Origin: Pseudomonadota bacterium
GTDB taxonomy: Bacteria > Bdellovibrionota > FAC87 > UBA2466
Direction: 5' to 3'
Assembly: GCA_009927165.1 (NCBI GenBank)
Contig: RFNO01000068.1
Span: forward strand, 1 to 64,000
DNA length: 64,000 nt
Both the position numbers and the translations under genes were made by a program. Under the pieces are notes generated by a model, which saw nothing but the letters and a program-made list of their open reading frames with translations, ran no database searches and was not told the origin of the DNA. This document shows, piece after piece, positions 1-64,000 of this stretch. The first letter of the stretch is position 1, and each line of letters opens with the position of its first letter.

Positions 1-33
1 CATTTGGAAAAAAGAACGGCGTCGTTAGTCCTT

Positions 34-2124
34 ATGAGTCGCTTACGCTTTTCACGTTTTCTTTCATTTCTCGACTCCTCTCCCAGGTTTCCCTTGGTTC
101 ATCGCGATCTTTCCTGGCTACAATTCAATGAACGAGTCTTGGCAGAGTCTCAAAATCCCAAACATCTTCTCCTCGAACGAGTCAAGTTTCTGGCTATTTC
201 GGCATCCAATTTAGATGAGTTTTTTTCCATTCGAGTTTCTACACTTGAAAAGAGCCTATTAAAGGCTAAAAAGGCCTTCGATTTTTCGAAGATTCAATTT
301 CTAAGTGAGACCCAGGAACATTTACTGAAAGGGATTCGCCGATTTGGGGGAATTCAACGAGAAACTCTAGACAATCTTGCCAGTGAGCTTGCTCAAATTG
401 GAATCTTTCTTCATTTAAAAACCAAGAGAAAAGAACCTGCTTTTTATGTTGCGCGAGAACTCTTCGATTCCCTTATTAGCCCAAATTTACCCGCTCCACA
501 GCCCTTTGAAATGAAGTCAATGACCTCACTGGAGACCCTTCAGTCTGCACTGTTATTGCCAGGCAACCTCTGGATTAAAGTTCCCAAGAATCTGCCACAG
601 CTTCTAGGAAAACCGGGACCAAAAGGAAGGCATTGGGACTTTTTCTTCTTAGACGAACTTCTTCCCCTCTTTCTTGGACCTCCCGCTCCGGCGCTTTGGT
701 CCACTGGAATGATTCGAATCACCCGAGATGGAGACTACGAGTACGATTTGGCCGATGCCGATAGCAAGACGGTACCTGACTTAATTCAAAGCAAAGTCAA
801 TAATCGAGAGCGCGGACGTCCCATCCGGCTGCAGACGATTGGAAACTTACCAAAAGATTTCGTTGAACAGCTAGCGGACAAACTTAATTTAGATAAGAGA
901 CAGATTTTTCCCGCGCCAAATACTTTATTTCTTCAAAGTCTTTGGAGTCTCTACCGGGCAATTCTCCCAGAATTCGGAAAGAGCCCTATTCGTTTTGCGG
1001 TTCCACAGCCGCTCATCCCCCCCATGTTTAAAAAGAGCTCATCATTGTTCGATCGCCTTAAGGAGCAAGATCTCCTGCTCCACCACCCCTATGATTCCTT
1101 TGATGCGTTTATAAAGTTCATTGAAAATGCGGCTCATGATCCCGATGTCATTTCAATCGAACAGACGATTTATCGAATGGACCCCAGTTCTCCGATCATT
1201 GGCTATCTGACACACGCCGCTCAAACGAAGAAAGTGAAAGTCGTGATTGAATTAAGGGCGCGTTTTGATGAAATGAACAATCTAACGATTGCGTCTGAGC
1301 TAAAAAAAGCAGGAGTCAAAGTATTCTATGGTTTTGGAAAACTAAAGCTTCACGCTAAAGTTACACTCGTCACGCGCAAGGAAGGAAATCAGCAGTGCTA
1401 CTACACACATCTTTCTACAGGCAATTATCACTCCGGCACAGCTAAATCCTACACAGATCTAGCTATTCTCTCTTCGAGGGAGGAAATGGGGCAAGACGCC
1501 AGACATTTTTTTGATTCTGTTTACCAACAAAAAATTCCAACGCACTTTAAAAAGTGGGTAGTCGCTCCTCATGAACTCTCAAAAAAAGTTCATAAGCTGA
1601 TAAAACGTGAGGTAGAAGCGGCAAAGGAAGGGCGTAAAGCTTATATCTTCGCCAAAGTGAATGCCCTAGTGGATGAAGACACGATTGAGTCTTTGTACAT
1701 CGCTTCTCAGGCAGGAGTAAAAATTGATTTAGTTGTTCGAGGGGCTTGTTCCCTGATCCCGGGTGTGAAGGGCATTAGTGATAACATCCGCGTCATAAGT
1801 ATTTTGGATTATTTCCTGGAGCACAGCCGCATCTACTATTTCGAAAACTCTCAAAAACTTTACCTTTCTAGTGCGGATTGGATGCCTCGAAACTTTCTTC
1901 GACGCCTGGAAATCGCGTTTCCCGTTTTGGATGAACGGCTGTACTCGTTTTTGCGCGATGTTGTCCTGTCGGCCTATCTAAAAGACAATGCCCAGGCCAA
2001 GGAGTTAGCCGCTCAAGGAATCTGGAAAACAAGAACAGTTCCCAAAGGCGAAACTCCATTTCGTTCGCAGTTTTTCTTTCGGGAGCTAGCCGAAAACAGT
2101 TATAGAGGAACCGGTCTTGAATAA
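34..2124 (+). CDS. ppk1: Polyphosphate kinase Ppk1
   Basis: Makes inorganic polyphosphate from the gamma phosphate of ATP, reversibly. The family order is visible: N-terminal domain with LSWLQFNERVL and FLAISASNLDEFF, then PPPK-type catalytic domains. The autophosphorylated histidine lies in KLHAKVTLV (codon 1351-1353), followed by THLSTGNYHSG. The second conserved histidine is in LEHSRIYYF (codon 1822-1824). Length of about 700 residues is normal. I chose the ATG at 34. A TTG at 4 is also in frame, and the left window edge prevents ruling out a start further upstream. No ppx or pho genes are adjacent, so it looks monocistronic. Identification is firm; only the start is uncertain. Confidence 0.95.
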   Translation: MSRLRFSRFLSFLDSSPRFPLVHRDLSWLQFNERVLAESQNPKHLLLERVKFLAISASNLDEFFSIRVSTLEKSLLKAKKAFDFSKIQFLSETQEHLLKGIRRFGGIQRETLDNLASELAQIGIFLHLKTKRKEPAFYVARELFDSLISPNLPAPQPFEMKSMTSLETLQSALLLPGNLWIKVPKNLPQLLGKPGPKGRHWDFFFLDELLPLFLGPPAPALWSTGMIRITRDGDYEYDLADADSKTVPDLIQSKVNNRERGRPIRLQTIGNLPKDFVEQLADKLNLDKRQIFPAPNTLFLQSLWSLYRAILPEFGKSPIRFAVPQPLIPPMFKKSSSLFDRLKEQDLLLHHPYDSFDAFIKFIENAAHDPDVISIEQTIYRMDPSSPIIGYLTHAAQTKKVKVVIELRARFDEMNNLTIASELKKAGVKVFYGFGKLKLHAKVTLVTRKEGNQQCYYTHLSTGNYHSGTAKSYTDLAILSSREEMGQDARHFFDSVYQQKIPTHFKKWVVAPHELSKKVHKLIKREVEAAKEGRKAYIFAKVNALVDEDTIESLYIASQAGVKIDLVVRGACSLIPGVKGISDNIRVISILDYFLEHSRIYYFENSQKLYLSSADWMPRNFLRRLEIAFPVLDERLYSFLRDVVLSAYLKDNAQAKELAAQGIWKTRTVPKGETPFRSQFFFRELAENSYRGTGLE

Positions 2125-2139
2125 ACATTTTTAGAATCC

Positions 2140-2799
2140 CTACCACGTTTAGAGACTGGCTTACCCAAACCATTCGATGAATTTCAAAAAGAGTGGTTTA
2201 AAACCAAACCACGACTCCAGCTGGGCTGGTAGAAGCTTTGATAGCATATGAGCGACAGGAAAAAATAATTTGTCGAGAAACATATTTTGTTGTCCCGAGG
2301 AAAAGAATGCCCTCTGTAGTGATAAATCACAAACCTGCCTTTGATGATACGCTTATCACGGACACTACGGTTGAATTTTCTTTTTTGGGAAAAACCTTCG
2401 TACAAGGTATCGATAACCTAAATCACTGGACAAAAAATGGCTCCTCCCTTGCAAAAGTCCTAGAAGCTCAGGAAAAGACCAAAGATGAATTTTTTGGGAA
2501 GCAGGGAATTAAACCCTTGAGAACTAAATTGGCTAAGTGCTTCAGCCCATGAATAAAGAAATCGTACTTTAAAAATCTGATTCCGAAAAAAGTAGGGCCT
2601 ATTAACGAATTAAATCTCGACCAGTTTTTTGAGAACATCACGATTGAACCAGATAATTATAGAAAGCATTATAAAAATTAAACGCTTTATTGGGGAACGC
2701 CACATTTTGAGAGTTGTTAACAGTAGTCAAGAGTGCATCTTCGAAAAGCGCAATGGCCGCTGGATGTTCATTGTGCAGGAGTTAAGAGATGACTGCTAA
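2140..2799 (+). pseudogene. Decayed gene of unknown family (frameshifts and an in-frame stop)
   Basis: Coding-like protein text runs through this gap in broken frames. Positions 2140-2232 read LPKPFDEFQKEWFKTKPRL in one frame. The next frame, from about 2202, carries EALIAYERQEKIICRETYF and on to an in-frame TGA at 2550. It continues past that stop (SYFKNLIPKKVGPINELN) to TAA at 2679. A third segment, in the first frame again, ends with ERHILRVV and FEKRNGRWMFIVQEL before TAA at 2797. No segment has a convincing ribosome-binding site. I read this as one decayed gene of perhaps 200 residues. The family is not recognised. The C-terminal GRWMF motif recurs at 4635-4841. A short live gene at 2238-2552 (TTG start) is the alternative but seems less likely. 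Confidence 0.5.
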
Positions 2800-2933
2800 T
2801 GGGTTTCTCTTTCTCTTCAGGTGTCTACGGGGATTAAGAATTGCGCCGTTAATCTGAGTAATCCTACTATTAGAAATTTCAGCGAAAGTTTTGGAGACTC
2901 AGCCCGCTCGCTCACTTTTACCGAGTGAACGCA

Positions 2934-3812
2934 TTACCTTTCCGGTTTAGTTAATTTGTTCAATATTTCGGAAAGCGGCAACCTATCCGCAACACTTTGT
3001 GCTTTCCAAGAAGTAACCGTTTGGCCCCCCATCCACAGTTGAGCTCCCGGCATCATCATGCCATCGCCTTCGAGAGCCCCTACCCCGTGGCCATTGAGAA
3101 TTCCTGCAACAAACCCCCGCCAAAGTACCGAGATCGAAAACACTTGTCCCCAGGTACCTCGCTCCAGCCCCGCTAATCGATACAACGCTCGTTCTTTATC
3201 CAAAATGCTTTTCCATTCACCAGGCAATGACTGGCCAGATAATCCCATGTGAACCAGAACTACCGATACTTGAGCTGTTTTCAGTGCTTCATTGCTCTTT
3301 TTCAAGTCTGCGATCATTTCTCTGCAAAAAGTACATCCAGAATGCCTGAGAAAAACAACCAAAATCGGATTTAGCTTTGAGTCTTCTGACAAAGTGCCCA
3401 AGGTTTTCCGGTGGTCCTCTGTGATTTCAACCATTTCGGGTTGGACTATTCGCGCAATGGCTTCTTTGACCATGATAGCAAAGGGTATCCACCAAATGAG
3501 ATCATTGAAGACGATTATCCAACCAAACTTCATCGGAAAAACACCCTCCCATAAAGCTTTTGCAAACCCCAAAGGGCCAAATGTTTTTCCGAGCCATCCC
3601 ACCAAAACCACTGGCCAGTGCCTATAAGGATCATAAGCAGCTATCCAATAGCCGATACCATAGACTCCCACTATCATCCCAATGCACTGCCAGAGCTCCG
3701 GCAAGTTAGGTCGAGTCGCTCCCGTCACATCAAAAATCCAAAATGGAGCTACTAAGGTTATCAGAAAAAAGGCACCATTGTAGACTGCAGCTGTTTTTAA
3801 AGTGGTTGTCAT
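2934..3812 (-). CDS. Membrane protein with C-terminal peroxiredoxin-like (SelL-related) redox domain
   Basis: The first half has about four hydrophobic membrane segments (AAVYNGAFFLITLVAPFWIF, CIGMIVGVYGIGYWIAAY and others). The second half is a thioredoxin-fold domain resembling the AhpC/TSA 'SelL-related' group, with the candidate active site in HSGCTFCREM (a CxxC) and a downstream LERGTWGQVFS segment. The ATG at 3812 overlaps the stop of the upstream hydrolase gene as ATGA, so the two are translationally coupled; a longer start at 3839 is possible but would overlap more. Role inferred: membrane-linked thiol redox protein. The substrate is unknown. Confidence 0.7.
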   Translation of the reverse strand: MTTTLKTAAVYNGAFFLITLVAPFWIFDVTGATRPNLPELWQCIGMIVGVYGIGYWIAAYDPYRHWPVVLVGWLGKTFGPLGFAKALWEGVFPMKFGWIIVFNDLIWWIPFAIMVKEAIARIVQPEMVEITEDHRKTLGTLSEDSKLNPILVVFLRHSGCTFCREMIADLKKSNEALKTAQVSVVLVHMGLSGQSLPGEWKSILDKERALYRLAGLERGTWGQVFSISVLWRGFVAGILNGHGVGALEGDGMMMPGAQLWMGGQTVTSWKAQSVADRLPLSEILNKLTKPER

Positions 3813-4537
3813 CCATTGTGGGTGATTTGCTCTAACCATTGATTGACCTCCCGAGAATGTGAATACTGAATTAAGTGTTTAGCCCCTGAAAGAGTGACCA
3901 CTTCAGATTCGTTCGAAAAAGGAATAATAGGATCTTTCTCGCCTTGAATTTCAAAAATAGGAAATGGCGCTTGAGCAGATTGATACCGAACTCCGGGATT
4001 CCAGGTTGCGCAAGCAATGAGAGACCATTTAAAAAAACTAAAATCAATTTTTTTCAGCATCGTAGCGAGTTGTGCTGCTTGCTCCGCACTCAAGCTTTCT
4101 CTTTCTAAAAAACCATGGACAAGCTGTTGGTTCAAAACCCACTTGAGAATACCGTTAGGGAGACGGGCTCCTATTAGGGCTTGGATCTGAAACAGTGGGC
4201 GAATAATCTGTTGCGTTCGCCCCGAGGAGATCAAAAGAACCCCTTTAACTTTTCCTGGATACTTTTGGTGAACTGCAGAGCCAATCTCCAAAGCCGCCAT
4301 CCCTCCGAAGCTAAATCCCCCTAAATAAACCCCGTTTGACTCCTTGAAGGTTGAACTGCCGAGGAATTGATCAGCGTATCGGTGGCAGTAGTCTGCCAAA
4401 CACTCTTGGCTTATCGGAGCGATCCAATCGAGTGTGAACAGCCTGTCACCGAAATATTTTTTTTGCTCAAAAAATAAATCGGAATCAGCTCCCAAACCCG
4501 GGAAAAGAATAATCGGTGCAGGATTCATCTTGGACAA
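3809..4537 (-). CDS. Alpha/beta hydrolase
   Basis: A 242-residue alpha/beta-hydrolase fold protein. The N-terminal strand PIILFPGLGADSD forms the oxyanion region. The nucleophile elbow is GGFSFGGMAAL (GxSxGG). IQGEKDPIIPF supplies the likely acid, and SGAKHLIQYS the catalytic histidine near the C-terminus. There is no signal peptide, so it is cytoplasmic. It sits directly upstream of the redox membrane protein with a 4-bp overlap. Substrate cannot be told from sequence; esterase or thioesterase-like activity is the safe statement. Confidence 0.8.
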   Translation of the reverse strand: MSKMNPAPIILFPGLGADSDLFFEQKKYFGDRLFTLDWIAPISQECLADYCHRYADQFLGSSTFKESNGVYLGGFSFGGMAALEIGSAVHQKYPGKVKGVLLISSGRTQQIIRPLFQIQALIGARLPNGILKWVLNQQLVHGFLERESLSAEQAAQLATMLKKIDFSFFKWSLIACATWNPGVRYQSAQAPFPIFEIQGEKDPIIPFSNESEVVTLSGAKHLIQYSHSREVNQWLEQITHNG

Positions 4538-4634
4538 AGTTTAACATACAGGATTTATGAATCACTAAAAACACTAACCGTGTTTATGGTTCTTTTAGGA
4601 CTCTTTCTGAAGATCTTTGAGTGCTGCCTCATAA

Positions 4635-4841
4635 AAACATTCCCCCGGCCTTCCTCAGGCAAATAAGCGCTGTTTTGGCAGGGCCTATTATGACTGCGCT
4701 GTGAGGCCCTTTATCAAGCGTATCTTTCGTGAAAACCAAGTTTTGGGATGGATTGACTTACCTGATAACGGTCGCCAATGCCGTTTTGACAAGAGCGGCG
4801 GCCGCTGGATGTTCGTAGTTCCTGTACGGTGGAAGTATTAA
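4635..4841 (+). pseudogene. Gene fragment related to the tail of the decayed gene at 2140-2799
   Basis: This open stretch lies in the gap between a minus-strand hydrolase and a minus-strand radical SAM gene. It reads YYDCAVRPFIKRIFRENQV, then QCRFDKSGGRWMFVVPV and a TAA at 4839. It aligns with the tail of the decayed gene upstream (IKRFIGERHIL, then ECIFEKRNGRWMFIVQE), sharing IKR, a charged/His step, QxCxFxK and GRWMF-V. No start codon with a ribosome-binding site is visible and the frame is closed by TAA at 4632. I treat it as a remnant. 4538-4634 holds nothing else I can name. Confidence 0.4.
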
Positions 4842-4846
4842 CGGGT

Positions 4847-5704
4847 TTAAAACCGCTCAATATACTGGCAACGCTTGCAGAGTTCCTCTTGCAGTACTCG
4901 GTTGCGAAAACCCTGGACCATTGCTTTGGCTCGAGGGCTTGAGAGAATATCCTGCAAGGACTCTGTGGTCACATTTCCCAAAGGAATATTGCCCTCTTTG
5001 TCTAAACAACAAGGCACTACTGTTCCGTCAACCAAAACACCAAAATGACTTCTTAAACCATAACAGGTTCCAGATGCTCCCAGAACAGGCAGTTCAGGTT
5101 CCGGCCAAATAAACTCCGTATCAAAATGAAGGGAAAGATAGTTTTTCAGCACCAAATTCTTTTTAAACTGGTAATTCCAATTTCTTGGAATGGTGACTTG
5201 AAATCGCTTCTCGATAGCTTGAAAGAAAATCTCGTTTTTTCTCTCGCGATCCTTTTTTGAATTTAAATTCCACAATCGGTAGTTAATAAAGAGCTTGGGG
5301 CGCTCTTTAAAGGCAAGCTCAGTGAATTCGAAAATACGATTGAGATAGGGCTCCGGATCCTTCTCCGGGAAATTGTCCGTATAACTATGCAAAGAAAAAC
5401 TCACTTGTTGAATGGCTGGATGGAGAAGTAAATTCGGCTCTCTCATCAGAACTCCATTGGTCACGAAAAATACTTTGAGATGTTTTTCTAAGCAGAGATC
5501 CAAAAAAAGTCGAAGTTCCGGATGAACGAGAGGCTCTCCCATCAAATGAAAAGTCACGAGCCGAGTAACTTTGGAAACTTGTGAAATAACTGTTTTAAAG
5601 GTCTCCAGTTCCATCATCCCTTTTGGTCGAACTACTTCAGGGCAAAAACTGCACTGGAGATTACAAATATTGGAAATCTCGATGTTTACTTTTCGAAACG
5701 AGAT
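4847..5704 (-). CDS. Radical SAM/SPASM protein with a non-canonical start
   Basis: The radical SAM cluster motif is CNLQCSFC (CxxxCxxC), encoded upstream of the first ATG in frame (5617), so the true start must be upstream. C-terminal SPASM-like cysteines are seen in GASGTCYGLRS, GTVVPCCLDKEGN and ELCKRCQYIE, so a second Fe-S cluster is likely. The family makes peptide or cofactor modifications; no substrate peptide is obvious nearby. Between the in-frame stop at 5716-5714 and the CxxxCxxC there is no ATG, GTG or TTG. GAGGAG at 5715-5710 precedes ATT (5707) and ATC (5704), so I placed the start at ATC. The gene follows the secreted-protein gene ending at 5729 and may be co-transcribed. Confidence 0.75.
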   Translation of the reverse strand: MSFRKVNIEISNICNLQCSFCPEVVRPKGMMELETFKTVISQVSKVTRLVTFHLMGEPLVHPELRLFLDLCLEKHLKVFFVTNGVLMREPNLLLHPAIQQVSFSLHSYTDNFPEKDPEPYLNRIFEFTELAFKERPKLFINYRLWNLNSKKDRERKNEIFFQAIEKRFQVTIPRNWNYQFKKNLVLKNYLSLHFDTEFIWPEPELPVLGASGTCYGLRSHFGVLVDGTVVPCCLDKEGNIPLGNVTTESLQDILSSPRAKAMVQGFRNRVLQEELCKRCQYIERF

Positions 5705-5728
5705 AATAGCTCCTCAGGAATTTTTGTC

Positions 5729-6208
5729 CTACAGATTAAATTTTCCGCAATCAAACCAATTGTTCTGATCAAGAGAGCTGGAAATCAGAAGCTGATACTC
5801 GCTGTGATCGTGTCGTTTTCTATGTTCCAGAATATCGAATCCTCCGGAGGGGATGAACAATTTATAGTGTTCAGAAAAATAAGACTCAAAGGAACGCGTA
5901 GCACGGGATAGAGTGGCCATTTTTGAAATCGACACTTTTGCCACTAACGTTTCCGCTGCCCCCATTTCCATGGCTTGATGAAGACTTACGATAAATTCAG
6001 AGTCCGATGGAGTATTAAACTCGAGGGTACAGGATTTTCCTTCATGATTAGTTCCTTTGAAAACAAATGGGTTTTGAGTAACTGCGCCATCAAAAAGTAG
6101 GCGAAGTTTTTCTTCAGCTGCTTTACCTGTCATAATTTCGAATGAAGGCATGTTTTCCGCCAAAAGCCCGAGCGAAAAAAAACAAGCAACAATGGCAATC
6201 ACTTTCAT
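5729..6208 (-). CDS. Small secreted protein, unknown function
   Basis: 159 residues with a clear signal peptide (MKVIAIVACFFSLGLLAEN). The ATG at 6208 is preceded by a GGGG ribosome-binding site eight bases upstream; the longer GTG start at 6217 is poorer. The mature part has two cysteines (KSCTLEF and FDCGKFNL at the C-terminus) that could form a disulfide. It is likely periplasmic. Family not recognised. It is immediately upstream of the radical SAM gene and on the same strand. Confidence 0.7.
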   Translation of the reverse strand: MKVIAIVACFFSLGLLAENMPSFEIMTGKAAEEKLRLLFDGAVTQNPFVFKGTNHEGKSCTLEFNTPSDSEFIVSLHQAMEMGAAETLVAKVSISKMATLSRATRSFESYFSEHYKLFIPSGGFDILEHRKRHDHSEYQLLISSSLDQNNWFDCGKFNL

Positions 6209-6267
6209 GGGCACCACCCCTTTCTTGGTTCTGATTTTAAGCGAAGCGGGATGGTTTTGCTAGCGAA

Positions 6268-7272
6268 TCACAGCGAAGGCATAACCAACGTTTTTCCCTG
6301 GCTAGCTGAGCGAGCAGCCCCGTTGATATCTTCGATAGTTTCTATAAGCGATAGCCGTCGAGCAACGTGAGTTACCCCTTCTTCCTTAAGTAGTCTTTTC
6401 AAATTCAAGAACAGTTGAATCATTTCCCAGGGTTTTTTCTGCTTAATATAGTGTGATAACCAAAAACCGTTTACTTGAATATTTCTGAAAATAAGTTCCC
6501 CCGGTTCTACTAGACAGGGTTTTCCCGAAAGCACCCCGTAAACCGATATTTTGCCTGCCGAAAGGAGCGCTCGTGTCAGGATCCCTGTCATCTCTCCTGC
6601 AACAGCATCGATTGCATACCGAACCTGAAATTGTTCGCAAGCAGCTTTGAGCTTGCTCTCAAAATGGGGATGACTTGAATCGAGAACGCATTCAGCCCCT
6701 TCCCTCTGAATTGCTTCAACAAGCTCTGCTCGGTGAACAATATGAATTCCGGGCACTTGATATGTTTTAGAAAGCCGAATAACCATTTTACCTAATTGGC
6801 TCGCCGCTGCGGTTTGCACGAAAGATGAGAATTTCCTCCTCCGTAGCGGCTCAAACAGTGCCCAAGCCGAAAGCGGATTGACAAAAGAGCAAGAAGCGCT
6901 TTCATCTGAAATATCCCCTGCCACCGGTAAGCATTGGTTGGCCGACAGGACTACATATTCAGCCCAAAAGCCGTCAGTTCCTTGAACTGCTCCCGAAACA
7001 CGTTTCCCCATCAGCCTTCTGGCCATGAAATGGGTTCCCGTTTTTACGACTGTGCCCGAACCTTCAAAGCCCGGTACCACCGATTGAGTTGCTTTAGTTC
7101 CGTAAAGGCCCTGACAAAAAAGCCGATCAGAGGGATTAATAGGCGATCCCCAAACTTTGATGACTACTTCATGGGGTCTAGGGTCTGGCATCAATCGGGT
7201 TGCCAGGGATAAAGCACCGGATTGGGGATTAAACTCGATACATTTAAACTGTGTGTTGAGAGGTTTGCTCAT
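6268..7272 (-). CDS. Medium-chain dehydrogenase/reductase (enoyl/quinone reductase type)
   Basis: A 334-residue MDR protein. The N-terminal GroES-like part has VVIKVWGSPINPSDRLF and VVPGFEGSGTVV, typical of the zinc-free enoyl-reductase/quinone-reductase branch. The nucleotide-binding part is less canonical: the usual AxxGGVG loop is replaced by AAASQLGKMVIRLS. No catalytic zinc cysteine is evident. It probably reduces an activated double bond with NADPH. Its substrate is unknown. It reads away from the acyltransferase operon at 7360. Confidence 0.8.
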   Translation of the reverse strand: MSKPLNTQFKCIEFNPQSGALSLATRLMPDPRPHEVVIKVWGSPINPSDRLFCQGLYGTKATQSVVPGFEGSGTVVKTGTHFMARRLMGKRVSGAVQGTDGFWAEYVVLSANQCLPVAGDISDESASCSFVNPLSAWALFEPLRRRKFSSFVQTAAASQLGKMVIRLSKTYQVPGIHIVHRAELVEAIQREGAECVLDSSHPHFESKLKAACEQFQVRYAIDAVAGEMTGILTRALLSAGKISVYGVLSGKPCLVEPGELIFRNIQVNGFWLSHYIKQKKPWEMIQLFLNLKRLLKEEGVTHVARRLSLIETIEDINGAARSASQGKTLVMPSL

Positions 7273-7359
7273 GTTAGCGATTGATTTTAACTAAATCCTA
7301 ATAAAACGCTCATCTTTTCTGGATGTTTCTTGCAGATCATGAAGGCAAAGGAGGGTTTT

Positions 7360-8166
7360 ATGAAAGCCTCTCACCCAATTTTCAATCTCAAGCCCCGCAT
7401 CACTTGGTGGGGAGCGCCTCCTACCGAACAATTTGAGCAGAAAGTTCCCATTTGTTTTGAGCGATCCAAGTACTTGGTAAAAACCATTGAAACCCAAGCT
7501 GAGTTTGATGCAGTGTTGAAATTTCGGTATGAAATTTTTCACCGGGAGTTTCAGGGAAAGCTTCTTCCTTTTGGAAAAGATCAGGATAGCTTAGATACTA
7601 TTGCTGACCATCTGGTAATTATCGATAAAACCAAAGGACAAATGATCGGGACTTATCGCTTGATTTCAACTTCTTTCTCCCATCAGCTTTACTCCAATTT
7701 AGAATTTGATGTGACAGAAATTCTTGAGACTCCCGAGATTAAATTGGAACTTAGTCGGGCCTGTATTCATCGAGAGTATCGAAATGGAATTGTGATTAGC
7801 CTCCTTTGGAGGGGTATTTGCCAATATCTGGCGGAAGTCAGAGCAGATTATGTGATGGGTTGCTCCAGTGTAAACACTATGGATAGCCGAGAAATCGCAA
7901 AAATAATTTCTTTCTTAGCTCATCAAAAAGTTGGATTGATTGATTATATGGTTTTACCGAGAGAAGATTATTTCAGGCGAAACGGCTTTCATATTATCAA
8001 CCGCAAAAAGCAGGTAACTCTTCCCTCCCTTCTTCAATCATACTTAAATTTCGGAGCCCAGGTTAGCCTCCATCCCGCTTGGGACTACCAATTTCACTGT
8101 GTTGACTTTTTTACACTGCTAAAAGTGTCGGACATGCCAGACTCTTATCGAAGTAAATTTTTATGA
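7360..8166 (+). CDS. OlsB-like N-acyltransferase (hemolysin/GNAT type)
   Basis: Resembles ornithine-acyl-ACP N-acyltransferase OlsB and the hemolysin-like GNAT group, which acylate an amino acid to make a lyso-aminolipid. Visible landmarks are VLKFRYEIFHREF near the N-terminus, IGTYRLI, LELSRACIHREYRNG and YVMGCSSVNTMDS. The start at 7360 is set by AAGGAGGG five bases upstream; a TTG at 7330 is in frame but has no such site. The stop overlaps the next start (ATGA at 8163). Coupling to a PlsC-type gene makes ornithine-lipid-type synthesis the best guess. Confidence 0.8.
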   Translation: MKASHPIFNLKPRITWWGAPPTEQFEQKVPICFERSKYLVKTIETQAEFDAVLKFRYEIFHREFQGKLLPFGKDQDSLDTIADHLVIIDKTKGQMIGTYRLISTSFSHQLYSNLEFDVTEILETPEIKLELSRACIHREYRNGIVISLLWRGICQYLAEVRADYVMGCSSVNTMDSREIAKIISFLAHQKVGLIDYMVLPREDYFRRNGFHIINRKKQVTLPSLLQSYLNFGAQVSLHPAWDYQFHCVDFFTLLKVSDMPDSYRSKFL

Positions 8167-8954
8167 TTACTCAATTTTTTAAAGCCATCTCCCTCGCTTG
8201 CGCACTTTTGTTTCATTTGGTGATCGCTTCGGGATTACTTATCGCTCTGCCCGACACGCACGAAAGACGATTGTTTCTAGTGCAGTGGATGCATCACTGT
8301 TCTCGCATTATCCTGCAGATTTTAGATATTTCTTTTTGGGTAGAAGACCAGACCACTTCGCCCCCACCAGCAGGGACTTTGTTTCTCGCTAATCATGTGT
8401 CTTACATTGATGCACTTATTTTATCTGCACAGTACCCCGCCGTATTTGTAACTTCTCATGAAGTTAGAGACACTGTTTTTCTGGGTTGGCTAGCTCGTTG
8501 CTCTGGCTGTGTCTTTGTTGAAAGAAGGGGATTTAACACGCTCAAAAGAGACATATCTGATATTCGAGATCTACTAGCCAGCGGACTGAATGTAATTATT
8601 TTTCCCGAAGGCACCACTAGCGATGGGTCCCAGATTCTGCCTTTCAAGCAATCTCTTTTGGAAGCTGCGGTAGGTATTGCATCGGAAGTCAGGCCTATTT
8701 GTGTCAACTACCGATACTGCAATGGGCAAACTATTTCATTAGAAACTTCAAAACATCTCTTCTATTTTGGAGAAATGAATTTAATCAGGCAGCTAATTTC
8801 CCTTTTTGGTGTTTTTGAAGTGGTAGTGGAAATCATTCTTCGGCCGGCCTTAACGTTGAAGGAGCAGAGCTGCCGAAAAAAATTGGCAGAAGCATCGCGC
8901 TTGTCCATTCGCCAAGTATTCGCACCAATCTTAGATACGGGAACTGCGTTATGA
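8163..8954 (+). CDS. OlsA/PlsC-like lysophospholipid acyltransferase
   Basis: A 263-residue 1-acylglycerol-3-phosphate-type acyltransferase. It has an N-terminal membrane segment, the catalytic NHVSYID (NHxxxxD), FVERRGFN (block II) and FPEGTTSDG (block III). Preceded without a gap by the OlsB-like gene, it would add the second, ester-linked acyl chain to a lyso-aminolipid (OlsA role). PlsC for ordinary phospholipids is the alternative. Its stop overlaps the next start (ATGA at 8951), so three genes form an operon. Confidence 0.85.
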   Translation: MITQFFKAISLACALLFHLVIASGLLIALPDTHERRLFLVQWMHHCSRIILQILDISFWVEDQTTSPPPAGTLFLANHVSYIDALILSAQYPAVFVTSHEVRDTVFLGWLARCSGCVFVERRGFNTLKRDISDIRDLLASGLNVIIFPEGTTSDGSQILPFKQSLLEAAVGIASEVRPICVNYRYCNGQTISLETSKHLFYFGEMNLIRQLISLFGVFEVVVEIILRPALTLKEQSCRKKLAEASRLSIRQVFAPILDTGTAL

Positions 8955-9718
8955 CGGCTTCCAGATACCTGCCGAAGTTGATCCTGTTTTTTAGTCTGGT
9001 TACTCCAGCTGTTTTTGCAAAGGCCCATTTGGCGGTACTTTTGGAACGGGGAGATACGGCTTTTGGAAAGCGCAACCAGAAAGAGGCATTAAAACGAGCA
9101 CTTTCTTTTTATAAAGAGGCACAGAGCCGATTTCCCCAGTCAAGCGAAGCAGCATGGAAATACTCCATGGCTTTGCACAGTCTAGCAACCCGATTCACTG
9201 AGGAAGAAGCGACTCGACAAAGTCTATTCCATCAGGGGGTGGAAATTGCCAAAACAGCCGCCACCCGAGAACCCGATTGCGGCCCTTGTCAGTTTTGGAC
9301 GGCGATACACATGGCTCAATACGGAGAGCTTGCAGGGATCTTTAAAATGATTTCTACACTTTCAGAAATAAAGGAACGCTTGGAACAAGCGGCTCTGCTC
9401 TCCCCAGAACATGCCATGGGTGGTCCTTACCGAGTTTTAGGAACAATCTATCAATCACTCCCCGGCATTTTAGGAGGGGACAATGACAAAGCTATTTCTT
9501 ATTTCCAAAAAGCAGTCGCGATTGTCCCCAATGAAGCCATCAATTACCTGCCTTTGGCGAAACTTAAGGCAATAGAAGGGGATCTTACTTCGGCATGGAA
9601 TATTGCAAAAGCAGGACTGCAGATGAAGGATTCCGCTAAAGATCCAATATCTCTAGAAAGCAAAGAGACACTTCCAGAGCTTTCTCAAATCATCACAACG
9701 ATGGTAGCAGAGAATTAG
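8951..9718 (+). CDS. Secreted TPR protein, TatT-like
   Basis: 255 residues with a signal peptide (PKLILFFSLVTPAVFAKA) and helical TPR-like repeats (EALKRALSFYKEAQSRFP, DNDKAISYFQKAV, EGDLTSAWNIAKAG). The segment YQSLPGILGGDNDKA matches the signature of the TRAP-transporter T-component (TatT) family. It is a periplasmic protein; in TatT-type systems it partners a substrate-binding protein, but no TRAP genes are nearby. Here it closes the acyltransferase operon, so a lipid-linked role is possible (inference). Confidence 0.7.
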   Translation: MTASRYLPKLILFFSLVTPAVFAKAHLAVLLERGDTAFGKRNQKEALKRALSFYKEAQSRFPQSSEAAWKYSMALHSLATRFTEEEATRQSLFHQGVEIAKTAATREPDCGPCQFWTAIHMAQYGELAGIFKMISTLSEIKERLEQAALLSPEHAMGGPYRVLGTIYQSLPGILGGDNDKAISYFQKAVAIVPNEAINYLPLAKLKAIEGDLTSAWNIAKAGLQMKDSAKDPISLESKETLPELSQIITTMVAEN

Positions 9719-9767
9719 TTTTCAGATTGCCTTTAGTTAAAAAACCTTTTGTAATGCAGGGGCAGCT

Positions 9768-9773
9768 TATAAT
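9768..9773 (+). promoter_or_regulatory. Perfect -10 box very close to a start codon
   Basis: TATAAT ends nine bases before the ATG at 9783. No clear -35 at 16-18 bp and no Shine-Dalgarno. If used, transcription would begin within two or three bases of the ATG, giving an almost leaderless mRNA. Confidence 0.45.
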
Positions 9774-9782
9774 CATGTAAAC

Positions 9783-10433
9783 ATGACTCACTCTATCCAG
9801 CTTCCGCTTCTACTGCTTTTTCTTTTTTTTGTACCAAACAGCTATGCTGTAACTCTCCTCGATTTTTCACAATACAACTTTGGTTTCAACAATCGCCCCT
9901 TCTTCGGAGCAATTGTGAAGGACCTAATGGATGATTTTGGTGAGATGGTATCGGTATCCTACGGAAAGGGGTTTGAAGCAAGAGGCAATCAAATTGTGAT
10001 CGATGAAGAAAAGATGGACCAGCTTTTAAAAGAAACTGTTCATTCGAGCGAAAGAGAATCAATCGCAAGATTCATCATTGCCCACGAATTCTTTCATATT
10101 GCTTTGAAACATACGAAAACCAGTCACCGAGTACGAGGGTTTGAGGACTTAACAATTGTGGGAACTTTTTCAGAAGCTCGCAAACAGATGGAACAACAAG
10201 TGGACCATCTTGCAGCAAAATACCTTCATAAACTTGGCCTCTCTACAGCCCCAATCCAGAGACTGTTTCGCTCTCATCCCGAAATGCATGGAGGGGAGTT
10301 CTACCCAACGGCAGAAGAACGGGTGGAAGCCGTACTGAAGGCACAAGCCAATGGAATCGAACCCACTTATTTTGATAATCCAGCCATCAAGTGCACTCAA
10401 GTGTTAGGAAAATTAGCTCCTAAGTTGCACTAG
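9783..10433 (+). CDS. Secreted HExxH metalloprotease-like protein
   Basis: 216 residues. A signal peptide (LPLLLLFLFFVPNSYA) is followed by a zincin motif HEFFH at residues 101-105 and a downstream QQVDHLAAKYL helix that could give the third ligand (M48-like ExxxA/D arrangement). The fold resembles a minimal M48-type peptidase domain. It is exported, probably periplasmic. The gene lacks a ribosome-binding site, which fits the close -10 box. Activity and substrate are not shown by sequence. Confidence 0.65.
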   Translation: MTHSIQLPLLLLFLFFVPNSYAVTLLDFSQYNFGFNNRPFFGAIVKDLMDDFGEMVSVSYGKGFEARGNQIVIDEEKMDQLLKETVHSSERESIARFIIAHEFFHIALKHTKTSHRVRGFEDLTIVGTFSEARKQMEQQVDHLAAKYLHKLGLSTAPIQRLFRSHPEMHGGEFYPTAEERVEAVLKAQANGIEPTYFDNPAIKCTQVLGKLAPKLH

Positions 10434-10443
10434 CTTATTCGGC

Positions 10444-10923
10444 TTAATGAATAATTTCTGGCTCAACTGGAACAAAATCAAACAGCTCTTTAAATCGATT
10501 TTTCATTCCGGCAACGTAGAGGTCTTGAAAGCTAGATTCAAAAGTGTTGCCGTAGCACTCTACGGCCCGTACTGCTTGAGAGTTCATGATGCCAGCTGTG
10601 TAGACATAATCGATATAATTGAATGCATTTTTGTTCTGCTTTTTTTCGGATATTCCAGAAAATGTAAGTTCCGAGCCCTGAGGAATCTTTCTGCTTTTTT
10701 GAGAAGGCTCTATCACTAAAGCACAGCCAGCTTTCTTAAAACCGGAATCTATTTCTAAACCGTAGTAAAGGCGTTCCGTATTTGCGGGCAAGTGAAGGTC
10801 TTTTTTCAAAACCAGTTTATCTCCTTCAGCAATTTGTAGAAGACTATGTTTGTCTTCTGTTTGAGCCTGGACACAAACGCTGCCCAACACCAACAAGACC
10901 ACAATAAAACCACTTAATTTCAA
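10444..10923 (-). CDS. Secreted hypothetical protein
   Basis: 159 residues from a TTG at 10923 preceded by GGAGG eight bases upstream. This start gives a clean signal peptide (LKLSGFIVVLLVLGSVCVQAQ). The longer frame to 10983 would put charged and aromatic residues before it. The mature protein has two cysteines (KAGCALVI, VECYGNTF). Family not recognised. It is convergent with the HEFFH gene. Confidence 0.65.
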   Translation of the reverse strand: MKLSGFIVVLLVLGSVCVQAQTEDKHSLLQIAEGDKLVLKKDLHLPANTERLYYGLEIDSGFKKAGCALVIEPSQKSRKIPQGSELTFSGISEKKQNKNAFNYIDYVYTAGIMNSQAVRAVECYGNTFESSFQDLYVAGMKNRFKELFDFVPVEPEIIH

Positions 10924-11051
10924 GACGTTAACCTCCGTCAGAACTTTATTTGGCCCTGACCATAACATGTAGCGCCACCACAAACAAGTCGCGACACGAA
11001 CCTCCGTTGCGTACTTAAAGGAGAGTAGGCTATCACAGTGTTCTCATTGTT

Positions 11052-12239
11052 ATGGTGATGCCTGTACTCATTTTGTTTCTTTTTTATCATCTCGCCCTAC
11101 TGCTTTGGTTAATTTGGGGAGCGTGGCAACTCTCCCAGCTTCCTTCTGAAATTCCTGGTACTCCCTCAACGACTCTTCCTTCCCTCACCATTGTTGTCCC
11201 AGCTCGCAACGAAGAGAACACAATAAGCTTGGGTTTAACTTCACTCAGTTCACTTTCCTATCCCCGTTTGTCTATTATCGTCGTCAACGACCGTTCAGAA
11301 GACGCAACTGGAAAGCATATTGCGGACTTTGAAAAACAAGATCCTCGCATTCGTTGCGAGGTCGTAAAACAACTGCCTTCTGATTGGCTAGGCAAAAATC
11401 ATGCCTTGCAATTAGGAGCGGAATCTTCTGAGAGCGAACTTATTCTTTTCACGGATGCCGATGTGGAAATCGATGACGACTTTTTAAAAAGGGCGGTCAC
11501 TTTTTTTCAACAAAAACAGTTAGACCATTTAGCAGGTATTCCTAGAGTTGTGTCAACCGACCCTCTCCTCTACTCTCTGCTAGGTGTTTTTGGGCTAGCT
11601 TTCTCTTTGGCGACTCGCCCTTGGCAAGGAAAAGACCCAAAGAAGGATCGTGCAGTAGGGATTGGTGCTTTTAATTTAGTCAGACGAACTTCATATCTGG
11701 CCATGGGGGGACACCGAGAACTAAAACTTCGCCCAGATGACGATTTAAAATTAGCTCTCTTAATGAAACGCCATGGATTTAAAACTGATTGCATTAAGGC
11801 AGTCAATGGTCTGCAAGTGGAATGGTACCCAAACATTCCGGCATTAGCTCGCGGCTTGGAAAAAAACATCATGACTGATTTTGAGTACTCTTTTTTTAAA
11901 GCTTTTTTAGCTAATAGTATTTTTGCGGTTACTTTCTTACTCCCTTTTCTTCTTTTGTTTATAATGAAGGGGCCTGCTTTTGTTGTTACTTGCATTTCTG
12001 TAGGGCTTCTTCTGATTGCTTACTTGGGGCAATTACGAGAAGCAAAAATGCCTCTTTGGTGTGTCCCCTTTTTTCCTCTGGCCACGTTTCTCATCTTAAT
12101 CATTTTTAGCCGGGCCTGTTTTCTTACATACTTTCGAAAGGGAGTTTACTGGCGGGATACTTTTTACTCGTTGGAACTTTTGAGATCGAACATCATTCCT
12201 CGACCTGGGAGAAGAAGAAGTCCGTCCACCATCAAATGA
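11052..12239 (+). CDS. Membrane glycosyltransferase, family 2 (HpnB/CrtQ-like)
   Basis: 395 residues: an N-terminal membrane helix, then a GT-A domain (LTIVVPARNEENTI, VVNDRSEDATG, LFTDADVEID as the DxD, GGHRELKLRPDDDLKLA as the acceptor/base region), then two or three C-terminal membrane helices. PSDWLGKNHALQ is characteristic of the HpnB/CrtQ-type group linked to hopanoid or carotenoid glycosylation. No hopanoid or carotenoid cluster is seen apart from a phytoene-desaturase-like flavoprotein at 19328-20527. The acceptor is therefore unknown. Confidence 0.8.
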   Translation: MVMPVLILFLFYHLALLLWLIWGAWQLSQLPSEIPGTPSTTLPSLTIVVPARNEENTISLGLTSLSSLSYPRLSIIVVNDRSEDATGKHIADFEKQDPRIRCEVVKQLPSDWLGKNHALQLGAESSESELILFTDADVEIDDDFLKRAVTFFQQKQLDHLAGIPRVVSTDPLLYSLLGVFGLAFSLATRPWQGKDPKKDRAVGIGAFNLVRRTSYLAMGGHRELKLRPDDDLKLALLMKRHGFKTDCIKAVNGLQVEWYPNIPALARGLEKNIMTDFEYSFFKAFLANSIFAVTFLLPFLLLFIMKGPAFVVTCISVGLLLIAYLGQLREAKMPLWCVPFFPLATFLILIIFSRACFLTYFRKGVYWRDTFYSLELLRSNIIPRPGRRRSPSTIK

Positions 12240-12279
12240 GCACTTTTGCGTTAGTCTTCTTTTGCTACTTCTTTGCAAG

Positions 12280-12319
12280 TGATGCTTTCTTCTTCAGTGG
12301 TGACCAAAAGAAAGCATCA
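12280..12319. terminator. Long-armed hairpin between convergent genes
   Basis: TGATGCTTTCTT at 12280-12291 and its exact reverse complement AAGAAAGCATCA at 12308-12319 form a 12-bp stem with a 16-nt loop. It lies between the convergent ends of the glycosyltransferase and oxyR, so a bidirectional terminator is likely. No good U-tract follows on either strand, which lowers confidence. Confidence 0.5.
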
Positions 12320-12331
12320 TTCCAACAAGCA

Positions 12332-13258
12332 TTAATCATTTGACCATGTTTTATTTTCTTTTTCCAATGTTCTTCTAATTAGCTCAGCAAAAGCCGTCAA
12401 ATCCTTTTCTCTGATTAAACTTTTCCTGGCCACTAATACTATTTCTCTCCCCACTGGTTTCTCGAAGGGAATGTAGTGAATGAGCGGCTCTAAACTGGTT
12501 GATTTTGACACTGCCATTTGAGGAATCAAAGTGTATCCCGCGCCGCTGGCCACCAAATACCTCAGCGTCTCCACACTCGTGGTTTGATAAGCATCTCTTT
12601 TCACTCCCTTGCCTTTGGGACAAAGCTCAAGAACTTGATCGGAAAGGCAGTGGCCATCTTGGAGCAGCACCATTTCTTTGGCGTCAATCTCCCGAGGATT
12701 GAGTGATTTCCTCGTTTCAAATCGATGCCCCTGGGGAACGGCAACAAAGAAGGGCTCAAAGTACAGAGGTGTTTTTATAAACTTCTCCGAAGTAACCGTA
12801 TCTGCTGCAACAACTGCATCGAGCTCACCGGAATCCAGCTGTCGCAACAAATCATCTGTTAGCCCTTCAACAATGAATAGCTGACAATTCGGAAAATTTT
12901 TTCTTAATGGCACAAGAATCTTCGGAAGAAGATAGGGACCCACAGTGGCTATTGCACCTAAGCGAAGCTCTCCCGAAAGGATTTCCTTTTTCACTTTCGA
13001 CTGTTCAATCAAACGACTAACTTCTTCCGCGATCCTTTGGGCTTGCGCCAAAATATCTTTTCCTTTTTCAGTAACTCTCACGCTTCGGTTGTCGCGCTCA
13101 AAGACAAGCACACCGATTCTTTCTTCAAACTTCCGAACCTGAGTGCTGAGGGCCGGCTGGGAAACGTGACAAGCTTTGGCTGCTTTTGCAAAGTGTCCCA
13201 ACTTGGCCACGGCCAGTAAGTATTCGATATCCCTCAGAGTTACCCAGTTTCCAGTCAT
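12332..13258 (-). CDS. oxyR: OxyR-type LysR regulator of the peroxide response
   Basis: 308 residues. N-terminal winged HTH (DIEYLLAVAKLGHFAKAA, SQPALSTQVRKFEE) and a LysR substrate domain. The OxyR signature is DGHCLSDQVLELC: cysteines at residues 204 and 213, nine apart as for C199/C208 in E. coli OxyR. SVETLRYLVASGAGYTLIP also matches. H2O2 would form the disulfide and switch transcription. It is divergent from rubrerythrin/rubredoxin, which are natural targets. Identification is strong. Confidence 0.92.
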   Translation of the reverse strand: MTGNWVTLRDIEYLLAVAKLGHFAKAAKACHVSQPALSTQVRKFEERIGVLVFERDNRSVRVTEKGKDILAQAQRIAEEVSRLIEQSKVKKEILSGELRLGAIATVGPYLLPKILVPLRKNFPNCQLFIVEGLTDDLLRQLDSGELDAVVAADTVTSEKFIKTPLYFEPFFVAVPQGHRFETRKSLNPREIDAKEMVLLQDGHCLSDQVLELCPKGKGVKRDAYQTTSVETLRYLVASGAGYTLIPQMAVSKSTSLEPLIHYIPFEKPVGREIVLVARKSLIREKDLTAFAELIRRTLEKENKTWSND

Positions 13259-13269
13259 AATCTTTTCTT

Positions 13270-13302
13270 ATTATATCATTAGTTTTAATAACTTGGACCT
13301 AT
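13270..13302. promoter_or_regulatory. oxyR/rubrerythrin divergent control region with possible OxyR half-site
   Basis: A minus-strand TATAAT (13275-13270) lies 11 bases before the oxyR ATG. ATAA (13288-13291), seven bases, then CTAT (13299-13302) is one mismatch from the ATAG-N7-CTAT OxyR half-site. TTGGAC at 13293-13298 could be a weak -35 for rubrerythrin. Confidence 0.4.
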
Positions 13303-13350
13303 CAATAAAAAACAGCGATGATGAATCCGTAACCAAAACGAGGAGTAACT

Positions 13351-13839
13351 ATGAAACCGAAACGTTTTGAACAATCCCAGACTAAGAAAAATCTAGAAGC
13401 CGCTTTTGCGGGCGAATCGATGGCCAATCGCAAGTATCTCTACTTTGCTCGCATTGCCAGAGAACTCGGAGACTCAGAAGTGGCCGCGGTCTTTGAGGAA
13501 ACCGCTCAGCAGGAAACCGAGCATGCGTTGTCGCATCTCTCTTTGCTCTATCCAAAAGATGAGCTGACTGTGACACAGCTTTTAGAATTAGCCATCGAAG
13601 GAGAGCGCTACGAACACACTACGATGTATCCCGGATTTGAGAAGTTGGCCCTAGAGGAAGCACGAGAGGACGCTGCCAAAGAGTTTGCTGAGCAAGCCAA
13701 AGAGTCCAAAGAGCACGATGAACGCTTTATGAGAGCTCTGGTTTTGGCCAAAAAGCGGTTTGCAGCACTTACCAAAATCGAAAAAATTCACGCGGATCGC
13801 TATCAAAGCATTTTAATTAAACGAAAGGGAACTTTATGA
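13351..13839 (+). CDS. rbr: Rubrerythrin, diiron peroxidase without rubredoxin domain
   Basis: 162 residues. The ferritin-like four-helix bundle shows ligand-bearing segments NLEAAFAGESMANRKYLYFA, EETAQQETEHALSH, GERYEHTTMYPGF and ESKEHDERFMRAL. It reduces H2O2 to water. Classical rubrerythrins end in a rubredoxin domain; here that domain is absent and supplied by the next gene, which overlaps by ATGA. GAGGAG precedes the ATG. Divergent from oxyR, so probably OxyR-controlled. Confidence 0.92.
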   Translation: MKPKRFEQSQTKKNLEAAFAGESMANRKYLYFARIARELGDSEVAAVFEETAQQETEHALSHLSLLYPKDELTVTQLLELAIEGERYEHTTMYPGFEKLALEEAREDAAKEFAEQAKESKEHDERFMRALVLAKKRFAALTKIEKIHADRYQSILIKRKGTL

Positions 13840-14012
13840 ATATGCCATACCGAAAGTTTCTCTGCATTGTGTGTGACTATATTTACGATGAAGAAAAGGG
13901 AGATCCCGATTCAGGCCTAGCTCCGGGCACTCGATGGGAGGATATCCCTGCAGACTGGAGTTGTCCCGACTGCGGAGTTAGCAAAGCAGATTTTGAGGAA
14001 ATGAAAGAGTGA
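13836..14012 (+). CDS. Rubredoxin
   Basis: A 58-residue protein. It starts MNMPYRKFLCIVCDYIYDE and carries both Fe-binding motifs, CIVC near residue 10 and CPDCG near residue 43, plus the family's LAPGTRWEDIPADW segment. Its ATG overlaps the rubrerythrin stop, so the pair is translationally coupled. It is the expected electron donor to the rubrerythrin diiron site. A downstream reductase is not seen in this window. Confidence 0.95.
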   Translation: MNMPYRKFLCIVCDYIYDEEKGDPDSGLAPGTRWEDIPADWSCPDCGVSKADFEEMKE

Positions 14013-14350
14013 GTTCTGCTTGCTTTTTTGATAGGAGATCAGGCTATCGGATTCGGCCTTTAAGTCAATCGATTAGAAAATCATGGCACTACGCGCTATA
14101 TCGTTTACTCTTTTTCCCAGCGCTTTCGTTAACGTATTGTACTCAAAAAGAATTCATACCTCTCGCGTTCTTCGACTAAGGATTAAGCAGCACAAGCATT
14201 GAATATCTTTTTAAATTCTTTTTCGAAAGATACTTATGAGCAGATCCTAGACACTGTTTTAACTCCACGACACCTGTTTTTAGCTCAGACGTTTGAGTGG
14301 CACGAGACTGGCAACGGCAATGAGAAACGTAAAACCTGAGGGGGTATTCG
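14013..14350. other. Gene-free gap after rubredoxin
   Basis: I see no supported gene, tRNA or strong hairpin here. Both strands are broken by stops. A ribosome-binding-site-like GAGGGGG lies just before the ATG at 14351. A small RNA cannot be excluded. Confidence 0.4.
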
Positions 14351-14815
14351 ATGACAAATGCTAATTGGTTTCTTTTAACATTTCTTTTCACAAACATGGC
14401 ACTGGCCATGGGACCCAAAGCACCCACGACTGCTGTCAGAATTGGGGTTACAGAAGTCTCCGCAGGAGTGGCTTCGGATGGAATTATTCAACACGAAATT
14501 ACCGGCTCCCCCCAAGCTATATCCAACCAAACAGAACAACACCCGTCAGTTATTTTTAATTATTCTGTGATACTCAATGAAAGAAATTTTGCCTCGGAAA
14601 GAGATCAAAAACTATTAAAACACTGCTTGAGTCTCGCGCAAGCGGCAGACGGTCATGAGTCATTTTCTATTTCGGGAGCTTATCGGCGCCCCAATTATCA
14701 GAAACCGGAAGTAGCAACTATCGAACTCATTTCGATTGTTTCCTGCGGTAAGAAAAAATTTAATTACTTTAAACCCGGAGAACCGGTGGTATTGAACTCT
14801 AAACAACCGATGTAA
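14351..14815 (+). CDS. Secreted hypothetical protein
   Basis: 154 residues with a signal peptide (ANWFLLTFLFTNMALAMG). The mature part contains two cysteines (LKHCLSL, SIVSCGKKK). Family not recognised. GAGGGGG stands about six bases before the ATG. It is followed by a strong intrinsic terminator, so it is a transcription unit of its own. Confidence 0.7.
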   Translation: MTNANWFLLTFLFTNMALAMGPKAPTTAVRIGVTEVSAGVASDGIIQHEITGSPQAISNQTEQHPSVIFNYSVILNERNFASERDQKLLKHCLSLAQAADGHESFSISGAYRRPNYQKPEVATIELISIVSCGKKKFNYFKPGEPVVLNSKQPM

Positions 14816-14825
14816 TTGTTTTGGG

Positions 14826-14868
14826 CCCGTTCTCCAGCAAATCAATTGGAGAACGGGTCTTTTTTTCT
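14826..14868 (+). terminator. Intrinsic terminator
   Basis: CCCGTTCTCCA (14826-14836) pairs perfectly with TGGAGAACGGG (14847-14857), an 11-bp GC-rich stem with a 10-nt loop, followed directly by TCTTTTTTTCT. It ends the transcript of the gene at 14351. Confidence 0.92.
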
Positions 14869-14983
14869 ACACCTTGCTTTTTAAAATTCCCCGTTTGCAT
14901 TTCAGCAGTTTTTCAAGCGACTTCCTGCTTACTCAATCTTGGTCCTAACGTTGCAACACTCTGGCACCGTGGAGGATTCTTGT

Positions 14984-16174
14984 ATGACGAGATTTTTTAC
15001 CCTGTTTTTTCTGACAAGTGTGAGTCTTTTTGCGGCAGAGCGAACTCTCATCATTGAAAACCCAGCGGAGCGAGGGATTTATGTTGCGCGTTCCTTAGAG
15101 ATAGATAACGAAATTATCACAGAAGGTTTTTGGAATGTTCTCCCTCACCAAAAAGAGAGCTATGAAATTCCCCAAGCCGGGAAACTCACCGTTAGAATTA
15201 ATTTCTATGAGGTCACTGAGAACGCAACTCCTGCTGGACTCAAGCGCTGCGGCAGCAAAACAGAGCGCTTCAAGTCGATAGAAAAAAAACAAGGGCAACC
15301 TCAATTCACACTGTTCACTGGAGAAGGTGAAGTAGATGGCTATGCTTTAAAAAAAGAAGGTAAAGATTGTTCCCAAGCTGGTGGGGAACTCCTAGATGGA
15401 TTTGCAGACACAGTCGTTTGCTCCACCACTAACTCTACAGAACTCTGCCTTTCTCAACCCATTAGGGATATCCGACCTGATCCAGAAGCTTATGTGGGCG
15501 TGTGCAATGATACTGACATTGCGAATTTGTACGTAGCGATTCGCTTCTATCAGAGCAACGAATTTCGCACTCAGGGTTGGTGGAAAGTAGCTAGTCACAA
15601 ATGTTTGAAGTTAGGGCCGTTCCCCTCAGAGAAAGGAATCTACGGATTTGCTACAACAGATAGTTTAGATCCTGATGCCTCGGAGTGGAGGCCTACTTGG
15701 GATAATGCCCTTGCTTGTATGAATCCCGAAACGGCTTTTGATTATGCTGAAACTCCCAATGGCCTTTGTGAAGCTAGAGAGTCTATCCCCGCAGATGCCC
15801 CGAGTCCTATTAAAATACCTGTGGGCAAACTCGCTTCGGATGGATTTAGGGGATTAGTCACTTTCGACTTAAAGCCCTCCTTTATCTCGCTCTTTCGTTC
15901 ACCTTCCACAGGAGACTTCGGACTAGCAAAGGATCCTAGCGCAAGTGCAGCCAAGTTGGCTGCAAAAGCTATTTGTAAAAAACAAGATTGTGAAGAAGTT
16001 ACTCAGGTTCAGAACCAGTGCTTGGCTTTTGCGGTTGGCAGTGACGTAACAACTGAATTCGGCTGGGGTCGCAACGCCGATCGAAAAAAGGCAGAAGAAC
16101 TAGCTCTCAATTATTGCCGGGAATCGTCTGAAGAACCCTCCTTGTGTCGAGTGCTTATTTCGGAATGCCCGTAA
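14984..16174 (+). CDS. Secreted DUF1036 plus DUF4189 protein
   Basis: The ATG at 14984 with GGAGG upstream gives a signal peptide (TRFFTLFFLTSVSLFA); an earlier in-frame start at 14939 is unlikely. Two DUF1036-type units are suggested: an N-terminal one (EGFWNVLPHQKESYEIP) and a clearer one (VCNDTDIANLYVAIRF, GWWKVASHKCLKLGPF). The C-terminal part from about residue 300 (LAAKAICKKQDCEEV, CLAFAVGSD, AEELALNYCRE) matches DUF4189. There are many cysteines, so a disulfide-rich periplasmic protein. Neither domain has a firm function; the fusion is of interest. Confidence 0.75.
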   Translation: MTRFFTLFFLTSVSLFAAERTLIIENPAERGIYVARSLEIDNEIITEGFWNVLPHQKESYEIPQAGKLTVRINFYEVTENATPAGLKRCGSKTERFKSIEKKQGQPQFTLFTGEGEVDGYALKKEGKDCSQAGGELLDGFADTVVCSTTNSTELCLSQPIRDIRPDPEAYVGVCNDTDIANLYVAIRFYQSNEFRTQGWWKVASHKCLKLGPFPSEKGIYGFATTDSLDPDASEWRPTWDNALACMNPETAFDYAETPNGLCEARESIPADAPSPIKIPVGKLASDGFRGLVTFDLKPSFISLFRSPSTGDFGLAKDPSASAAKLAAKAICKKQDCEEVTQVQNQCLAFAVGSDVTTEFGWGRNADRKKAEELALNYCRESSEEPSLCRVLISECP

Positions 16175-16186
16175 TTCATTACCCTC

Positions 16187-16216
16187 TTTGACGCGCCGTC
16201 AAACATTCCCTTTTTT
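16187..16216 (+). terminator. Possible terminator
   Basis: TTTGACG-CGC-CGTCAAA at 16187-16203 is a perfect seven-bp hairpin, and a run of six T follows at 16211-16216. The gap of seven bases before the T run weakens the case. Confidence 0.4.
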
Positions 16217-16381
16217 AATTGTGAAGGAAATATGAAGCAATTGTGTTCCTGCTCTCACAGTCTTCAAATTCAAGAGTGATTGGTAACGGCCGTTAAGCTT
16301 TCTGCACTCATTCTCCTAAGCCATCCCAACTCTACGACCGATTCGTAATTCAAGAACGATTTTCATTCTACGGAGGGAAAA

Positions 16382-17149
16382 ATGAAACGTTACTTCTATT
16401 CGCTCGCTCTTGGTTTAGTTTCTTTGAGTTGGGCCTCGGATGCTTTGGAATCTCAACCATCACGATATAAAACTTTTTCAGAGAGCGCAGTGAGACAATG
16501 CTCCATTATGAAAATTCACAATCCAAGCTTTAATATTTGTCTCGATGGAAAAGCCTCTGCTTCAGATTTGGAGCGCGCACAAAGTTGGGCAGCTCGCGCG
16601 AGTCTTACGTGGCTGCGGGCCCTCAAAGTAATGGACGAACGAGTAACTCGAACTATTCTTTTTACTTGCAAAGAACCGCACTTAACAATTCACCTCCGTC
16701 CAGGAAGTGGAACTTCCCATGCTTCGCCGAGTGTTACCACTATTTATCTCACTCGCCCCTACGGTACTTGGACCCATGAACTAGGACATGCCCTAGCAGG
16801 ACTTAGTGACACTTATTTGGGAACTTCAGCAGGGAGCTGCGGAAGTCAACCCCCTTCGTTGATGTGCTGGGGTGCCTATGGACCGAGAGCCAACCCTGAA
16901 GAATGGAGCACTTTATGGACAGATGATATCCAAGCTATCCAGCACAATTTCAAGAAAGTATTTTCTGGAGCAGCGAATCCTCCCTCCTGGTCCAACAGTG
17001 TCAACTTAGAAGCGCCACTTTTCTTGAACGAACCTTGGCCAACAAGACTTGAGGAAGATGTCTATCTCGAAAATCATGAAGTGGAACTTTTGAGAGGACC
17101 TGCTTCTGAAATAGATTATTCGGAAGAGAGTCGAAGCTCAGACTTATAA
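16382..17149 (+). CDS. Secreted HExxH protein, probable zinc metallopeptidase
   Basis: 255 residues with a signal peptide (YFYSLALGLVSLSWAS) and a GGAGGG ribosome-binding site. The motif is HELGHALAGLSD at residues 132-143. HExxH is intact, and the Gly and Asp sit one residue further than in the metzincin consensus HExxHxxGxxH/D. PPSLMCWGAYGPRANP lies downstream where a Met-turn would be. Four or five cysteines could form disulfides. An unusual zincin is the best call; a catalytically altered relative is possible. Confidence 0.7.
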   Translation: MKRYFYSLALGLVSLSWASDALESQPSRYKTFSESAVRQCSIMKIHNPSFNICLDGKASASDLERAQSWAARASLTWLRALKVMDERVTRTILFTCKEPHLTIHLRPGSGTSHASPSVTTIYLTRPYGTWTHELGHALAGLSDTYLGTSAGSCGSQPPSLMCWGAYGPRANPEEWSTLWTDDIQAIQHNFKKVFSGAANPPSWSNSVNLEAPLFLNEPWPTRLEEDVYLENHEVELLRGPASEIDYSEESRSSDL

Positions 17150-17154
17150 TTTGG

Positions 17155-17547
17155 TTAGAGCTTCCATGCGATTAGCCCCAAATTAAATACAGAGAGGGCT
17201 ACAAGTGTGTATAAAGTAAGCTTCATCCCAATCACTCTTGGCTTGAAGTGTTCTTTGCCTCCCAGAAAAGCATAGGCATGGAAAGCTCTTCCCAAAAAAA
17301 TCGCAACTGCAAACGCTAAGACGATAAGTTCATGTGCGAGATTTATCTCAGCCACTCCCAAGAGAATTAAACTGAGAGGGACATACTCGGAAAAATTGCC
17401 ATGCGCTCGCATAGCCATAGCCAAGTCGTTAATCCCACCGTCACCAATAGACACTTTGTGTTTTCTTCGTTGTTGAATGACGCGGATGGAAAGCCAAAAA
17501 AACATCAGTCCCATGATTGAAGATAAGATGGAAGTTGTTTTGAGCAT
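17155..17547 (-). CDS. MAPEG-family membrane protein
   Basis: 130 residues with four membrane helices and the MAPEG pattern: NDLAMAMRAHGNFSEYVPL and GRAFHAYAFLGG. Members include glutathione transferase-like and eicosanoid enzymes; the bacterial role is usually unknown. I chose the ATG at 17547 because AGGGGG stands four bases before it. The longer frame to 17637 would add a non-family N-terminus. Confidence 0.85.
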   Translation of the reverse strand: MLKTTSILSSIMGLMFFWLSIRVIQQRRKHKVSIGDGGINDLAMAMRAHGNFSEYVPLSLILLGVAEINLAHELIVLAFAVAIFLGRAFHAYAFLGGKEHFKPRVIGMKLTLYTLVALSVFNLGLIAWKL

Positions 17548-17635
17548 AGTTCCCCCTATTAATTTCATCATACTATAGAAATCCCATAGAAAAATATGTG
17601 CATTTTTCTCAAAAAACAGGCATTCTCTACAGCCC

Positions 17636-19342
17636 ATGGGATATACGATTCTTTTAAAGCCTTATTTTCTCATCTGTTTTGGTTCTGGCTTAGGAATGGG
17701 TGTTTTGGCTCTCTTACTGGGATCCGCTCCCTTTGTAGCTCCGCTTCTACTGGGTCTTAACAGTTCTTTTTATTTGGGTCTGGGTCTTTTAGGAACAGTT
17801 GTGGTCCTTTCCCTCTTTTCGAAACTCAGAGAACATATCGACTGGAAAGAAATATTTCGGCTTGGGCCGTTCTTCTTTGTGGGGGCTGGGGCCGCATTTT
17901 ATTATTCTTTTCAATTTTATTTTCGGTATTCGGGACTATTCCTGTTTGTGTCGGCCGTTGCATGGCTCTTCTCTGTGCCTTTTTTGCCCAGACACACTAC
18001 AAATCGCCAATTTCTCTTTTTTCCTTTTTTATCGAATGTCCTTCAAGGATTCCTGGGCGGACTGGTTGTGGGCGGACTGGGACTTGCGGGTCTTCCTTTA
18101 GTAACTCCTTTTCTCCAAATTTTTAGAAAAATGGATCGAAGCGCGGCAACCAGTACTTCCGTTCCCTTAAGTGCTCTATCTCTTATTCCGATGGTGTTGG
18201 TTCTATCCCTACATCCAGCAAGCCAAACCCCGCTTCAACCCAATAATCAAATGTTTCTCCTGGTGGGACTCCTGTTTGTGATGGGACTCATTTTTGGTCT
18301 TAACTTTGGAAAAAAACTACTGAAGTCGCTTTCTCCGCTGGTCATTTCGTTAGTACAAATCACAACGATTGTGCTCATGATTTTCGGAGGTTTTCGGCTC
18401 GTCGAGTCTTCCCTCCCCTGCTTTAGTCAAAACCCACTGACTTGTATCAGTTGCTTCCGCAGGCAGTCACAAGAATTGGGATGGAAATCCTTCGATTGGC
18501 TGACTGCTCTGAACGAACAACATCCCTCGATGGATATCGTGATTGATTCTTGTGGTTATCCAATGGGTTTTCATCGACCCAGCAATCGTCGTTCCGATCT
18601 GATTGTGGAACTCCCAGACCATTCCTTGTGGATGGGAATTGATAAACTCACGGGACGATACACGCAAACTTGGGATGGGTTGAGAACCAAACGAGTAAAA
18701 AAACAACGAGTGTATTTCACTAAAGACAATTGCAAAGGAGAAGCTGCTATTTCAAAGCGAAAACTAGAGACCCAAGTAGGCAGCACAATTTTCAATGATT
18801 CTGGTTACCGAGATGTAAAGGGATTGAGATCGGCTTTTTGGTATATCAGCTATCGCGATCCGGAAGGCGAGTGTGTAAGTCAAAGCGGAATGATTAAGGC
18901 ATCCTCTGACTTGGGGGTTTATGATTTGTCTGCTAGCACCCTGAAAACGGAATGGGGTGAACCCATTTTAGATGAAGATTGCTGCCACAAGTTTTCTCAG
19001 CCGGATCATTTTGAAAGTATCATTTATTTTTCTGATGAAGATTGTCAGAGTTCTCAAATAGCTACAGATGATGAAGGCGCTGGTAAGATAGGGCAATCGA
19101 TTCTTCACCATCAGGATAAGTATTATTTGACCAAAAACCTAAAATCGTTTTTTGAATACAAGAGTTATCGAGTCAGCGGTAAAGATTGTGTTAAACAAGA
19201 AGGGATCTTGTCTCCTTTGAGTGAACGTTTGGCTTTTTCAGTAGAAGAACTGGACCGTCCAGTCGACTTTTCTCAGCATCCCCCCTTATCGGTCAGGACT
19301 TTTCACTCAGGTGACTTTGATCTCTGGCTAGGAAAACCTTAA
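17636..19342 (+). CDS. TSUP-family permease fused to a repeated Cys-containing domain
   Basis: 568 residues. Residues 1-260 are an eight-helix TauE/SafE (TSUP) permease, including GGLVVGGLGLAGLPLVTPFL and a second hydrophobic half. TSUP proteins move sulfite, sulfonates or similar anions. Residues 270-568 are soluble and probably outside the membrane, with two similar units: VYFTKDNC...ECVSQSG (Cys 366, 413) and IIYFSDEDC...DCVKQEG (Cys 470, 518). The spacing inside each unit (47 and 48 residues) and the 104-105 residue offset indicate an internal duplication. The last 15 bp overlap the convergent flavoprotein gene. Substrate unknown. Confidence 0.75.
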   Translation: MGYTILLKPYFLICFGSGLGMGVLALLLGSAPFVAPLLLGLNSSFYLGLGLLGTVVVLSLFSKLREHIDWKEIFRLGPFFFVGAGAAFYYSFQFYFRYSGLFLFVSAVAWLFSVPFLPRHTTNRQFLFFPFLSNVLQGFLGGLVVGGLGLAGLPLVTPFLQIFRKMDRSAATSTSVPLSALSLIPMVLVLSLHPASQTPLQPNNQMFLLVGLLFVMGLIFGLNFGKKLLKSLSPLVISLVQITTIVLMIFGGFRLVESSLPCFSQNPLTCISCFRRQSQELGWKSFDWLTALNEQHPSMDIVIDSCGYPMGFHRPSNRRSDLIVELPDHSLWMGIDKLTGRYTQTWDGLRTKRVKKQRVYFTKDNCKGEAAISKRKLETQVGSTIFNDSGYRDVKGLRSAFWYISYRDPEGECVSQSGMIKASSDLGVYDLSASTLKTEWGEPILDEDCCHKFSQPDHFESIIYFSDEDCQSSQIATDDEGAGKIGQSILHHQDKYYLTKNLKSFFEYKSYRVSGKDCVKQEGILSPLSERLAFSVEELDRPVDFSQHPPLSVRTFHSGDFDLWLGKP

Positions 19343-20527
19343 ACTTTCAGCTGCCATTCTCCCTGAGCGCAATGCCCCATTAATTGACGGAGAAGCATAG
19401 CGGTCACCGCAGTAAACCACTCCCTCCCGGATTTCAAAACCTGACGTTTCTCCCGTTATCACTGGCAACGCCCGGGGAACTTGAGTTGTTGCTACCCAAT
19501 CCAGACCAAGTCGCTTACCTGCAACTTGTTCGACTTCTTGAGTGACTCTGGATAACTTCACTTCTTTTGACCCAATAGCACTCACACTAAGAAGCGGTTC
19601 ACCAGATGTCGAATAGGCCTTCGAAACTGACGAAATCAGAGCCATATGAGTAATTGCCATTCCCAAGCGGGGCGGAACTAAAACGAGCCATTTCTCCCAA
19701 CCCAATTGCGCAAGTTCAGGGGAAGTAAAATAGTAGGTGGTAACTTGTCGGAATTTTTCACCGGATGAACTTGAATTCATCTTTTCATCAAATGCACACA
19801 CGACTTGCGATGCTTCAATTGTTTCGCCGCTCTCCAGAATTACTTCTTTAGCAGTCCAAGACCTCACTGGAGAGTTTATTCGAATACTTTTCTTAGGTAA
19901 GTCATAAGCTATACTGAGGGGAAGTTGCTCCATTCCTCCAGCGGGAAGACAAACTTTTCCCCACCCAAAACACCGAACTAGAAACTGAAAATAATGGCTT
20001 CCTATGCTTAAATTGGAATCAAGATAAACTCCTCCTAAAAAAGGTCTCCAAAAATTTTCGATAAATCCAGGACTAAAACCAAATTTTCTCAAAAATTCCA
20101 AAGTGGATATTTTACCGAGCGGAGTATCGGTTTTGAAGCGTTGCGAGGAAAGCAGCAAGGAAACGACCAAAGCTTTATCCTTAAACGAAGCGTAAGGAAA
20201 AGAAAGTGTTCTGAATACCTTTTGAGGGTGTCGGAACGGGTTGGCTAAAAGATCCAAGCGCTCGCCATTGAAAATAAGAGCACCTGAATTAAATGACTCA
20301 AGATGGAGGGAATCTAGTGATACCGTCGTTTTCAGCTCAGGATAAGAGCTTAATAGGACCTGAAAACCCTCATCAACCAAAAACCCTTTCTCTGTCCGAA
20401 AAGAACTGACTCTTCCACCGACTTTCGGTTTGGCTTCTAAGACCAGAATAGTTTTTCCCTGCTCGCTTAAGCTCTTTGCACAGGCCAATCCCGCTAAACC
20501 TGCCCCCAAAATAACCACTGGCTTCAT
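19328..20527 (-). CDS. FAD-dependent oxidoreductase (phytoene desaturase/amine oxidase-like)
   Basis: 399 residues. The Rossmann FAD motif is at the N-terminus (VVILGAGLAGLACAKSL, then VLEAKPKVGGRVSSF), with the flavin-family C-terminal motif YCGDRYASPSINGALRSGR. This is the phytoene desaturase/protoporphyrinogen-oxidase superfamily. It has no carotenoid neighbours beyond a HpnB/CrtQ-like glycosyltransferase 7 kb away. Substrate unknown. Confidence 0.8.
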   Translation of the reverse strand: MKPVVILGAGLAGLACAKSLSEQGKTILVLEAKPKVGGRVSSFRTEKGFLVDEGFQVLLSSYPELKTTVSLDSLHLESFNSGALIFNGERLDLLANPFRHPQKVFRTLSFPYASFKDKALVVSLLLSSQRFKTDTPLGKISTLEFLRKFGFSPGFIENFWRPFLGGVYLDSNLSIGSHYFQFLVRCFGWGKVCLPAGGMEQLPLSIAYDLPKKSIRINSPVRSWTAKEVILESGETIEASQVVCAFDEKMNSSSSGEKFRQVTTYYFTSPELAQLGWEKWLVLVPPRLGMAITHMALISSVSKAYSTSGEPLLSVSAIGSKEVKLSRVTQEVEQVAGKRLGLDWVATTQVPRALPVITGETSGFEIREGVVYCGDRYASPSINGALRSGRMAAESLRFS

Positions 20528-20603
20528 ACTGAATTCCCCTTATGTCTATAATTCTCAGACAACTTAGGTTAACCTTTCAGAAAACTTTTTAAAAGAGCCC
20601 CCC

Positions 20604-21050
20604 ATGAAACTCTACTTTGAAGCTAAAGTAAAAAGCGGCATTCCAGAAATTAAGGACCGATTTAACAAAGAACTTTTTTTGAAACTCGCTCCTCCTGGTC
20701 TAGTACTCAAACTTGACCGATTTGATGGATGCGAGGAGGGAAATGAAGTCCATCTCCGAATGGGACTCCCGGGGATACTTCAGAAGTGGGTGAGTAAAAT
20801 TACTTTTGCTAGCACCACTCCGGCGAAATGGGTTTTTGTTGATGAAGGAACAGTCCTCCCCTTTCCTTTTAAATCATGGTGCCACGAACATTCGGTTACC
20901 CAGATAACAGATTCAGTTTCGCTTATTTCTGATTCGATAAATTATGATTGTGGAAATAGCTTGCTCAACACCCTCATTTGGGGCCCGTTGTGGTTAAGCT
21001 TTCGTATCAGACCCAAAGTGTATCAAAAAGAGTTTGGCCACTGCTCTTAG
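20604..21050 (+). CDS. SRPBCC (START-like) ligand-binding protein
   Basis: 148 residues of a small soluble domain (LYFEAKVKSGIPEIKDRF, GNEVHLRMGLPGILQKWVSK, RIRPKVYQKEFGH). This is the SRPBCC/START-like pattern often annotated 'cyclase/dehydrase', which binds a hydrophobic ligand. TATAAT at 20547-20552 may be its -10 box. Divergent from the flavoprotein gene. Confidence 0.6.
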   Translation: MKLYFEAKVKSGIPEIKDRFNKELFLKLAPPGLVLKLDRFDGCEEGNEVHLRMGLPGILQKWVSKITFASTTPAKWVFVDEGTVLPFPFKSWCHEHSVTQITDSVSLISDSINYDCGNSLLNTLIWGPLWLSFRIRPKVYQKEFGHCS

Positions 21051-21054
21051 TGCG

Positions 21055-21462
21055 TTACTGGTAATCAAATAAAATGGTGGCTTCAATATCTGGATGAAGG
21101 CTTTTTTTGACCGGACAGGAATGAGCGGCTCGCTCAAGCTTTTCGCGCATATCAACTGGGATTTTTGAGGAAAGAGTTACTTTTACATTGAGTGCCCCCA
21201 CTCGACGACTGGGAGTCGTTATCATTTCTTTAATCACTTCAGCAGAGGCTCCCTTCAACACGATTCCCTCTCGCTCTCCGACGATAGCCATAGTTGTCAA
21301 AATACAACTCGATAACGCAGCCCCCATCAGATCGGTCGGAGAAAACCTTTCTCCTTTGCCCATATTGTCTTTTGGAGCGTCTGTTTCAATCAGTGAAGTA
21401 GAAGGTTGGTGTTTGACTTCGCAATGAAGCCCACCTGTGTAATAAGCTTGCATTTTTACCAT
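21055..21462 (-). CDS. OsmC-family peroxide-detoxifying protein
   Basis: 135 residues with the OsmC/YhfA layout: FSPTDLMGAALSSCILTTMA and the second cysteine in AHSCPVKKSL. The two cysteines reduce organic hydroperoxides in OsmC/Ohr proteins. Cytoplasmic. Converges with the SRPBCC gene. Confidence 0.88.
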   Translation of the reverse strand: MVKMQAYYTGGLHCEVKHQPSTSLIETDAPKDNMGKGERFSPTDLMGAALSSCILTTMAIVGEREGIVLKGASAEVIKEMITTPSRRVGALNVKVTLSSKIPVDMREKLERAAHSCPVKKSLHPDIEATILFDYQ

Positions 21463-21491
21463 GGTTTACCTCAATGGTGTAAAATACCAAG

Positions 21492-22439
21492 ATGATGATT
21501 TATTTCCAAATGCTTGTTTTCTGTTTTTTTATGAGTGCTTGCTCATCAGTCCAAACCAACCGAAAGCCCACAGATGTGAACTCTACTGCGAATGCCCTTT
21601 ATGAAACTGTGAATGCACTCCCTCAATTTGCTGACGGAGAAGATCATTTCCTTTTTTATTGGGCCATTTGGAGAGGGCTTTCTGAGCAGGAAAAGGGAGT
21701 TCTCGGGGATGCTGAAGGCGCTCTGATTTCTTTGCGAGATATCCGTTGGCAGGTTCTCGATTGCCAGAACGGTACTGAATTAAATCAAGATGGAGAAAAA
21801 ATATGGTACTGGGATGCCATTAAGCTGAATTCTCAAGGACTGGTGAGTCCGATTAAAGAGGCTCCTCGAAACGGCTATCGATATTTTAATATGCTGAATG
21901 TCAATTCCCAGCACTTGAGGGGAGCTGGGCCCTTTAAAGCCCCGAAGAAACAACGAGGGGAGAAAATGGAAGAATGGGATAAACGAAGACATAGGGCATT
22001 TTTGGAATGGCTCAAACAAAGTACTGCAAAAAACACCAAAGGCTCTATTGGGGTTGAAGCCGAACACAGACTTTTTTCAAAGCAAATTTTGAACTCTCAA
22101 GATGCTTGGGTACACCCTCAGGATTACCCCAAGCTCACTGGTGATTTACTTGAAAAGATCACTCGTTATTCTCCGAGTCGCTGGCCTATTTTTTTTGATG
22201 AAAGGGCTCATAAACCACACTTATTTAGTGAACCCAAATCATGGCAGGATCCTCACGTTATTTCACAAAATCAGTTCCGGATGAAGCTGGCTTGGGATTG
22301 GTGTGAGCCCAATCAACCCGTTAAAGTAGAAGTGTTTGTTCCCAAAGGGGAACTGCCGCCTCCAGGTCCCAACCGCCCAGGCCGAACCGATTCAGGAAAA
22401 AACCATGTTAAAATAACAGAAATTGATTGGCCTCGTTAA
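21492..22439 (+). CDS. Lipoprotein, unknown function
   Basis: 315 residues. The signal peptide ends in the lipobox MSAC, so Cys17 is probably lipid-modified. The mature protein is hydrophilic (DGEDHFLFYWAIWRGL, WPIFFDERAHKPHLF) and ends in a proline-rich tail (PPPGPNRPGRTDSGKNH). Not recognised. Overlaps the next gene only through its spurious early frame; the real next start is 11 bp downstream. Confidence 0.75.
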   Translation: MMIYFQMLVFCFFMSACSSVQTNRKPTDVNSTANALYETVNALPQFADGEDHFLFYWAIWRGLSEQEKGVLGDAEGALISLRDIRWQVLDCQNGTELNQDGEKIWYWDAIKLNSQGLVSPIKEAPRNGYRYFNMLNVNSQHLRGAGPFKAPKKQRGEKMEEWDKRRHRAFLEWLKQSTAKNTKGSIGVEAEHRLFSKQILNSQDAWVHPQDYPKLTGDLLEKITRYSPSRWPIFFDERAHKPHLFSEPKSWQDPHVISQNQFRMKLAWDWCEPNQPVKVEVFVPKGELPPPGPNRPGRTDSGKNHVKITEIDWPR

Positions 22440-22450
22440 AAGGAGAACTC

Positions 22451-23200
22451 ATGCTCAGAACTTCGAACCCGGCGCTTTCAGATAAGCGCTTTCAAGTAGC
22501 TGCGATTTCGGAAGAGAAAATGACATTAGAAGGGACCGTTAATAAATCGTTTGTTCTCATCGGTTTAGTGGTCTTAATTGCTTTTTTCTCTTGGAGCCAA
22601 GCGGTATCAGTGGGAGACGACGGTTTCTCCAAAGTAGCCATTCCCAATTGGTACTTGCCTTCAATCCTTGTGGCTTTTTTGGTGGCCTTAACCCTGATGT
22701 TCAAACAGAGTTGGGCTCCCTTCTTGGCTCCCGTTTACGCTGTTTTTGAAGGTCTTGTGTTAGGTGCTCTCTCTGCTTGGTTTGAGCTTCAATACCCAGG
22801 CATTGTATTTCAAGCTGTACTCTGTACTTGCGGAACTTTCACAGCTCTTCTTCTTGCCTACAAATCACGCCTCATAAAAGCCACGGAGAACTTCAAGTTG
22901 GGGGTAGTGGCTGCAACCTGCGGAATTGCTCTGGTTTATTTAGCTGAATTCGTCTTAAGTTTCTTCGGACATCGAATACCGTTGATTCATGAAACAGGGA
23001 TCAGAGGTATTTTGTTCTCTGCTGTTGTGACAGTGATAGCTGCTCTCAATTTGGTTCTTGATTTTGATTTTATTGAAAAAGGTGCCGAGAGAGGTTCTCC
23101 GAAATACATGGAGTGGTATTCGGCATTTGGTCTTTTAGTGACTCTGGTTTGGCTTTACGTCGAGTTTTTGCGACTTCTGAGCAAAACCAGAAAGCGATAA
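22451..23200 (+). CDS. Bax inhibitor-1 (BI-1/YccA-like) membrane protein
   Basis: 249 residues with six or seven membrane helices and the BI-1-like N-terminus MLRTSNPALSDKRF. The family motif is DFDFIEKGAERGSPKYMEW near the C-terminus. AAAAGGAGA precedes the ATG at 22451. BI-1-like proteins are calcium- or pH-linked channels or protease-interacting proteins; the role here is unknown. Immediately follows the lipoprotein gene, likely one operon. Confidence 0.88.
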   Translation: MLRTSNPALSDKRFQVAAISEEKMTLEGTVNKSFVLIGLVVLIAFFSWSQAVSVGDDGFSKVAIPNWYLPSILVAFLVALTLMFKQSWAPFLAPVYAVFEGLVLGALSAWFELQYPGIVFQAVLCTCGTFTALLLAYKSRLIKATENFKLGVVAATCGIALVYLAEFVLSFFGHRIPLIHETGIRGILFSAVVTVIAALNLVLDFDFIEKGAERGSPKYMEWYSAFGLLVTLVWLYVEFLRLLSKTRKR

Positions 23201-23209
23201 GTGTTCAGT

Positions 23210-24232
23210 TCAGGAATTTAAAAGAACTACTTTTCCGAAATTTTCTCGATTCTCGATATATTGGTGGGCTTTAGGAGCATCTGTAAAGCTGAACTCTTTA
23301 TCAATGGTAATATTTAGTTGTCCAGCTTTGTAGAAAACCAAAAGCTCTTTCATCCATTCGCCCAAAAGTGAGAAAGATTTTTTCCATAGGGTTGCGAGAT
23401 TAAATCCTGCTAATGCCATATTCCCCTGAGCCAATTGAAAAAGATCAGCGGTATACCACTGCCCCGCCCCACTGGGCCGAGCACTTTTTCCTGTCGTAAG
23501 TTCGTTAAGGCTATTCGCAAAACCGAACGCTATTAATTTTCCGAGAGGTGAAAGAAGCTGCAACCCTTGAGACCAGCTTTCTCCACCCGATGAGTCAAAG
23601 ATAAAATCAAACCCTTTGGAATTACTCAGTTTCATTAAATCGCTTTCCAAGTTATTGCTCCGAGCATCGACCAATTGGGAAAATCCTCTTGCTTTCAAGC
23701 GTTCATGTTTTTGAATCGAGGCAATTCCATACGGCGACGCTCCTGATATCTTACAGAGGTCAAAGAGAGCCAATCCCACTCCCCCGCCGGCAGAATGGAT
23801 TAAAACGCGGTCTCCCTTTTTAATACGGGCCATTTTAAAGGCCATACCATAAGCAGTGAGATAATTTACGGGCAGTGCTGCCCCTTGTGAAAATCCCATT
23901 CCCTGAGGCAACTCAAACACTTGCTCTTTTGGAACACAGACTTTAGTGGAGTAACCTCCAAAAAATACTGGGGCCAGAACTGACTTGCCCTGAAGGCCAC
24001 TATCTTCTTTTTTACCCACCGCTTCAATTACGCCACTAACCTCATAACCCACCACCATAGGCGGCTGGGGAGCTTCGGGGTAACGCCCTCTGCGAGCTAG
24101 AATGTCAGAAAAATTTATTCCTGCAGCTTTTACATTAATTAACACTTCACCTGCTTGCGGGGAGGGATCTTGGGCCTCTTTTACCATTAAGACTTCAGGG
24201 GCACCTTTTCGAGTTATCCAAATCTGTTTCAT
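23210..24232 (-). CDS. Medium-chain reductase of the quinone reductase/VAT-1 type
   Basis: 340 residues. N-terminal GroES-like half (EVLINVKAAGINFSDIL, PMVVGYEVSGVIEAVG) and Rossmann half (RVLIHSAGGGVGLALFDLCK), the family signature. Lacks catalytic zinc ligands. An NADPH-dependent enoyl or quinone reductase is likely. It is divergent from the acyltransferase/PKS operon and shares a palindromic -10 region with it. It could supply the enoyl reduction missing from that synthase (inference). Confidence 0.82.
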   Translation of the reverse strand: MKQIWITRKGAPEVLMVKEAQDPSPQAGEVLINVKAAGINFSDILARRGRYPEAPQPPMVVGYEVSGVIEAVGKKEDSGLQGKSVLAPVFFGGYSTKVCVPKEQVFELPQGMGFSQGAALPVNYLTAYGMAFKMARIKKGDRVLIHSAGGGVGLALFDLCKISGASPYGIASIQKHERLKARGFSQLVDARSNNLESDLMKLSNSKGFDFIFDSSGGESWSQGLQLLSPLGKLIAFGFANSLNELTTGKSARPSGAGQWYTADLFQLAQGNMALAGFNLATLWKKSFSLLGEWMKELLVFYKAGQLNITIDKEFSFTDAPKAHQYIENRENFGKVVLLNS

Positions 24233-24260
24233 ATTTTTCGATAAGTTTGTTTAAGTCCGT

Positions 24261-24268
24261 ATTATAAT
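24261..24268. promoter_or_regulatory. Palindromic -10 element (ATTATAAT) in a divergent promoter
   Basis: ATTATAAT is its own reverse complement and contains TATAAT on both strands (+ 24263-24268; - 24266-24261). It lies between divergent genes, 11 bases from the plus-strand ATG (24280) and about 28 from the minus-strand ATG (24232). Neither has a clear -35 box. Confidence 0.4.
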
Positions 24269-24279
24269 TCAGATTCCGA

Positions 24280-25389
24280 ATGTTAATGAAACAAAAAACA
24301 TGGCCTGCTTTGGAGCTTTTTAAAGCCCTAGCCATTGGTACCATGGTGATTAATCACAGTTGGGGAAAAATAATTTCTCAACAGGAAATTGGGCTTCACA
24401 AAAACACGTTCAGTCTTAATTTGGCAAATGCCATACACGCGCTCTTTTTTTTCAACATTTGGATACCCGCCCTTGCGGCTAGTTCGCTTCGCTTGCAATC
24501 GGAACTGATCAAAAACGTCCCGGGCACTCATTCCTCCCCACCTCGGCTTGCCCTCAAATGGGGAATCATTCTGTGGATTTCAGGTTACGTGTTTTCCTTT
24601 TTCTCTAAGGAATCCTTAACTTTTTTCATGTTCAATCCTCTTCATTTTTTAGGTCTAAGCTTTTTTCTTTTGGCCTTACTGATTCGATTTGTGCCACGCA
24701 AATTAAACTGGCCCATTTCTTTAGCTTTTGTTGGTCTTTCTTTTTTGTTTTATTTGTTTAAAAACTCCCTGTTTCAATTCCCGGAAATTTCCCCATATTT
24801 CGCTCCCGATGTCTCTTTGATTCAGCGTATGCAATTCTTTGCCCTCGAAATACTCTTTGGCACTCCGCGAACGGGCTGGTCGGTTTTTCCTTGGTTTTCA
24901 CTCTGTTTGATTGGCTATTCCTTGGCTGATAGTTATGTGTATCTCAAAGGGGAGTCCAAACTCTTCCGAAAATTCTCCGCTATTAGTTTTTTGGTTGGAA
25001 TCTCCGGACTTCTCTTTCCTTCTTCCTTTGATTTTATAAAACAACAGGATATTTCCGGTGAATTGCTCATGTTGTTTATGCCTTTCGGCTTATTTCTAAG
25101 CGTAACAGCGGGATATGTCTTTTTTCTAACTCTTTTTTCTTTGTTCTATCATGGAATCAAAGAACCATGGGCTCTTTTGATTAACTCGTTATCTCGGGGT
25201 TCCTTTTGGATTTTTTTTCTACAGTTTCCTCTTATCTCCAATTTTTCTATCCCATTTCAAGACACCCCTTTTGAGATTCGGCTTTTTGTATTTCCTCTGT
25301 TGGTGCTTTTGTGGTGCTTTGGCATCGGTTTTTTTATTTTAGAACTCAGTAAAAAACAGCTCACCATTAAAATTCGAAAGGATGGCTAA
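24280..25389 (+). CDS. Integral membrane acyltransferase-like protein
   Basis: 369 residues, about ten membrane helices, resembling the DUF1624/heparan-glucosaminide acetyltransferase-like and acyltransferase-3 superfamily (ALELFKALAIGTMVINHSWG near the N-terminus). Two ATGs lie at the start (24280, 24286). It overlaps the next gene by eight bp (ATGGCTAA), so it belongs to the polyketide operon. It may transfer the acyl product or a sugar-linked group across or within the membrane (inference). Confidence 0.7.
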   Translation: MLMKQKTWPALELFKALAIGTMVINHSWGKIISQQEIGLHKNTFSLNLANAIHALFFFNIWIPALAASSLRLQSELIKNVPGTHSSPPRLALKWGIILWISGYVFSFFSKESLTFFMFNPLHFLGLSFFLLALLIRFVPRKLNWPISLAFVGLSFLFYLFKNSLFQFPEISPYFAPDVSLIQRMQFFALEILFGTPRTGWSVFPWFSLCLIGYSLADSYVYLKGESKLFRKFSAISFLVGISGLLFPSSFDFIKQQDISGELLMLFMPFGLFLSVTAGYVFFLTLFSLFYHGIKEPWALLINSLSRGSFWIFFLQFPLISNFSIPFQDTPFEIRLFVFPLLVLLWCFGIGFFILELSKKQLTIKIRKDG

Positions 25390-27418
25390 GATAATGGTTT
25401 TTCGCGAGCCTATCGCTATCATTGGAGCTGGGTGTTTATTACCGGGTGCTGTTGATATTTCCGCTTACTGGCGCCTTTTAATTTCGGGAAAAAACCAGTT
25501 CCGGAAACTAGCTAAAGAACGATTCCATCCGGATGTGTTTTTATCTCCTGAGTTTAATTCCCCAGATACCAGTTACTCGGACCAAGCAGCATTTGTTGAT
25601 GATAGTTCTTTCTTCTCCAAAGAAGATCCTCTTCCCAGAGGACATCAGATGCTACTAAAAGCCCTTAAAGAAGCAGTGGACCCATTACCTAACGGCTATT
25701 TTAGCGGCAAAAAGATTCAAATTATTTTGGGGTGCATGAATCCCGAGGACTTGTCCGCTGAGAGCCTCTTAAAAGCAGAACAAAAAGAAATTATCGAGGC
25801 TATTTTAAACCAGGGCAAAACGAGGTCGGAATCACTTTCAATTATAGAAAAGCAATTTGAAGATTTGTTTGGAAATGCTTCCACCGATCCAAGCATTCAT
25901 TATCCGAGCTCTCTAGGAACGGTCGTTCACGATTTTCTTAAAACGCATGGCCCTGCTTACTGCGCCGATTCAGCTTGTGCTTCTTCCTTAACAGCCATAG
26001 AGCTTGCAGCGCTCACTTTAGATTCGAGAGAAACAGATCTTGTCATTTCGGGGGGAGTTGAGAGCAATCTTGGGATAGAAACTTACGTTCCATTCAGTCA
26101 CTTAGGTGTTCTCTCGAGAAATCAATGTCTACCCTATGACGAGCGAACCGACGGAATCGTTCAAGGTGAAGGGGCAGTGGTTTTTATTCTTAAAAGATTG
26201 TCGGATGCCTTGAAGGCAAAACTTCCGATTTGGGGAGTAATCGAAGGAATCAGTAGTTCGAGTAACGGATCAAAGGCAAGTCTCTTTTCCCCCTCTTTTG
26301 AAAGTCAAAAACGCATTTTTGATGGCCTCAACCAGGAATTGGGCCAATCCAAAGTTCATTATGTCGAAGGACATGGCACCGGAACACCTGTGGGCGACTT
26401 AGCCGAGTTGACCGCTCTCCGAGACGCCTTTTCAAGTGCCGCGGACCCGATTTACTTGGGATCGGTTAAATCTCTAATCGGTCATACGAAAGGAGCTGCA
26501 GGGGCTGCAGGACTCCTTAAGTGTTTGCTAGCCATCAAGCATCGAACGATTCCCCCTTCGCCCTATTTTAAGCAGACCCCGTTGCGAGAGAAATCGAAAC
26601 CCTTTCTGATAAATTCGACAGCGATATCCGTGGGTGATGTGGCAGAGCCTCTTCGAATGCGAGTTTGCAGTGCTGGTTTCGGCGGGGCCAATTATCATTT
26701 GGCGATCCGGGAGTTTCAGGGAGAAATGCAAGGCCTCCCCCAAACAGTAGTTCCTCAGGACGAAATCTGCCTAGTGGGTTTTTCGCAAGTTTCCTTCAAT
26801 TTGTCCGAGCCCCAACTTAAGGGGTACTCTTGGAAAATCCCCCCTAACCTGCTGAGCAATCTAGATACTTCACAGGTTTACTCTCTTTTAGCACTTGAAA
26901 AAGCCATTGAGAGCAGTCTGATTTCTTTCGAGCGATTGGACAAAACTCAAATCTGCATCATTTCGGCATCTCACACACGAACTACAAAAATAGAAAATCT
27001 CACCCGTAATCTACAGCTCAAAAAACTAGAAAAAGCACTTCTTGTTTCTCATTTCCCAGAAGCTGCTCTGATTAAGAATTATCGATCGTCATTAATCACT
27101 TTAGACGAAACCAGTTGCCAAAGTTTGAATAGCATGACCAGCGGCCGGGTAGCCAATGAGTTTGACTTACAGGGCTGCAATTTCCATTTAGATGCGGATT
27201 TTTCTTCCTTGCCTGTTGGAATTAAAGTCGCTGAACTGTTGCTCAGAAACGGAAAATGCCAAATGGTCATTCTTTTCAATGTGGGAGAGAGCACCAAAGA
27301 CAACCCCATTTTAATATCCCGCGAAGCCATGAGCTGCTGGATTTTCTCCACCAAAAGATTTTCTCAAAACCAAATGCTTCCCATGTTGGGAACACTGGAT
27401 ACGATTGAATACTTATGA
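25382..27418 (+). CDS. PKS/PUFA-synthase-like subunit: KS plus KS-like domain
   Basis: 678 residues. Residues 1 to about 440 form a complete ketosynthase: Cys199 in DSACASSLTAIEL, His331 in EGHGTGTPVGD, His368 in LIGHTKGAAG. Downstream, LLALEKAIES to the end resembles a second KS: TSGRVANEFDLQG is kept, but NFHLDADFSSLP sits where the nucleophile loop should be, so the active Cys is absent. That is what a chain-length-factor-type domain looks like (PfaC-like). No AT, ACP or TE is in this protein; they follow in the next gene. The ATG overlaps the membrane-protein stop. A second ATG at 25394 is possible. Confidence 0.85.
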   Translation: MAKIMVFREPIAIIGAGCLLPGAVDISAYWRLLISGKNQFRKLAKERFHPDVFLSPEFNSPDTSYSDQAAFVDDSSFFSKEDPLPRGHQMLLKALKEAVDPLPNGYFSGKKIQIILGCMNPEDLSAESLLKAEQKEIIEAILNQGKTRSESLSIIEKQFEDLFGNASTDPSIHYPSSLGTVVHDFLKTHGPAYCADSACASSLTAIELAALTLDSRETDLVISGGVESNLGIETYVPFSHLGVLSRNQCLPYDERTDGIVQGEGAVVFILKRLSDALKAKLPIWGVIEGISSSSNGSKASLFSPSFESQKRIFDGLNQELGQSKVHYVEGHGTGTPVGDLAELTALRDAFSSAADPIYLGSVKSLIGHTKGAAGAAGLLKCLLAIKHRTIPPSPYFKQTPLREKSKPFLINSTAISVGDVAEPLRMRVCSAGFGGANYHLAIREFQGEMQGLPQTVVPQDEICLVGFSQVSFNLSEPQLKGYSWKIPPNLLSNLDTSQVYSLLALEKAIESSLISFERLDKTQICIISASHTRTTKIENLTRNLQLKKLEKALLVSHFPEAALIKNYRSSLITLDETSCQSLNSMTSGRVANEFDLQGCNFHLDADFSSLPVGIKVAELLLRNGKCQMVILFNVGESTKDNPILISREAMSCWIFSTKRFSQNQMLPMLGTLDTIEYL

Positions 27419-30400
27419 AACGCACACTCCGCTCATCTCATACCTCCGGCTATTTGGGACATTTTGAGAGCAAGGGTTTATTTAATTCTGGATTGAAGTG
27501 GTCGATTGAAGCTGTTGCTGAACCCCTATCTTCAAAAATTTGTTTCGTTTATCCGGGACAAGGGGCGATGTTTTCTGGAATGGCAAGAGGTTATGAAGCC
27601 AGTGAGATTTTTTCATCTTTTTTCAAACGAGCTGATTTTATTCTTTCTCGTACAGGATTTCCCTCTGTTTCTCACTACGCTTTTTCACCGGAACTTCTCA
27701 CTGTTGAAGCGTCTGATAAAATAGAGTCCGTAGCCCTCTTTACTTTCTGCTGTGCTCTGACCCACGAATTGGTTCGCGCCGGTTTCAGACCCGAAGTCGT
27801 TACTGGACATAGCTTCGGAGAATATGCTGCCCTCGTAGCCTCTGGCATTTGGGACTTTGAAACAGGACTTGAGTGCGTTCTTCAGAGGGAGCGTATTTTA
27901 CCTGAAAGAAATTCAGCCGGTTACATGCTGGCAGTAGCAAAACCAGTGCACGAACTAAACCAAGCTCTTTCCGGGATTCCTTTTTATCTGTCTAATGTCA
28001 ACTCACCCAATCAGACTGTCATTTCCCTTTCTTGGGACCATTTGATTGATGCGGAAACTCGTCTAAAGAAAACAGAAACGCGCCACAAACGACTTTCTAG
28101 CCCACAACCTTTTCACTCTCCATTGCTCAATCCCGCAGCACAAGCAATGGCCAAGTTTGCTTCCCAACAAAGCCACTCCTCACTGAGGAGAACTGATTTC
28201 TTCTCGGGGGTTCTGAAATCGTGGACTCTGGGTGGCCCTGGAAACGAAAAGCAGATCGAACGGATTGTCAGTACGCAGCTCGTCGAACCCGTAGACTTTC
28301 CCCTTCAAATTCAATCAATCGCCAAACGCTGTCAGCACTTCATCGAAGTGGGACCACGCCCTTTTTTGCTCGATCTCATCAAATCTAATTTGAATTCAAA
28401 GGACTTTACTTGTTCCGCAGGATTAGGCCTCATTAAGCTGAATGACCGTCAGGAATCACAGCGACTCATTAGAAGGGAGGAAGTTAATGAAGGCATCCTC
28501 CGACGAGTGAATACCATTATTGCTAAAATCACTGGGTACTCCTTTGAGGAAATTAAATTTGAAGATCGATTTCAAGAGGACTTAGGAATTGACTCCATCA
28601 AAACTATGGAAATTTCGATCGAGCTCCTGAATGAATTTCAATTGCCTCGGGATGTACTGACTTCAGTACAACAAGTAAAATCTGTAGGTGAGCTCGCTTT
28701 TCAAGTACAACGACAAAGGGATAAGAAGCCCGTTGGCTCGGAAGTACCTCTCAAGACAACCCAATTTCAAGTTTTCAAGAATACATGGTTCCCTAGTCCC
28801 CTCAACGAAACATTCCTGACTGATTTCACTTTCGCAAAACACAGTTTAATAGTAGCTAACGGCCGAGAGTGTTGGAGCAAGCTGAAGGGAAGAAACCTAT
28901 CAACTATTCAGTTTTTAATTCTCTTCTTTGATAAACCGATTGAATTGAGCTTTAAGTCAATTAATCTTGAGGCTTTTTGCGAATGGTTTCTCGGATTTCA
29001 AAAAGCAGCAGGCTCAGGACTCATCAATAACTCAACAAGAATTGCTGTCATCAGCACTGAGCCAGAGGACCCTATGGCTCAAACTATTGCTTCATTCTTG
29101 TTTTCAATAAAAAAAGAGAATGCCATCCGTTTTGCAACACACATCGTTTTTGATTCATCCTACGCGCGCAAGGAGCAGGAGCAACTCGCCCTGAAAGAAT
29201 TACGGCTGGGAAGCGATAACCGAGTTCGCTACCAAGACAGCAAACGACAAGTGCTGAGTCTTGAGCCCGTCCCGGTAAGCACAAGTGGGAAAGAAAACAA
29301 GCAAACCTTTATCGCGCTGGGCGGGGCCAAAGGAATTACCTTTGAAATTGTGAAACACTTGGTTTCACAACATTCTTATGATGTTCACTTAATCGGACGA
29401 ACCCCCTCAGAAGACCCAGAGGTTCAACGCAATCTGATGGAACTCAAGGCTTTTGGTACCCAGGTCAGTTATCATCAAGCTGATGGAACTGATTTCCCTG
29501 AATTGGAAAAAGCCTTCCGTCTAATTTTTGAGCAATCAACGTCTGTTTCTGGAGTACTACAAGGTGCAGGAGCTGAAAGCAGTCGAAGTTTTTCTGAAAA
29601 AAGCCAAGAGGACATTCGCGATGAGTTTTTTGCAAAAGTTCAGCCAACCCTCAACTTGAAAACTCTGGCAGATCAGTTTGGAATTAAAAATCAGATTCTT
29701 TTTTCATCGATCATTGCCCATTTTGGGAACTTGGGCCAATCGATTTACTCGGCGGCCAATAATCTCTCCGAAAACATGTGGTACTGGCGAGCCGAAAAAG
29801 GAGCGATAGTCATTCAATGGCCTCCCTGGGAAGCAACAGGAATGACAAAAAAACCGGTTATTGACCAAGTATTACGTCAGGCAGGTGTTTCGCTTCTTCC
29901 CAAAGACCAAGCGGGAAAGTTTTTTGATAGCTTTCCTGTGGAACTCGGAAAAATGATTTTTGATGCAAACGACTTTCTTCTCTACCAAGGACCACTTGTG
30001 GATTGGGGCCGGCTGGGCTTTGGAGAAATTTCTGCTCTTCCCCTAAATTCAAAGCTCCAATTAAAACTGTCCCTTTCAACAGAACGTTTTCCAGTGCTGA
30101 AGGATCATTCTATTGAAGAACGAACTCTTATGCCAATTGCTTTGGTCGGATTTGTTTTTGATGAAACTCGATTTCTTTTGGGGCTTTCCACAACAACAGT
30201 GAGCCAACTTCACATGTATCGCCCCTTTGAAGTCGACCACCATTCGAAAAATCTTTTTTTGTCAGTGAGCAGACAAGAAGCCAATACCAATCGGATCAAT
30301 TTGGCGCTTTTTGATGAGTCTGGACTGTTGGCCGAGGCATCGACTGGGGAATTTACTTCTAATAGGAACCCACAAAAGCGCAATGATGGACAAGCATTAA

Positions 30401-30810
30401 AGAAGTATGGCCCCGAGGAACTCTATCGAAAAGAGCGCTTATTTCACGGACCCCATTTTCAGTTTCTGAAGCGTTTGAGCATTTATGAAAATAAAACAGC
30501 GAAGGCTGAGATTGATTGTCAAAAGATCAGACAAGCTGGACAGCCTACTTGGTATGTTTGGACTGGTTTAATTGATTCCGGTTTACAAGCTTTAGCTGGG
30601 GTAGGCTTTCATTTCTTTTCGGGGGCTGGCTTACCCGTTGCCATTGGAGAAATTGAGCGGTTGGCAAGCCCTTCTGAAAATGATGAACTTAGTTGGGAGA
30701 TCACTCATGTCAAAAATGAAGACAGAAAGCTGTCAGCAGACTTGACACTTAAGAATCAGAAAGAAGAAGTGCTCGCACACATCTACAGCGCCAGTTTTAA
30801 TTGGAAATGA
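27415..30810 (+). CDS. PKS/PUFA-synthase-like subunit: AT-ACP-KR-DH
   Basis: 1131 residues, overlapping the previous gene by ATGA. In order: an acyltransferase with Ser133 in GHSFGEYAA; an acyl carrier domain with phosphopantetheine site Ser394 in GIDSIKTMEI; a ketoreductase with NADPH loop GGAKGIT at 636 (the PfaA-type form) and catalytic Tyr778 in SIYSAANN; and a dehydratase double hotdog with His898 in DHSIEERTLMP and Asp1054 in DSGLQAL. The DH HxxxGxxxxP has Glu for Gly. One ACP is unusual for PfaA, which has several in tandem. No enoyl reductase, thioesterase or phosphopantetheinyl transferase is seen nearby. Product unknown; a modified fatty-acyl or polyketide lipid is most likely. Confidence 0.88.
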   Translation: MKRTLRSSHTSGYLGHFESKGLFNSGLKWSIEAVAEPLSSKICFVYPGQGAMFSGMARGYEASEIFSSFFKRADFILSRTGFPSVSHYAFSPELLTVEASDKIESVALFTFCCALTHELVRAGFRPEVVTGHSFGEYAALVASGIWDFETGLECVLQRERILPERNSAGYMLAVAKPVHELNQALSGIPFYLSNVNSPNQTVISLSWDHLIDAETRLKKTETRHKRLSSPQPFHSPLLNPAAQAMAKFASQQSHSSLRRTDFFSGVLKSWTLGGPGNEKQIERIVSTQLVEPVDFPLQIQSIAKRCQHFIEVGPRPFLLDLIKSNLNSKDFTCSAGLGLIKLNDRQESQRLIRREEVNEGILRRVNTIIAKITGYSFEEIKFEDRFQEDLGIDSIKTMEISIELLNEFQLPRDVLTSVQQVKSVGELAFQVQRQRDKKPVGSEVPLKTTQFQVFKNTWFPSPLNETFLTDFTFAKHSLIVANGRECWSKLKGRNLSTIQFLILFFDKPIELSFKSINLEAFCEWFLGFQKAAGSGLINNSTRIAVISTEPEDPMAQTIASFLFSIKKENAIRFATHIVFDSSYARKEQEQLALKELRLGSDNRVRYQDSKRQVLSLEPVPVSTSGKENKQTFIALGGAKGITFEIVKHLVSQHSYDVHLIGRTPSEDPEVQRNLMELKAFGTQVSYHQADGTDFPELEKAFRLIFEQSTSVSGVLQGAGAESSRSFSEKSQEDIRDEFFAKVQPTLNLKTLADQFGIKNQILFSSIIAHFGNLGQSIYSAANNLSENMWYWRAEKGAIVIQWPPWEATGMTKKPVIDQVLRQAGVSLLPKDQAGKFFDSFPVELGKMIFDANDFLLYQGPLVDWGRLGFGEISALPLNSKLQLKLSLSTERFPVLKDHSIEERTLMPIALVGFVFDETRFLLGLSTTTVSQLHMYRPFEVDHHSKNLFLSVSRQEANTNRINLALFDESGLLAEASTGEFTSNRNPQKRNDGQALKKYGPEELYRKERLFHGPHFQFLKRLSIYENKTAKAEIDCQKIRQAGQPTWYVWTGLIDSGLQALAGVGFHFFSGAGLPVAIGEIERLASPSENDELSWEITHVKNEDRKLSADLTLKNQKEEVLAHIYSASFNWK

Positions 30811-30819
30811 GAAGCCTAC

Positions 30820-32511
30820 TTAAGGGCTCGACGATTTCATCGCATCTAGAGTCGAATTACTGATGTTAGGACAGTCCGCTCCGGTAACAGTGCTGGTCAG
30901 CGCTCCAGAAAAAGATCCGGTCAATCTACAACCAGTGGATGAAATCGTGACATTGTTTCCTAGGATGGTGCCCGTACAGGCTCCAGTAAAACTGACAGAA
31001 ACATTCGAGAGTGTTCTCGAAGTTGGAGTCGGAAGTGTACCAGAAAATGTACCGTCCAAACTGGTCCCTGTACCCACCGCACTTCCGCTGACGCTCGTCC
31101 CGCTCTGAGTCAGGGTGAACTGGAGTCCTTGCGCAAAATTACCCCCGTCCACTTTCTGGCCACTTAAAAGCCCAAGAAAGCTTCCTTGAAAGGGCAGATT
31201 CACATCTCCACAAACGGTCGGCGTTGCCACAATTGGGGCTTGAATGACTTCTTGGAAAGGAGCTGAATCCACGTTGATGACACCCGTGTAGTCGATGTTG
31301 TGAAGCTGAGATGTCGGGCAAGGAGAGGGCCAATTCACACCCTTCGTATATTGACCCAGGGGCTCACACGAGGCTGTCGCATTCAAAGTACCCTGAGTGC
31401 AATAAGGAAGGTCTCCTCGGTTGGTCGGTTGCCGTAAAGTATAGCCGCTCGGACACGTGCAGACTTCTGCTACACTCCGGCCTGCGATGGGAACTTCACA
31501 CGCTGCAAAGGACACTTTCAGTTGATACCGATACTGTTGATCGAAAGCAGGGTTTGACGTAGCAGGATTTGGCTTGGTTAAACTCAATCGAGTAATGGTA
31601 ACTACCGGATCAGTTTCAGGAAAAAGAACCCCTCCTTGAGAATAATCCAACGAAACACTGCCTTTGGGATACTTCAATTGCTTTTGCGGTACTTTTACTT
31701 TGACCGCCGAAGCAGGAGGAAGATACAAAGCGGCAATCGTCTGATCATAGTTGTAATACTTCTCACCGACCCTGCAACTTACCGATGCTCCCGTGTTCGC
31801 ATATTCCAACCCTGCATTGATGCAAACATTTATTGTTTTAGGAATAGGACAGTTGATTCCCTTAGGCACCAAGTAAGAGTCCAGATTAAATCGTCCCCAT
31901 TGATCCTTAGCAGCGCAGAAAGTAGTCACCGTCGAGGTGAGCGGAGTACAAGGTTTTATATCATATTTGCTGGCAGCTGGCATGGTTTGGGTTGTGCAGG
32001 TCTTTGCGCTACAAACCTTTGGGTTGAAGGGAATATTCTTTCTACACGGGCTGGCGGAGGCGGGGCTCCCACAGGTGTTATGTTGACTTGTGCCTGAAGG
32101 ACAACTACACACCTGTCGACTGCATTGGGTTCCCGAAAGGGTATATGTTGTATTCGAACAAAAATAGACCAGCGAATTACTTTGGCATTTTCCATGGTTG
32201 GGACCCCCAACTATTTTGGTATAACCCGGTGGGCAACTACAAATGGAATTATGGGTGATAGGCGTAATCTTAGCCGGGAGAGGAGGATCTTGAAGGCCCA
32301 CGGCTTCCGGATACCGAGAAGCTAACTGGAGATCTGTAAAAATTCTAGCCAGTAGGGGTTGAAGCAGGCCTTGATACTCAACGTTACGAGTGGTCTTATT
32401 TATTAAGACCTTTTGTTGGTTAGTGGAATAAATCGCCCAACCAATGGCGATGACCGATGCAGTGGCAAGTGTCATCACTAGAACGATTGTTCCAAACCCA
32501 TTTTTCTTCAT
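30820..32511 (-). CDS. Cys-rich PilX/GspK-like minor pilin-like protein
   Basis: 563 residues. The N-terminus MKKNGFGTIVLVMTLATASV is a pilin-like hydrophobic segment after Gly5, but position +5 is Val rather than Glu, as in PilX and GspK-type tip pilins. The ectodomain is rich in cysteines with repeated CSCPPGY/CSCPSG/CTCPSGY-type motifs, then a Ser/Thr/Gly-rich tail (TSVSGSAVGTGTSLDGTFSG). Divergent from two further prepilins. It is probably exported and placed at a pilus tip or cell surface. Convergent with the PKS gene, nine bp away. The adhesive or sensory role is inference. Confidence 0.7.
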   Translation of the reverse strand: MKKNGFGTIVLVMTLATASVIAIGWAIYSTNQQKVLINKTTRNVEYQGLLQPLLARIFTDLQLASRYPEAVGLQDPPLPAKITPITHNSICSCPPGYTKIVGGPNHGKCQSNSLVYFCSNTTYTLSGTQCSRQVCSCPSGTSQHNTCGSPASASPCRKNIPFNPKVCSAKTCTTQTMPAASKYDIKPCTPLTSTVTTFCAAKDQWGRFNLDSYLVPKGINCPIPKTINVCINAGLEYANTGASVSCRVGEKYYNYDQTIAALYLPPASAVKVKVPQKQLKYPKGSVSLDYSQGGVLFPETDPVVTITRLSLTKPNPATSNPAFDQQYRYQLKVSFAACEVPIAGRSVAEVCTCPSGYTLRQPTNRGDLPYCTQGTLNATASCEPLGQYTKGVNWPSPCPTSQLHNIDYTGVINVDSAPFQEVIQAPIVATPTVCGDVNLPFQGSFLGLLSGQKVDGGNFAQGLQFTLTQSGTSVSGSAVGTGTSLDGTFSGTLPTPTSRTLSNVSVSFTGACTGTILGNNVTISSTGCRLTGSFSGALTSTVTGADCPNISNSTLDAMKSSSP

Positions 32512-32524
32512 CGACTTAACCTTT

Positions 32525-32540
32525 GTGTTAATTTTAACAC
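32525..32540. promoter_or_regulatory. Inverted repeat in the pilin divergent promoter
   Basis: GTGTTAA-TT-TTAACAC, seven-bp perfect arms, just upstream of the -35 of the 32587 promoter and downstream of the start of the minus-strand transcript. A likely regulator-binding site; the protein is unknown. Confidence 0.5.
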
Positions 32541-32543
32541 GTA

Positions 32544-32576
32544 TTGTTATCCTTGAATAGACCCGGTATAATTATA
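32544..32576. promoter_or_regulatory. Divergent sigma70-type promoter with palindromic -10
   Basis: Plus strand: TTGTTA (32544-32549), 17 bp, TATAAT (32567-32572). TATAATTATA (32567-32576) is an exact palindrome, so the minus strand also has TATAAT at 32576-32571. The plus ATG is 14 bases after its -10, implying a leader of about eight nt with no ribosome-binding site. Confidence 0.65.
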
Positions 32577-32586
32577 GAATAATAAC

Positions 32587-33906
32587 ATGATGACTCCGCC
32601 AAAAAGTAAATCGGGCTACGCGTTCATAGAGCTGGCAGTTGCTGGAGCAGTAGCCGGCACTGCCATGTTGGGTCTTGTTTCTGCGCAAGGATTACTGAGT
32701 AAACAATCCGGTAGCTTGCAAGTCGTGGCAGATTCGATTTCCGAACATCAAAGCATCAACAATTTTGTCACGGGTATTCCGCTGCGAGAAGCCCTTTCAG
32801 TGTTTTGTTTGCCCCATCCCTGGGGCTACTACACTAAAAACACTAAGGGATCAGATGCTTGCATCAGTTTGGAAGCAGCAACCTTATGGCCCAACCGAAC
32901 CGATGGCATGCCGGGTCCCGGCCCCTATCGGCCAATGCAATGGGGCAATCTCTCAGCTGCCTATCAGCTTTTTGTGAGAGGCGTTTCGGCTCAAAACGAA
33001 CTCACTCCGTTGGGTGGAAAATATCTGACTCAAGAAACTGTGGCCTGGGAGAACCCGACGACGGGTATCCGCGGTCGTTTAACCGATGCCGGATGTATGC
33101 AGTGCCATAACGGAAGCTATAGCGGCCTTCGCAATTTTGGAAGTTACTCAGCTATGTTGCAATCTCCGACTCTAGTGAGCCGCTACGGCTTAGGAAGTAA
33201 AATGGGGCGGTACTTACTGCCAACAACCGGAGTCCAGATACTTTCGGGTGGCCGTGATCCGATGCCAGAGCAAACCGTAAAGCGAGAACACGAAATTCAG
33301 TTTTTTAAAAGGTATCGGTCTATTTCCACTGGCACAACGGTTTCTAATACGTTTAAATGCGAAGCGATGGATCTCACCGGGTCTCGTCACGCAGGGTATT
33401 GTGGACAGGTCTACTGTGGTCCAAACTGCTTCTACAGACAATATGGTGGCACCTATAATGTTTGTGCTGGTGGGAAAAAAGATGGGTTTGATTGTCACTG
33501 CGAACAGTACTACAAGTGTTTGTGCCCCAAGCCCGGTTTAACGGCAGCATCCGTTACCTGTGACTCTGGCTATGTACCCAACGGCATTTTCTACCCGGCT
33601 GTTCAATCTCCCGATGCTAGATTTGCGCTCTGTGAATCGATTTCTCAGTTGTCGAATGTTTCTGGATATAGTTATTGGGAATGCACGCCCATTGCCTCTG
33701 AGACGGTCTACCAAATAGATCCTGTAACGAATGAGCCGATACTATCTGCTGCAAACAGGAATACGATGCAGACTCGTTGGTCAGTGGAATATAAAATCAC
33801 GACTCGTTGGTGGACGAGAGGGAATGTGTCGGAATCTTTTGACTACTCACCGGACAGTTCAAAACCTGGCCCTAACCGCGTGATTAGCTTTGGAGCTCTC
33901 AAATGA
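32587..33906 (+). CDS. Prepilin-like protein with a CxxCH motif
   Basis: 439 residues. The N-terminus is a prepilin: SKSG|YAFIELAVAGAVAG, with cleavage after Gly10, Tyr11 as mature residue 1 and Glu15 as the +5 glutamate. The ectodomain is Cys-rich (YCGQVYCGPNCFYRQ, CHCEQYYKCLCPKPG). CMQCH at residues 170-174 fits the haem c attachment motif. Start by two adjacent ATGs after a strong -10. It overlaps the next prepilin by ATGA at 33903. Minor pilin, PilV/PilW-like in position, is the best call. Confidence 0.75.
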   Translation: MMTPPKSKSGYAFIELAVAGAVAGTAMLGLVSAQGLLSKQSGSLQVVADSISEHQSINNFVTGIPLREALSVFCLPHPWGYYTKNTKGSDACISLEAATLWPNRTDGMPGPGPYRPMQWGNLSAAYQLFVRGVSAQNELTPLGGKYLTQETVAWENPTTGIRGRLTDAGCMQCHNGSYSGLRNFGSYSAMLQSPTLVSRYGLGSKMGRYLLPTTGVQILSGGRDPMPEQTVKREHEIQFFKRYRSISTGTTVSNTFKCEAMDLTGSRHAGYCGQVYCGPNCFYRQYGGTYNVCAGGKKDGFDCHCEQYYKCLCPKPGLTAASVTCDSGYVPNGIFYPAVQSPDARFALCESISQLSNVSGYSYWECTPIASETVYQIDPVTNEPILSAANRNTMQTRWSVEYKITTRWWTRGNVSESFDYSPDSSKPGPNRVISFGALK

Positions 33907-34652
33907 AAAAACCTCGAGGGATTAATCTGATAGAACTCATGGTGGTGATGGCGATCATGGGGGCTACTGTTCCCTGGTTATCGTACATGTGGGCAAGCTT
34001 TAACAAAACAACTGCCGAATCGTTATCAAAAGCCACACTAACTGGCCAACTGATTGCTTCCGTGAAAAGTTTACAAAGCTTTCTCGGAACAGCCACCAAT
34101 ATGGCAGCCACACAGGTCCCCGGAACTGCGACAGAGGCCGGTAAACTCCTGGCCGGACAAGGAGCAGTCGTCATTCGTGTGGATTTTCGAGAGCTCACTC
34201 AAACCTGTCAGAATTTTTCTCCCGCTAGCACACTGACCGGCAATTTAGCCACAGCGGCACTCAGTTGCTGTGACCCTGCCAGACTCACCATGAGCGCTGC
34301 TTGGCCTCGGGCAACTGGCCTCTTGCAGATTAAAAATGCGTGTGGAAAGGATTGGGGGCTCACGGTCGTAACCTATAGGCCTAATGGTACCGTCTTCAAT
34401 TCTCGGTGCATTCGAGGAATTACTGATTTGTATCTCTTCCAATCGGGAATTGATTCGCTCAAAGGCAGCAGTGCTCTTTATACTTTTGATTTGGCCGGAC
34501 AAACTTCTTTTGATTCTCTGGGTAAGCCCATGGATAAACAAAAAGTTCGAGCAACTTATACTGGCTCATTAGGCAATTTCATGTCGACCACGTCAGCTGG
34601 GACTGCTTTCTCGGGATCTCCCTATGTCACCTGTGGCAAAGGCCAATTTTAA
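33903..34652 (+). CDS. Prepilin-like minor pilin
   Basis: 249 residues. MKKPRG|INLIELMVVMAIMG is a textbook prepilin leader: Gly6 cleavage, Glu11 as +5. The ectodomain has several cysteines (TQTCQNF, ALSCCDPA, IKNACGKDW, SRCIRGI, VTCGKGQF). Coupled to the CxxCH prepilin by ATGA. The peptidase and assembly genes are not in this window. It ends in a four-base overlap with the convergent sensor kinase. Confidence 0.85.
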   Translation: MKKPRGINLIELMVVMAIMGATVPWLSYMWASFNKTTAESLSKATLTGQLIASVKSLQSFLGTATNMAATQVPGTATEAGKLLAGQGAVVIRVDFRELTQTCQNFSPASTLTGNLATAALSCCDPARLTMSAAWPRATGLLQIKNACGKDWGLTVVTYRPNGTVFNSRCIRGITDLYLFQSGIDSLKGSSALYTFDLAGQTSFDSLGKPMDKQKVRATYTGSLGNFMSTTSAGTAFSGSPYVTCGKGQF

Positions 34653-35971
34653 GTTCCGACTTTCCAGGGCAAACTCACGACTATTTTTAAGCCTCCCCAG
34701 AGAGATTCCGTCAGGTTAATCGAACCGCGCTCTGAATCAATACACGCTTTCACAATCGACAAACCCAGACCATGACTATTCGTATTGTTGTCAGTTTGTT
34801 TCCGGTCTGTAAAAAAGGGGGCAAATACGTGCTCACGATTTTCTGCAGAAATCCCAGGTCCATCATCTTCGATGCTCCACAACAAACTCTGAGACTGCCT
34901 GTCAATGGTTACTCGAATTCTGTCCTGAGAATATTTCAGAGCATTTTCCAAAAGATTCGTTAGAACCGTTGTAAAAATCTCCCTATTGCCATGAGCCTTG
35001 AGAGTGACTCCCACTGGCTCAATAGAAATTGTTCTGCTTGATTTCCCATAAGCTTGTTGCAGGCCCTCAATAACTTCCTCTACCGTTTCTCCGACATTAA
35101 ATTCCGTTTTTAAGTTTTCTTGTCCCAAGCGCTCTACTTCACTCAGTGCAAAAAGTTGATTAATGATAGTTCTCAATTTCAAACAAGCTTCCATTTGTTT
35201 TTGAAACACGCTCAAACAACTTTTCACATCTTCAGGCGGACGCTTGAGCACCCTTTCTCCCTGCGCAATGACCACAGCAAGTGGTGTTCTGAGTTCGTGA
35301 GATGCATTTACAGCAAAGTTCCTGATTTGATTGAAAGATTTTTCAAGACGATCGAAAAGCAAATTGAAATTTCTAGCTAACATCCCAAACTCATCTCGAT
35401 ATCGACTCTCTGGCAACCGAAATGACAAACGATCTGCTGAAAGCAGTGATGTCTGTATGGCAAGAGCGGTAAATGGTCTCAACAACAATCGCGTGAGCAA
35501 CAAAGAGATGGGAATAAGTACAACCATAAAAAGCAGTCCCCCAAGAAAAAGGGCTTTTCGAAATACAGATAAATACTCCACAATAAGAGATGCATCATAA
35601 AAACCCGCAACTTTGTAATGATGCCCCTGATGAACTTTCTGCACGGTACTGTACAATTTCCCCTGGCTGCGATCACTTACGAAATTCAACTCTCCTATGC
35701 TGCGACGGGGAAAAGAATCATAAATCAGTTCGCCTTCTTTCCAAATTCGTAAATACACATTCCTGAAATGCGGAGCATTTTGCTGATGAGTGCTTTGATG
35801 AGATGGCAAATCCAGATGCTCCCACTCGTGCTCGACGAGCGAACTCAAATAGTTTTCAGCAACTTGAAAAGAATTATCCCGAACTCGACCGTAAATAAGG
35901 TAAGCAAAGCCAATCAGAAGAACAAAAACAGTACTGGCCATCAAAATGGTGAACCGAAAACGCATCGTCAC
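34649..35971 (-). CDS. Sensor histidine kinase
   Basis: 440 residues. N-terminal membrane helix (FRFTILMASTVFVLLIGFAY), a periplasmic sensor of about 110 residues, second helix, HAMP, then HisKA with the phosphorylated His225 in ASHELRTPLA and HATPase motifs NLLENALKYS, EDDGPGIS and NSHGLGLSIVKA. The GTG at 35971 follows the regulator stop by one base; an ATG two codons on (35965) is the alternative. The sensor resembles the CusS/heavy-metal class in layout. Divergent target is a His/Cys-rich protein, so a metal signal is plausible. Confidence 0.88.
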   Translation of the reverse strand: MTMRFRFTILMASTVFVLLIGFAYLIYGRVRDNSFQVAENYLSSLVEHEWEHLDLPSHQSTHQQNAPHFRNVYLRIWKEGELIYDSFPRRSIGELNFVSDRSQGKLYSTVQKVHQGHHYKVAGFYDASLIVEYLSVFRKALFLGGLLFMVVLIPISLLLTRLLLRPFTALAIQTSLLSADRLSFRLPESRYRDEFGMLARNFNLLFDRLEKSFNQIRNFAVNASHELRTPLAVVIAQGERVLKRPPEDVKSCLSVFQKQMEACLKLRTIINQLFALSEVERLGQENLKTEFNVGETVEEVIEGLQQAYGKSSRTISIEPVGVTLKAHGNREIFTTVLTNLLENALKYSQDRIRVTIDRQSQSLLWSIEDDGPGISAENREHVFAPFFTDRKQTDNNTNSHGLGLSIVKACIDSERGSINLTESLWGGLKIVVSLPWKVGT

Positions 35972-35972
35972 G

Positions 35973-36656
35973 CTAAATACTCTCTGGCTTTATAAAAACA
36001 AATCCGCTGCTTCTAATAGTTTGCAACCAACTACCCCGCTTGAGATCTGTTAGTTTTTTTCTCAAATTAAATAAATGCACGCCAATAAAATTCGTGTCTG
36101 ACTCGTGGCTCAGTCCCCACACATTTTCTAGAATCTCTTTTCTACTGATCACCCTCCCCGGGGCACCCAGAAACAACGACAGGATTGAAGCTTCCTTGGG
36201 AGTAAGAACAGTACTACTCTCTCCTGCAATGAGCGTAAAAGTGGAAGGATCCAGTGACATGTCTTCATACAGAAACTTTTGCTTTCGAACCCGCTGAGAT
36301 CTTCGAAGAAGCGCTCGCACTCGCTCTCTGAGCTCTTCGTAGATATAAGGTTTCGTGAGATAATCATCGCAGCCTTCCTGAAACAATTGCAGCTTATCCT
36401 GTAAAGAGCTTCGTGCAGTAAGAATGAGAACTGGCGCATAGTCAGACTGTTGTTTGTAGTAATTCAGTAAGGCTTCCCCCGATAAATCTGGAAGCATGAG
36501 ATCCAGAATGACCAAATCCCAATGATCAACAACTTTTCTTCGGCCTTCTTCTCCACTCATTGCTATTTCAACGTGATACCCCTCATCTCTTAAATTTTCT
36601 GCCAAGGGAATGGCGAGATCGGCTTCGTCTTCAATGATCAATATTTTTGACGCCAT
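35973..36656 (-). CDS. OmpR/PhoB-type response regulator
   Basis: 227 residues. Receiver domain with phospho-acceptor Asp52 in LVILDLMLPD, the conserved Thr and Lys in ILTARSS and LTKPYIYEEL, and a C-terminal winged helix (PGRVISRKEILENVWG, HLFNLRKKL). Cognate partner of the kinase downstream, one base away. Expected to bind direct repeats with an 11-bp period; two CTTAAAA repeats of that spacing stand in the divergent promoter. Confidence 0.92.
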   Translation of the reverse strand: MASKILIIEDEADLAIPLAENLRDEGYHVEIAMSGEEGRRKVVDHWDLVILDLMLPDLSGEALLNYYKQQSDYAPVLILTARSSLQDKLQLFQEGCDDYLTKPYIYEELRERVRALLRRSQRVRKQKFLYEDMSLDPSTFTLIAGESSTVLTPKEASILSLFLGAPGRVISRKEILENVWGLSHESDTNFIGVHLFNLRKKLTDLKRGSWLQTIRSSGFVFIKPESI

Positions 36657-36750
36657 GGCTCGTGACTCGTAGCACTAATTGAATTTAGGACCTATCATTT
36701 CCCAACGCTTTCCCCCTGTCAAAAATCTCGCTCAACGCGCTGCTCAGGTT

Positions 36751-36768
36751 CTTAAAACAATCTTAAAA
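36751..36768 (+). promoter_or_regulatory. Direct repeats, probable OmpR-type operator
   Basis: CTTAAAA at 36751-36757 and 36762-36768, period exactly 11 bp, the spacing used by OmpR/PhoB proteins. It lies between the regulator gene and the His-rich gene. A weak -10 (TAAACT) is at 36790-36795. Confidence 0.55.
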
Positions 36769-36844
36769 TGCAGTTCATCTTCTGATCAGTAAACTAAAGA
36801 CTGAGTTGAGTTTGACTCAAACAACAATCATTGAGGAGATACCC

Positions 36845-37099
36845 ATGAAACATCTACTGATTGCCATCATGACTGTGGCTTGTTTAGCGATAACCGCTCA
36901 AGCCAAAGAAAAGAAAGCTGCTCCAAAAGCAGAACATACTTGTCACAAGGCAGATGAGGACCACAGCCCGCACAAGCACGGTGAAGCTGGTTGTACTTGC
37001 GAAAAACGCGAGCACGCTGGACACACTGATTATAAGCATGGTGAGCACTGGCACATGGCTCACGGTGACCATTTCGACGAGTGCACTGCAAAAAACTAA
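36845..37099 (+). CDS. Periplasmic His/Cys-rich metal-binding protein
   Basis: 84 residues from an ATG with GAGGAG upstream. The signal peptide is KHLLIAIMTVACLAITAQA. The mature part has CHKADEDHSPHKHGE, CTCEKREHAGH and HGEHWHMAHGDHFDEC: about 14 histidines and five cysteines, fit to bind transition metal ions. It is divergent from the two-component genes, probably regulated by them, and ends in an intrinsic terminator, so it is a one-gene unit. Metal buffering or chaperoning is inferred. Confidence 0.8.
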   Translation: MKHLLIAIMTVACLAITAQAKEKKAAPKAEHTCHKADEDHSPHKHGEAGCTCEKREHAGHTDYKHGEHWHMAHGDHFDECTAKN

Positions 37100-37120
37100 T
37101 TCATTAACTTGAATCAGATA

Positions 37121-37155
37121 AAAAAAGGGACCGGCACAAGCCGGTCCCTTTTTTT
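37121..37155. terminator. Intrinsic terminator
   Basis: GGGACCGGC (37127-37135), ACAA loop, GCCGGTCCC (37140-37148) then seven T. Six A precede the stem, so it may also work in reverse. Confidence 0.93.
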
Positions 37156-37190
37156 CTGTGCTACACTTAAGACAGACTTTTCCAATCCTC

Positions 37191-38321
37191 ATGACTAGCA
37201 AACACTTCCCATCCAAACCCGACCACATTCCTGAATTAGATGGGTTACGTGGACTCGCGATTTTGGCAGTTCTTTTTTATCATTTTTTTTGGTTCCCTTC
37301 GGATCCCACTCACTGGCCCAAGTTTTTTTCGCTTCTTTGGAAACTGGGTCAGATAGGATGGGTCGGGGTTAATCTCTTTTTCGTTCTTTCAGGATTTCTC
37401 ATCACTCGGATTCTTTTGGCACAAAAGGGCAGCCATTCATTTTTCAAAGATTTTTACTGGAGAAGAGCACTTCGAATCTTACCTTTATACTTTTTAACTC
37501 TTCTCTTTATCGGTTTTTACTACCCAAGCTCAGGCCCTTTTGTTCTTTTTAGTTTGTTTTTCTTGAGCAATGCCGTGGAGCTTTGGGGAGTCTACAGTCC
37601 CTATCAACCCCTGTGGTCGTTGGCAGTTGAGGAACAGTTTTATCTTTTTTGGCCTTGGATGGTTTCGAAGCTCAGTACTCGTCACCTCAAAATGCTCTGT
37701 TGGGGAGCTTTGTGTTTAGAACCGGTAGCCAGGTATTTTTACTTCATGAATCACCCTCCTAATTATTGGCTTCTTTTAATTAATTTTGATGGGTTTGCTA
37801 TCGGTGCACTCTTAGCAGCTGAATTAAAAACAGACCGTTCAGCTAAGTCACGATGGCCCACTTACTTTCAATACCTAGGCCTCACTGTTTTGTTATGCTT
37901 TTGTCTTTTCAAATTAGGTCTGTTTACCCGGACTCGAGTAGTGGGAGAAATGTTCCTTCCTACTGTTATTTACTTGATGAGTGCTTCGCTACTTTCATTT
38001 TGTATCCACTTCAAAGGAAGTAAGTGGCTCAGCATTTTTTCAAAAGGCACTTTACCTAGTTGGGGCAAGCTCAGCTATGCAGCTTATCTGTGTCACTACC
38101 CCATCAATGGATGGATTGAACAGGTACTTTCCCATCATTACACTTTAAAAGAGTACAATTACCTCTGGTCAGTGTCACTGTTGAGAACAATACTCTGTTT
38201 TGGAACTACTTACGGATTGTCCTGGGGCCTCCACCGATTTGTAGAACTTCCCTTTTTACGGCTGAAAGACCGATTGCCAAAGTGTGATTTTATCGGAAGG
38301 GCAGCCCGTACTCACGATTGA
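37191..38321 (+). CDS. Acyltransferase family 3 (OafA-like) membrane protein
   Basis: 376 residues and about ten membrane helices. Family motifs: ELDGLRGLAILAVLFYHFFW near the N-terminus, GQIGWVGVNLFFVLSGFLIT, RALRILPLYFLTLL and PLWSLAVEEQFYLFWPW. O-acylates surface polysaccharide, peptidoglycan or lipids. The ATG at 37191 is chosen over a GTG at 37158. Stands just after the terminator, with its own promoter region unresolved. Overlaps the next gene end to end by 32 bp in convergent orientation. Confidence 0.9.
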   Translation: MTSKHFPSKPDHIPELDGLRGLAILAVLFYHFFWFPSDPTHWPKFFSLLWKLGQIGWVGVNLFFVLSGFLITRILLAQKGSHSFFKDFYWRRALRILPLYFLTLLFIGFYYPSSGPFVLFSLFFLSNAVELWGVYSPYQPLWSLAVEEQFYLFWPWMVSKLSTRHLKMLCWGALCLEPVARYFYFMNHPPNYWLLLINFDGFAIGALLAAELKTDRSAKSRWPTYFQYLGLTVLLCFCLFKLGLFTRTRVVGEMFLPTVIYLMSASLLSFCIHFKGSKWLSIFSKGTLPSWGKLSYAAYLCHYPINGWIEQVLSHHYTLKEYNYLWSVSLLRTILCFGTTYGLSWGLHRFVELPFLRLKDRLPKCDFIGRAARTHD

Positions 38322-39354
38322 GTGTGGGAAATTGATAGCGTTGAGTGGACCGGATCAATCCTCGCTCGTGGAGACTCGGAAGTATTTCCCTGGGCCACAT
38401 TTCTGGATCAGCTTCATCCCCTTGGGAAAGATTTCGATAATTAGTGATATCATCAAAAATATCTATCGCACCAGAAATGCAGTTTTTCTCCCGCCCGTTG
38501 TACATGGGAGGTCTTCCCGAACGATAGGCCTGGTAATCTTTCTCACTTCTCATTAACGCTGAACGCAAATAATCTTGTCGCTTTTGGTTCTGCTGTTCCC
38601 ACGTTCCGGGAATTTGGATGGGATACTGAGCAATTTCATGCTTTAAGTCTTTTACGGACACTTCAATCACTTGATCCAAAGAAAGCACTCGCTTAGCTAA
38701 TCCATAGTGATCTCTGTTTCCTTTAAACGGATTGAATTTCTCGCCTTTCCGTCTAACGGCTTCAGAAGAAGCCACAATATTGGATAGTTTCTCTGCAGGC
38801 GAATGGTCATTGGTAAATTGCGGAATTAACGTAGCTTCCAAGCCCTTTTTGAACTTGAATCGGACTTGTGCATGAGCTGCAAACCATCTTTTGTGATTTA
38901 GGGCCGCAAGGAGTGGACCATCCGGATCAAACCGCTCTACTTGAAAAATAACATCTTCTACTGAATCTACCGGAATCCTTGCCACCCAAAACTTATCTTT
39001 GTGCCGAATATTGGCTACCCATAATTCGCCGGGGACTGGAGGAGGCAACTGAGCCTTCTCTGCATACTGAAAAGCCTCTTCTTCGGTTAAAACATGGATG
39101 GGTCGAAACTCATCTAAGCGGAAGCACTCTCCTTGTCGAGGCCCCACTTTGTATCGATAGTTCATTGAAAAAGGATCAAACGGACTATAGCCCGGACAAG
39201 CATTAGCGACTTGCGGTCTATTTACCAAAATGCTTGAACCGGTTGAACCCGTTGCGTGTTGACTCGTTTTCGTTTCCGAAAGAGCCGCTGAACTTACGAG
39301 GAAGGTTGCACTTACTAAAACTAACTTTTGGATTAACAAATAAGGTCTCATCAT
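38290..39354 (-). CDS. Secreted hypothetical protein
   Basis: 354 residues. The start at 39354 gives MMRPYLLIQKLVLVSATFLV as a signal peptide; a GTG at 39396 is less likely. The body has ACPGYSPFDPF, GECFRLDEF and KNCISGAIDIFDD. Nothing identifies a fold. Its 3' end overlaps the acyltransferase gene on the other strand by 32 bp. No operon partner. Confidence 0.65.
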   Translation of the reverse strand: MMRPYLLIQKLVLVSATFLVSSAALSETKTSQHATGSTGSSILVNRPQVANACPGYSPFDPFSMNYRYKVGPRQGECFRLDEFRPIHVLTEEEAFQYAEKAQLPPPVPGELWVANIRHKDKFWVARIPVDSVEDVIFQVERFDPDGPLLAALNHKRWFAAHAQVRFKFKKGLEATLIPQFTNDHSPAEKLSNIVASSEAVRRKGEKFNPFKGNRDHYGLAKRVLSLDQVIEVSVKDLKHEIAQYPIQIPGTWEQQNQKRQDYLRSALMRSEKDYQAYRSGRPPMYNGREKNCISGAIDIFDDITNYRNLSQGDEADPEMWPREILPSLHERGLIRSTQRYQFPTLNREYGLPFR

Positions 39355-39456
39355 CGCGCGAAAGGAGAGCAAAAATGGGACCGAAACCTCAGGCACTGTA
39401 TACTGATGGAATCCGTCTAAACTGAAAACGTTCCTCTGACAATTAAGGCCAATCTA

Positions 39457-39849
39457 CTAATTTTCTTCAATACAGATCCCATGCATTTCTTTAGCAAAGG
39501 GGGCTTCGTGATTGATGAGAACAGCTTTGTATTCGCCTTTTTCATTTTGTGCATTACGCACAATCATTTCAATTTCCTTCCCGGGCTTGTCCGCATCCAG
39601 ATAAAGGTGAAAACGCTGATCACTTTCCAACGAGAGTTCCTGAATTTGGCTGGTGAATACTTGGCCTTGGTGATCGATTTCAGCTGTCGACGCGAGTTTT
39701 CCATCTTCCGAAACTTTTAGAGTTACTTTGCAAAAAGGGATGTCTTGAACTACGTAATGTTGGCAAACGACTTGCTGGGAAAAACTAGTAGAAGCCCCTC
39801 CTATAACAATGAATAACAGTAACAAATTGTGAGTGACTTTATTTGTCAT
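39457..39849 (-). CDS. Small secreted hypothetical protein
   Basis: 130 residues with a signal peptide (HNLLLLFIVIGGASTSFSQQ). Three cysteines in the mature part (VVCQHYV, IPFCKVTL, HGICIEEN). GGGAG precedes the ATG. Family not recognised. Confidence 0.7.
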   Translation of the reverse strand: MTNKVTHNLLLLFIVIGGASTSFSQQVVCQHYVVQDIPFCKVTLKVSEDGKLASTAEIDHQGQVFTSQIQELSLESDQRFHLYLDADKPGKEIEMIVRNAQNEKGEYKAVLINHEAPFAKEMHGICIEEN

Positions 39850-39928
39850 GATTGCTCCCTTAATGAGAAAAAAGATATCTGATTTGGATCCGAAATTATA
39901 TTAAAATAGAGGAAAATTTGAGGTTATT

Positions 39929-40168
39929 ATGAGTGATGCTAAGGTATTGGCAAAACATCCCCAGGTTAAAGAGCTGGATCCTAGAACTTATTTCTGGTGT
40001 TCCTGTGGCCAATCTTCAAAGCAGCCTTTTTGCGATGGTTCCCTTACAGGCAGTACATTTAGTCCAGTTCGTTTTGAATTGACCGAAAAGAAGAAAGAAG
40101 CTCTTTGTCTGTGTAAACATACGAAGAAAGCGCCAATTTGCGATGGCTTTCATTCGAAACTGAAGTGA
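39929..40168 (+). CDS. CDGSH-type iron-sulfur protein
   Basis: 79 residues with two zinc-finger CDGSH motifs: CSCGQSSKQPFCDGSL and CLCKHTKKAPICDGFH. Each binds a 2Fe-2S cluster through three Cys and one His in mitoNEET-type proteins; the first motif ends in SL rather than SH, so its cluster ligand set is altered or uses another residue. Cytoplasmic. GAGG precedes the ATG. Redox or Fe-S storage role. Confidence 0.88.
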   Translation: MSDAKVLAKHPQVKELDPRTYFWCSCGQSSKQPFCDGSLTGSTFSPVRFELTEKKKEALCLCKHTKKAPICDGFHSKLK

Positions 40169-40174
40169 TAGGCT

Positions 40175-41665
40175 TTAGTAGTCAGATAAACCTAGTGTCT
40201 GCTCTACTTGTTCAACGGTTACCCCAAAATTGTTGTCATACCAGGAAGCAACAAAACGAGGGGTTTCAGCAGGCTTTCCTCGAAGGCAACGGTGAACGAT
40301 GTCTCCTTGCTCTTCCATCGAAGTCGCATTTCCCATAGAGTTGCAGTAAGTATCTCGCCACGCTTGAGTTGCACTACTTTCAATTTTCTGACCGATTTGA
40401 TTTGCTCGAAGCTTTATCCAATCAAAAGGAGCAGGCAATTCAGCTCTCTTAGGAAGGAGCCCAATAGCTGGCATATTCCAGTCGTGTTGGAAATCTCTTT
40501 TTTCGTCTCTTTCACTGACTTGAATATTGACGTTATTTTTTCCCAAAATCATTTGGCCTGATAAATAAAGACCCAAGGCCTGATTGATTTCCATTCCTTC
40601 ATATCGTTGAGTGCGGGGCTCAATTCGGAATCGAGTGACTGGCTCTTGCACAGTGTACTCGTCGTTTTTAAGCTTCGCCATGGGAACACTTTGACAAGTC
40701 TCAAGACCGGCAGAATCTTTACTGCAAGTTCTTTCTAAATCAAGAAATGGTATTTGCCGTGTTTTCTTGACAGGAACGTATTCCGTATAAGGAACTGAAA
40801 CGGTATACTCAAAAACTCGCGACTGCGGAATTCTTTCTATCGTTTTGGTATATTTTCCGCTGAGTTTTAGCTCGATGACATTGGCTGCGTTGGCATCAAA
40901 CCAGGGCGTTTTTGAAAAGTTTGTTTGGGCTTGCGAGTTGAAGTCTCCAAACAGTTCGCTGGGAAAATCTTCAACATTCAAAACCAAATTAATTCCTCGA
41001 TAAAGTTCTTTTACTTTTTCCTGCGATGCCCCCGCAATTTCACGAGGGCGACTCCCAAAGAGCCCGCAGTACCGGGAGACAAATTGAGCGTAGTAGGGTT
41101 TCGATGCGACGTTTGACTTCACCAAGCTTTTACAACTTTTTTCACCTACGGGTTTAACCAAAGATTGCGCTTTGTTGTAGGCTCCCAAAAGTCCACCCTG
41201 GAAAATCGGTTTGTATTTCGCGAGCTGATACTGTGCTCGCAAAGGAAAATTCTGACTAACAGCTTCTCTTACTGTTCGAGAAATGAAAAAGACCGCAGCT
41301 TTTCCCTCTTCTTCTTGTGTAAAGGCGACGGCCCCTTTGGGGGAATAGCCCCATTCGTTTTCTTTTTTTACTACGTTAAGAAGCATGTCGATACTATTCT
41401 GCTCGTTACCAGCAAGGCGAGATTGTCGAACTTCTATCAACTTTTTATCAATAATCATTTCCCGAGATCTCATTTTGCCAACTGCAGCCTCTTCATCGCC
41501 AGGATTTCGTTGGAGAGCCAGCTCATAAGCTGCCAATGCTTCTTCGTAAGCACCCGCCTCAAAGAGATTTTGGCCTCTTTTGGTGAGAGAAGAACAAGCT
41601 CCCAGAAAGAACATGATTGAAATTGAAGACAAACCCAAAAAACTAAGAAAGGTATTTCGACGCAT
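40175..41665 (-). CDS. TPR-containing lipoprotein
   Basis: 496 residues. The signal peptide ends in the lipobox LGAC, Cys24. A TPR unit follows (NLFEAGAYEEALAAYELAL). The middle has a hinge rich in charged and Tyr residues (TVSVPYTEYVPVKKTRQIPF). No family recognised beyond TPR. Envelope-anchored. Converges with the CDGSH gene. Confidence 0.75.
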   Translation of the reverse strand: MRRNTFLSFLGLSSISIMFFLGACSSLTKRGQNLFEAGAYEEALAAYELALQRNPGDEEAAVGKMRSREMIIDKKLIEVRQSRLAGNEQNSIDMLLNVVKKENEWGYSPKGAVAFTQEEEGKAAVFFISRTVREAVSQNFPLRAQYQLAKYKPIFQGGLLGAYNKAQSLVKPVGEKSCKSLVKSNVASKPYYAQFVSRYCGLFGSRPREIAGASQEKVKELYRGINLVLNVEDFPSELFGDFNSQAQTNFSKTPWFDANAANVIELKLSGKYTKTIERIPQSRVFEYTVSVPYTEYVPVKKTRQIPFLDLERTCSKDSAGLETCQSVPMAKLKNDEYTVQEPVTRFRIEPRTQRYEGMEINQALGLYLSGQMILGKNNVNIQVSERDEKRDFQHDWNMPAIGLLPKRAELPAPFDWIKLRANQIGQKIESSATQAWRDTYCNSMGNATSMEEQGDIVHRCLRGKPAETPRFVASWYDNNFGVTVEQVEQTLGLSDY

Positions 41666-41832
41666 GACTAAAAAATCGGCTGACTGAGATAAGTTCTAAA
41701 GAACTTTATCTTGAAGAAATTCCAATAATCACAAAAAACATCTTCCTATTTTTGTGTTTATTTTCAGATACTTATGATTGGTCTCGCGAAAAGATTCTAC
41801 TTCGGCGATGGATTCTGTGCTACACCTCCGCC

Positions 41833-43098
41833 ATGCCCATTACCCGTCTCACTATTCAGAAGCTTGGACCGCTTGCGGACGGGATTACCGAAACTCCCCA
41901 AGGAACCGTTTATGTCGATAGAGCGCTGCCCGACGATGAACTCAGAGTTTCAATTTATCAGGATAAAGACGGTAAAACTCGCGGTGACATTACTGAGATT
42001 TTGAAAGAATCTCCTCATAGACAACTCGCCTCTTGTTCTCATTATGACGTGTGTGGCAATTGTTCTCTCCAACATCTGAAGCAGTCCACTTATCAAAGCT
42101 GGAAACAAGAAATCGTGAAGGAAGCTTTTCAGAAAGTGGGCCTCACTCCCTCAACCTGGAAAGCGCCACTTTTCATCGGTAAAGGCAATCGCCGGAGGGT
42201 AACTTTTACCTTAAAGAAGCAAAATGGAAAAACTTCTATGGGGTACTTTCGAAGAAGAAGCCATGAAGTTTCCGAGATTGAGTCATGCGAGATTATTCAT
42301 CCCGAATTACTGGATCTTAAAAATTGGTTCCGACCTTTTTTGGGTCCCCTTCTGCATGAAGGAGACTCTGTCGATGTCTTCCTGCAAAAAGTTGGAAAAT
42401 CCATTGATGTGGTCCTGTCTCCTTCATTAGAGATTTCTTCGAAGAGAATTTCAGCGTGGGAACCTCTCCTGACTAATTTACTTGATTCAGGCCCGGTTGA
42501 CAGATTAAGCGTAAAAACTCAAACAGAATTACGTACTCTTTTCAGTGAGCGTCCCATTGAGACTAGCTTCGGCCCACTCAAAGTGGAACTTCCCCCTGCT
42601 GCCTTTCTCCAACCCACTCAAGAAGGAGAACGGGGCCTCGTTGAAACCGTAATGGATTCACTGCCCAAGACCGGACACTTCGCTGATCTCTTTTCAGGTT
42701 GTGGAACTTTTGCTGGCCCCCTATTAAGCCGTGGCAGTGTCCATGCATTTGAAGTTTCTTCAATGGCGATTTCAGCTCTCAAAAAAGCTTCCAAAAATTT
42801 TCCACTGCAAGCTTTCCAAAGGGACCTCTTTAAGAACCCCCTAACTGCCAACGAATTGAGTAAGTTTGATGCTTTGGTTTTTGACCCTCCCCGATCGGGA
42901 TGTATTGAGCAGGCAAAAGAAATGGCCAAGTCTTCTTGCCCGGTAATTGTGGGAGTATCTTGCAATCCGGCATCGTTGGCAAAAGATGCTCGGATCCTAG
43001 TGAATGGGGGCTATCGGATAGAAGCAGTCAGAGTGATTGATCAGTTTCTTTTCTCTCATCATGTAGAGGTCGTGATTACTTTCACGAAATCGCGATGA
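41833..43098 (+). CDS. rRNA uracil-5-methyltransferase, RlmD/TrmA family
   Basis: 421 residues from the ATG at 41833. An N-terminal TRAM-like domain (ITRLTIQKLGPLADGI), an Fe-S cluster site CSHYDVCGNC plus IESCEII, then a SAM methyltransferase domain with LFSGCGTFAGPL, FDPPRSGCIE and SCNPASLAKD, where the first Cys in SCNP is the catalytic nucleophile. The cluster indicates the RlmD (23S U1939) branch rather than TrmA, though paralogues modify other sites. Coupled by ATGA to rlmKL. Confidence 0.85.
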   Translation: MPITRLTIQKLGPLADGITETPQGTVYVDRALPDDELRVSIYQDKDGKTRGDITEILKESPHRQLASCSHYDVCGNCSLQHLKQSTYQSWKQEIVKEAFQKVGLTPSTWKAPLFIGKGNRRRVTFTLKKQNGKTSMGYFRRRSHEVSEIESCEIIHPELLDLKNWFRPFLGPLLHEGDSVDVFLQKVGKSIDVVLSPSLEISSKRISAWEPLLTNLLDSGPVDRLSVKTQTELRTLFSERPIETSFGPLKVELPPAAFLQPTQEGERGLVETVMDSLPKTGHFADLFSGCGTFAGPLLSRGSVHAFEVSSMAISALKKASKNFPLQAFQRDLFKNPLTANELSKFDALVFDPPRSGCIEQAKEMAKSSCPVIVGVSCNPASLAKDARILVNGGYRIEAVRVIDQFLFSHHVEVVITFTKSR

Positions 43099-45212
43099 CC
43101 TCAACTCTTTTTCCCATACACGTCCGAACGTCTACTGGACTAGAGACTTTGCTGTTTAATGATTTGTCCGCTTTAGGCCTTCGAGAACTCAAAACAAAAC
43201 ATCGCTTGGTTACCGGGGTGGGCACCCAAAAACAGCTTTATAAAATTAATCTGTGGTCCCGAACAGCTATCCGCGTTTTTAAACCATTAGCTAGTTTTTC
43301 TGCTCCCACAGAAAAAACCTTCTATGACCATATCAAAGCTATCGATTGGTCCCCATGGCTCTCAGCCAGCGGAACTTTAGCGATTGATAGCCATGTCCAT
43401 TCTTCCTTCACTACTCATTCTCTCTACATATCTCAGCTTGCTAAAGATGCAATATGCGACCAGTTCCGAGAACAAAGCGGGAAAAGGCCTTCGGTTGATC
43501 TCGAGAGACCGGATCTCAGACTCTCGATCAATCTGTTTAAAAACCACGTGGAGCTATTTTTGGATTCTTCCGGAGATTCTCTCCACAAAAGAGGTTATCG
43601 AAAGAAAACGGGAGTGGCCCCACTGAACGAAAGCTTAGCAGCCGGTATTATTGCTCTATCACATTGGAATGGGGAGACTCCTCTTTTAGATCCCATGACA
43701 GGCTCCGGTACTCTGGCCATTGAAGCTGCTCTTATAGCTACCAACACAGCTCCTGGACTTTTCAGAAGTCGGTTCGGTTTCCAGAATTGGAAAGATTACG
43801 ATTCTGTACTCTTTGACACTTTAGTCGCTGAAGCCAGAAATGCAGTTCGCCCCATTTCATCTCCAAAAGTATTTGCATCTGATCATGATCCTCGCATGAT
43901 CACCATTGCAAGTGACAATATTGCTCGAGCCGGAATGGAACACGTTATTTCACTTTCTCAAAAAGACTTTTTTAGCATTGATTCCCTCCCCAGCTCCTCA
44001 GGAGTCGTTGTTATGAATCCCCCTTACGACGAGCGGATGGAAGTACGCAATATTGCCGAACACTACTCCCAGCTCGGAGCACACTTAAAACAGCGTTTTG
44101 GAGGATGGAAATCTTTTATTCTTACCAGCAACTTAGAGGCTGCAAAAGATGTTGGCCTGCGAGCGGCAAACAAGTTTCCCCTCAATAATGGCGCCCTCGA
44201 ATGCCTCTTACTCGAGTATGAAATAAATTCTCAGCAAGCTTCACCCTCTTCGGTCAAAAGCCCTGTAGAAGAGAACCCTGTCTGGATAGAAAAAGCTACT
44301 GTTTTCACCAATCGCCTGCAAAAGAACTACAAGCACCTAAACAAATGGGCAAAACGTGACAACGTAAGTTGCTGGCGTGTTTATGACCGAGACATTCCCG
44401 AATTTCCTTTTATCATCGATCTGTTTGAGGACTATCTACATTTTGCTGAAGTCCCCAGAAATCATGAGCACACTCCTTTAGAACACCAACGCTATTTGAA
44501 TCTAATGACTCGAATGTGCGCCGAAAGGCTCGGTTTCTCCGAGGAAAGAACTATTCTAAAAATCAGACAGTCATCAAAGCCTCCCCAAGAAGCATCGGCT
44601 CCCGCCATTGAAGTAAGAGAAAATGGCAAGAAGTTCCTGGTGAATCTTATTGATTACGTAGATGTGGGATTATTCTTGGAACAAAGAGAAATTCGAAAAT
44701 TTATTGGCGAACAGTGCAAGGGAAAAGATTTTCTCAATCTTTTTGGTTTTACTGGTACCGCGAGCGTTTATGCTGCCTTAGGAGGAGCCCATTCAACCAC
44801 AACTGTGGATGCATCCATTACTTATCTTTCCTGGGCTGAGCAGAATTTTAAATTAAATGGGCTAATTAAGAGCAAGAATCACACTTCCCGTTCGGATGTT
44901 GTGGAATTCCTCAAGACTACTGATCTGCAGTTTGATTTTTGTTGGGTGGATCCCCCAGTCCGATTTGTAAATCGCCAATTGGGAACTGATTTTAATGTTC
45001 AGGACAATCACGTCGAACTTATCACGTCAGTGTTAAATCGAATGAGAAATCGCGGAACAGTTCTTTTCACTACTTCTGCACGAAGTTTTGTTTTTGCCGA
45101 AAGTGCCATAAAGAACTTGGGGATCCAGGTTCTTGATATGACTCCACCCCTCACCCCTCTCGATTTTTCGAGAAGTCAGCCTTTTCAGGCGTGGCTATTA
45201 ACTCGAAGCTGA
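43095..45212 (+). CDS. rlmKL: 23S rRNA bifunctional methyltransferase RlmKL
   Basis: 705 residues, the length of the fused E. coli enzyme. N-terminal THUMP region, RlmL domain with LLDPMTGSGTLAIEAA and MNPPYDERM (m2G2445), and C-terminal RlmK domain with LFGFTGTASVYAALGGA and FCWVDPPVRF (m7G2069). Coupled to the upstream RNA methyltransferase by ATGA, so the two rRNA enzymes form an operon. The C-terminus ends ten bp from the convergent dabA. Confidence 0.93.
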   Translation: MTSTLFPIHVRTSTGLETLLFNDLSALGLRELKTKHRLVTGVGTQKQLYKINLWSRTAIRVFKPLASFSAPTEKTFYDHIKAIDWSPWLSASGTLAIDSHVHSSFTTHSLYISQLAKDAICDQFREQSGKRPSVDLERPDLRLSINLFKNHVELFLDSSGDSLHKRGYRKKTGVAPLNESLAAGIIALSHWNGETPLLDPMTGSGTLAIEAALIATNTAPGLFRSRFGFQNWKDYDSVLFDTLVAEARNAVRPISSPKVFASDHDPRMITIASDNIARAGMEHVISLSQKDFFSIDSLPSSSGVVVMNPPYDERMEVRNIAEHYSQLGAHLKQRFGGWKSFILTSNLEAAKDVGLRAANKFPLNNGALECLLLEYEINSQQASPSSVKSPVEENPVWIEKATVFTNRLQKNYKHLNKWAKRDNVSCWRVYDRDIPEFPFIIDLFEDYLHFAEVPRNHEHTPLEHQRYLNLMTRMCAERLGFSEERTILKIRQSSKPPQEASAPAIEVRENGKKFLVNLIDYVDVGLFLEQREIRKFIGEQCKGKDFLNLFGFTGTASVYAALGGAHSTTTVDASITYLSWAEQNFKLNGLIKSKNHTSRSDVVEFLKTTDLQFDFCWVDPPVRFVNRQLGTDFNVQDNHVELITSVLNRMRNRGTVLFTTSARSFVFAESAIKNLGIQVLDMTPPLTPLDFSRSQPFQAWLLTRS

Positions 45213-45221
45213 ATCTCCAGT

Positions 45222-47801
45222 TTAATATCGTTCTGGGACCCATTCCAGCGAGGGACTCAGTCGATAGAATCGATTATCTGCCGGATCCAAAGCGACTAGA
45301 CGAATCCACTCATTTGAGACCAATTTTTTCACCGATTCGTGCTTGGTTACTAGACGAGCAATCCTGTCCCTAGGCGCCTCGATAATCGAAAGAAGTCTCA
45401 TGGGTTCATGGACCCACTCCTTCCCATTATTGACTGATTGAAGCGGCAATCCAATTTTTAAGTCGCTCACATTTCCCTGCATCACACCGAGTTTTCCCAC
45501 AACATTGTGAATGGTTTTATTGCCGCTTCCAAACACATCGTTATCGACTGTCGAGAAATAATATTGGGTATTGATCCATTCGGCCACAATCATGGGAGCC
45601 GTCATGATCACTTCCAGCGCACTTCCCGTTGTGTCGGTTTTCCAGTCGTAGGAATGAAGGAAGGTGCGCGACTCTAAATCTACACCCTTGGTTAGACTCC
45701 TTTTTGCCACGATGAATGCTGCATTCCCAGCCAGCCCCCACTCGGGACGAGCTTCTGACCAGTCTAAAGAACGTCGAGCCACTTCTTTTACGGCTTCGTA
45801 GTGAGTGGGAGCTGGATTATCAAATCTTTGAGTACGCTCCCAGTTCAAAAACTCTTTGGCTTCTTTTAGAGCAACTTTTAAAAGAGCAATATCCCGCAAA
45901 TGAGTTACAGGCAAACTTTCCTGGTCAAAGAAAGTCAATTCGTCTGTTGCCGTATTATGCTCGGCCGCTACAAAGATAGTATCCTCAGGTATTTTGATTC
46001 CTCTCTGGGCAAGAGCTTCCCTCACTTGGCTATTATTAAAGATCTGAGAAGCAATTCTCGCATTGGGAGCCCCTCTATGACCACCACAAGCGCCGCAATC
46101 AAGTGCGGAAGCATAGGCATTATTGGTAGTAGTACTTCCATGGCCACAAAGGAGGACAACCCGCGCAAAGTTTTCGAGCAGCCCCATTATTCGCAATGAA
46201 TTTTCAGCAATCGCCAGCTGATCCTTAAAGGGAATTCCAGATACATAGCGATGGTTGGTGGTTCCGCTCTGCTCGGCCAGGGAAGGTCTAGTTTTTAATG
46301 CGGGAGTTGGTAGTTTCCATTTTAAAGAAGGAATAAAGCTTCGTAAGGCCATTGAAACAAAACCAAGGCCCCCGATTGTTTCAACCAGTGCGAAGGGAGA
46401 TACAGACGTATCTTTTACTTCATGGATGGCTTCTTCTAAGGCTCGTTTATTTTCCAAAGCACTAAGGTACCGATGGGCCTCTTTGGAACTTTTTACCGTG
46501 GGCTCATCTGAGACCAGATATTTCGGTCGAATCAGAACAGGGCACTGAGAGGAGGGCTCGTGGGAACCAAACTCTTGATGAGCCAACGGAATGGCAAAGA
46601 ATCCGGCAAAACCATAAGTATCATAATTACCCACATACTCCAGATTTCGACGAAATGCTTCAGACCTTACGTCGATACAAAACACCGCTTGAGCTTGTGG
46701 CCTTATCACTGCTCGGTCCTCAGTAGCTATCGTAAGTTCTCTGGATTTCCGTAGCTTCTGAAATAGGCGGTCCCGATAATTTTTTTCAAAAGCCTCTAAC
46801 CAGACCATTCCGATTCCAGGGAAACGTGCAGCACCGGCTTCTTTCTCCTCAATAAGGCTTTGTTTCGCGAGTGCCATGATGCTTTCCCAAGGTTTTGAAC
46901 TCAAGTCCTGTTTCCCAAGTACTTGACAGGAACCGGCGCTGTCGTAAGCAAGTCTTACTGCCAGAAAATCAATCAGAGGTAATGATTTATCAGTGCCGTG
47001 CTGAAAGTTCTGTTCAGCTCCTAAGTGCGCCAGCATTCCCGACCAACCCGGGGAAGCCGCTAAATGACGAGCCAGATAATCTCGGCAGTGGTGCTCCGGC
47101 ACTTCCAATCGCTTCAGCATTTGCTTAATTGCTTGAAGACTATCGGAAGGCAACTCTTTTACATAGTCTCGGAATCCAGTGATGCCAGCTCGCTCAAAGC
47201 TTAGATCGTAAATAACAAGATTCTTCCAAGCGCTATATAATCCCAATTCTTTTCCCGGCATGGTCCATGCTGCTTCTCCTCTGTCCAAATAAGAAGCACA
47301 CCACTTTGTAATTTCAGCTTGCATGGTGGGATAAAGACGACTTCCCTTGAGTTGATCTGCCCACTCCGAAACCAAAAGAAATACTTCTTGAAGAGGTTGC
47401 TTCGCATCGGAAGCGTTTTTAAACACTTCCTCAACCAATACCATCATCAAGTCTTCCGGGGTTCCCGAGAGTTTACGTTCTTTTATTACTTCGAGAATGT
47501 CTGACGGTTTCACCCGACCTTGTAAATAATGGTGATGAAAATATTCGAGATCTGGAAGTGCTTTCGCGTGAAAGAGCTTCTTGGCAATCTCAACAGCTTG
47601 AGAAAAAGGATTAGATTCATATCCCTGCAGCGGATTAACTGCAATGAAGTTCGCAAGGGGCCACATGGGAGCTACTTTCGAACACACCTCTCTCACTAAA
47701 GTGCTCAAATCTATTTCACTTACTTGGTAAGCTCCCATCTTATCTGTCTGGTTTAAGAGCGCTAACGTTCTTCTTGTCGCTTCAATGTTTTGGGTAAACA
47801 C
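45222..47801 (-). CDS. dabA: DabA: inorganic carbon accumulation subunit (DUF2309)
   Basis: 859 residues. Zinc-site residues are intact: Cys375 and Asp377 in CIDVRSE, His554 in LLCGHGS and Cys569 in ALDCGACGG. The H-to-C spacing of 15 matches the studied DabA. This beta-carbonic-anhydrase-like subunit, with DabB, drives one-way CO2 hydration to bicarbonate using the ion gradient. The GTG start at 47801 has AAGGAGGAG five bases upstream, inside the end of dabB (40-bp overlap), so the two are coupled. Confidence 0.93.
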   Translation of the reverse strand: MFTQNIEATRRTLALLNQTDKMGAYQVSEIDLSTLVREVCSKVAPMWPLANFIAVNPLQGYESNPFSQAVEIAKKLFHAKALPDLEYFHHHYLQGRVKPSDILEVIKERKLSGTPEDLMMVLVEEVFKNASDAKQPLQEVFLLVSEWADQLKGSRLYPTMQAEITKWCASYLDRGEAAWTMPGKELGLYSAWKNLVIYDLSFERAGITGFRDYVKELPSDSLQAIKQMLKRLEVPEHHCRDYLARHLAASPGWSGMLAHLGAEQNFQHGTDKSLPLIDFLAVRLAYDSAGSCQVLGKQDLSSKPWESIMALAKQSLIEEKEAGAARFPGIGMVWLEAFEKNYRDRLFQKLRKSRELTIATEDRAVIRPQAQAVFCIDVRSEAFRRNLEYVGNYDTYGFAGFFAIPLAHQEFGSHEPSSQCPVLIRPKYLVSDEPTVKSSKEAHRYLSALENKRALEEAIHEVKDTSVSPFALVETIGGLGFVSMALRSFIPSLKWKLPTPALKTRPSLAEQSGTTNHRYVSGIPFKDQLAIAENSLRIMGLLENFARVVLLCGHGSTTTNNAYASALDCGACGGHRGAPNARIASQIFNNSQVREALAQRGIKIPEDTIFVAAEHNTATDELTFFDQESLPVTHLRDIALLKVALKEAKEFLNWERTQRFDNPAPTHYEAVKEVARRSLDWSEARPEWGLAGNAAFIVAKRSLTKGVDLESRTFLHSYDWKTDTTGSALEVIMTAPMIVAEWINTQYYFSTVDNDVFGSGNKTIHNVVGKLGVMQGNVSDLKIGLPLQSVNNGKEWVHEPMRLLSIIEAPRDRIARLVTKHESVKKLVSNEWIRLVALDPADNRFYRLSPSLEWVPERY

Positions 47802-49504
47802 AGTATCTCCTCCTTGTCCTGACTCTTTAATTGTTGGTTCCTATATTTTTTTTGAATTGCCATAGTTTCGAAGCTTGGCATGAGTCGACTTCTCCCCAAG
47901 ACTTTTGAGACCATTTTTTGCCAGATTTGCTCGATGTAAAAGTGATTCAAGCACAGCACGTACCATTTGCGAGCCCACTTTTGGTCGGGTTGTGAACGAG
48001 CAACTTCCACCAACAAATAGGCAATAACAAATATGAAACCAACGATTGTAACGAGAACTGGACTGAGCTCAGTTACCATGGGTTCGAGACCCTCTGGATC
48101 GAGTACAGGAGCTAAGAATGCTCCTATCCCATCAAGCGCAGTCCAATAAACACACATTCCTAAGAAAGTTAGCATTGAAAGAGAAGAAATCGACTTAAAA
48201 GACCCTTTCACTGATAAAGCTGTACCAATAAACTGAGTTGAGGCTACCCATAAAAAGATAGCTAGAAAAAAACCGCCCGGTTTTTGAGCAAGATCAACTT
48301 TCATCAACACAACACTCCCCACCAACAAGGCCATTGAGATAAGCGCAGCGGGAAACTTAGATAGTGGGGGCAGTTTCTTTGACTCGCCCCCAGTTTTGGG
48401 TATGAAGGGGGAATGATCGATATTTCCAGCAGCACTAAGGAATGCATTTGCCTTATAAAATCCATGCATCACTACATGCAGAACAGCTGCCGAGAAAGCG
48501 CCCAATCCACATTGCATCATCATGTAACCCATTTGCCCAATCGTGGAGAAGGCCAGTGAGCGCTTGATGTCTGTCTGGACTAAGTAAATCAGCCCCCCGA
48601 AGAATGCAGTTACCGCACCGACCGCAAACAAAACATGGAGAGCAAAACTTGCGTGGGAAACAATGGGGCTTAACCGTACGATTAAAAATCCTCCGGCATT
48701 AATGATCCCAGCGTGCATTAAAGCGGAAACTGGAGTGGGAGTCTCCATAGTGTCAGGTAACCAGATATGAAATGGGAATTGAGCCGACTTAGTCATCGCA
48801 CCTATCACATATAAGGAACCCACAAGAGCCGCCGGATTGAGAGACCATCCCAGAACACTTATAGGATCCCAAGCTCCGTGCGTTCTCACGATTTCAAAAA
48901 TGTCACGAAATTCAAAGGTGCCAAAGACTGTATAAGTCAACACCAGTGCCGCAACTAGCGCTGTGTCTCCGATACGACTGATGACAAATTTTCTCCAAGC
49001 AGCTTTTTGAGCCGATTCCCGCTCAGGAAAATGAAGCAAAAGCCGGTGGACACCAGAGCTAACAAGAAACCACGATAAAGTCAGAGCTAGTAAGTTTCGG
49101 CTGATTACGAAGAGAGTAACCGAGAAAAGTACGAAAGAAAGCCAAGTAAAGAAACGGCCCTGCCGTTGATCCCCGTCGAGATATCTCACGGAGTATTTCT
49201 GAACCACAAAGCCAATAGAAGTGATGAGTAACACCGACAGTAAGGAAAGCCGATCAACGTAAACCCCAACCGAAAAGTGAAACGAGGAAGGGTTACCTAT
49301 TATTCCCCAGATTTGGTCCACCGTGCCCTGATGAACAACACCCACTGCAAGTACTAAAGCTGATAAAAACGCGAGACCTGCCGCCGCAAGGGACAATCGT
49401 CTCATTTTTTGAGGGGAACTCTGTAATCCTGATAGGCCTATCACGCTGACTAGGAAGGGGGCCCCAATTAAAAATAACGTTGCACTTGAGAAGAGTGAGC
49501 TCAT
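47762..49504 (-). CDS. dabB: DabB: proton-translocating NuoL-like membrane subunit
   Basis: 580 residues, about 14 membrane helices. Antiporter-like motifs: VDRLSLLSVLLI, GAMTKSAQFPFHIWLPDTME, PTPVSALMHAGIINAGGFL and HGFYKANAFLSAAG. It looks like NuoL but shorter, and stands next to dabA, so DabB is the right call. TGGAGG precedes the ATG. A LysR-type operator-like repeat lies 60-82 bp upstream. A membrane partner for CO2 hydration. Confidence 0.92.
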   Translation of the reverse strand: MSSLFSSATLFLIGAPFLVSVIGLSGLQSSPQKMRRLSLAAAGLAFLSALVLAVGVVHQGTVDQIWGIIGNPSSFHFSVGVYVDRLSLLSVLLITSIGFVVQKYSVRYLDGDQRQGRFFTWLSFVLFSVTLFVISRNLLALTLSWFLVSSGVHRLLLHFPERESAQKAAWRKFVISRIGDTALVAALVLTYTVFGTFEFRDIFEIVRTHGAWDPISVLGWSLNPAALVGSLYVIGAMTKSAQFPFHIWLPDTMETPTPVSALMHAGIINAGGFLIVRLSPIVSHASFALHVLFAVGAVTAFFGGLIYLVQTDIKRSLAFSTIGQMGYMMMQCGLGAFSAAVLHVVMHGFYKANAFLSAAGNIDHSPFIPKTGGESKKLPPLSKFPAALISMALLVGSVVLMKVDLAQKPGGFFLAIFLWVASTQFIGTALSVKGSFKSISSLSMLTFLGMCVYWTALDGIGAFLAPVLDPEGLEPMVTELSPVLVTIVGFIFVIAYLLVEVARSQPDQKWARKWYVLCLNHFYIEQIWQKMVSKVLGRSRLMPSFETMAIQKKYRNQQLKSQDKEEILCLPKTLKRQEER

Positions 49505-49562
49505 CTAGGAATCCTCCATAATTCGTTTTCTGAATATACGGAATCAGGAGGTATTTTAAAAA

Positions 49563-49586
49563 ATAGATAATAAGTATTTTTTGTAT
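49563..49586. promoter_or_regulatory. Second copy of the LysR-type inverted repeat, upstream of dabB
   Basis: ATAGATAA at 49563-49570, eight bases, then TTTTGTAT at 49579-49586. The left arm equals that of the terC/lysR site and the right arm differs at two of eight positions. The flanking bases (A before, CG after) also agree. Lies 59 bp before the dabB ATG. Confidence 0.5.
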
Positions 49587-49602
49587 CGTTTTTGGAAATG
49601 CA

Positions 49603-50985
49603 TCACAAATCGGGGTAACTCTCGCCCAAAGCGGCTTTTAAGCTAGCGATACTTTTTTGGTAGTCAGTAAGGGCCTCTAATTCCCGAATAGCGGCATCTG
49701 CAGTAGCTTGTTCACGTAGGTTTACGAATAATTGATTGCTGTCTCCGTGTCGAAAACGTTCCCGTTCACCTTGTTCCATTTTTTTAGCTAACTCCAACTC
49801 TCGGTGGGTCACTTCAGCTCTCATGGCAGCTGCGTTTAGAGCCGAACGTGCATCTCGCACTTCCATGGCCACCCTATCTCGTAAAAACTTCTCTTGAAGC
49901 TCCAACCTCATTGTTGTTGCCAATGCTGAGTCTTCCCTACCGCCAGCAACGTTTGCCTGCAGAGGAATTTCTATTAATACTCCAGCTTCAACTTGGGTTC
50001 CGTTGCGACTGGGGTCCCCTTCCCTGAGACTTCGCACTGCTTGGAGTTGAACATCGAGCTTTGGCCCTGTTTGATTTCCAGCCAATAAAAGCTCTACGTT
50101 GTTCTGTGTTTTGAGAGGGCCAAATCGAAGCAGGTCCGGTCGTGTTTGGAGGGCTTTTTCGACACCTTCCGGGGGCTCCTGGCTTCGATCGATTGAAGGA
50201 AGTTCCAAACCAAGTCTATCTTCTCCAGGAAAAATCGGATTTCCCTCAGGGTCTCGAAAAAACATCCCGAGTTCAAGTGTTGCTTGTTGAAGGCTTCGCT
50301 CGGCACTAATGAGCTGGGATCTTCTTTGCAGAATGGCTCTTTCGTTATCTCTTCTTTCAAATTCAGGAAGGTCGCCATGACGAACCCTTTCGGCAAGCCC
50401 TGAATCGCGGTCTTCCGCAATTTTTAGCAGAATTCGATAAATTTCAACCCGTTTACCGGCGGCTACCCAATCCCAAAATCGATGAGTAGCGGAACGAACC
50501 GCATCTAATCTTTGTTGCGATACTTGAGTGTTCGCAATATTTAATCCTAATTGGGCACGTTGGATGTTGGCTCGTCTTCGATCAATTGGGCCATCCCGAA
50601 GCAGAGGGACGCTCAATCCGGCTCGGATCTCCCCTCCGGGGTTGGTTTCAAGCTTACCATCGTAAATCGCAAATTTTCCTTCTCCTAGACGGTATCCTGC
50701 AAAAAGATTAGTTCCCCAAAAAGGTGTAGGCTGCTCGACCACCGAATCGATTCTTTCATTCTGGTAATAGCCTACAAACGAACTGACTAATCGGGTCTTC
50801 CACTGAATATCAAACGCACCTTGAGAAGCTCTCAATTCTCCTTGAGCCGCTTCAAGATCACGATGAACTCCCTCCAACAGAGGATACTTTTCTTTCACAC
50901 TTTGTAGCACTTCTCCGAGAGTCAACGGCGCAGCAAACACGTCTGCGGATACAAAGAGCAATGCGAGCGATAGCACCATTCGCAT
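49603..50985 (-). CDS. TolC-type outer-membrane efflux protein
   Basis: 460 residues with a signal peptide (VLSLALLFVSADVFA). Coiled-coil helices of the TolC/OEP fold (EVLQSVKEKYPLLEGVHRDL, LELAKKMEQGERERFRHGD). Forms the outer-membrane channel of the adjacent ABC/HlyD exporter. Starts one base after the HlyD stop; operon order terC, ABC, HlyD, TolC. Function is clear; the exported substrate is not. Confidence 0.88.
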   Translation of the reverse strand: MRMVLSLALLFVSADVFAAPLTLGEVLQSVKEKYPLLEGVHRDLEAAQGELRASQGAFDIQWKTRLVSSFVGYYQNERIDSVVEQPTPFWGTNLFAGYRLGEGKFAIYDGKLETNPGGEIRAGLSVPLLRDGPIDRRRANIQRAQLGLNIANTQVSQQRLDAVRSATHRFWDWVAAGKRVEIYRILLKIAEDRDSGLAERVRHGDLPEFERRDNERAILQRRSQLISAERSLQQATLELGMFFRDPEGNPIFPGEDRLGLELPSIDRSQEPPEGVEKALQTRPDLLRFGPLKTQNNVELLLAGNQTGPKLDVQLQAVRSLREGDPSRNGTQVEAGVLIEIPLQANVAGGREDSALATTMRLELQEKFLRDRVAMEVRDARSALNAAAMRAEVTHRELELAKKMEQGERERFRHGDSNQLFVNLREQATADAAIRELEALTDYQKSIASLKAALGESYPDL

Positions 50986-50986
50986 T

Positions 50987-52039
50987 TTACGATTTACCTC
51001 CCCCTGAAACTGGCTTTACAGGTTCTGGAAATCCGGGGGGAAACCCGTTAAATCTTCTCCACAACTCATAGCCAAGAGTCACTCGATTGAGCAGAACCCA
51101 TCCTAACGCTCTTGCACCCTGACGAAGATAGGTTCCTTCGGGCCATGGTTCTTTATCCAAAGGGGTAATCACTATCCTAAATTTTCCTTGGCCATTATCA
51201 CTTGCATCAATAAGGGCAACTTTTCCGCCATAAGTTCCGTAGGCGGCTCCTGGCCAACCGCTGAATTGAATCGCAGGCCACCCTTCGAATTGTAGTCGAA
51301 CTTCGGCATTTTCTCGGATCAGGGGAACATCATTTCCTTGAATCCAGAGTTCTACCGCTCTCGATTCAGTCTCCGGAACCAAAACCGCAAGCATTTGCCC
51401 AGACTTTACGATCTGTGCCCCCTGCCCTGAAATAATTTTCAGAATAGTGCCTGGAACGGGAGCTTTCACTGATTGGGTTAACTGTCTGGATAGTCGAACA
51501 TCCATTCTGGCCAACTCGGCAGATGCATTTGCTTCGTCAACCAGAAATTTAGTGTAATCCAAATTAGCTTGCTCGAAAGCTCTTCGAGCACTCAATCCTT
51601 TTTTAACCAAGAGGTCTTGTCGATCGACATTAATTTTAGCCGTTTGTACAGCAGCTTCCGCCGCCATTACTCGCTTAGCTAGGGCATCTCGTTCCTGTCG
51701 GAGGCGTTCAATAATCTCAGGATCGTTATCCGAAAGATCCACAATGGGCTCTCCTTCTTTGATTTTAGACCCCTCAACTACGTGCCATTTCTGGATTCTT
51801 CCATCGATGGGAGCGTTGATCTCTTGAGCTCGATCATTTGGGGAATAAGCAATAACTCGTCCATTTCCCTTGGCTGTTTGTTGCCAAGGCAGGAGCAACA
51901 GTGCGATCCCGAGGATAACAAAAAGCAAGAAAAAGCCCCCAAAAAAAAGCCGATAATTCCTTCTGGGAATCACTCTATTTAAGGCAGAGGGAATAGGATT
52001 CAATGCCCTCACATGAAATTTTTCGGAACGGAGTGCCAT
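50987..52039 (-). CDS. HlyD-type periplasmic adaptor
   Basis: 350 residues. One N-terminal membrane helix (LFFGGFFLLFVILGIALLLL), biotinyl-lipoyl domain (INAPIDGRIQKWHVVEGSKI, then VKAPVPGTILKI), a coiled-coil hairpin and a beta-barrel end. Links the ABC pump to TolC. Its ATG shares one base with the ABC stop (TAATG). Shorter than classical HlyD (about 480), as in the MFP/EmrA-sized group. Confidence 0.88.
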   Translation of the reverse strand: MALRSEKFHVRALNPIPSALNRVIPRRNYRLFFGGFFLLFVILGIALLLLPWQQTAKGNGRVIAYSPNDRAQEINAPIDGRIQKWHVVEGSKIKEGEPIVDLSDNDPEIIERLRQERDALAKRVMAAEAAVQTAKINVDRQDLLVKKGLSARRAFEQANLDYTKFLVDEANASAELARMDVRLSRQLTQSVKAPVPGTILKIISGQGAQIVKSGQMLAVLVPETESRAVELWIQGNDVPLIRENAEVRLQFEGWPAIQFSGWPGAAYGTYGGKVALIDASDNGQGKFRIVITPLDKEPWPEGTYLRQGARALGWVLLNRVTLGYELWRRFNGFPPGFPEPVKPVSGGGKS

Positions 52040-53706
52040 TAAGCAGACCTCCGCTGATTGTTATCATCGATCGAAATTACTTTTTCGCAACGTTTTGCAA
52101 TATCACTATCATGAGTTGCAATAATTAACGTCCAAGGCGCTTTTTTATCTAAAAGCACTTGAAGCGCTACTTCACGAGACTCATCATCTAGTTCATCGAG
52201 TGTCTCATCAATCAAAAGTAGATTCGGCTTACCGACAATAGCTCGTGCTAGAGCTATTCGATTCGCCTGTGCAATTGAAAACGGTCGTCCATCCCCTGCT
52301 AATTGGGTGTGTATTCCTTTGGGGAGACTTGTAATGTCATCTAAAAGCCCCACTCGAGCAAGTGAGTTGCGAATTTGGTCTAAGTCAATACTATCGCGAC
52401 CCAGCCGAACATTTTCCAAGATGGTATCGGGAAGAATTTCGAATCCTCTCACCAAAGCCACACAGTCCCGAATACTTTCCGGTGTCAAGTCTCGGTAATC
52501 CCGACCATCGAGAAGAACGGCGCCCCCGGTGGTGCTTTTAATGCCATAGAGCAGATCGACTAACGTGGATTTCCCAGAAGAATTTGATCCTAGAATGGCT
52601 ACTTTGCTACCTGCAGAAATCTTAAAAGATAGACCTTGAAAAATTGGATCACTCTCTCCAAAAGCAAAAACCAAGTCGCGAATTTCAACATCGACAGGTT
52701 GGCTTTGGGTGGGTAACGCTACTCCGTCGACTTTCTCTAACGGCAAATTGAGCAAGCCATCCAGTTTATCAAGAGCAGCGACAAGGTCATAAAAAGCTTC
52801 CAGATGCTTCTGAAATTTGGCTAACGATCCCAAAGCAGTAGTAACCACGATTTCCGCTGCTACTAACTGCCCAAGAGTGAGTTGATTGTTGATTACCAGT
52901 AGTCCGCCCAATCCCAAAAGCACGGAACTTGCCACTGCTTGAAGAGTGAGAGAGCCCACTACTTGTCGCATTAGAATGCGAAAATGGGCAGACCGAGCAT
53001 CGAGATAACTTCCGATTATTTCATTGGCCCGCAACAACGCCATTTCTCGAGAAGCGCCCGATCGAAAGAGCAGGGGTCGGGCCGCTAGCTCTTCGAGCCA
53101 AGCTGCCACTCGATATTTTTGAACCGACTCTTCAATACTAGATGCAACAGCTCCCCTTCCTAACCCGAAAAGTATTACTCCAACCGCTAAAATCATGACA
53201 AGCGCAAACGCTAAAAGAAACCAATGATAAAATGCTAGCAGCAAAAGCCCCAATCCAATTTGAAGAGCAAGCGCAAAGCCCTCCAGAAGCAAAGTGGCAC
53301 TACTCTTTTGTACAGTAAGAACATCAAAAAAACGATTTACCAATTCAGGAAAACGAGCTTTGGTCTTTCCATCAAGCCGAAATCGAGGAATACGGTAAGC
53401 AAGCTCTAGGGCAACTTGCGCAAAAAATCGTTTTTGGAATTGCTCAACAATTTTTATTTGAATGGCTCTCAGAAAAGCAGCAGAAGCTAAACCCACAAAC
53501 ACCGCTAACACCAAAAACAATACTGGCTGGCTAAGTGAGCCAAAATTTACAGTACTGACTAACGTTTGAACCCCAACCGGTATTGCCAGCGAAAGGAGTC
53601 CCACCCCTAACCCGTAGAGAAGAATCACACTGATTTCGCGACTTTCTCCTCGAAAAAGCGAGAGAAACAATTTAGACGGAGATACTTTGTGATTATCCTT
53701 ACCCAC
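52039..53706 (-). CDS. ABC transporter, type I secretion-like, with altered signature motif
   Basis: 555 residues from the GTG at 53706 (AAGGAAG upstream). Six-helix membrane domain followed by a nucleotide-binding domain: Walker A GSNSSGKST with Lys379, Walker B LLLIDETLDELD, H-loop ATHD. The usual LSGGQ signature is replaced by PFSIAQANRIALARA, which keeps S and Q but loses both Gly. No C39 or CLD domain precedes the membrane part. Starting at 53841 would overlap terC by 71 bp. Neighbours supply the adaptor and TolC. Confidence 0.85.
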   Translation of the reverse strand: MGKDNHKVSPSKLFLSLFRGESREISVILLYGLGVGLLSLAIPVGVQTLVSTVNFGSLSQPVLFLVLAVFVGLASAAFLRAIQIKIVEQFQKRFFAQVALELAYRIPRFRLDGKTKARFPELVNRFFDVLTVQKSSATLLLEGFALALQIGLGLLLLAFYHWFLLAFALVMILAVGVILFGLGRGAVASSIEESVQKYRVAAWLEELAARPLLFRSGASREMALLRANEIIGSYLDARSAHFRILMRQVVGSLTLQAVASSVLLGLGGLLVINNQLTLGQLVAAEIVVTTALGSLAKFQKHLEAFYDLVAALDKLDGLLNLPLEKVDGVALPTQSQPVDVEIRDLVFAFGESDPIFQGLSFKISAGSKVAILGSNSSGKSTLVDLLYGIKSTTGGAVLLDGRDYRDLTPESIRDCVALVRGFEILPDTILENVRLGRDSIDLDQIRNSLARVGLLDDITSLPKGIHTQLAGDGRPFSIAQANRIALARAIVGKPNLLLIDETLDELDDESREVALQVLLDKKAPWTLIIATHDSDIAKRCEKVISIDDNNQRRSA

Positions 53707-53770
53707 TTTTCGTCTTCCTTGAATGAGACAATCTAAAATAAACCTACTTACTTTTCGGTTGTTTTTAACT

Positions 53771-54772
53771 TTAATTTGAATCACTCTGACGCGGCGACTC
53801 TTTCGGTTTAATGATCCAAGAAAGGGCAATCGATGCCCCAATCAAGCAAGAGATGATCATGAGTGACCAAGTGACCGGAAACTTTCCATTAAAAAGTGAG
53901 TTCAACCAAGCCATTTTGAGTCCCACAAACACCAGCACTGAAGCCAAACCCAGCTTTATATAACGAAACTTTGAAAGAACTCCGGAAAGCATAAAGTACA
54001 TGGAGCGAAGCCCCAAAATCGCAAAGATATTGGAGGTGAACACAATCAGCGGTTCACTGGTCAGTGCAAAGATGGCCGGAACAGAATCGACAGCAAACAG
54101 AAAATCGGTGAATTCAATTAAGATGAGAGCCAAACACAGTCGAGTCGCAAACCACTTTCCACTTCGGTTAACAAAAAAGTCTTCTCCCTCCGCTTTCAAA
54201 TCCAGTGGCACCAGTTGCTTGATTCGCCTCATTAACCACATTCGATCGGGATTAAAAGATTCCGAACCCGAAAAGAACATTTTTAGTCCAGTAAGGACCA
54301 GGAGAACTCCAAAAGTTACCACTACAAAGTGATAGGCCATCAACTGGGCCCCAATGGCTATAAAGAGAGCTCTAAAAATCAATGCACCAATGATCCCATA
54401 AAACAAAACTCGATGTTGATGAACTCGATGAATCCCGAAGTAATTAAAAATGAGTGTGAAAACAAAAATATTATCCACAGCCAATGACTTCTCCACAAGA
54501 AATCCAGTAAGAAACTCAAGAGCCAGTTGCCGTGCTCGTCCCTCTCCTCCGTCAATGCTCGAAAATTTATGAAGACAGTAACAATAAAAGGCCCAATTGA
54601 AGAGCGCAGCAAGACCTACCCAAACGGCAGTCCAAATCGCCGCTTCTTTGAGCGACACTTCCCGAGCCTTTCTATGCAGCACACCTAAATCAACTGCCAG
54701 TAGAACACCTACGAGCAACAGAAAACTTAAGTAAGCCCACCAATATTCGCCAAAAGAAAAAAATACCATCAT
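53771..54772 (-). CDS. TerC-family membrane protein
   Basis: 333 residues, seven or more membrane helices. TerC/Alx signatures: LEFLTGFLVEKSLAVDNIFV, and LILIEFTDFLFAVDSVPAIFA, with the conserved acids in the membrane. Alx and TerC relatives move Mn2+ or other metal ions. First in the operon that contains the exporter; lysR is divergent. TTG at 54781 is in frame; ATG at 54772 or 54769 is preferred. Confidence 0.9.
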   Translation of the reverse strand: MMVFFSFGEYWWAYLSFLLLVGVLLAVDLGVLHRKAREVSLKEAAIWTAVWVGLAALFNWAFYCYCLHKFSSIDGGEGRARQLALEFLTGFLVEKSLAVDNIFVFTLIFNYFGIHRVHQHRVLFYGIIGALIFRALFIAIGAQLMAYHFVVVTFGVLLVLTGLKMFFSGSESFNPDRMWLMRRIKQLVPLDLKAEGEDFFVNRSGKWFATRLCLALILIEFTDFLFAVDSVPAIFALTSEPLIVFTSNIFAILGLRSMYFMLSGVLSKFRYIKLGLASVLVFVGLKMAWLNSLFNGKFPVTWSLMIISCLIGASIALSWIIKPKESPRQSDSN

Positions 54773-54815
54773 CGACCTCAACCCTTAGTATCGGAAATCC
54801 AGACATATATTTACA

Positions 54816-54839
54816 ATAGATAATAAATCTGTTATCTAT
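54816..54839. promoter_or_regulatory. LysR-type operator between terC and lysR
   Basis: ATAGATAA (54816-54823), eight bases, TTATCTAT (54832-54839): perfect eight-bp arms. Sits in the 78-bp gap of the divergent terC/lysR pair, the usual place for LysR autoregulation. Repeated, degenerate, upstream of dabB. Confidence 0.7.
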
Positions 54840-54850
54840 CGCAACAAACA

Positions 54851-55735
54851 ATGAATCACTGGCTTAATTACCATCATCTGTTTTACTTTAAGACCATTGC
54901 TGAAGAAGGAAGCGTCTCGAAAGCCGCTCAGAAATTGCGTCTGGGACAACCCACGCTGAGCGCCCAGTTAAAACAGTTTGAAGAATCCATCGGAGTTCAA
55001 CTTTTTGAACGCCAACACAAAAAGCTGATTTTAACTGAGCAGGGTCAAGTGGCGTTGGATTATGCTCGAAATATTTTTAAAATGGGCTCCGAACTTGTAG
55101 AGGTCCTACATGATCGGCTTACTCCCCAGAAAATATCACTTCAAATAGGTGCTCTGGATAGCATTGGAAAACAAATTATCGTCCAAATGGCAAAACACGC
55201 CTATAAATTAGGAGATTGTCTCATCTCTCTGGTCGAAGGCAAATCCGACGAACTTTTGAGAGAATTACTATCCCACCGGATCGATATTTTAGTAACGAAT
55301 TTTTTGCCCTCTGGAATCGATGCCAAAGGGTTGTCTCATAGACTCTTAAGCAAGAAAAATGTCTCCATTTTCGGAGCTCCTAAATTCAAGCAACTCCGAA
55401 AAGGATTTCCGAAAAGTATTTCTGGGCACCCCATCGTTCTCCCTACTTATGATAGCAAAATGCGCTACGACCTCGATCACTGGTGCACGAACCAAGGAAT
55501 CACTTTTAATATCATTTCGGAAAGCCAAGATATCGCAGTGAAGAAACTGATGGCTATCAGTGAAATTGGGCTTATTCCGGCAGCTCCCCACACCGTTAAT
55601 CGCCAAGTTTTAGCGGGGGAACTCATTGAGATTGGCCAACTTCAGGGCGTTCACGAAGAACTCTTTTTAGTCACAGCAGGTAGAAAACTAGAAAATCCCA
55701 TTGCTGCTGCACTGATGAAAACCTTTTCAATATAG
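54851..55735 (+). CDS. LysR-type regulator (NhaR-like)
   Basis: 294 residues. N-terminal HTH (YYHHLFYFKTIAEEGSVSKAA-like region at residues 7-27, and RLGQPTLSAQLKQFEESIG), then the LysR ligand domain (IGALDSIGKQIIVQMAKHA). The start LNYHHLFYF is typical of NhaR, the Na+/pH-sensing regulator. Divergent from terC over a 24-bp inverted repeat. Probable regulator of terC/exporter and dabBA, by the shared repeat. Confidence 0.85.
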   Translation: MNHWLNYHHLFYFKTIAEEGSVSKAAQKLRLGQPTLSAQLKQFEESIGVQLFERQHKKLILTEQGQVALDYARNIFKMGSELVEVLHDRLTPQKISLQIGALDSIGKQIIVQMAKHAYKLGDCLISLVEGKSDELLRELLSHRIDILVTNFLPSGIDAKGLSHRLLSKKNVSIFGAPKFKQLRKGFPKSISGHPIVLPTYDSKMRYDLDHWCTNQGITFNIISESQDIAVKKLMAISEIGLIPAAPHTVNRQVLAGELIEIGQLQGVHEELFLVTAGRKLENPIAAALMKTFSI

Positions 55736-55814
55736 ATCACAACGAATCAATTCATCTAATTTATCCATTTTAATTATTTGCTCGAATACCCTAGCCTTAG
55801 GGAAGGAGGCGAAC

Positions 55815-56168
55815 ATGGTCCGTGTTGTATTTAAAAATCTGGAACAGTCCGTATTAGCTAGAGAAGCTGCAGAAGAATCATTGGAGGACATGGTAGAACG
55901 GTTTCCGGGTTTATCAAAGAGCACTATCACGGTAACGCTTTCCATGGACAACTCTCCCCGACAACCTGGTCCTGATGTTTTTCAAGTGATTACTCGAATT
56001 ACAGGTGGAAAATATCATGGAATTATTTTAAGCAAGTCAGCCTCGAGCCTATATACAGCTCTTGCCGAAGTCCGAGAACACCTTCTTGAGAGAATCAATC
56101 GAAAAGGAGATAAGATTCGTTTAAAAAACCGAACACAGGAACGAAAGTTTGTCTCAAGAAATACTTAA
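55815..56168 (+). CDS. HPF/RaiA-like small protein
   Basis: 117 residues with the HPF-fold layout (VRVVFKNLEQS, VTLSMDNSPRQPGPDVFQV, LYTALAEVREHLLERINRKG), basic at the C-terminus. HPF relatives bind the ribosome in stationary phase. Weaker match than the next gene. AAGGAGG five or six bases before the ATG. First of three genes in line with the HPF-CSD and CBS genes. Confidence 0.55.
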   Translation: MVRVVFKNLEQSVLAREAAEESLEDMVERFPGLSKSTITVTLSMDNSPRQPGPDVFQVITRITGGKYHGIILSKSASSLYTALAEVREHLLERINRKGDKIRLKNRTQERKFVSRNT

Positions 56169-56233
56169 TATCTGGACTGAGACATTGTTATCCTTGGTAC
56201 CAAACATGCATCGGGACACCTTAGGAGTTTTCC

Positions 56234-56788
56234 GTGCAGATACCGATTCAAATCACTCTGAGAAACATCCCTGATTCTATTCCAATCAAAAAGCTGATCA
56301 TGGATGAGGCAGAAGACCTCGATCGTTTTTTTCCAGGCATTATGGGATGCAGAATAGTTCTTGATAATCCGCATCGACACAGTCATCACGGACAATTATT
56401 TCATGTCACCATCGATCTCACCGTTCCGGGAAAGGAACTGGTTGTCAGAAGATGTCCTGATGAACACAAATCACATGCAGATGCCTACCTTGCAATTCGC
56501 GATGCCTTTCGCGAAATTCGTCGCCAACTGCAAGATCATTTGCGATTACGACGAGGCTTTACCAAACAGCATGTTTCTCCCCCCCACGCTCATGTTCGAG
56601 TTATTTTCCCTCATCAAGGTTACGGTTTTTTAGAAACCAAAGATGGTCGAGAACTCTACTTTCATAAAAATAGCGTCCTCCACAATGCTTTTAATCGGCT
56701 TAAAGCAGGTGATGAAGTCAAATTCCACGAAACTACCGGTGATGAAGGCCCTCAAGCAAGCACTGTGGAAGGACTAGGGAGACATTAG
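56234..56788 (+). CDS. HPF-like protein fused to a cold-shock domain
   Basis: 184 residues. N-terminal ribosome-hibernation fold (QIPIQITLRNIPDSIPIK, LDRFFPGIMGCRIVLD, HADAYLAIRDAFREIRRQL), then from about residue 115 a cold-shock domain (RVIFPHQGYGFLETKDGREL, YFHKNSVL, LKAGDEVKFHE). The GTG start has TTAGGAG upstream. The pair would bind ribosome and RNA together under stress. Confidence 0.8.
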   Translation: MQIPIQITLRNIPDSIPIKKLIMDEAEDLDRFFPGIMGCRIVLDNPHRHSHHGQLFHVTIDLTVPGKELVVRRCPDEHKSHADAYLAIRDAFREIRRQLQDHLRLRRGFTKQHVSPPHAHVRVIFPHQGYGFLETKDGRELYFHKNSVLHNAFNRLKAGDEVKFHETTGDEGPQASTVEGLGRH

Positions 56789-56793
56789 CTTCT

Positions 56794-57195
56794 ATGGACA
56801 AATTAAAAATTCCACCCTCACTACTGGTTGAGGACTACATGACTCCCAGTCCAGTGACCATCCCACTCAACGCCTCAGTTCAAGACGCCCAAGCCATCAT
56901 GAGAAATAAAGCCATCAGACACTTGCCAGTAACATTTGGTCAACGCTTGGTTGGTGTAGTCACCGATAAAATCATTAACGCCGCTATCCTGTGCAAGTGG
57001 GGAGAACAACTAAAAATTGGGGACGTCATGTTACCCGATCCTTACGTCGTCTCAAGAAATACTGCCCTAGAGCAGATAATAGACCATATGGTCGATGACA
57101 AATTGGATAGCGCCATTGTTACTGATCATTTTGGGGAGGTTATCGGCATTTTTACTTCCCTCGATGCACTCCAGCTTCTGCGACAGCAAAAATAA
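56794..57195 (+). CDS. Tandem CBS-domain protein
   Basis: 133 residues, two CBS modules: [20 protein letters not shown] with [19 protein letters not shown], and [19 protein letters not shown] with [19 protein letters not shown]. Free-standing CBS pair that senses adenine nucleotides in related proteins. Five bp after the HPF-CSD gene, same operon. Confidence 0.88.
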
Positions 57196-57254
57196 GTAAT
57201 CCCATTTATCTTAAAGTCCCAATAAAGAGGGTTTTCTCATCCCGCTTTGGCGGG

Positions 57255-57260
57255 TATGAT
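57255..57260 (+). promoter_or_regulatory. -10-like TATGAT just before scoA
   Basis: TATGAT ends nine bases before the scoA ATG, so the mRNA would be almost leaderless. No convincing -35. The preceding CCCGC-TTTG-GCGGG hairpin (57241-57254) abuts it. Confidence 0.35.
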
Positions 57261-57269
57261 ACAGGCTAT

Positions 57270-57965
57270 ATGAACAAACTTGTAAAAAATGCGGATGAAG
57301 CTGTTGCTGAGATTTTTGATGGAGCCGTTCTTGCTATTGGAGGTTTCGGTCTTTGCGGAATTCCAGAAAACTGCATTGCTGCTCTAGTAAAAAAAAGGGT
57401 AAAAAATTTAACCTGTATTTCAAATAATGCAGGAGTTGATGACTTTGGAATAGGTCTCCTTCTACAACAACGCCAAGTAAAGAAAATGATCTCCAGTTAT
57501 GTCGGAGAAAACAAGCTTTTCGAAGAGATGGTTTTGTCTGGTGAACTCGAGCTGGAACTTACTCCACAAGGCACTCTAGCTGAAAAGCTCAGAGCCGGCG
57601 GAGCCGGAATTCCCGCATTTTTCACTGCAACTGGATATGGAACCCAAATTGGAGAGCTCAAAGAAACTCGTGAATTCAATGGCAGACACTATATTTTAGA
57701 ACGCTCCTTGTTCGCCGATTTTTCTATCGTAAAAGCCTGGAAAGGTGACACCATGGGAAATTTGGTTTTTCGAGGGACTGCACGAAATTTTAATCCCGAT
57801 GTTGCCACAGCCAGCTACAAAACGATTGCTGAAGTTGAAGAACTGGTTCCAGCCGGTGAACTAAATCCCGATCACATTCACGTGCCAGGTATTTATATTA
57901 AGAAAATTTTTCAGGGTTCTGCTTACGAAAAACGTATTGAAAGAAGAATGCTTAGAAAGGGATAG
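57270..57965 (+). CDS. scoA: 3-oxoacid CoA-transferase subunit A
   Basis: 231 residues. Family I CoA transferase A subunit: [60 protein letters not shown]. With subunit B, transfers CoA between succinyl-CoA and acetoacetate. Six bp before scoB. Starts without a ribosome-binding site. Confidence 0.95.
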
Positions 57966-57971
57966 AACCTC

Positions 57972-58634
57972 ATGGCTCTTACGCGCGAACAGATTGCTCA
58001 ACGAATAGCATTGGAACTGAAAGACGGAGACTATGTCAATTTAGGTATCGGTATCCCTACTTTAGTTGCGAATTACATTCCTAAGGGCATTAATGTCATT
58101 CTCCAAAGTGAAAATGGGCTTCTGGGGGTCGGTCCCTACCCAACTGAGAAAGAAGTGGATCCCGATCTCATCAATGCGGGTAAAGAAACCGTCACTACCC
58201 TGCCCGGTTCATCCATTTTCTCTAGTTCCCAAAGTTTTGCCATGATTAGAGGTGGCCACATGGATCTCACTATTATGGGGGCCATGGAAGTTGATGAAGT
58301 TGGTAATATTGCTAACTGGATCATTCCGGGAAAAATGGTGAAGGGCATGGGCGGAGCTATGGATCTAGTTGCTTCAGGCAGTCGATTGATTGTAGCCATG
58401 CAACATGTGTCCAAGAATGGGGAGAGTAAGGTGCTTCCCCAGTGTAACTTGCCCCTTACGGGAGTAAAAGTGGTGAAAAAGATTGTGACGGAGTTAGCAG
58501 TGATTGACGTAACGGAACAAGGCCTTGTTTTGCGGGAACATGCCCCAGGGGTAAGCGTGGACAACATCGTAAAAGCTACTGCAGCTAAACTGACCGTTCC
58601 CAAAGTTGTTACGGAAATGCGATTTTCAGTGTAG
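57972..58634 (+). CDS. scoB: 3-oxoacid CoA-transferase subunit B
   Basis: 220 residues. Catalytic Glu47 in QSENGLLGVGPY; family segments YVNLGIGIPTLVANYIP, GGHMDLTIMGAMEVDE and GKMVKGMGGAMDLV. Forms the heterodimer or tetramer with ScoA for ketone-body or acetoacetate use. Confidence 0.95.
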   Translation: MALTREQIAQRIALELKDGDYVNLGIGIPTLVANYIPKGINVILQSENGLLGVGPYPTEKEVDPDLINAGKETVTTLPGSSIFSSSQSFAMIRGGHMDLTIMGAMEVDEVGNIANWIIPGKMVKGMGGAMDLVASGSRLIVAMQHVSKNGESKVLPQCNLPLTGVKVVKKIVTELAVIDVTEQGLVLREHAPGVSVDNIVKATAAKLTVPKVVTEMRFSV

Positions 58635-58773
58635 CGCTTTTTTGCGGCCATCTGTCTAGACAATAATTGTCAGTCATAGCATGAATATCTTTTAGCCAGC
58701 TGTAGTCTTCTTGTGCACGCCTTTTGCTTTACCCTGTTCAAGTGCCGTCGCAGCGGCAGCTAGGGGGATTACC

Positions 58774-59391
58774 ATGTCGGGTTTACTGAGACTGATCTTC
58801 GCGGTTTATTTTCTCGCAGCAACAGCTGCAACATCTCATGATTTTCATGGGGGTATTCCCGAAAGCAGTAACACTTCTCAGCGAATCGAAGCGGATTCTC
58901 CACAAGCTCCTTCAAGCGAAGATCTCAAGACTTTTCTGGAATTACTCAATCAAAGAGAAAAAGTGCTTCAAGCTGCAAATGCATCTCTTTTAAAAGAAGC
59001 TGATTACAGTTACGTAAAAATTACTGCTTTTATGATCAAAGCCGCTCTCGATGGTTATTATGCGGCTGGCTTAGTTCAAAAAGCCGGAGAAGCGGGTGTT
59101 ACGGTAGTGGCGCAAACCACTCTCCAAGCTTGGATTAAGTCGGGAGGCTTGAATCGAATGAAATCCATTGGATTTGACGTTAGTCTCCTGGGGTTATCAG
59201 CTGCTTCGAGCTCGGCTCTGACGGAAACTTATCGATGGCAATATGCTGTTCCCATTCTCGGTACAGCTTATGCCGCCTATCTTTGGTCAGACAAACTGAT
59301 GAGCGCTAGCGACATTATTGAGAAGAATGGAAAAGAGATTTATCGTATCAGAAAAGAAAAGTTTAGAATCAGACAAGCTCTGGGCTCTTAG
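58774..59391 (+). CDS. Secreted or membrane hypothetical protein
   Basis: 205 residues from an ATG with TAGGGGG upstream; the frame from 58711 is not needed. Signal peptide SGLLRLIFAVYFLAATAATS, then a helical body with hydrophobic stretches (AVPILGTAYAAYLW, FDVSLLGLSAASSS). Not recognised. Converges with the C45-like gene (overlap four bases). Confidence 0.6.
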   Translation: MSGLLRLIFAVYFLAATAATSHDFHGGIPESSNTSQRIEADSPQAPSSEDLKTFLELLNQREKVLQAANASLLKEADYSYVKITAFMIKAALDGYYAAGLVQKAGEAGVTVVAQTTLQAWIKSGGLNRMKSIGFDVSLLGLSAASSSALTETYRWQYAVPILGTAYAAYLWSDKLMSASDIIEKNGKEIYRIRKEKFRIRQALGS

Positions 59392-61259
59392 TATTTAAGC
59401 ATATCGGCTTCAGGCATAAAGATCGACAAGCCAGCAGGATTAATCCTTAAAACCCCAACTCGAGACACTTGTTGCAGTGATTTTTTTGCAGCTAAAATTA
59501 AAGGCCTTTCAATTGCCGGATCCGCACTATTCAAAATTTCCCGGAATACTTGCTTAGCTTTTTCAGCTTCTCCTCGGTGTGCCCAAATTCTTCCTAAATA
59601 GTATTTACCCGCTAGGTGATAATGAACGTACTTCAATCCAGTACAATGTTCGAAAGCTTGCTCTGCATCGCTAAAGTCTTCTGCCTTTAGCGCCATAATC
59701 CCACGTACAAATGAGTAACCGGGATTGCCGGGATCTAAAGCAACAGCTTCTTTCAGAAAGTCCCGAGCCTTTGCAGGATTAAACTCATTTTCAAAAGCAG
59801 CTTTTGCATCGATAAATTTTTGCTCAGCTGCCGCCATGTGGGGAGCTTCGTCATAGAAAGCTTTGTTTTCCAAGGTTTCGAATCCTCCCTCAATGCCAAC
59901 TTCGCTATTAAATTGGCCCACTAAAGGAAACTCGACGTATGTACCAAGCGAAATGGGAGCTCCTGTATTTGCAACAAAGACTTTTCCTCTTCCAGGATCA
60001 AAGACGGCACTCGATAGAGTGGTATGGACAGCAATAACATTTCCCAAACCTCTCACTTCTTGATTGATGGGGTCCCACTTATCTGAGAGTACGTTCACGG
60101 CTTCCTGTGCACCAAAGTTTCCTAAATGTGCTGATAGCATTTGCTCTCCGCGCAATTTTCTCGCTCGAGAATCCTCATTAATAGAAGCGTTCAGATCTAA
60201 ATTCTTCGGGGCCATTTTTGGAGAAACAAAGTGGTTTGTTTGAACGTGCCCATCAGACAGAACTTCGCTGACGGAGACATTTTTATTGGAAATTTCAATC
60301 GCTGCCACACGATTTTCCTTCACACTCGCTAGTGTATAAGTCCAACCAGCAGCTGATCGATACTTCTTAAAATAAGCCGTCACTTCATCAAAGGTTTTGG
60401 CGTGCCGGAGAGCTTCCTGTGCAATGACAAAAACACTCATCCCTTTGGTAGAAACTTCTACAGTCGGAATCGTGTGAACTCCCAGAAAAATACCTGATTC
60501 GTTATAGCCGATCACACCCGCACTATGCACGCCGGCTGAGGTCACTGCCATATACTGTTGCGTTCCATCAGTGGGTTCGTAGTAAATAAGCGTCGTATAT
60601 TTCTCGAAAAAACCGTTAAGAGGGTAATCAGTATTTCGGCCAATTACCATTTCCCCATTTTGAGTGAGAGAACCACGCGCAACAAAGTCAGTGCATTCGT
60701 TGACTGCACTTGCAGTCGGTAAACGAGATTTACCTTTCATCATATCCCCCAAAATTGTTTGGAGGGATTCCGGTGCAAACGCACCATGAAGAACTGTATC
60801 TAAGTCCAAACCACTGCCCTCGGCTAAGCCATACCCTTCCAGCAACACTTGATCGCGATCTCCGCCAAAGCTTTTGACGGTATAATCGATGATCGCGTCG
60901 GTATAATGTTTATAAAAGTAATTAACTGCTGAGTCAGTCACGACAGGAATATTCGGGATAATGTTTCTGAGTGAATTCTCGATGGATTTAGCTATTTGGG
61001 GAAGCGCTCCCTTTCGAGCTTGTTCTTGAAGGAGTCGTCCGTGTTGAAACGCCATTTCAAAGGGATCGCCTTTTAAGTGAAGCACATTAATTCCCCCTCT
61101 TTGGTATAGTCGCCCTTGATGAAATTTAATGGAACCATCGGGCTGTACTTCGGGCTTCAGTGAATAAAGCATGCGATACTTATCTTTGACGAAACCAGGA
61201 GTTTCGTGGGCCCAAGAAATCATCGCCATGCAGAAGAGTAGAAAAAATGCGTATTTCAT
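59388..61259 (-). CDS. C45/acyltransferase-type Ntn hydrolase with C-terminal TPRs
   Basis: 623 residues from an ATG with CTGGAG upstream. Signal peptide KYAFFLLFCMAMISWA. The hydrolase domain shows GDPFEMAFQHGRLLQEQA near the N-terminus, LLEGYGLAEGSGLD, the nucleophile region NECTDFVARGS (Cys189, N-terminal Cys after processing in relatives) and VIGRNTDYPL. The last 150 residues form TPR-like helices (DFLKEAVALDPGNPG, DAEQAFEHCTGLKYVHYHLA). Amide hydrolase or transacylase; substrate unknown. Confidence 0.75.
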   Translation of the reverse strand: MKYAFFLLFCMAMISWAHETPGFVKDKYRMLYSLKPEVQPDGSIKFHQGRLYQRGGINVLHLKGDPFEMAFQHGRLLQEQARKGALPQIAKSIENSLRNIIPNIPVVTDSAVNYFYKHYTDAIIDYTVKSFGGDRDQVLLEGYGLAEGSGLDLDTVLHGAFAPESLQTILGDMMKGKSRLPTASAVNECTDFVARGSLTQNGEMVIGRNTDYPLNGFFEKYTTLIYYEPTDGTQQYMAVTSAGVHSAGVIGYNESGIFLGVHTIPTVEVSTKGMSVFVIAQEALRHAKTFDEVTAYFKKYRSAAGWTYTLASVKENRVAAIEISNKNVSVSEVLSDGHVQTNHFVSPKMAPKNLDLNASINEDSRARKLRGEQMLSAHLGNFGAQEAVNVLSDKWDPINQEVRGLGNVIAVHTTLSSAVFDPGRGKVFVANTGAPISLGTYVEFPLVGQFNSEVGIEGGFETLENKAFYDEAPHMAAAEQKFIDAKAAFENEFNPAKARDFLKEAVALDPGNPGYSFVRGIMALKAEDFSDAEQAFEHCTGLKYVHYHLAGKYYLGRIWAHRGEAEKAKQVFREILNSADPAIERPLILAAKKSLQQVSRVGVLRINPAGLSIFMPEADMLKY

Positions 61260-61394
61260 AATGCTCCAGGTTATTTCATAACTCTTATCGTCAGCTTGAT
61301 GCGGTGCTTTACCAAGCAACGCTGTAGATATTTAACTAATTGTTTTTATTAATTTTTATATTCTTGTCTTTTTGCTCGCTAGTTTGCAAAGCAA

Positions 61395-61422
61395 TTGACG
61401 CATTGATTAATTCTGGTATAGT
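61395..61422 (+). promoter_or_regulatory. Strong sigma70-like promoter
   Basis: TTGACG (61395-61400), 16 bp, TATAGT (61417-61422): five of six matches in each box. Start site expected near 61429, 18 bases before the ATG at 61447. Confidence 0.75.
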
Positions 61423-61446
61423 GAGCCAACTTTTTATGAGGTTTTT

Positions 61447-61821
61447 ATGAAAAATTTATTTTTGCTAATCGCAATCATGGGAAGCGTGGAGTTGTTTGCG
61501 GATCCCGTCAGAGAAGTGATCTCTTGCGGAAACGAGCACTATCGGCTGGTTTTGAGAGATTCGGCTGTGGTGACTTACAAAACAGGAACGCTGAGTTTTT
61601 CCAACAGAACAATCTCAATGGCTTGCAAGCTCGTTACGCTCAATCCGACTGAAGACCAAATGGAGTTTACCTGTGAAGAAAATCGTGCTGGCGACGGAAG
61701 ATTTTTAGCAGGTGTCACTCTTGTGGGAGAAGAGGGGACAGCTGAAATTTCACATGAGCAAATCCATCCATTAAAACCGCATGTGCTAGCTGACTTGCGT
61801 TGTCGGGTAACCTACGAGTAA
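61447..61821 (+). CDS. Small secreted hypothetical protein
   Basis: 124 residues with a signal peptide (KNLFLLIAIMGSVELFAD). Four cysteines (ISCGNEH, MACKLVT, FTCEENR, LRCRVTY), perhaps two disulfides in a small beta domain. GAGG stands before the ATG. Driven by the clear promoter upstream. Not recognised. Confidence 0.75.
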   Translation: MKNLFLLIAIMGSVELFADPVREVISCGNEHYRLVLRDSAVVTYKTGTLSFSNRTISMACKLVTLNPTEDQMEFTCEENRAGDGRFLAGVTLVGEEGTAEISHEQIHPLKPHVLADLRCRVTYE

Positions 61822-61831
61822 TCGGTAAGTT

Positions 61832-63280
61832 TTATTGGGGATTGAGAGATTTTAGAACGCTCTCATAGATTCCGCTTTTCTTTAAAAAAACGCTGACGGT
61901 CTCCGTAATGCTTTCAGGGTTCTTTTTAAGCGTCTGAATAGCTTTAATTTGCGAAGCTATGATTTGTTTTTGCTGCTCTGGACTCTCAAAAAACAGAGGA
62001 TCTTTCGCCCAGTTGTGAAACAACATTTTCAGTTCTTGATGTTTCTCATCTCTATTAAAGCTTAAATTCCAAAGCCGCTTCACCCCTAGCTCTTTGCGCA
62101 CTTCCGAAGGACTTTGCCTAATCACTTCGTACCAGCTCTTTTGATACCAATTCTCGGTGAGAGCTTTGCTGTAATCTCCCTCATAGAGGTCCAACCAATG
62201 CTTCAGTGCTGTCTGGGATATCCCAGTTTTTTGCTGCATCCATGATTTCTGGATTGTATTAAGGAACCGTTCGTACACTTTCAAATCTGAATGAGGCGCA
62301 ATTGAACGAATTTCCATACCCATGAGGTCCGGCTTATCAAACTTATCGTGTCCTCGAAATCCTACCCAAGCCATCTTGGCTTGATCGCCCAAACGAAGCT
62401 CTTGCTTTTGGCCGCGAGCTACTAAGTAGTCTGCAACTGCTACAAGATTCCTGGGTCGCAACGAGCCGAAGATATCAATTCGGTCTGCCCCCGAACCTTT
62501 GTATTTCTCAGCAATTCTTCCTTCTTCTTCCACTACTGAAATCATTTCAGCAGCAAGATTTACCCTGCGGTAAAAATCGGCATTTTGAGTTGCGACTAAT
62601 TCCGGATTTTTTTCCAGCTTTTTCTGAGGAATGGGAGAAACAACATAAACATGCTGATGAGTAGGTTTTACCCCCAATAATTGCTGAAGCTTTCGCGCTT
62701 CCACACTCACTTCCCCTGCAGGCTTCTGAATACGAAAATGAAGCTCAATTCCCCCTGGATAGTTAAAAGGCCCCATATACTCAATCGCTCCTTTGAGAAA
62801 TTCGGGCGGTCGAATCGTATGTAACCCAGGAGGATAAGTTTTTCCCAAAAAGTCGGTCTCCTCATGAACGTTTGCAAATACAGCTGATTCGTATCTCACT
62901 TTGGGGATTTTTCTGTCCTGGGTAAAAGAGGTTCCTTTTCTTTTGGCATCGTAATTCAAGATAGCCAGTGCTTTATAAGGGGCCAATTCTTTCCACGGGG
63001 TTTTTAAAATCTCACTATCTGAAAGCCCAGGAAAATGCCCTTTTATTTCTGGAGGGACCAAACCATCATTTAAAATTCCTCTCACCGTGCCAGTCTGAGA
63101 AGTGATCAAGTTCATAATCGCAGGATCGGAAATCATTTCTAATTCCACTGCGCTTTCATATTTGGGATGAGCAAGTTTATGTAAGGGCGATAGACACCGA
63201 TAAACAGAACCATCATTCTGAGCCATTCCAGTGGCTCCCACAATGATAAAAATCAATAGAATCAAGGAATTAACCCGCAT
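61832..63280 (-). CDS. Secreted hypothetical protein
   Basis: 482 residues. The ATG at 63280, after GAGGG, gives a signal peptide (RVNSLILLIFIIVGATGMAQ); the TTG at 63295 is less good. The body is mixed, with YPGGIELHFRIQKP, HQHVYVVSPIPQKKL and FGSLRPRNLVAVADYLV. No family named. Converges with the secreted protein at 61447. Confidence 0.65.
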   Translation of the reverse strand: MRVNSLILLIFIIVGATGMAQNDGSVYRCLSPLHKLAHPKYESAVELEMISDPAIMNLITSQTGTVRGILNDGLVPPEIKGHFPGLSDSEILKTPWKELAPYKALAILNYDAKRKGTSFTQDRKIPKVRYESAVFANVHEETDFLGKTYPPGLHTIRPPEFLKGAIEYMGPFNYPGGIELHFRIQKPAGEVSVEARKLQQLLGVKPTHQHVYVVSPIPQKKLEKNPELVATQNADFYRRVNLAAEMISVVEEEGRIAEKYKGSGADRIDIFGSLRPRNLVAVADYLVARGQKQELRLGDQAKMAWVGFRGHDKFDKPDLMGMEIRSIAPHSDLKVYERFLNTIQKSWMQQKTGISQTALKHWLDLYEGDYSKALTENWYQKSWYEVIRQSPSEVRKELGVKRLWNLSFNRDEKHQELKMLFHNWAKDPLFFESPEQQKQIIASQIKAIQTLKKNPESITETVSVFLKKSGIYESVLKSLNPQ

Positions 63281-63409
63281 CCCAAGAACCCTCAACCTTT
63301 TTGTTCAGTTGCCTGAACTATGGCAGTTTTTAGTGCTGAAAGCCCCACTCGGGTAGCAAGGCTGCAAGCGACCAGCCAACTTGGGGTGCATTCCCAAAGA
63401 ATACCGGGG

Positions 63410-64000
63410 TTAGCTAGCTTTTGTTTTCGGCGGTTTATCGAGGTCCTCGCGTCGTTTTCTAAGCTTACCGAGGAGTTCGCTAAAAGATTTCTCTTTTAAG
63501 AATGCATCCAATTGTTCTCGAATATTGGAACTGTATTTTAGCTCCTCATACGCAATATCCTGAATCAACCACTGCCTTCCTTTTTTCCCAAGATAATAAT
63601 CGAGCTGGAAAGAATCATCTTTCACGACAAACTTGGCAGAGACATGAGCTTGGGTTCCTTTGAGATCCACTTTTTCAATAATCGCACGGGTCCCGCCCTC
63701 CCAAAATTTATCCATTCGAGAATAAGCGGTTTTTGAGATTACTTCCCGCAGTAAATTCCGAAAATCTCCAAAATTTTTTCCGGCGTATTTTTTGGCGTGT
63801 TCTGGTCCCAAACACAAAGTAGCAATGCTGTCCCAATCAATGGAAGAATCAATCGTTTTTCTAGCTTTTTCCTTTTCCTCTGATGTTGAATTCACTTTTT
63901 TGGAAGACTCAAACAGTTGATTCAAATAGGTTTTGATATTTTCGACTTCCGTATCGGCTGGCGAGGCCGATTTCGCAAAAGAGATGCAATTCAAAGCAAC
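63410..64000 (-). CDS. MlaC/Ttg2-type phospholipid-binding protein (partial)
   Basis: At least 194 residues; the reading frame stays open to the window edge, and the residues before the TTG at 63994 continue a signal peptide (NCISFAKSA), so the start lies outside. MlaC pattern: DSSIDWDSIATLCLG, NFGDFRNLLREVISKTAYSR, WLIQDIAYEELKYSSNIREQ. Carries lipid between the inner and outer membrane. Confidence 0.8.
   Translation of the reverse strand, partial: VALNCISFAKSASPADTEVENIKTYLNQLFESSKKVNSTSEEKEKARKTIDSSIDWDSIATLCLGPEHAKKYAGKNFGDFRNLLREVISKTAYSRMDKFWEGGTRAIIEKVDLKGTQAHVSAKFVVKDDSFQLDYYLGKKGRQWLIQDIAYEELKYSSNIREQLDAFLKEKSFSELLGKLRKRREDLDKPPKTKAS

Follow-up and report, generated by a model that had tools for sequence, protein, structure and literature searches.

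The window, by which we mean the whole 64,000-nt stretch of Bdellovibrionota DNA analysed here, carries three ORFs on the forward strand, at 24280-25389 (369 aa), 25382-27418 (678 aa) and 27415-30810 (1131 aa), and both their number and the outer limits of 24280-30810 are exactly those given in the first-pass annotation. The first ORF overlaps the second by 8 bases and the second overlaps the third by 4 bases, as in a translationally coupled operon, and scans for promoters and terminators gave results no better than chance. The first ORF encodes a putative membrane acyltransferase, the second was found by Pfam to hold the N and C halves of ketoacyl-synt, and the third to hold Acyl_transf_1, PP-binding, KR and PKS-type DH domains. 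A thioesterase domain is absent from the Pfam domain content of the set, as had been claimed earlier. One Sfp-type PPTase is encoded elsewhere in the source genome.

The product of the third ORF (27415..30810, + strand), as read from Pfam and the family alignment, consists of an AT domain (27526..28449) with S133 and H234 in place, a single ACP (28486..28704) with the phosphopantetheine serine S394 in the motif LGIDSIK, a KR domain (29287..29949) with S765, Y778 and the cofactor loop GGAKGI, and a double-hotdog DH domain (30022..30807; PS-DH/PKS_DH_N) with H898 and D1054. The earlier description of this protein as AT, exactly one ACP, KR and DH is therefore accurate, and its catalytic residues are intact.

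The second ORF starts with a complete ketosynthase (KS) domain (25382..26731, + strand, residues 1-450; PF00109/PF02801), whose triad of C199 (25976-25978), H331 and H368 is intact in the alignment columns of all 18 related KSs. Behind it lies a pseudo-KS, KS' (26738..27415, + strand, residues 453-678), which matches PF00109 only. The nucleophilic cysteine is absent from the KS' of every member, being replaced by F607 in the window (within DADF), and the domain can be aligned solely to the N-terminal half of a KS, with the C-terminal half missing in all members. The first-pass annotation, which had described a full KS followed by a nucleophile-less second KS-like part, was thus right about the complete KS and the lost cysteine, but the second part is a half domain only.

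What then could half a KS do behind an intact one? An AlphaFold model of the KS-KS' protein, made from the family alignment, has a pLDDT of 80 and a pTM of 0.88 and folds KS' as one thiolase half; the arrangement of the two domains in it was built on 8 sequences and may be biased towards KS dimers. Its top match in the PDB is the KS-CLF (chain-length factor) didomain of PfaC (6riw; E 1.8e-37, TMq 0.77, 766 columns), while the next match (E 7e-30, TMq about 0.53) corresponds to the KS alone and the others listed lie around 0.5. Because the model fits the PfaC KS-CLF far better than other PDB entries, KS' is best read as half a CLF, predicted to occupy the CLF position and to pack as in PfaC. 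Of the features that mark a KS-CLF didomain, the protein has an active KS and a nucleophile-less partner, and by prediction the PfaC-like packing, but not a full-length CLF.

By sequence, KS' appears to derive from a PfaA-type KS. Its profile scores 75-91 bits against PfaA-type KSs, with further PfaA-type KSs in agreement, compared to at most 26 bits against the own KSs of these proteins, which rules out a recent copy of the own KS. In a tree of KS N-terminal halves, based on a short alignment and with mixed support, the Bdellovibrionota KS' group adjoins the PfaA-type KSs. The simplest history would be that of a PfaA-like KS-AT-ACP-KR-DH protein in which the original KS shrank to half a domain while another KS was added in front. 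ApeC, the CLF of aryl polyene synthases, also retains the first thiolase half alone (PMC8358021), but KS' being an ApeC homologue can be dismissed (hhalign probability 0.2%; PF00109 vs PF13723). As ApeC belongs to PF13723 and shares no profile similarity with KS', the halving of the two appears to have occurred independently.

For the KS itself we compared PfaA-type, PfaC-type, modular, ApeO/ApeR and FabF KSs. KSs that have half a CLF behind them form a single group in every tree (98-99% bootstrap). Within it, the Bdellovibrionota members form a clade of their own (support 100/100), joined at 98/96 to the remaining half-CLF KSs, which are from Azospirillum, Paraburkholderia and Streptomyces plasmids. 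The window KS belongs to none of the PfaA-type, PfaC-type, modular or FabF groups sampled, in a reference set without HglE and HglC, type I FAS or the well-known Shewanella and Moritella Pfa proteins. The phylogenetic comparison proposed in the first-pass annotation thus yields a separate clade, with the same reservation for HglE and type I FAS, and no placement within a known lipid pathway, which had been named as a possible counter-argument, came up.

The PfaA model TIGR02813 scores the two proteins at 218 and 122 bits, compared to a cut-off of 1010 and to 1297 for a positive control; this score, the single ACP instead of tandem ACPs, and the KS tree together lead us to reject a plain PUFA synthase. 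A related reading is that of a reduced PUFA or secondary-lipid (Pfa) synthase, in which a PfaA with a half-decayed KS and a second KS fused ahead of it makes free fatty acid destined for phospholipids, the membrane acyltransferase being incidental. The resemblance of KS' to PfaA-type rather than own KSs would fit, the KR-DH part does align with the C-terminal end of TIGR02813, and PfaB also has a half KS' (residues 1-255) ahead of its AT (PMC12895367). However, the TIGR02813 scores remain far below the cut-off, the own KS lies outside the PfaA and PfaC clades, only one ACP is present, neither a FabA-type DH/I nor a PfaD-type ER was found in the window cluster, and the acyltransferase co-occurs with the synthase, and we regard this reading as improbable. 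Of the claim that the locus encodes a compact, PfaA-related synthase cut down from the PUFA type, the compactness, the kinship with PfaA and the tie to a membrane acyltransferase stand; "cut down" does not fully describe a synthase with a KS of its own clade and a half-CLF KS'.

The arrangement is conserved well beyond the window. Of the 15 genomes of its order that were analysed, eight encode the KS-KS' protein: seven belong to the window's family, where the six relatives are 45-56% identical to it, and the eighth (32%) to a sister family. Members of the window's family with long enough contigs all keep the order of a reverse-oriented MDR gene, acyltransferase, KS-KS' and AT-ACP-KR-DH. KS-KS' is matched over its full length in 17 of 369 genomes searched across the phylum, from several families. 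Most of these 17 have the AT-ACP-KR-DH gene beside it; two systems fuse the whole synthase into one chain of 1825-1843 aa. Many of the distant systems also have an acyltransferase homologue, a membrane protein of 420-460 aa (profile-profile 99.7%, E 4e-25). Since homologous, syntenic sets are present in 17 genomes, a chance assembly is excluded, and the search for the same gene order in relatives that had been suggested has thereby found the order conserved within the family and the gene pair across these genomes.

Other synthases of the phylum look different. In one group (four loci; proteins of 1576-2118 aa), the second KS-like domain behind the KS is full-length; it keeps its cysteine, as seen in two genomes, and the group forms its own KS clade (100/100). 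Four loci from other families encode large PKS and NRPS-PKS proteins, two of them with a glutamate-1-semialdehyde aminomutase-like domain and one of these two also with an adenylation domain.

Upstream of the set, and divergently transcribed, lies the gene for an MDR-superfamily NADPH reductase of the QOR/VAT-1/PIG3-like kind (23210..24232, - strand; Pfam ADH_N/ADH_zinc_N), a candidate trans enoyl reductase (ER). It adjoins the synthase set in all relatives of the window's family whose contigs are long enough to check, and an orthologue (56-74% identity) is present in 7/7 genomes of that family with the synthase and in 0/7 genomes without it; it is missing from the distant two-gene systems of the phylum. 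Most of its profile can be aligned with the PKS ERs of CurK (153 bits) and JamJ (131 bits), and scores are higher against the quinone-reductase types VAT-1 (238 bits) and QOR (162 bits). Mainly because of adjacency and co-occurrence, and further because of the resemblance to PKS ERs, we propose that the MDR protein acts as an enoyl reductase in trans. The higher VAT-1/QOR scores, the divergent transcription and the lack of the gene in distant systems count against this role, and the genomes behind the co-occurrence are related and not independent. The first-pass annotation had stated that there is no enoyl reductase; this is correct for the synthase proteins, which have no ER domain, but doubtful for the locus given this conserved, co-occurring gene.

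If the MDR protein were an unrelated quinone reductase, the synthase could make a conjugated polyene, like the aryl-polyene or flexirubin systems, with the unsaturated acid esterified to a membrane anchor. Such a product would agree with KR and DH domains without an ER domain, with the distant systems that do without the MDR gene, with the half-size CLF as in ApeO-ApeC (PMC8358021), and with acyltransferases being thought to anchor aryl polyene acids (PMC8253772). Yet the KS branches apart from ApeO/ApeR, KS' does not belong to PF13723, no aryl-starter genes (ligase, methyltransferase) were noted, and the MDR gene tracks the synthase in the window's family. We consider a polyene product unlikely.

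Flavin enzymes are encoded near several of these loci. In the window, a flavin amine oxidase-family gene (124 bits) is located at 19328-20527, some 4 kb ahead of the synthase genes; the loci of close relatives showed no conservation of it with the cluster. Many distant two-gene synthases without an MDR gene (L101-L110) have an FAD amine-oxidase-like gene of about 500 aa beside them. A common role for the two was dropped, as they match over some 45-60 N-terminal residues, the Rossmann motif.

On its own, the acyltransferase of the first ORF (24280..25389, + strand, 369 aa) reaches 22 bits for Acyl_transf_3, under the Pfam cut-off of 31. Of seven members of its family, however, six match Acyl_transf_3 and three match HGSNAT_cat, and the predicted fold (pLDDT 82) has probability-1 matches in the PDB only to human HGSNAT and to palmitoyl-CoA-bound GWT1. 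Furthermore, K15 and H26 are invariant in the family and correspond to the R/K-X10-H motif in TM1 that characterises AT3 enzymes (PMC7448272). Because relatives and predicted fold agree, we place the protein in the TmAT superfamily (HGSNAT/AT3-type) despite its sub-threshold score, and predict acyl transfer as its activity. Within the order, the gene is present in 8/8 genomes with the synthase and in 0/7 without it, counts that come from 15 related, non-independent genomes, and it adjoins the synthase in every locus of the order that could be checked. As such, the "coupled membrane acyltransferase" of the first-pass annotation is well founded.

TmAT enzymes carry an acyl group across the membrane onto an extracytosolic acceptor (PMC12423673), and most AT3/HGSNAT enzymes that have been characterised transfer acetyl groups (PMC7448272, PMC12423673). 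The latter would favour a reading in which the window TmAT uses a short acyl-CoA such as acetyl-CoA and is merely co-regulated, with the synthase product being released and used otherwise. Its strict co-occurrence with the synthase and the 8-base overlap with the KS gene argue against this, as does GWT1, the other confident fold match, having been solved with palmitoyl-CoA bound, and we find it distinctly unlikely.

To the reading that we prefer, we give about an even chance: a self-contained, iterative type I lipid or polyketide synthase, linked to a transmembrane acyltransferase that transfers the acyl chain to an extracytoplasmic acceptor. In this scheme the AT would load malonyl onto the single ACP, and the KS would carry out the condensation together with its partner in the same chain, KS'; this half CLF would stand in for the second KS of a homodimer and shape the substrate pocket. 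The KR and then the DH of the second protein would turn the product into a 3-hydroxy and subsequently an enoyl chain, whose double bond the neighbouring MDR protein may reduce in trans in some or all cycles. As there is no thioesterase, release of the chain would be by transfer; the simplest recipient would be the TmAT protein, which would move the acyl group across the membrane onto an extracytoplasmic acceptor. We infer iteration, the ER role of the MDR protein and the direct hand-over to TmAT, and likewise a partly reduced acyl chain as the product and an envelope sugar, LPS or a protein as the acceptor. In the literature searched, hand-over of an acyl group from an ACP to an AT3/TmAT enzyme is undocumented, the donor used being acyl-CoA, mostly acetyl-CoA.

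Directly downstream of the synthase, at 30820-34652, the window has three type IV prepilin-like genes with N-termini such as GINLIELMVVM, and prepilin-like homologues also lie behind the synthase in four relatives. No match to the middle gene turned up in order members without the synthase, though these sequences are highly divergent. Since AT3 enzymes are able to modify pilin glycans (PMC9558356), a functional link between these genes and the synthase/TmAT pair is possible. A bolder version of the preferred reading, to which we assign a low probability, is a make-and-export unit, in which the finished chain goes directly from the ACP to TmAT and onto a surface molecule of Bdellovibrionota, conceivably the neighbouring pilin-like proteins. 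If true, this would combine the use of acyl-ACP by a TmAT enzyme with half a CLF derived from a decayed PfaA KS. Apart from this bolder version, the gene set would bring secondary lipid synthases to a mostly uncultured phylum that includes predators, in a form close to the minimum that keeps KS, AT, ACP, KR and DH together. It also provides another half-size CLF besides ApeC that seems to have arisen independently, here fused to its KS, making the question of how much CLF a KS needs testable within a single polypeptide. The genetic linkage of synthase and TmAT would give a handle on the export of long acyl groups.

Taken as a whole, the gene set is a conserved arrangement of known types of parts in an apparently undescribed combination. 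No description of the four-gene combination including a half-size CLF was found in the open-licence literature, which is weak evidence of novelty, and an earlier characterisation of the same set, the other objection foreseen in the first-pass annotation, did not turn up in the papers searched. The set shares with PfaA the domain order AT-ACP-KR-DH and the origin of KS' from a PfaA-type KS, with PfaC the KS-CLF didomain, and with PfaB the half pseudo-KS, which in PfaB precedes the AT. It differs from Pfa systems in its one ACP, its half-size CLF, a KS outside the PfaA and PfaC clades, and its TmAT partner, and it fits none of the 20 Pfa cluster types as outlined in the text of PMC3098273. The type R secondary lipid cluster (KS-MAT-CLF-ACPs-KR; PMC3098273) is similar in joining a single-chain PfaA homologue with an extra CLF, and different in having the CLF behind the AT, several ACPs and a PPTase partner. 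ApeO-ApeC likewise pairs a KS with a CLF of the first thiolase half only, but as free-standing type II subunits, with ApeC in PF13723 and KS' in PF00109 only. The five Azospirillum, Paraburkholderia and Streptomyces proteins of the sister KS clade also have a half KS' behind their KS, whereas their AT is in front or on another gene and their partner genes differ. The Azospirillum locus with AT and KS-half-KS' has two fatty acid desaturases, a PPTase and an RND pump alongside. Finally, the window TmAT resembles HGSNAT, GWT1 and AT3/OafA of the TmAT superfamily in its predicted fold and K-x10-H motif, and unlike these it is coupled to a dedicated acyl synthase.
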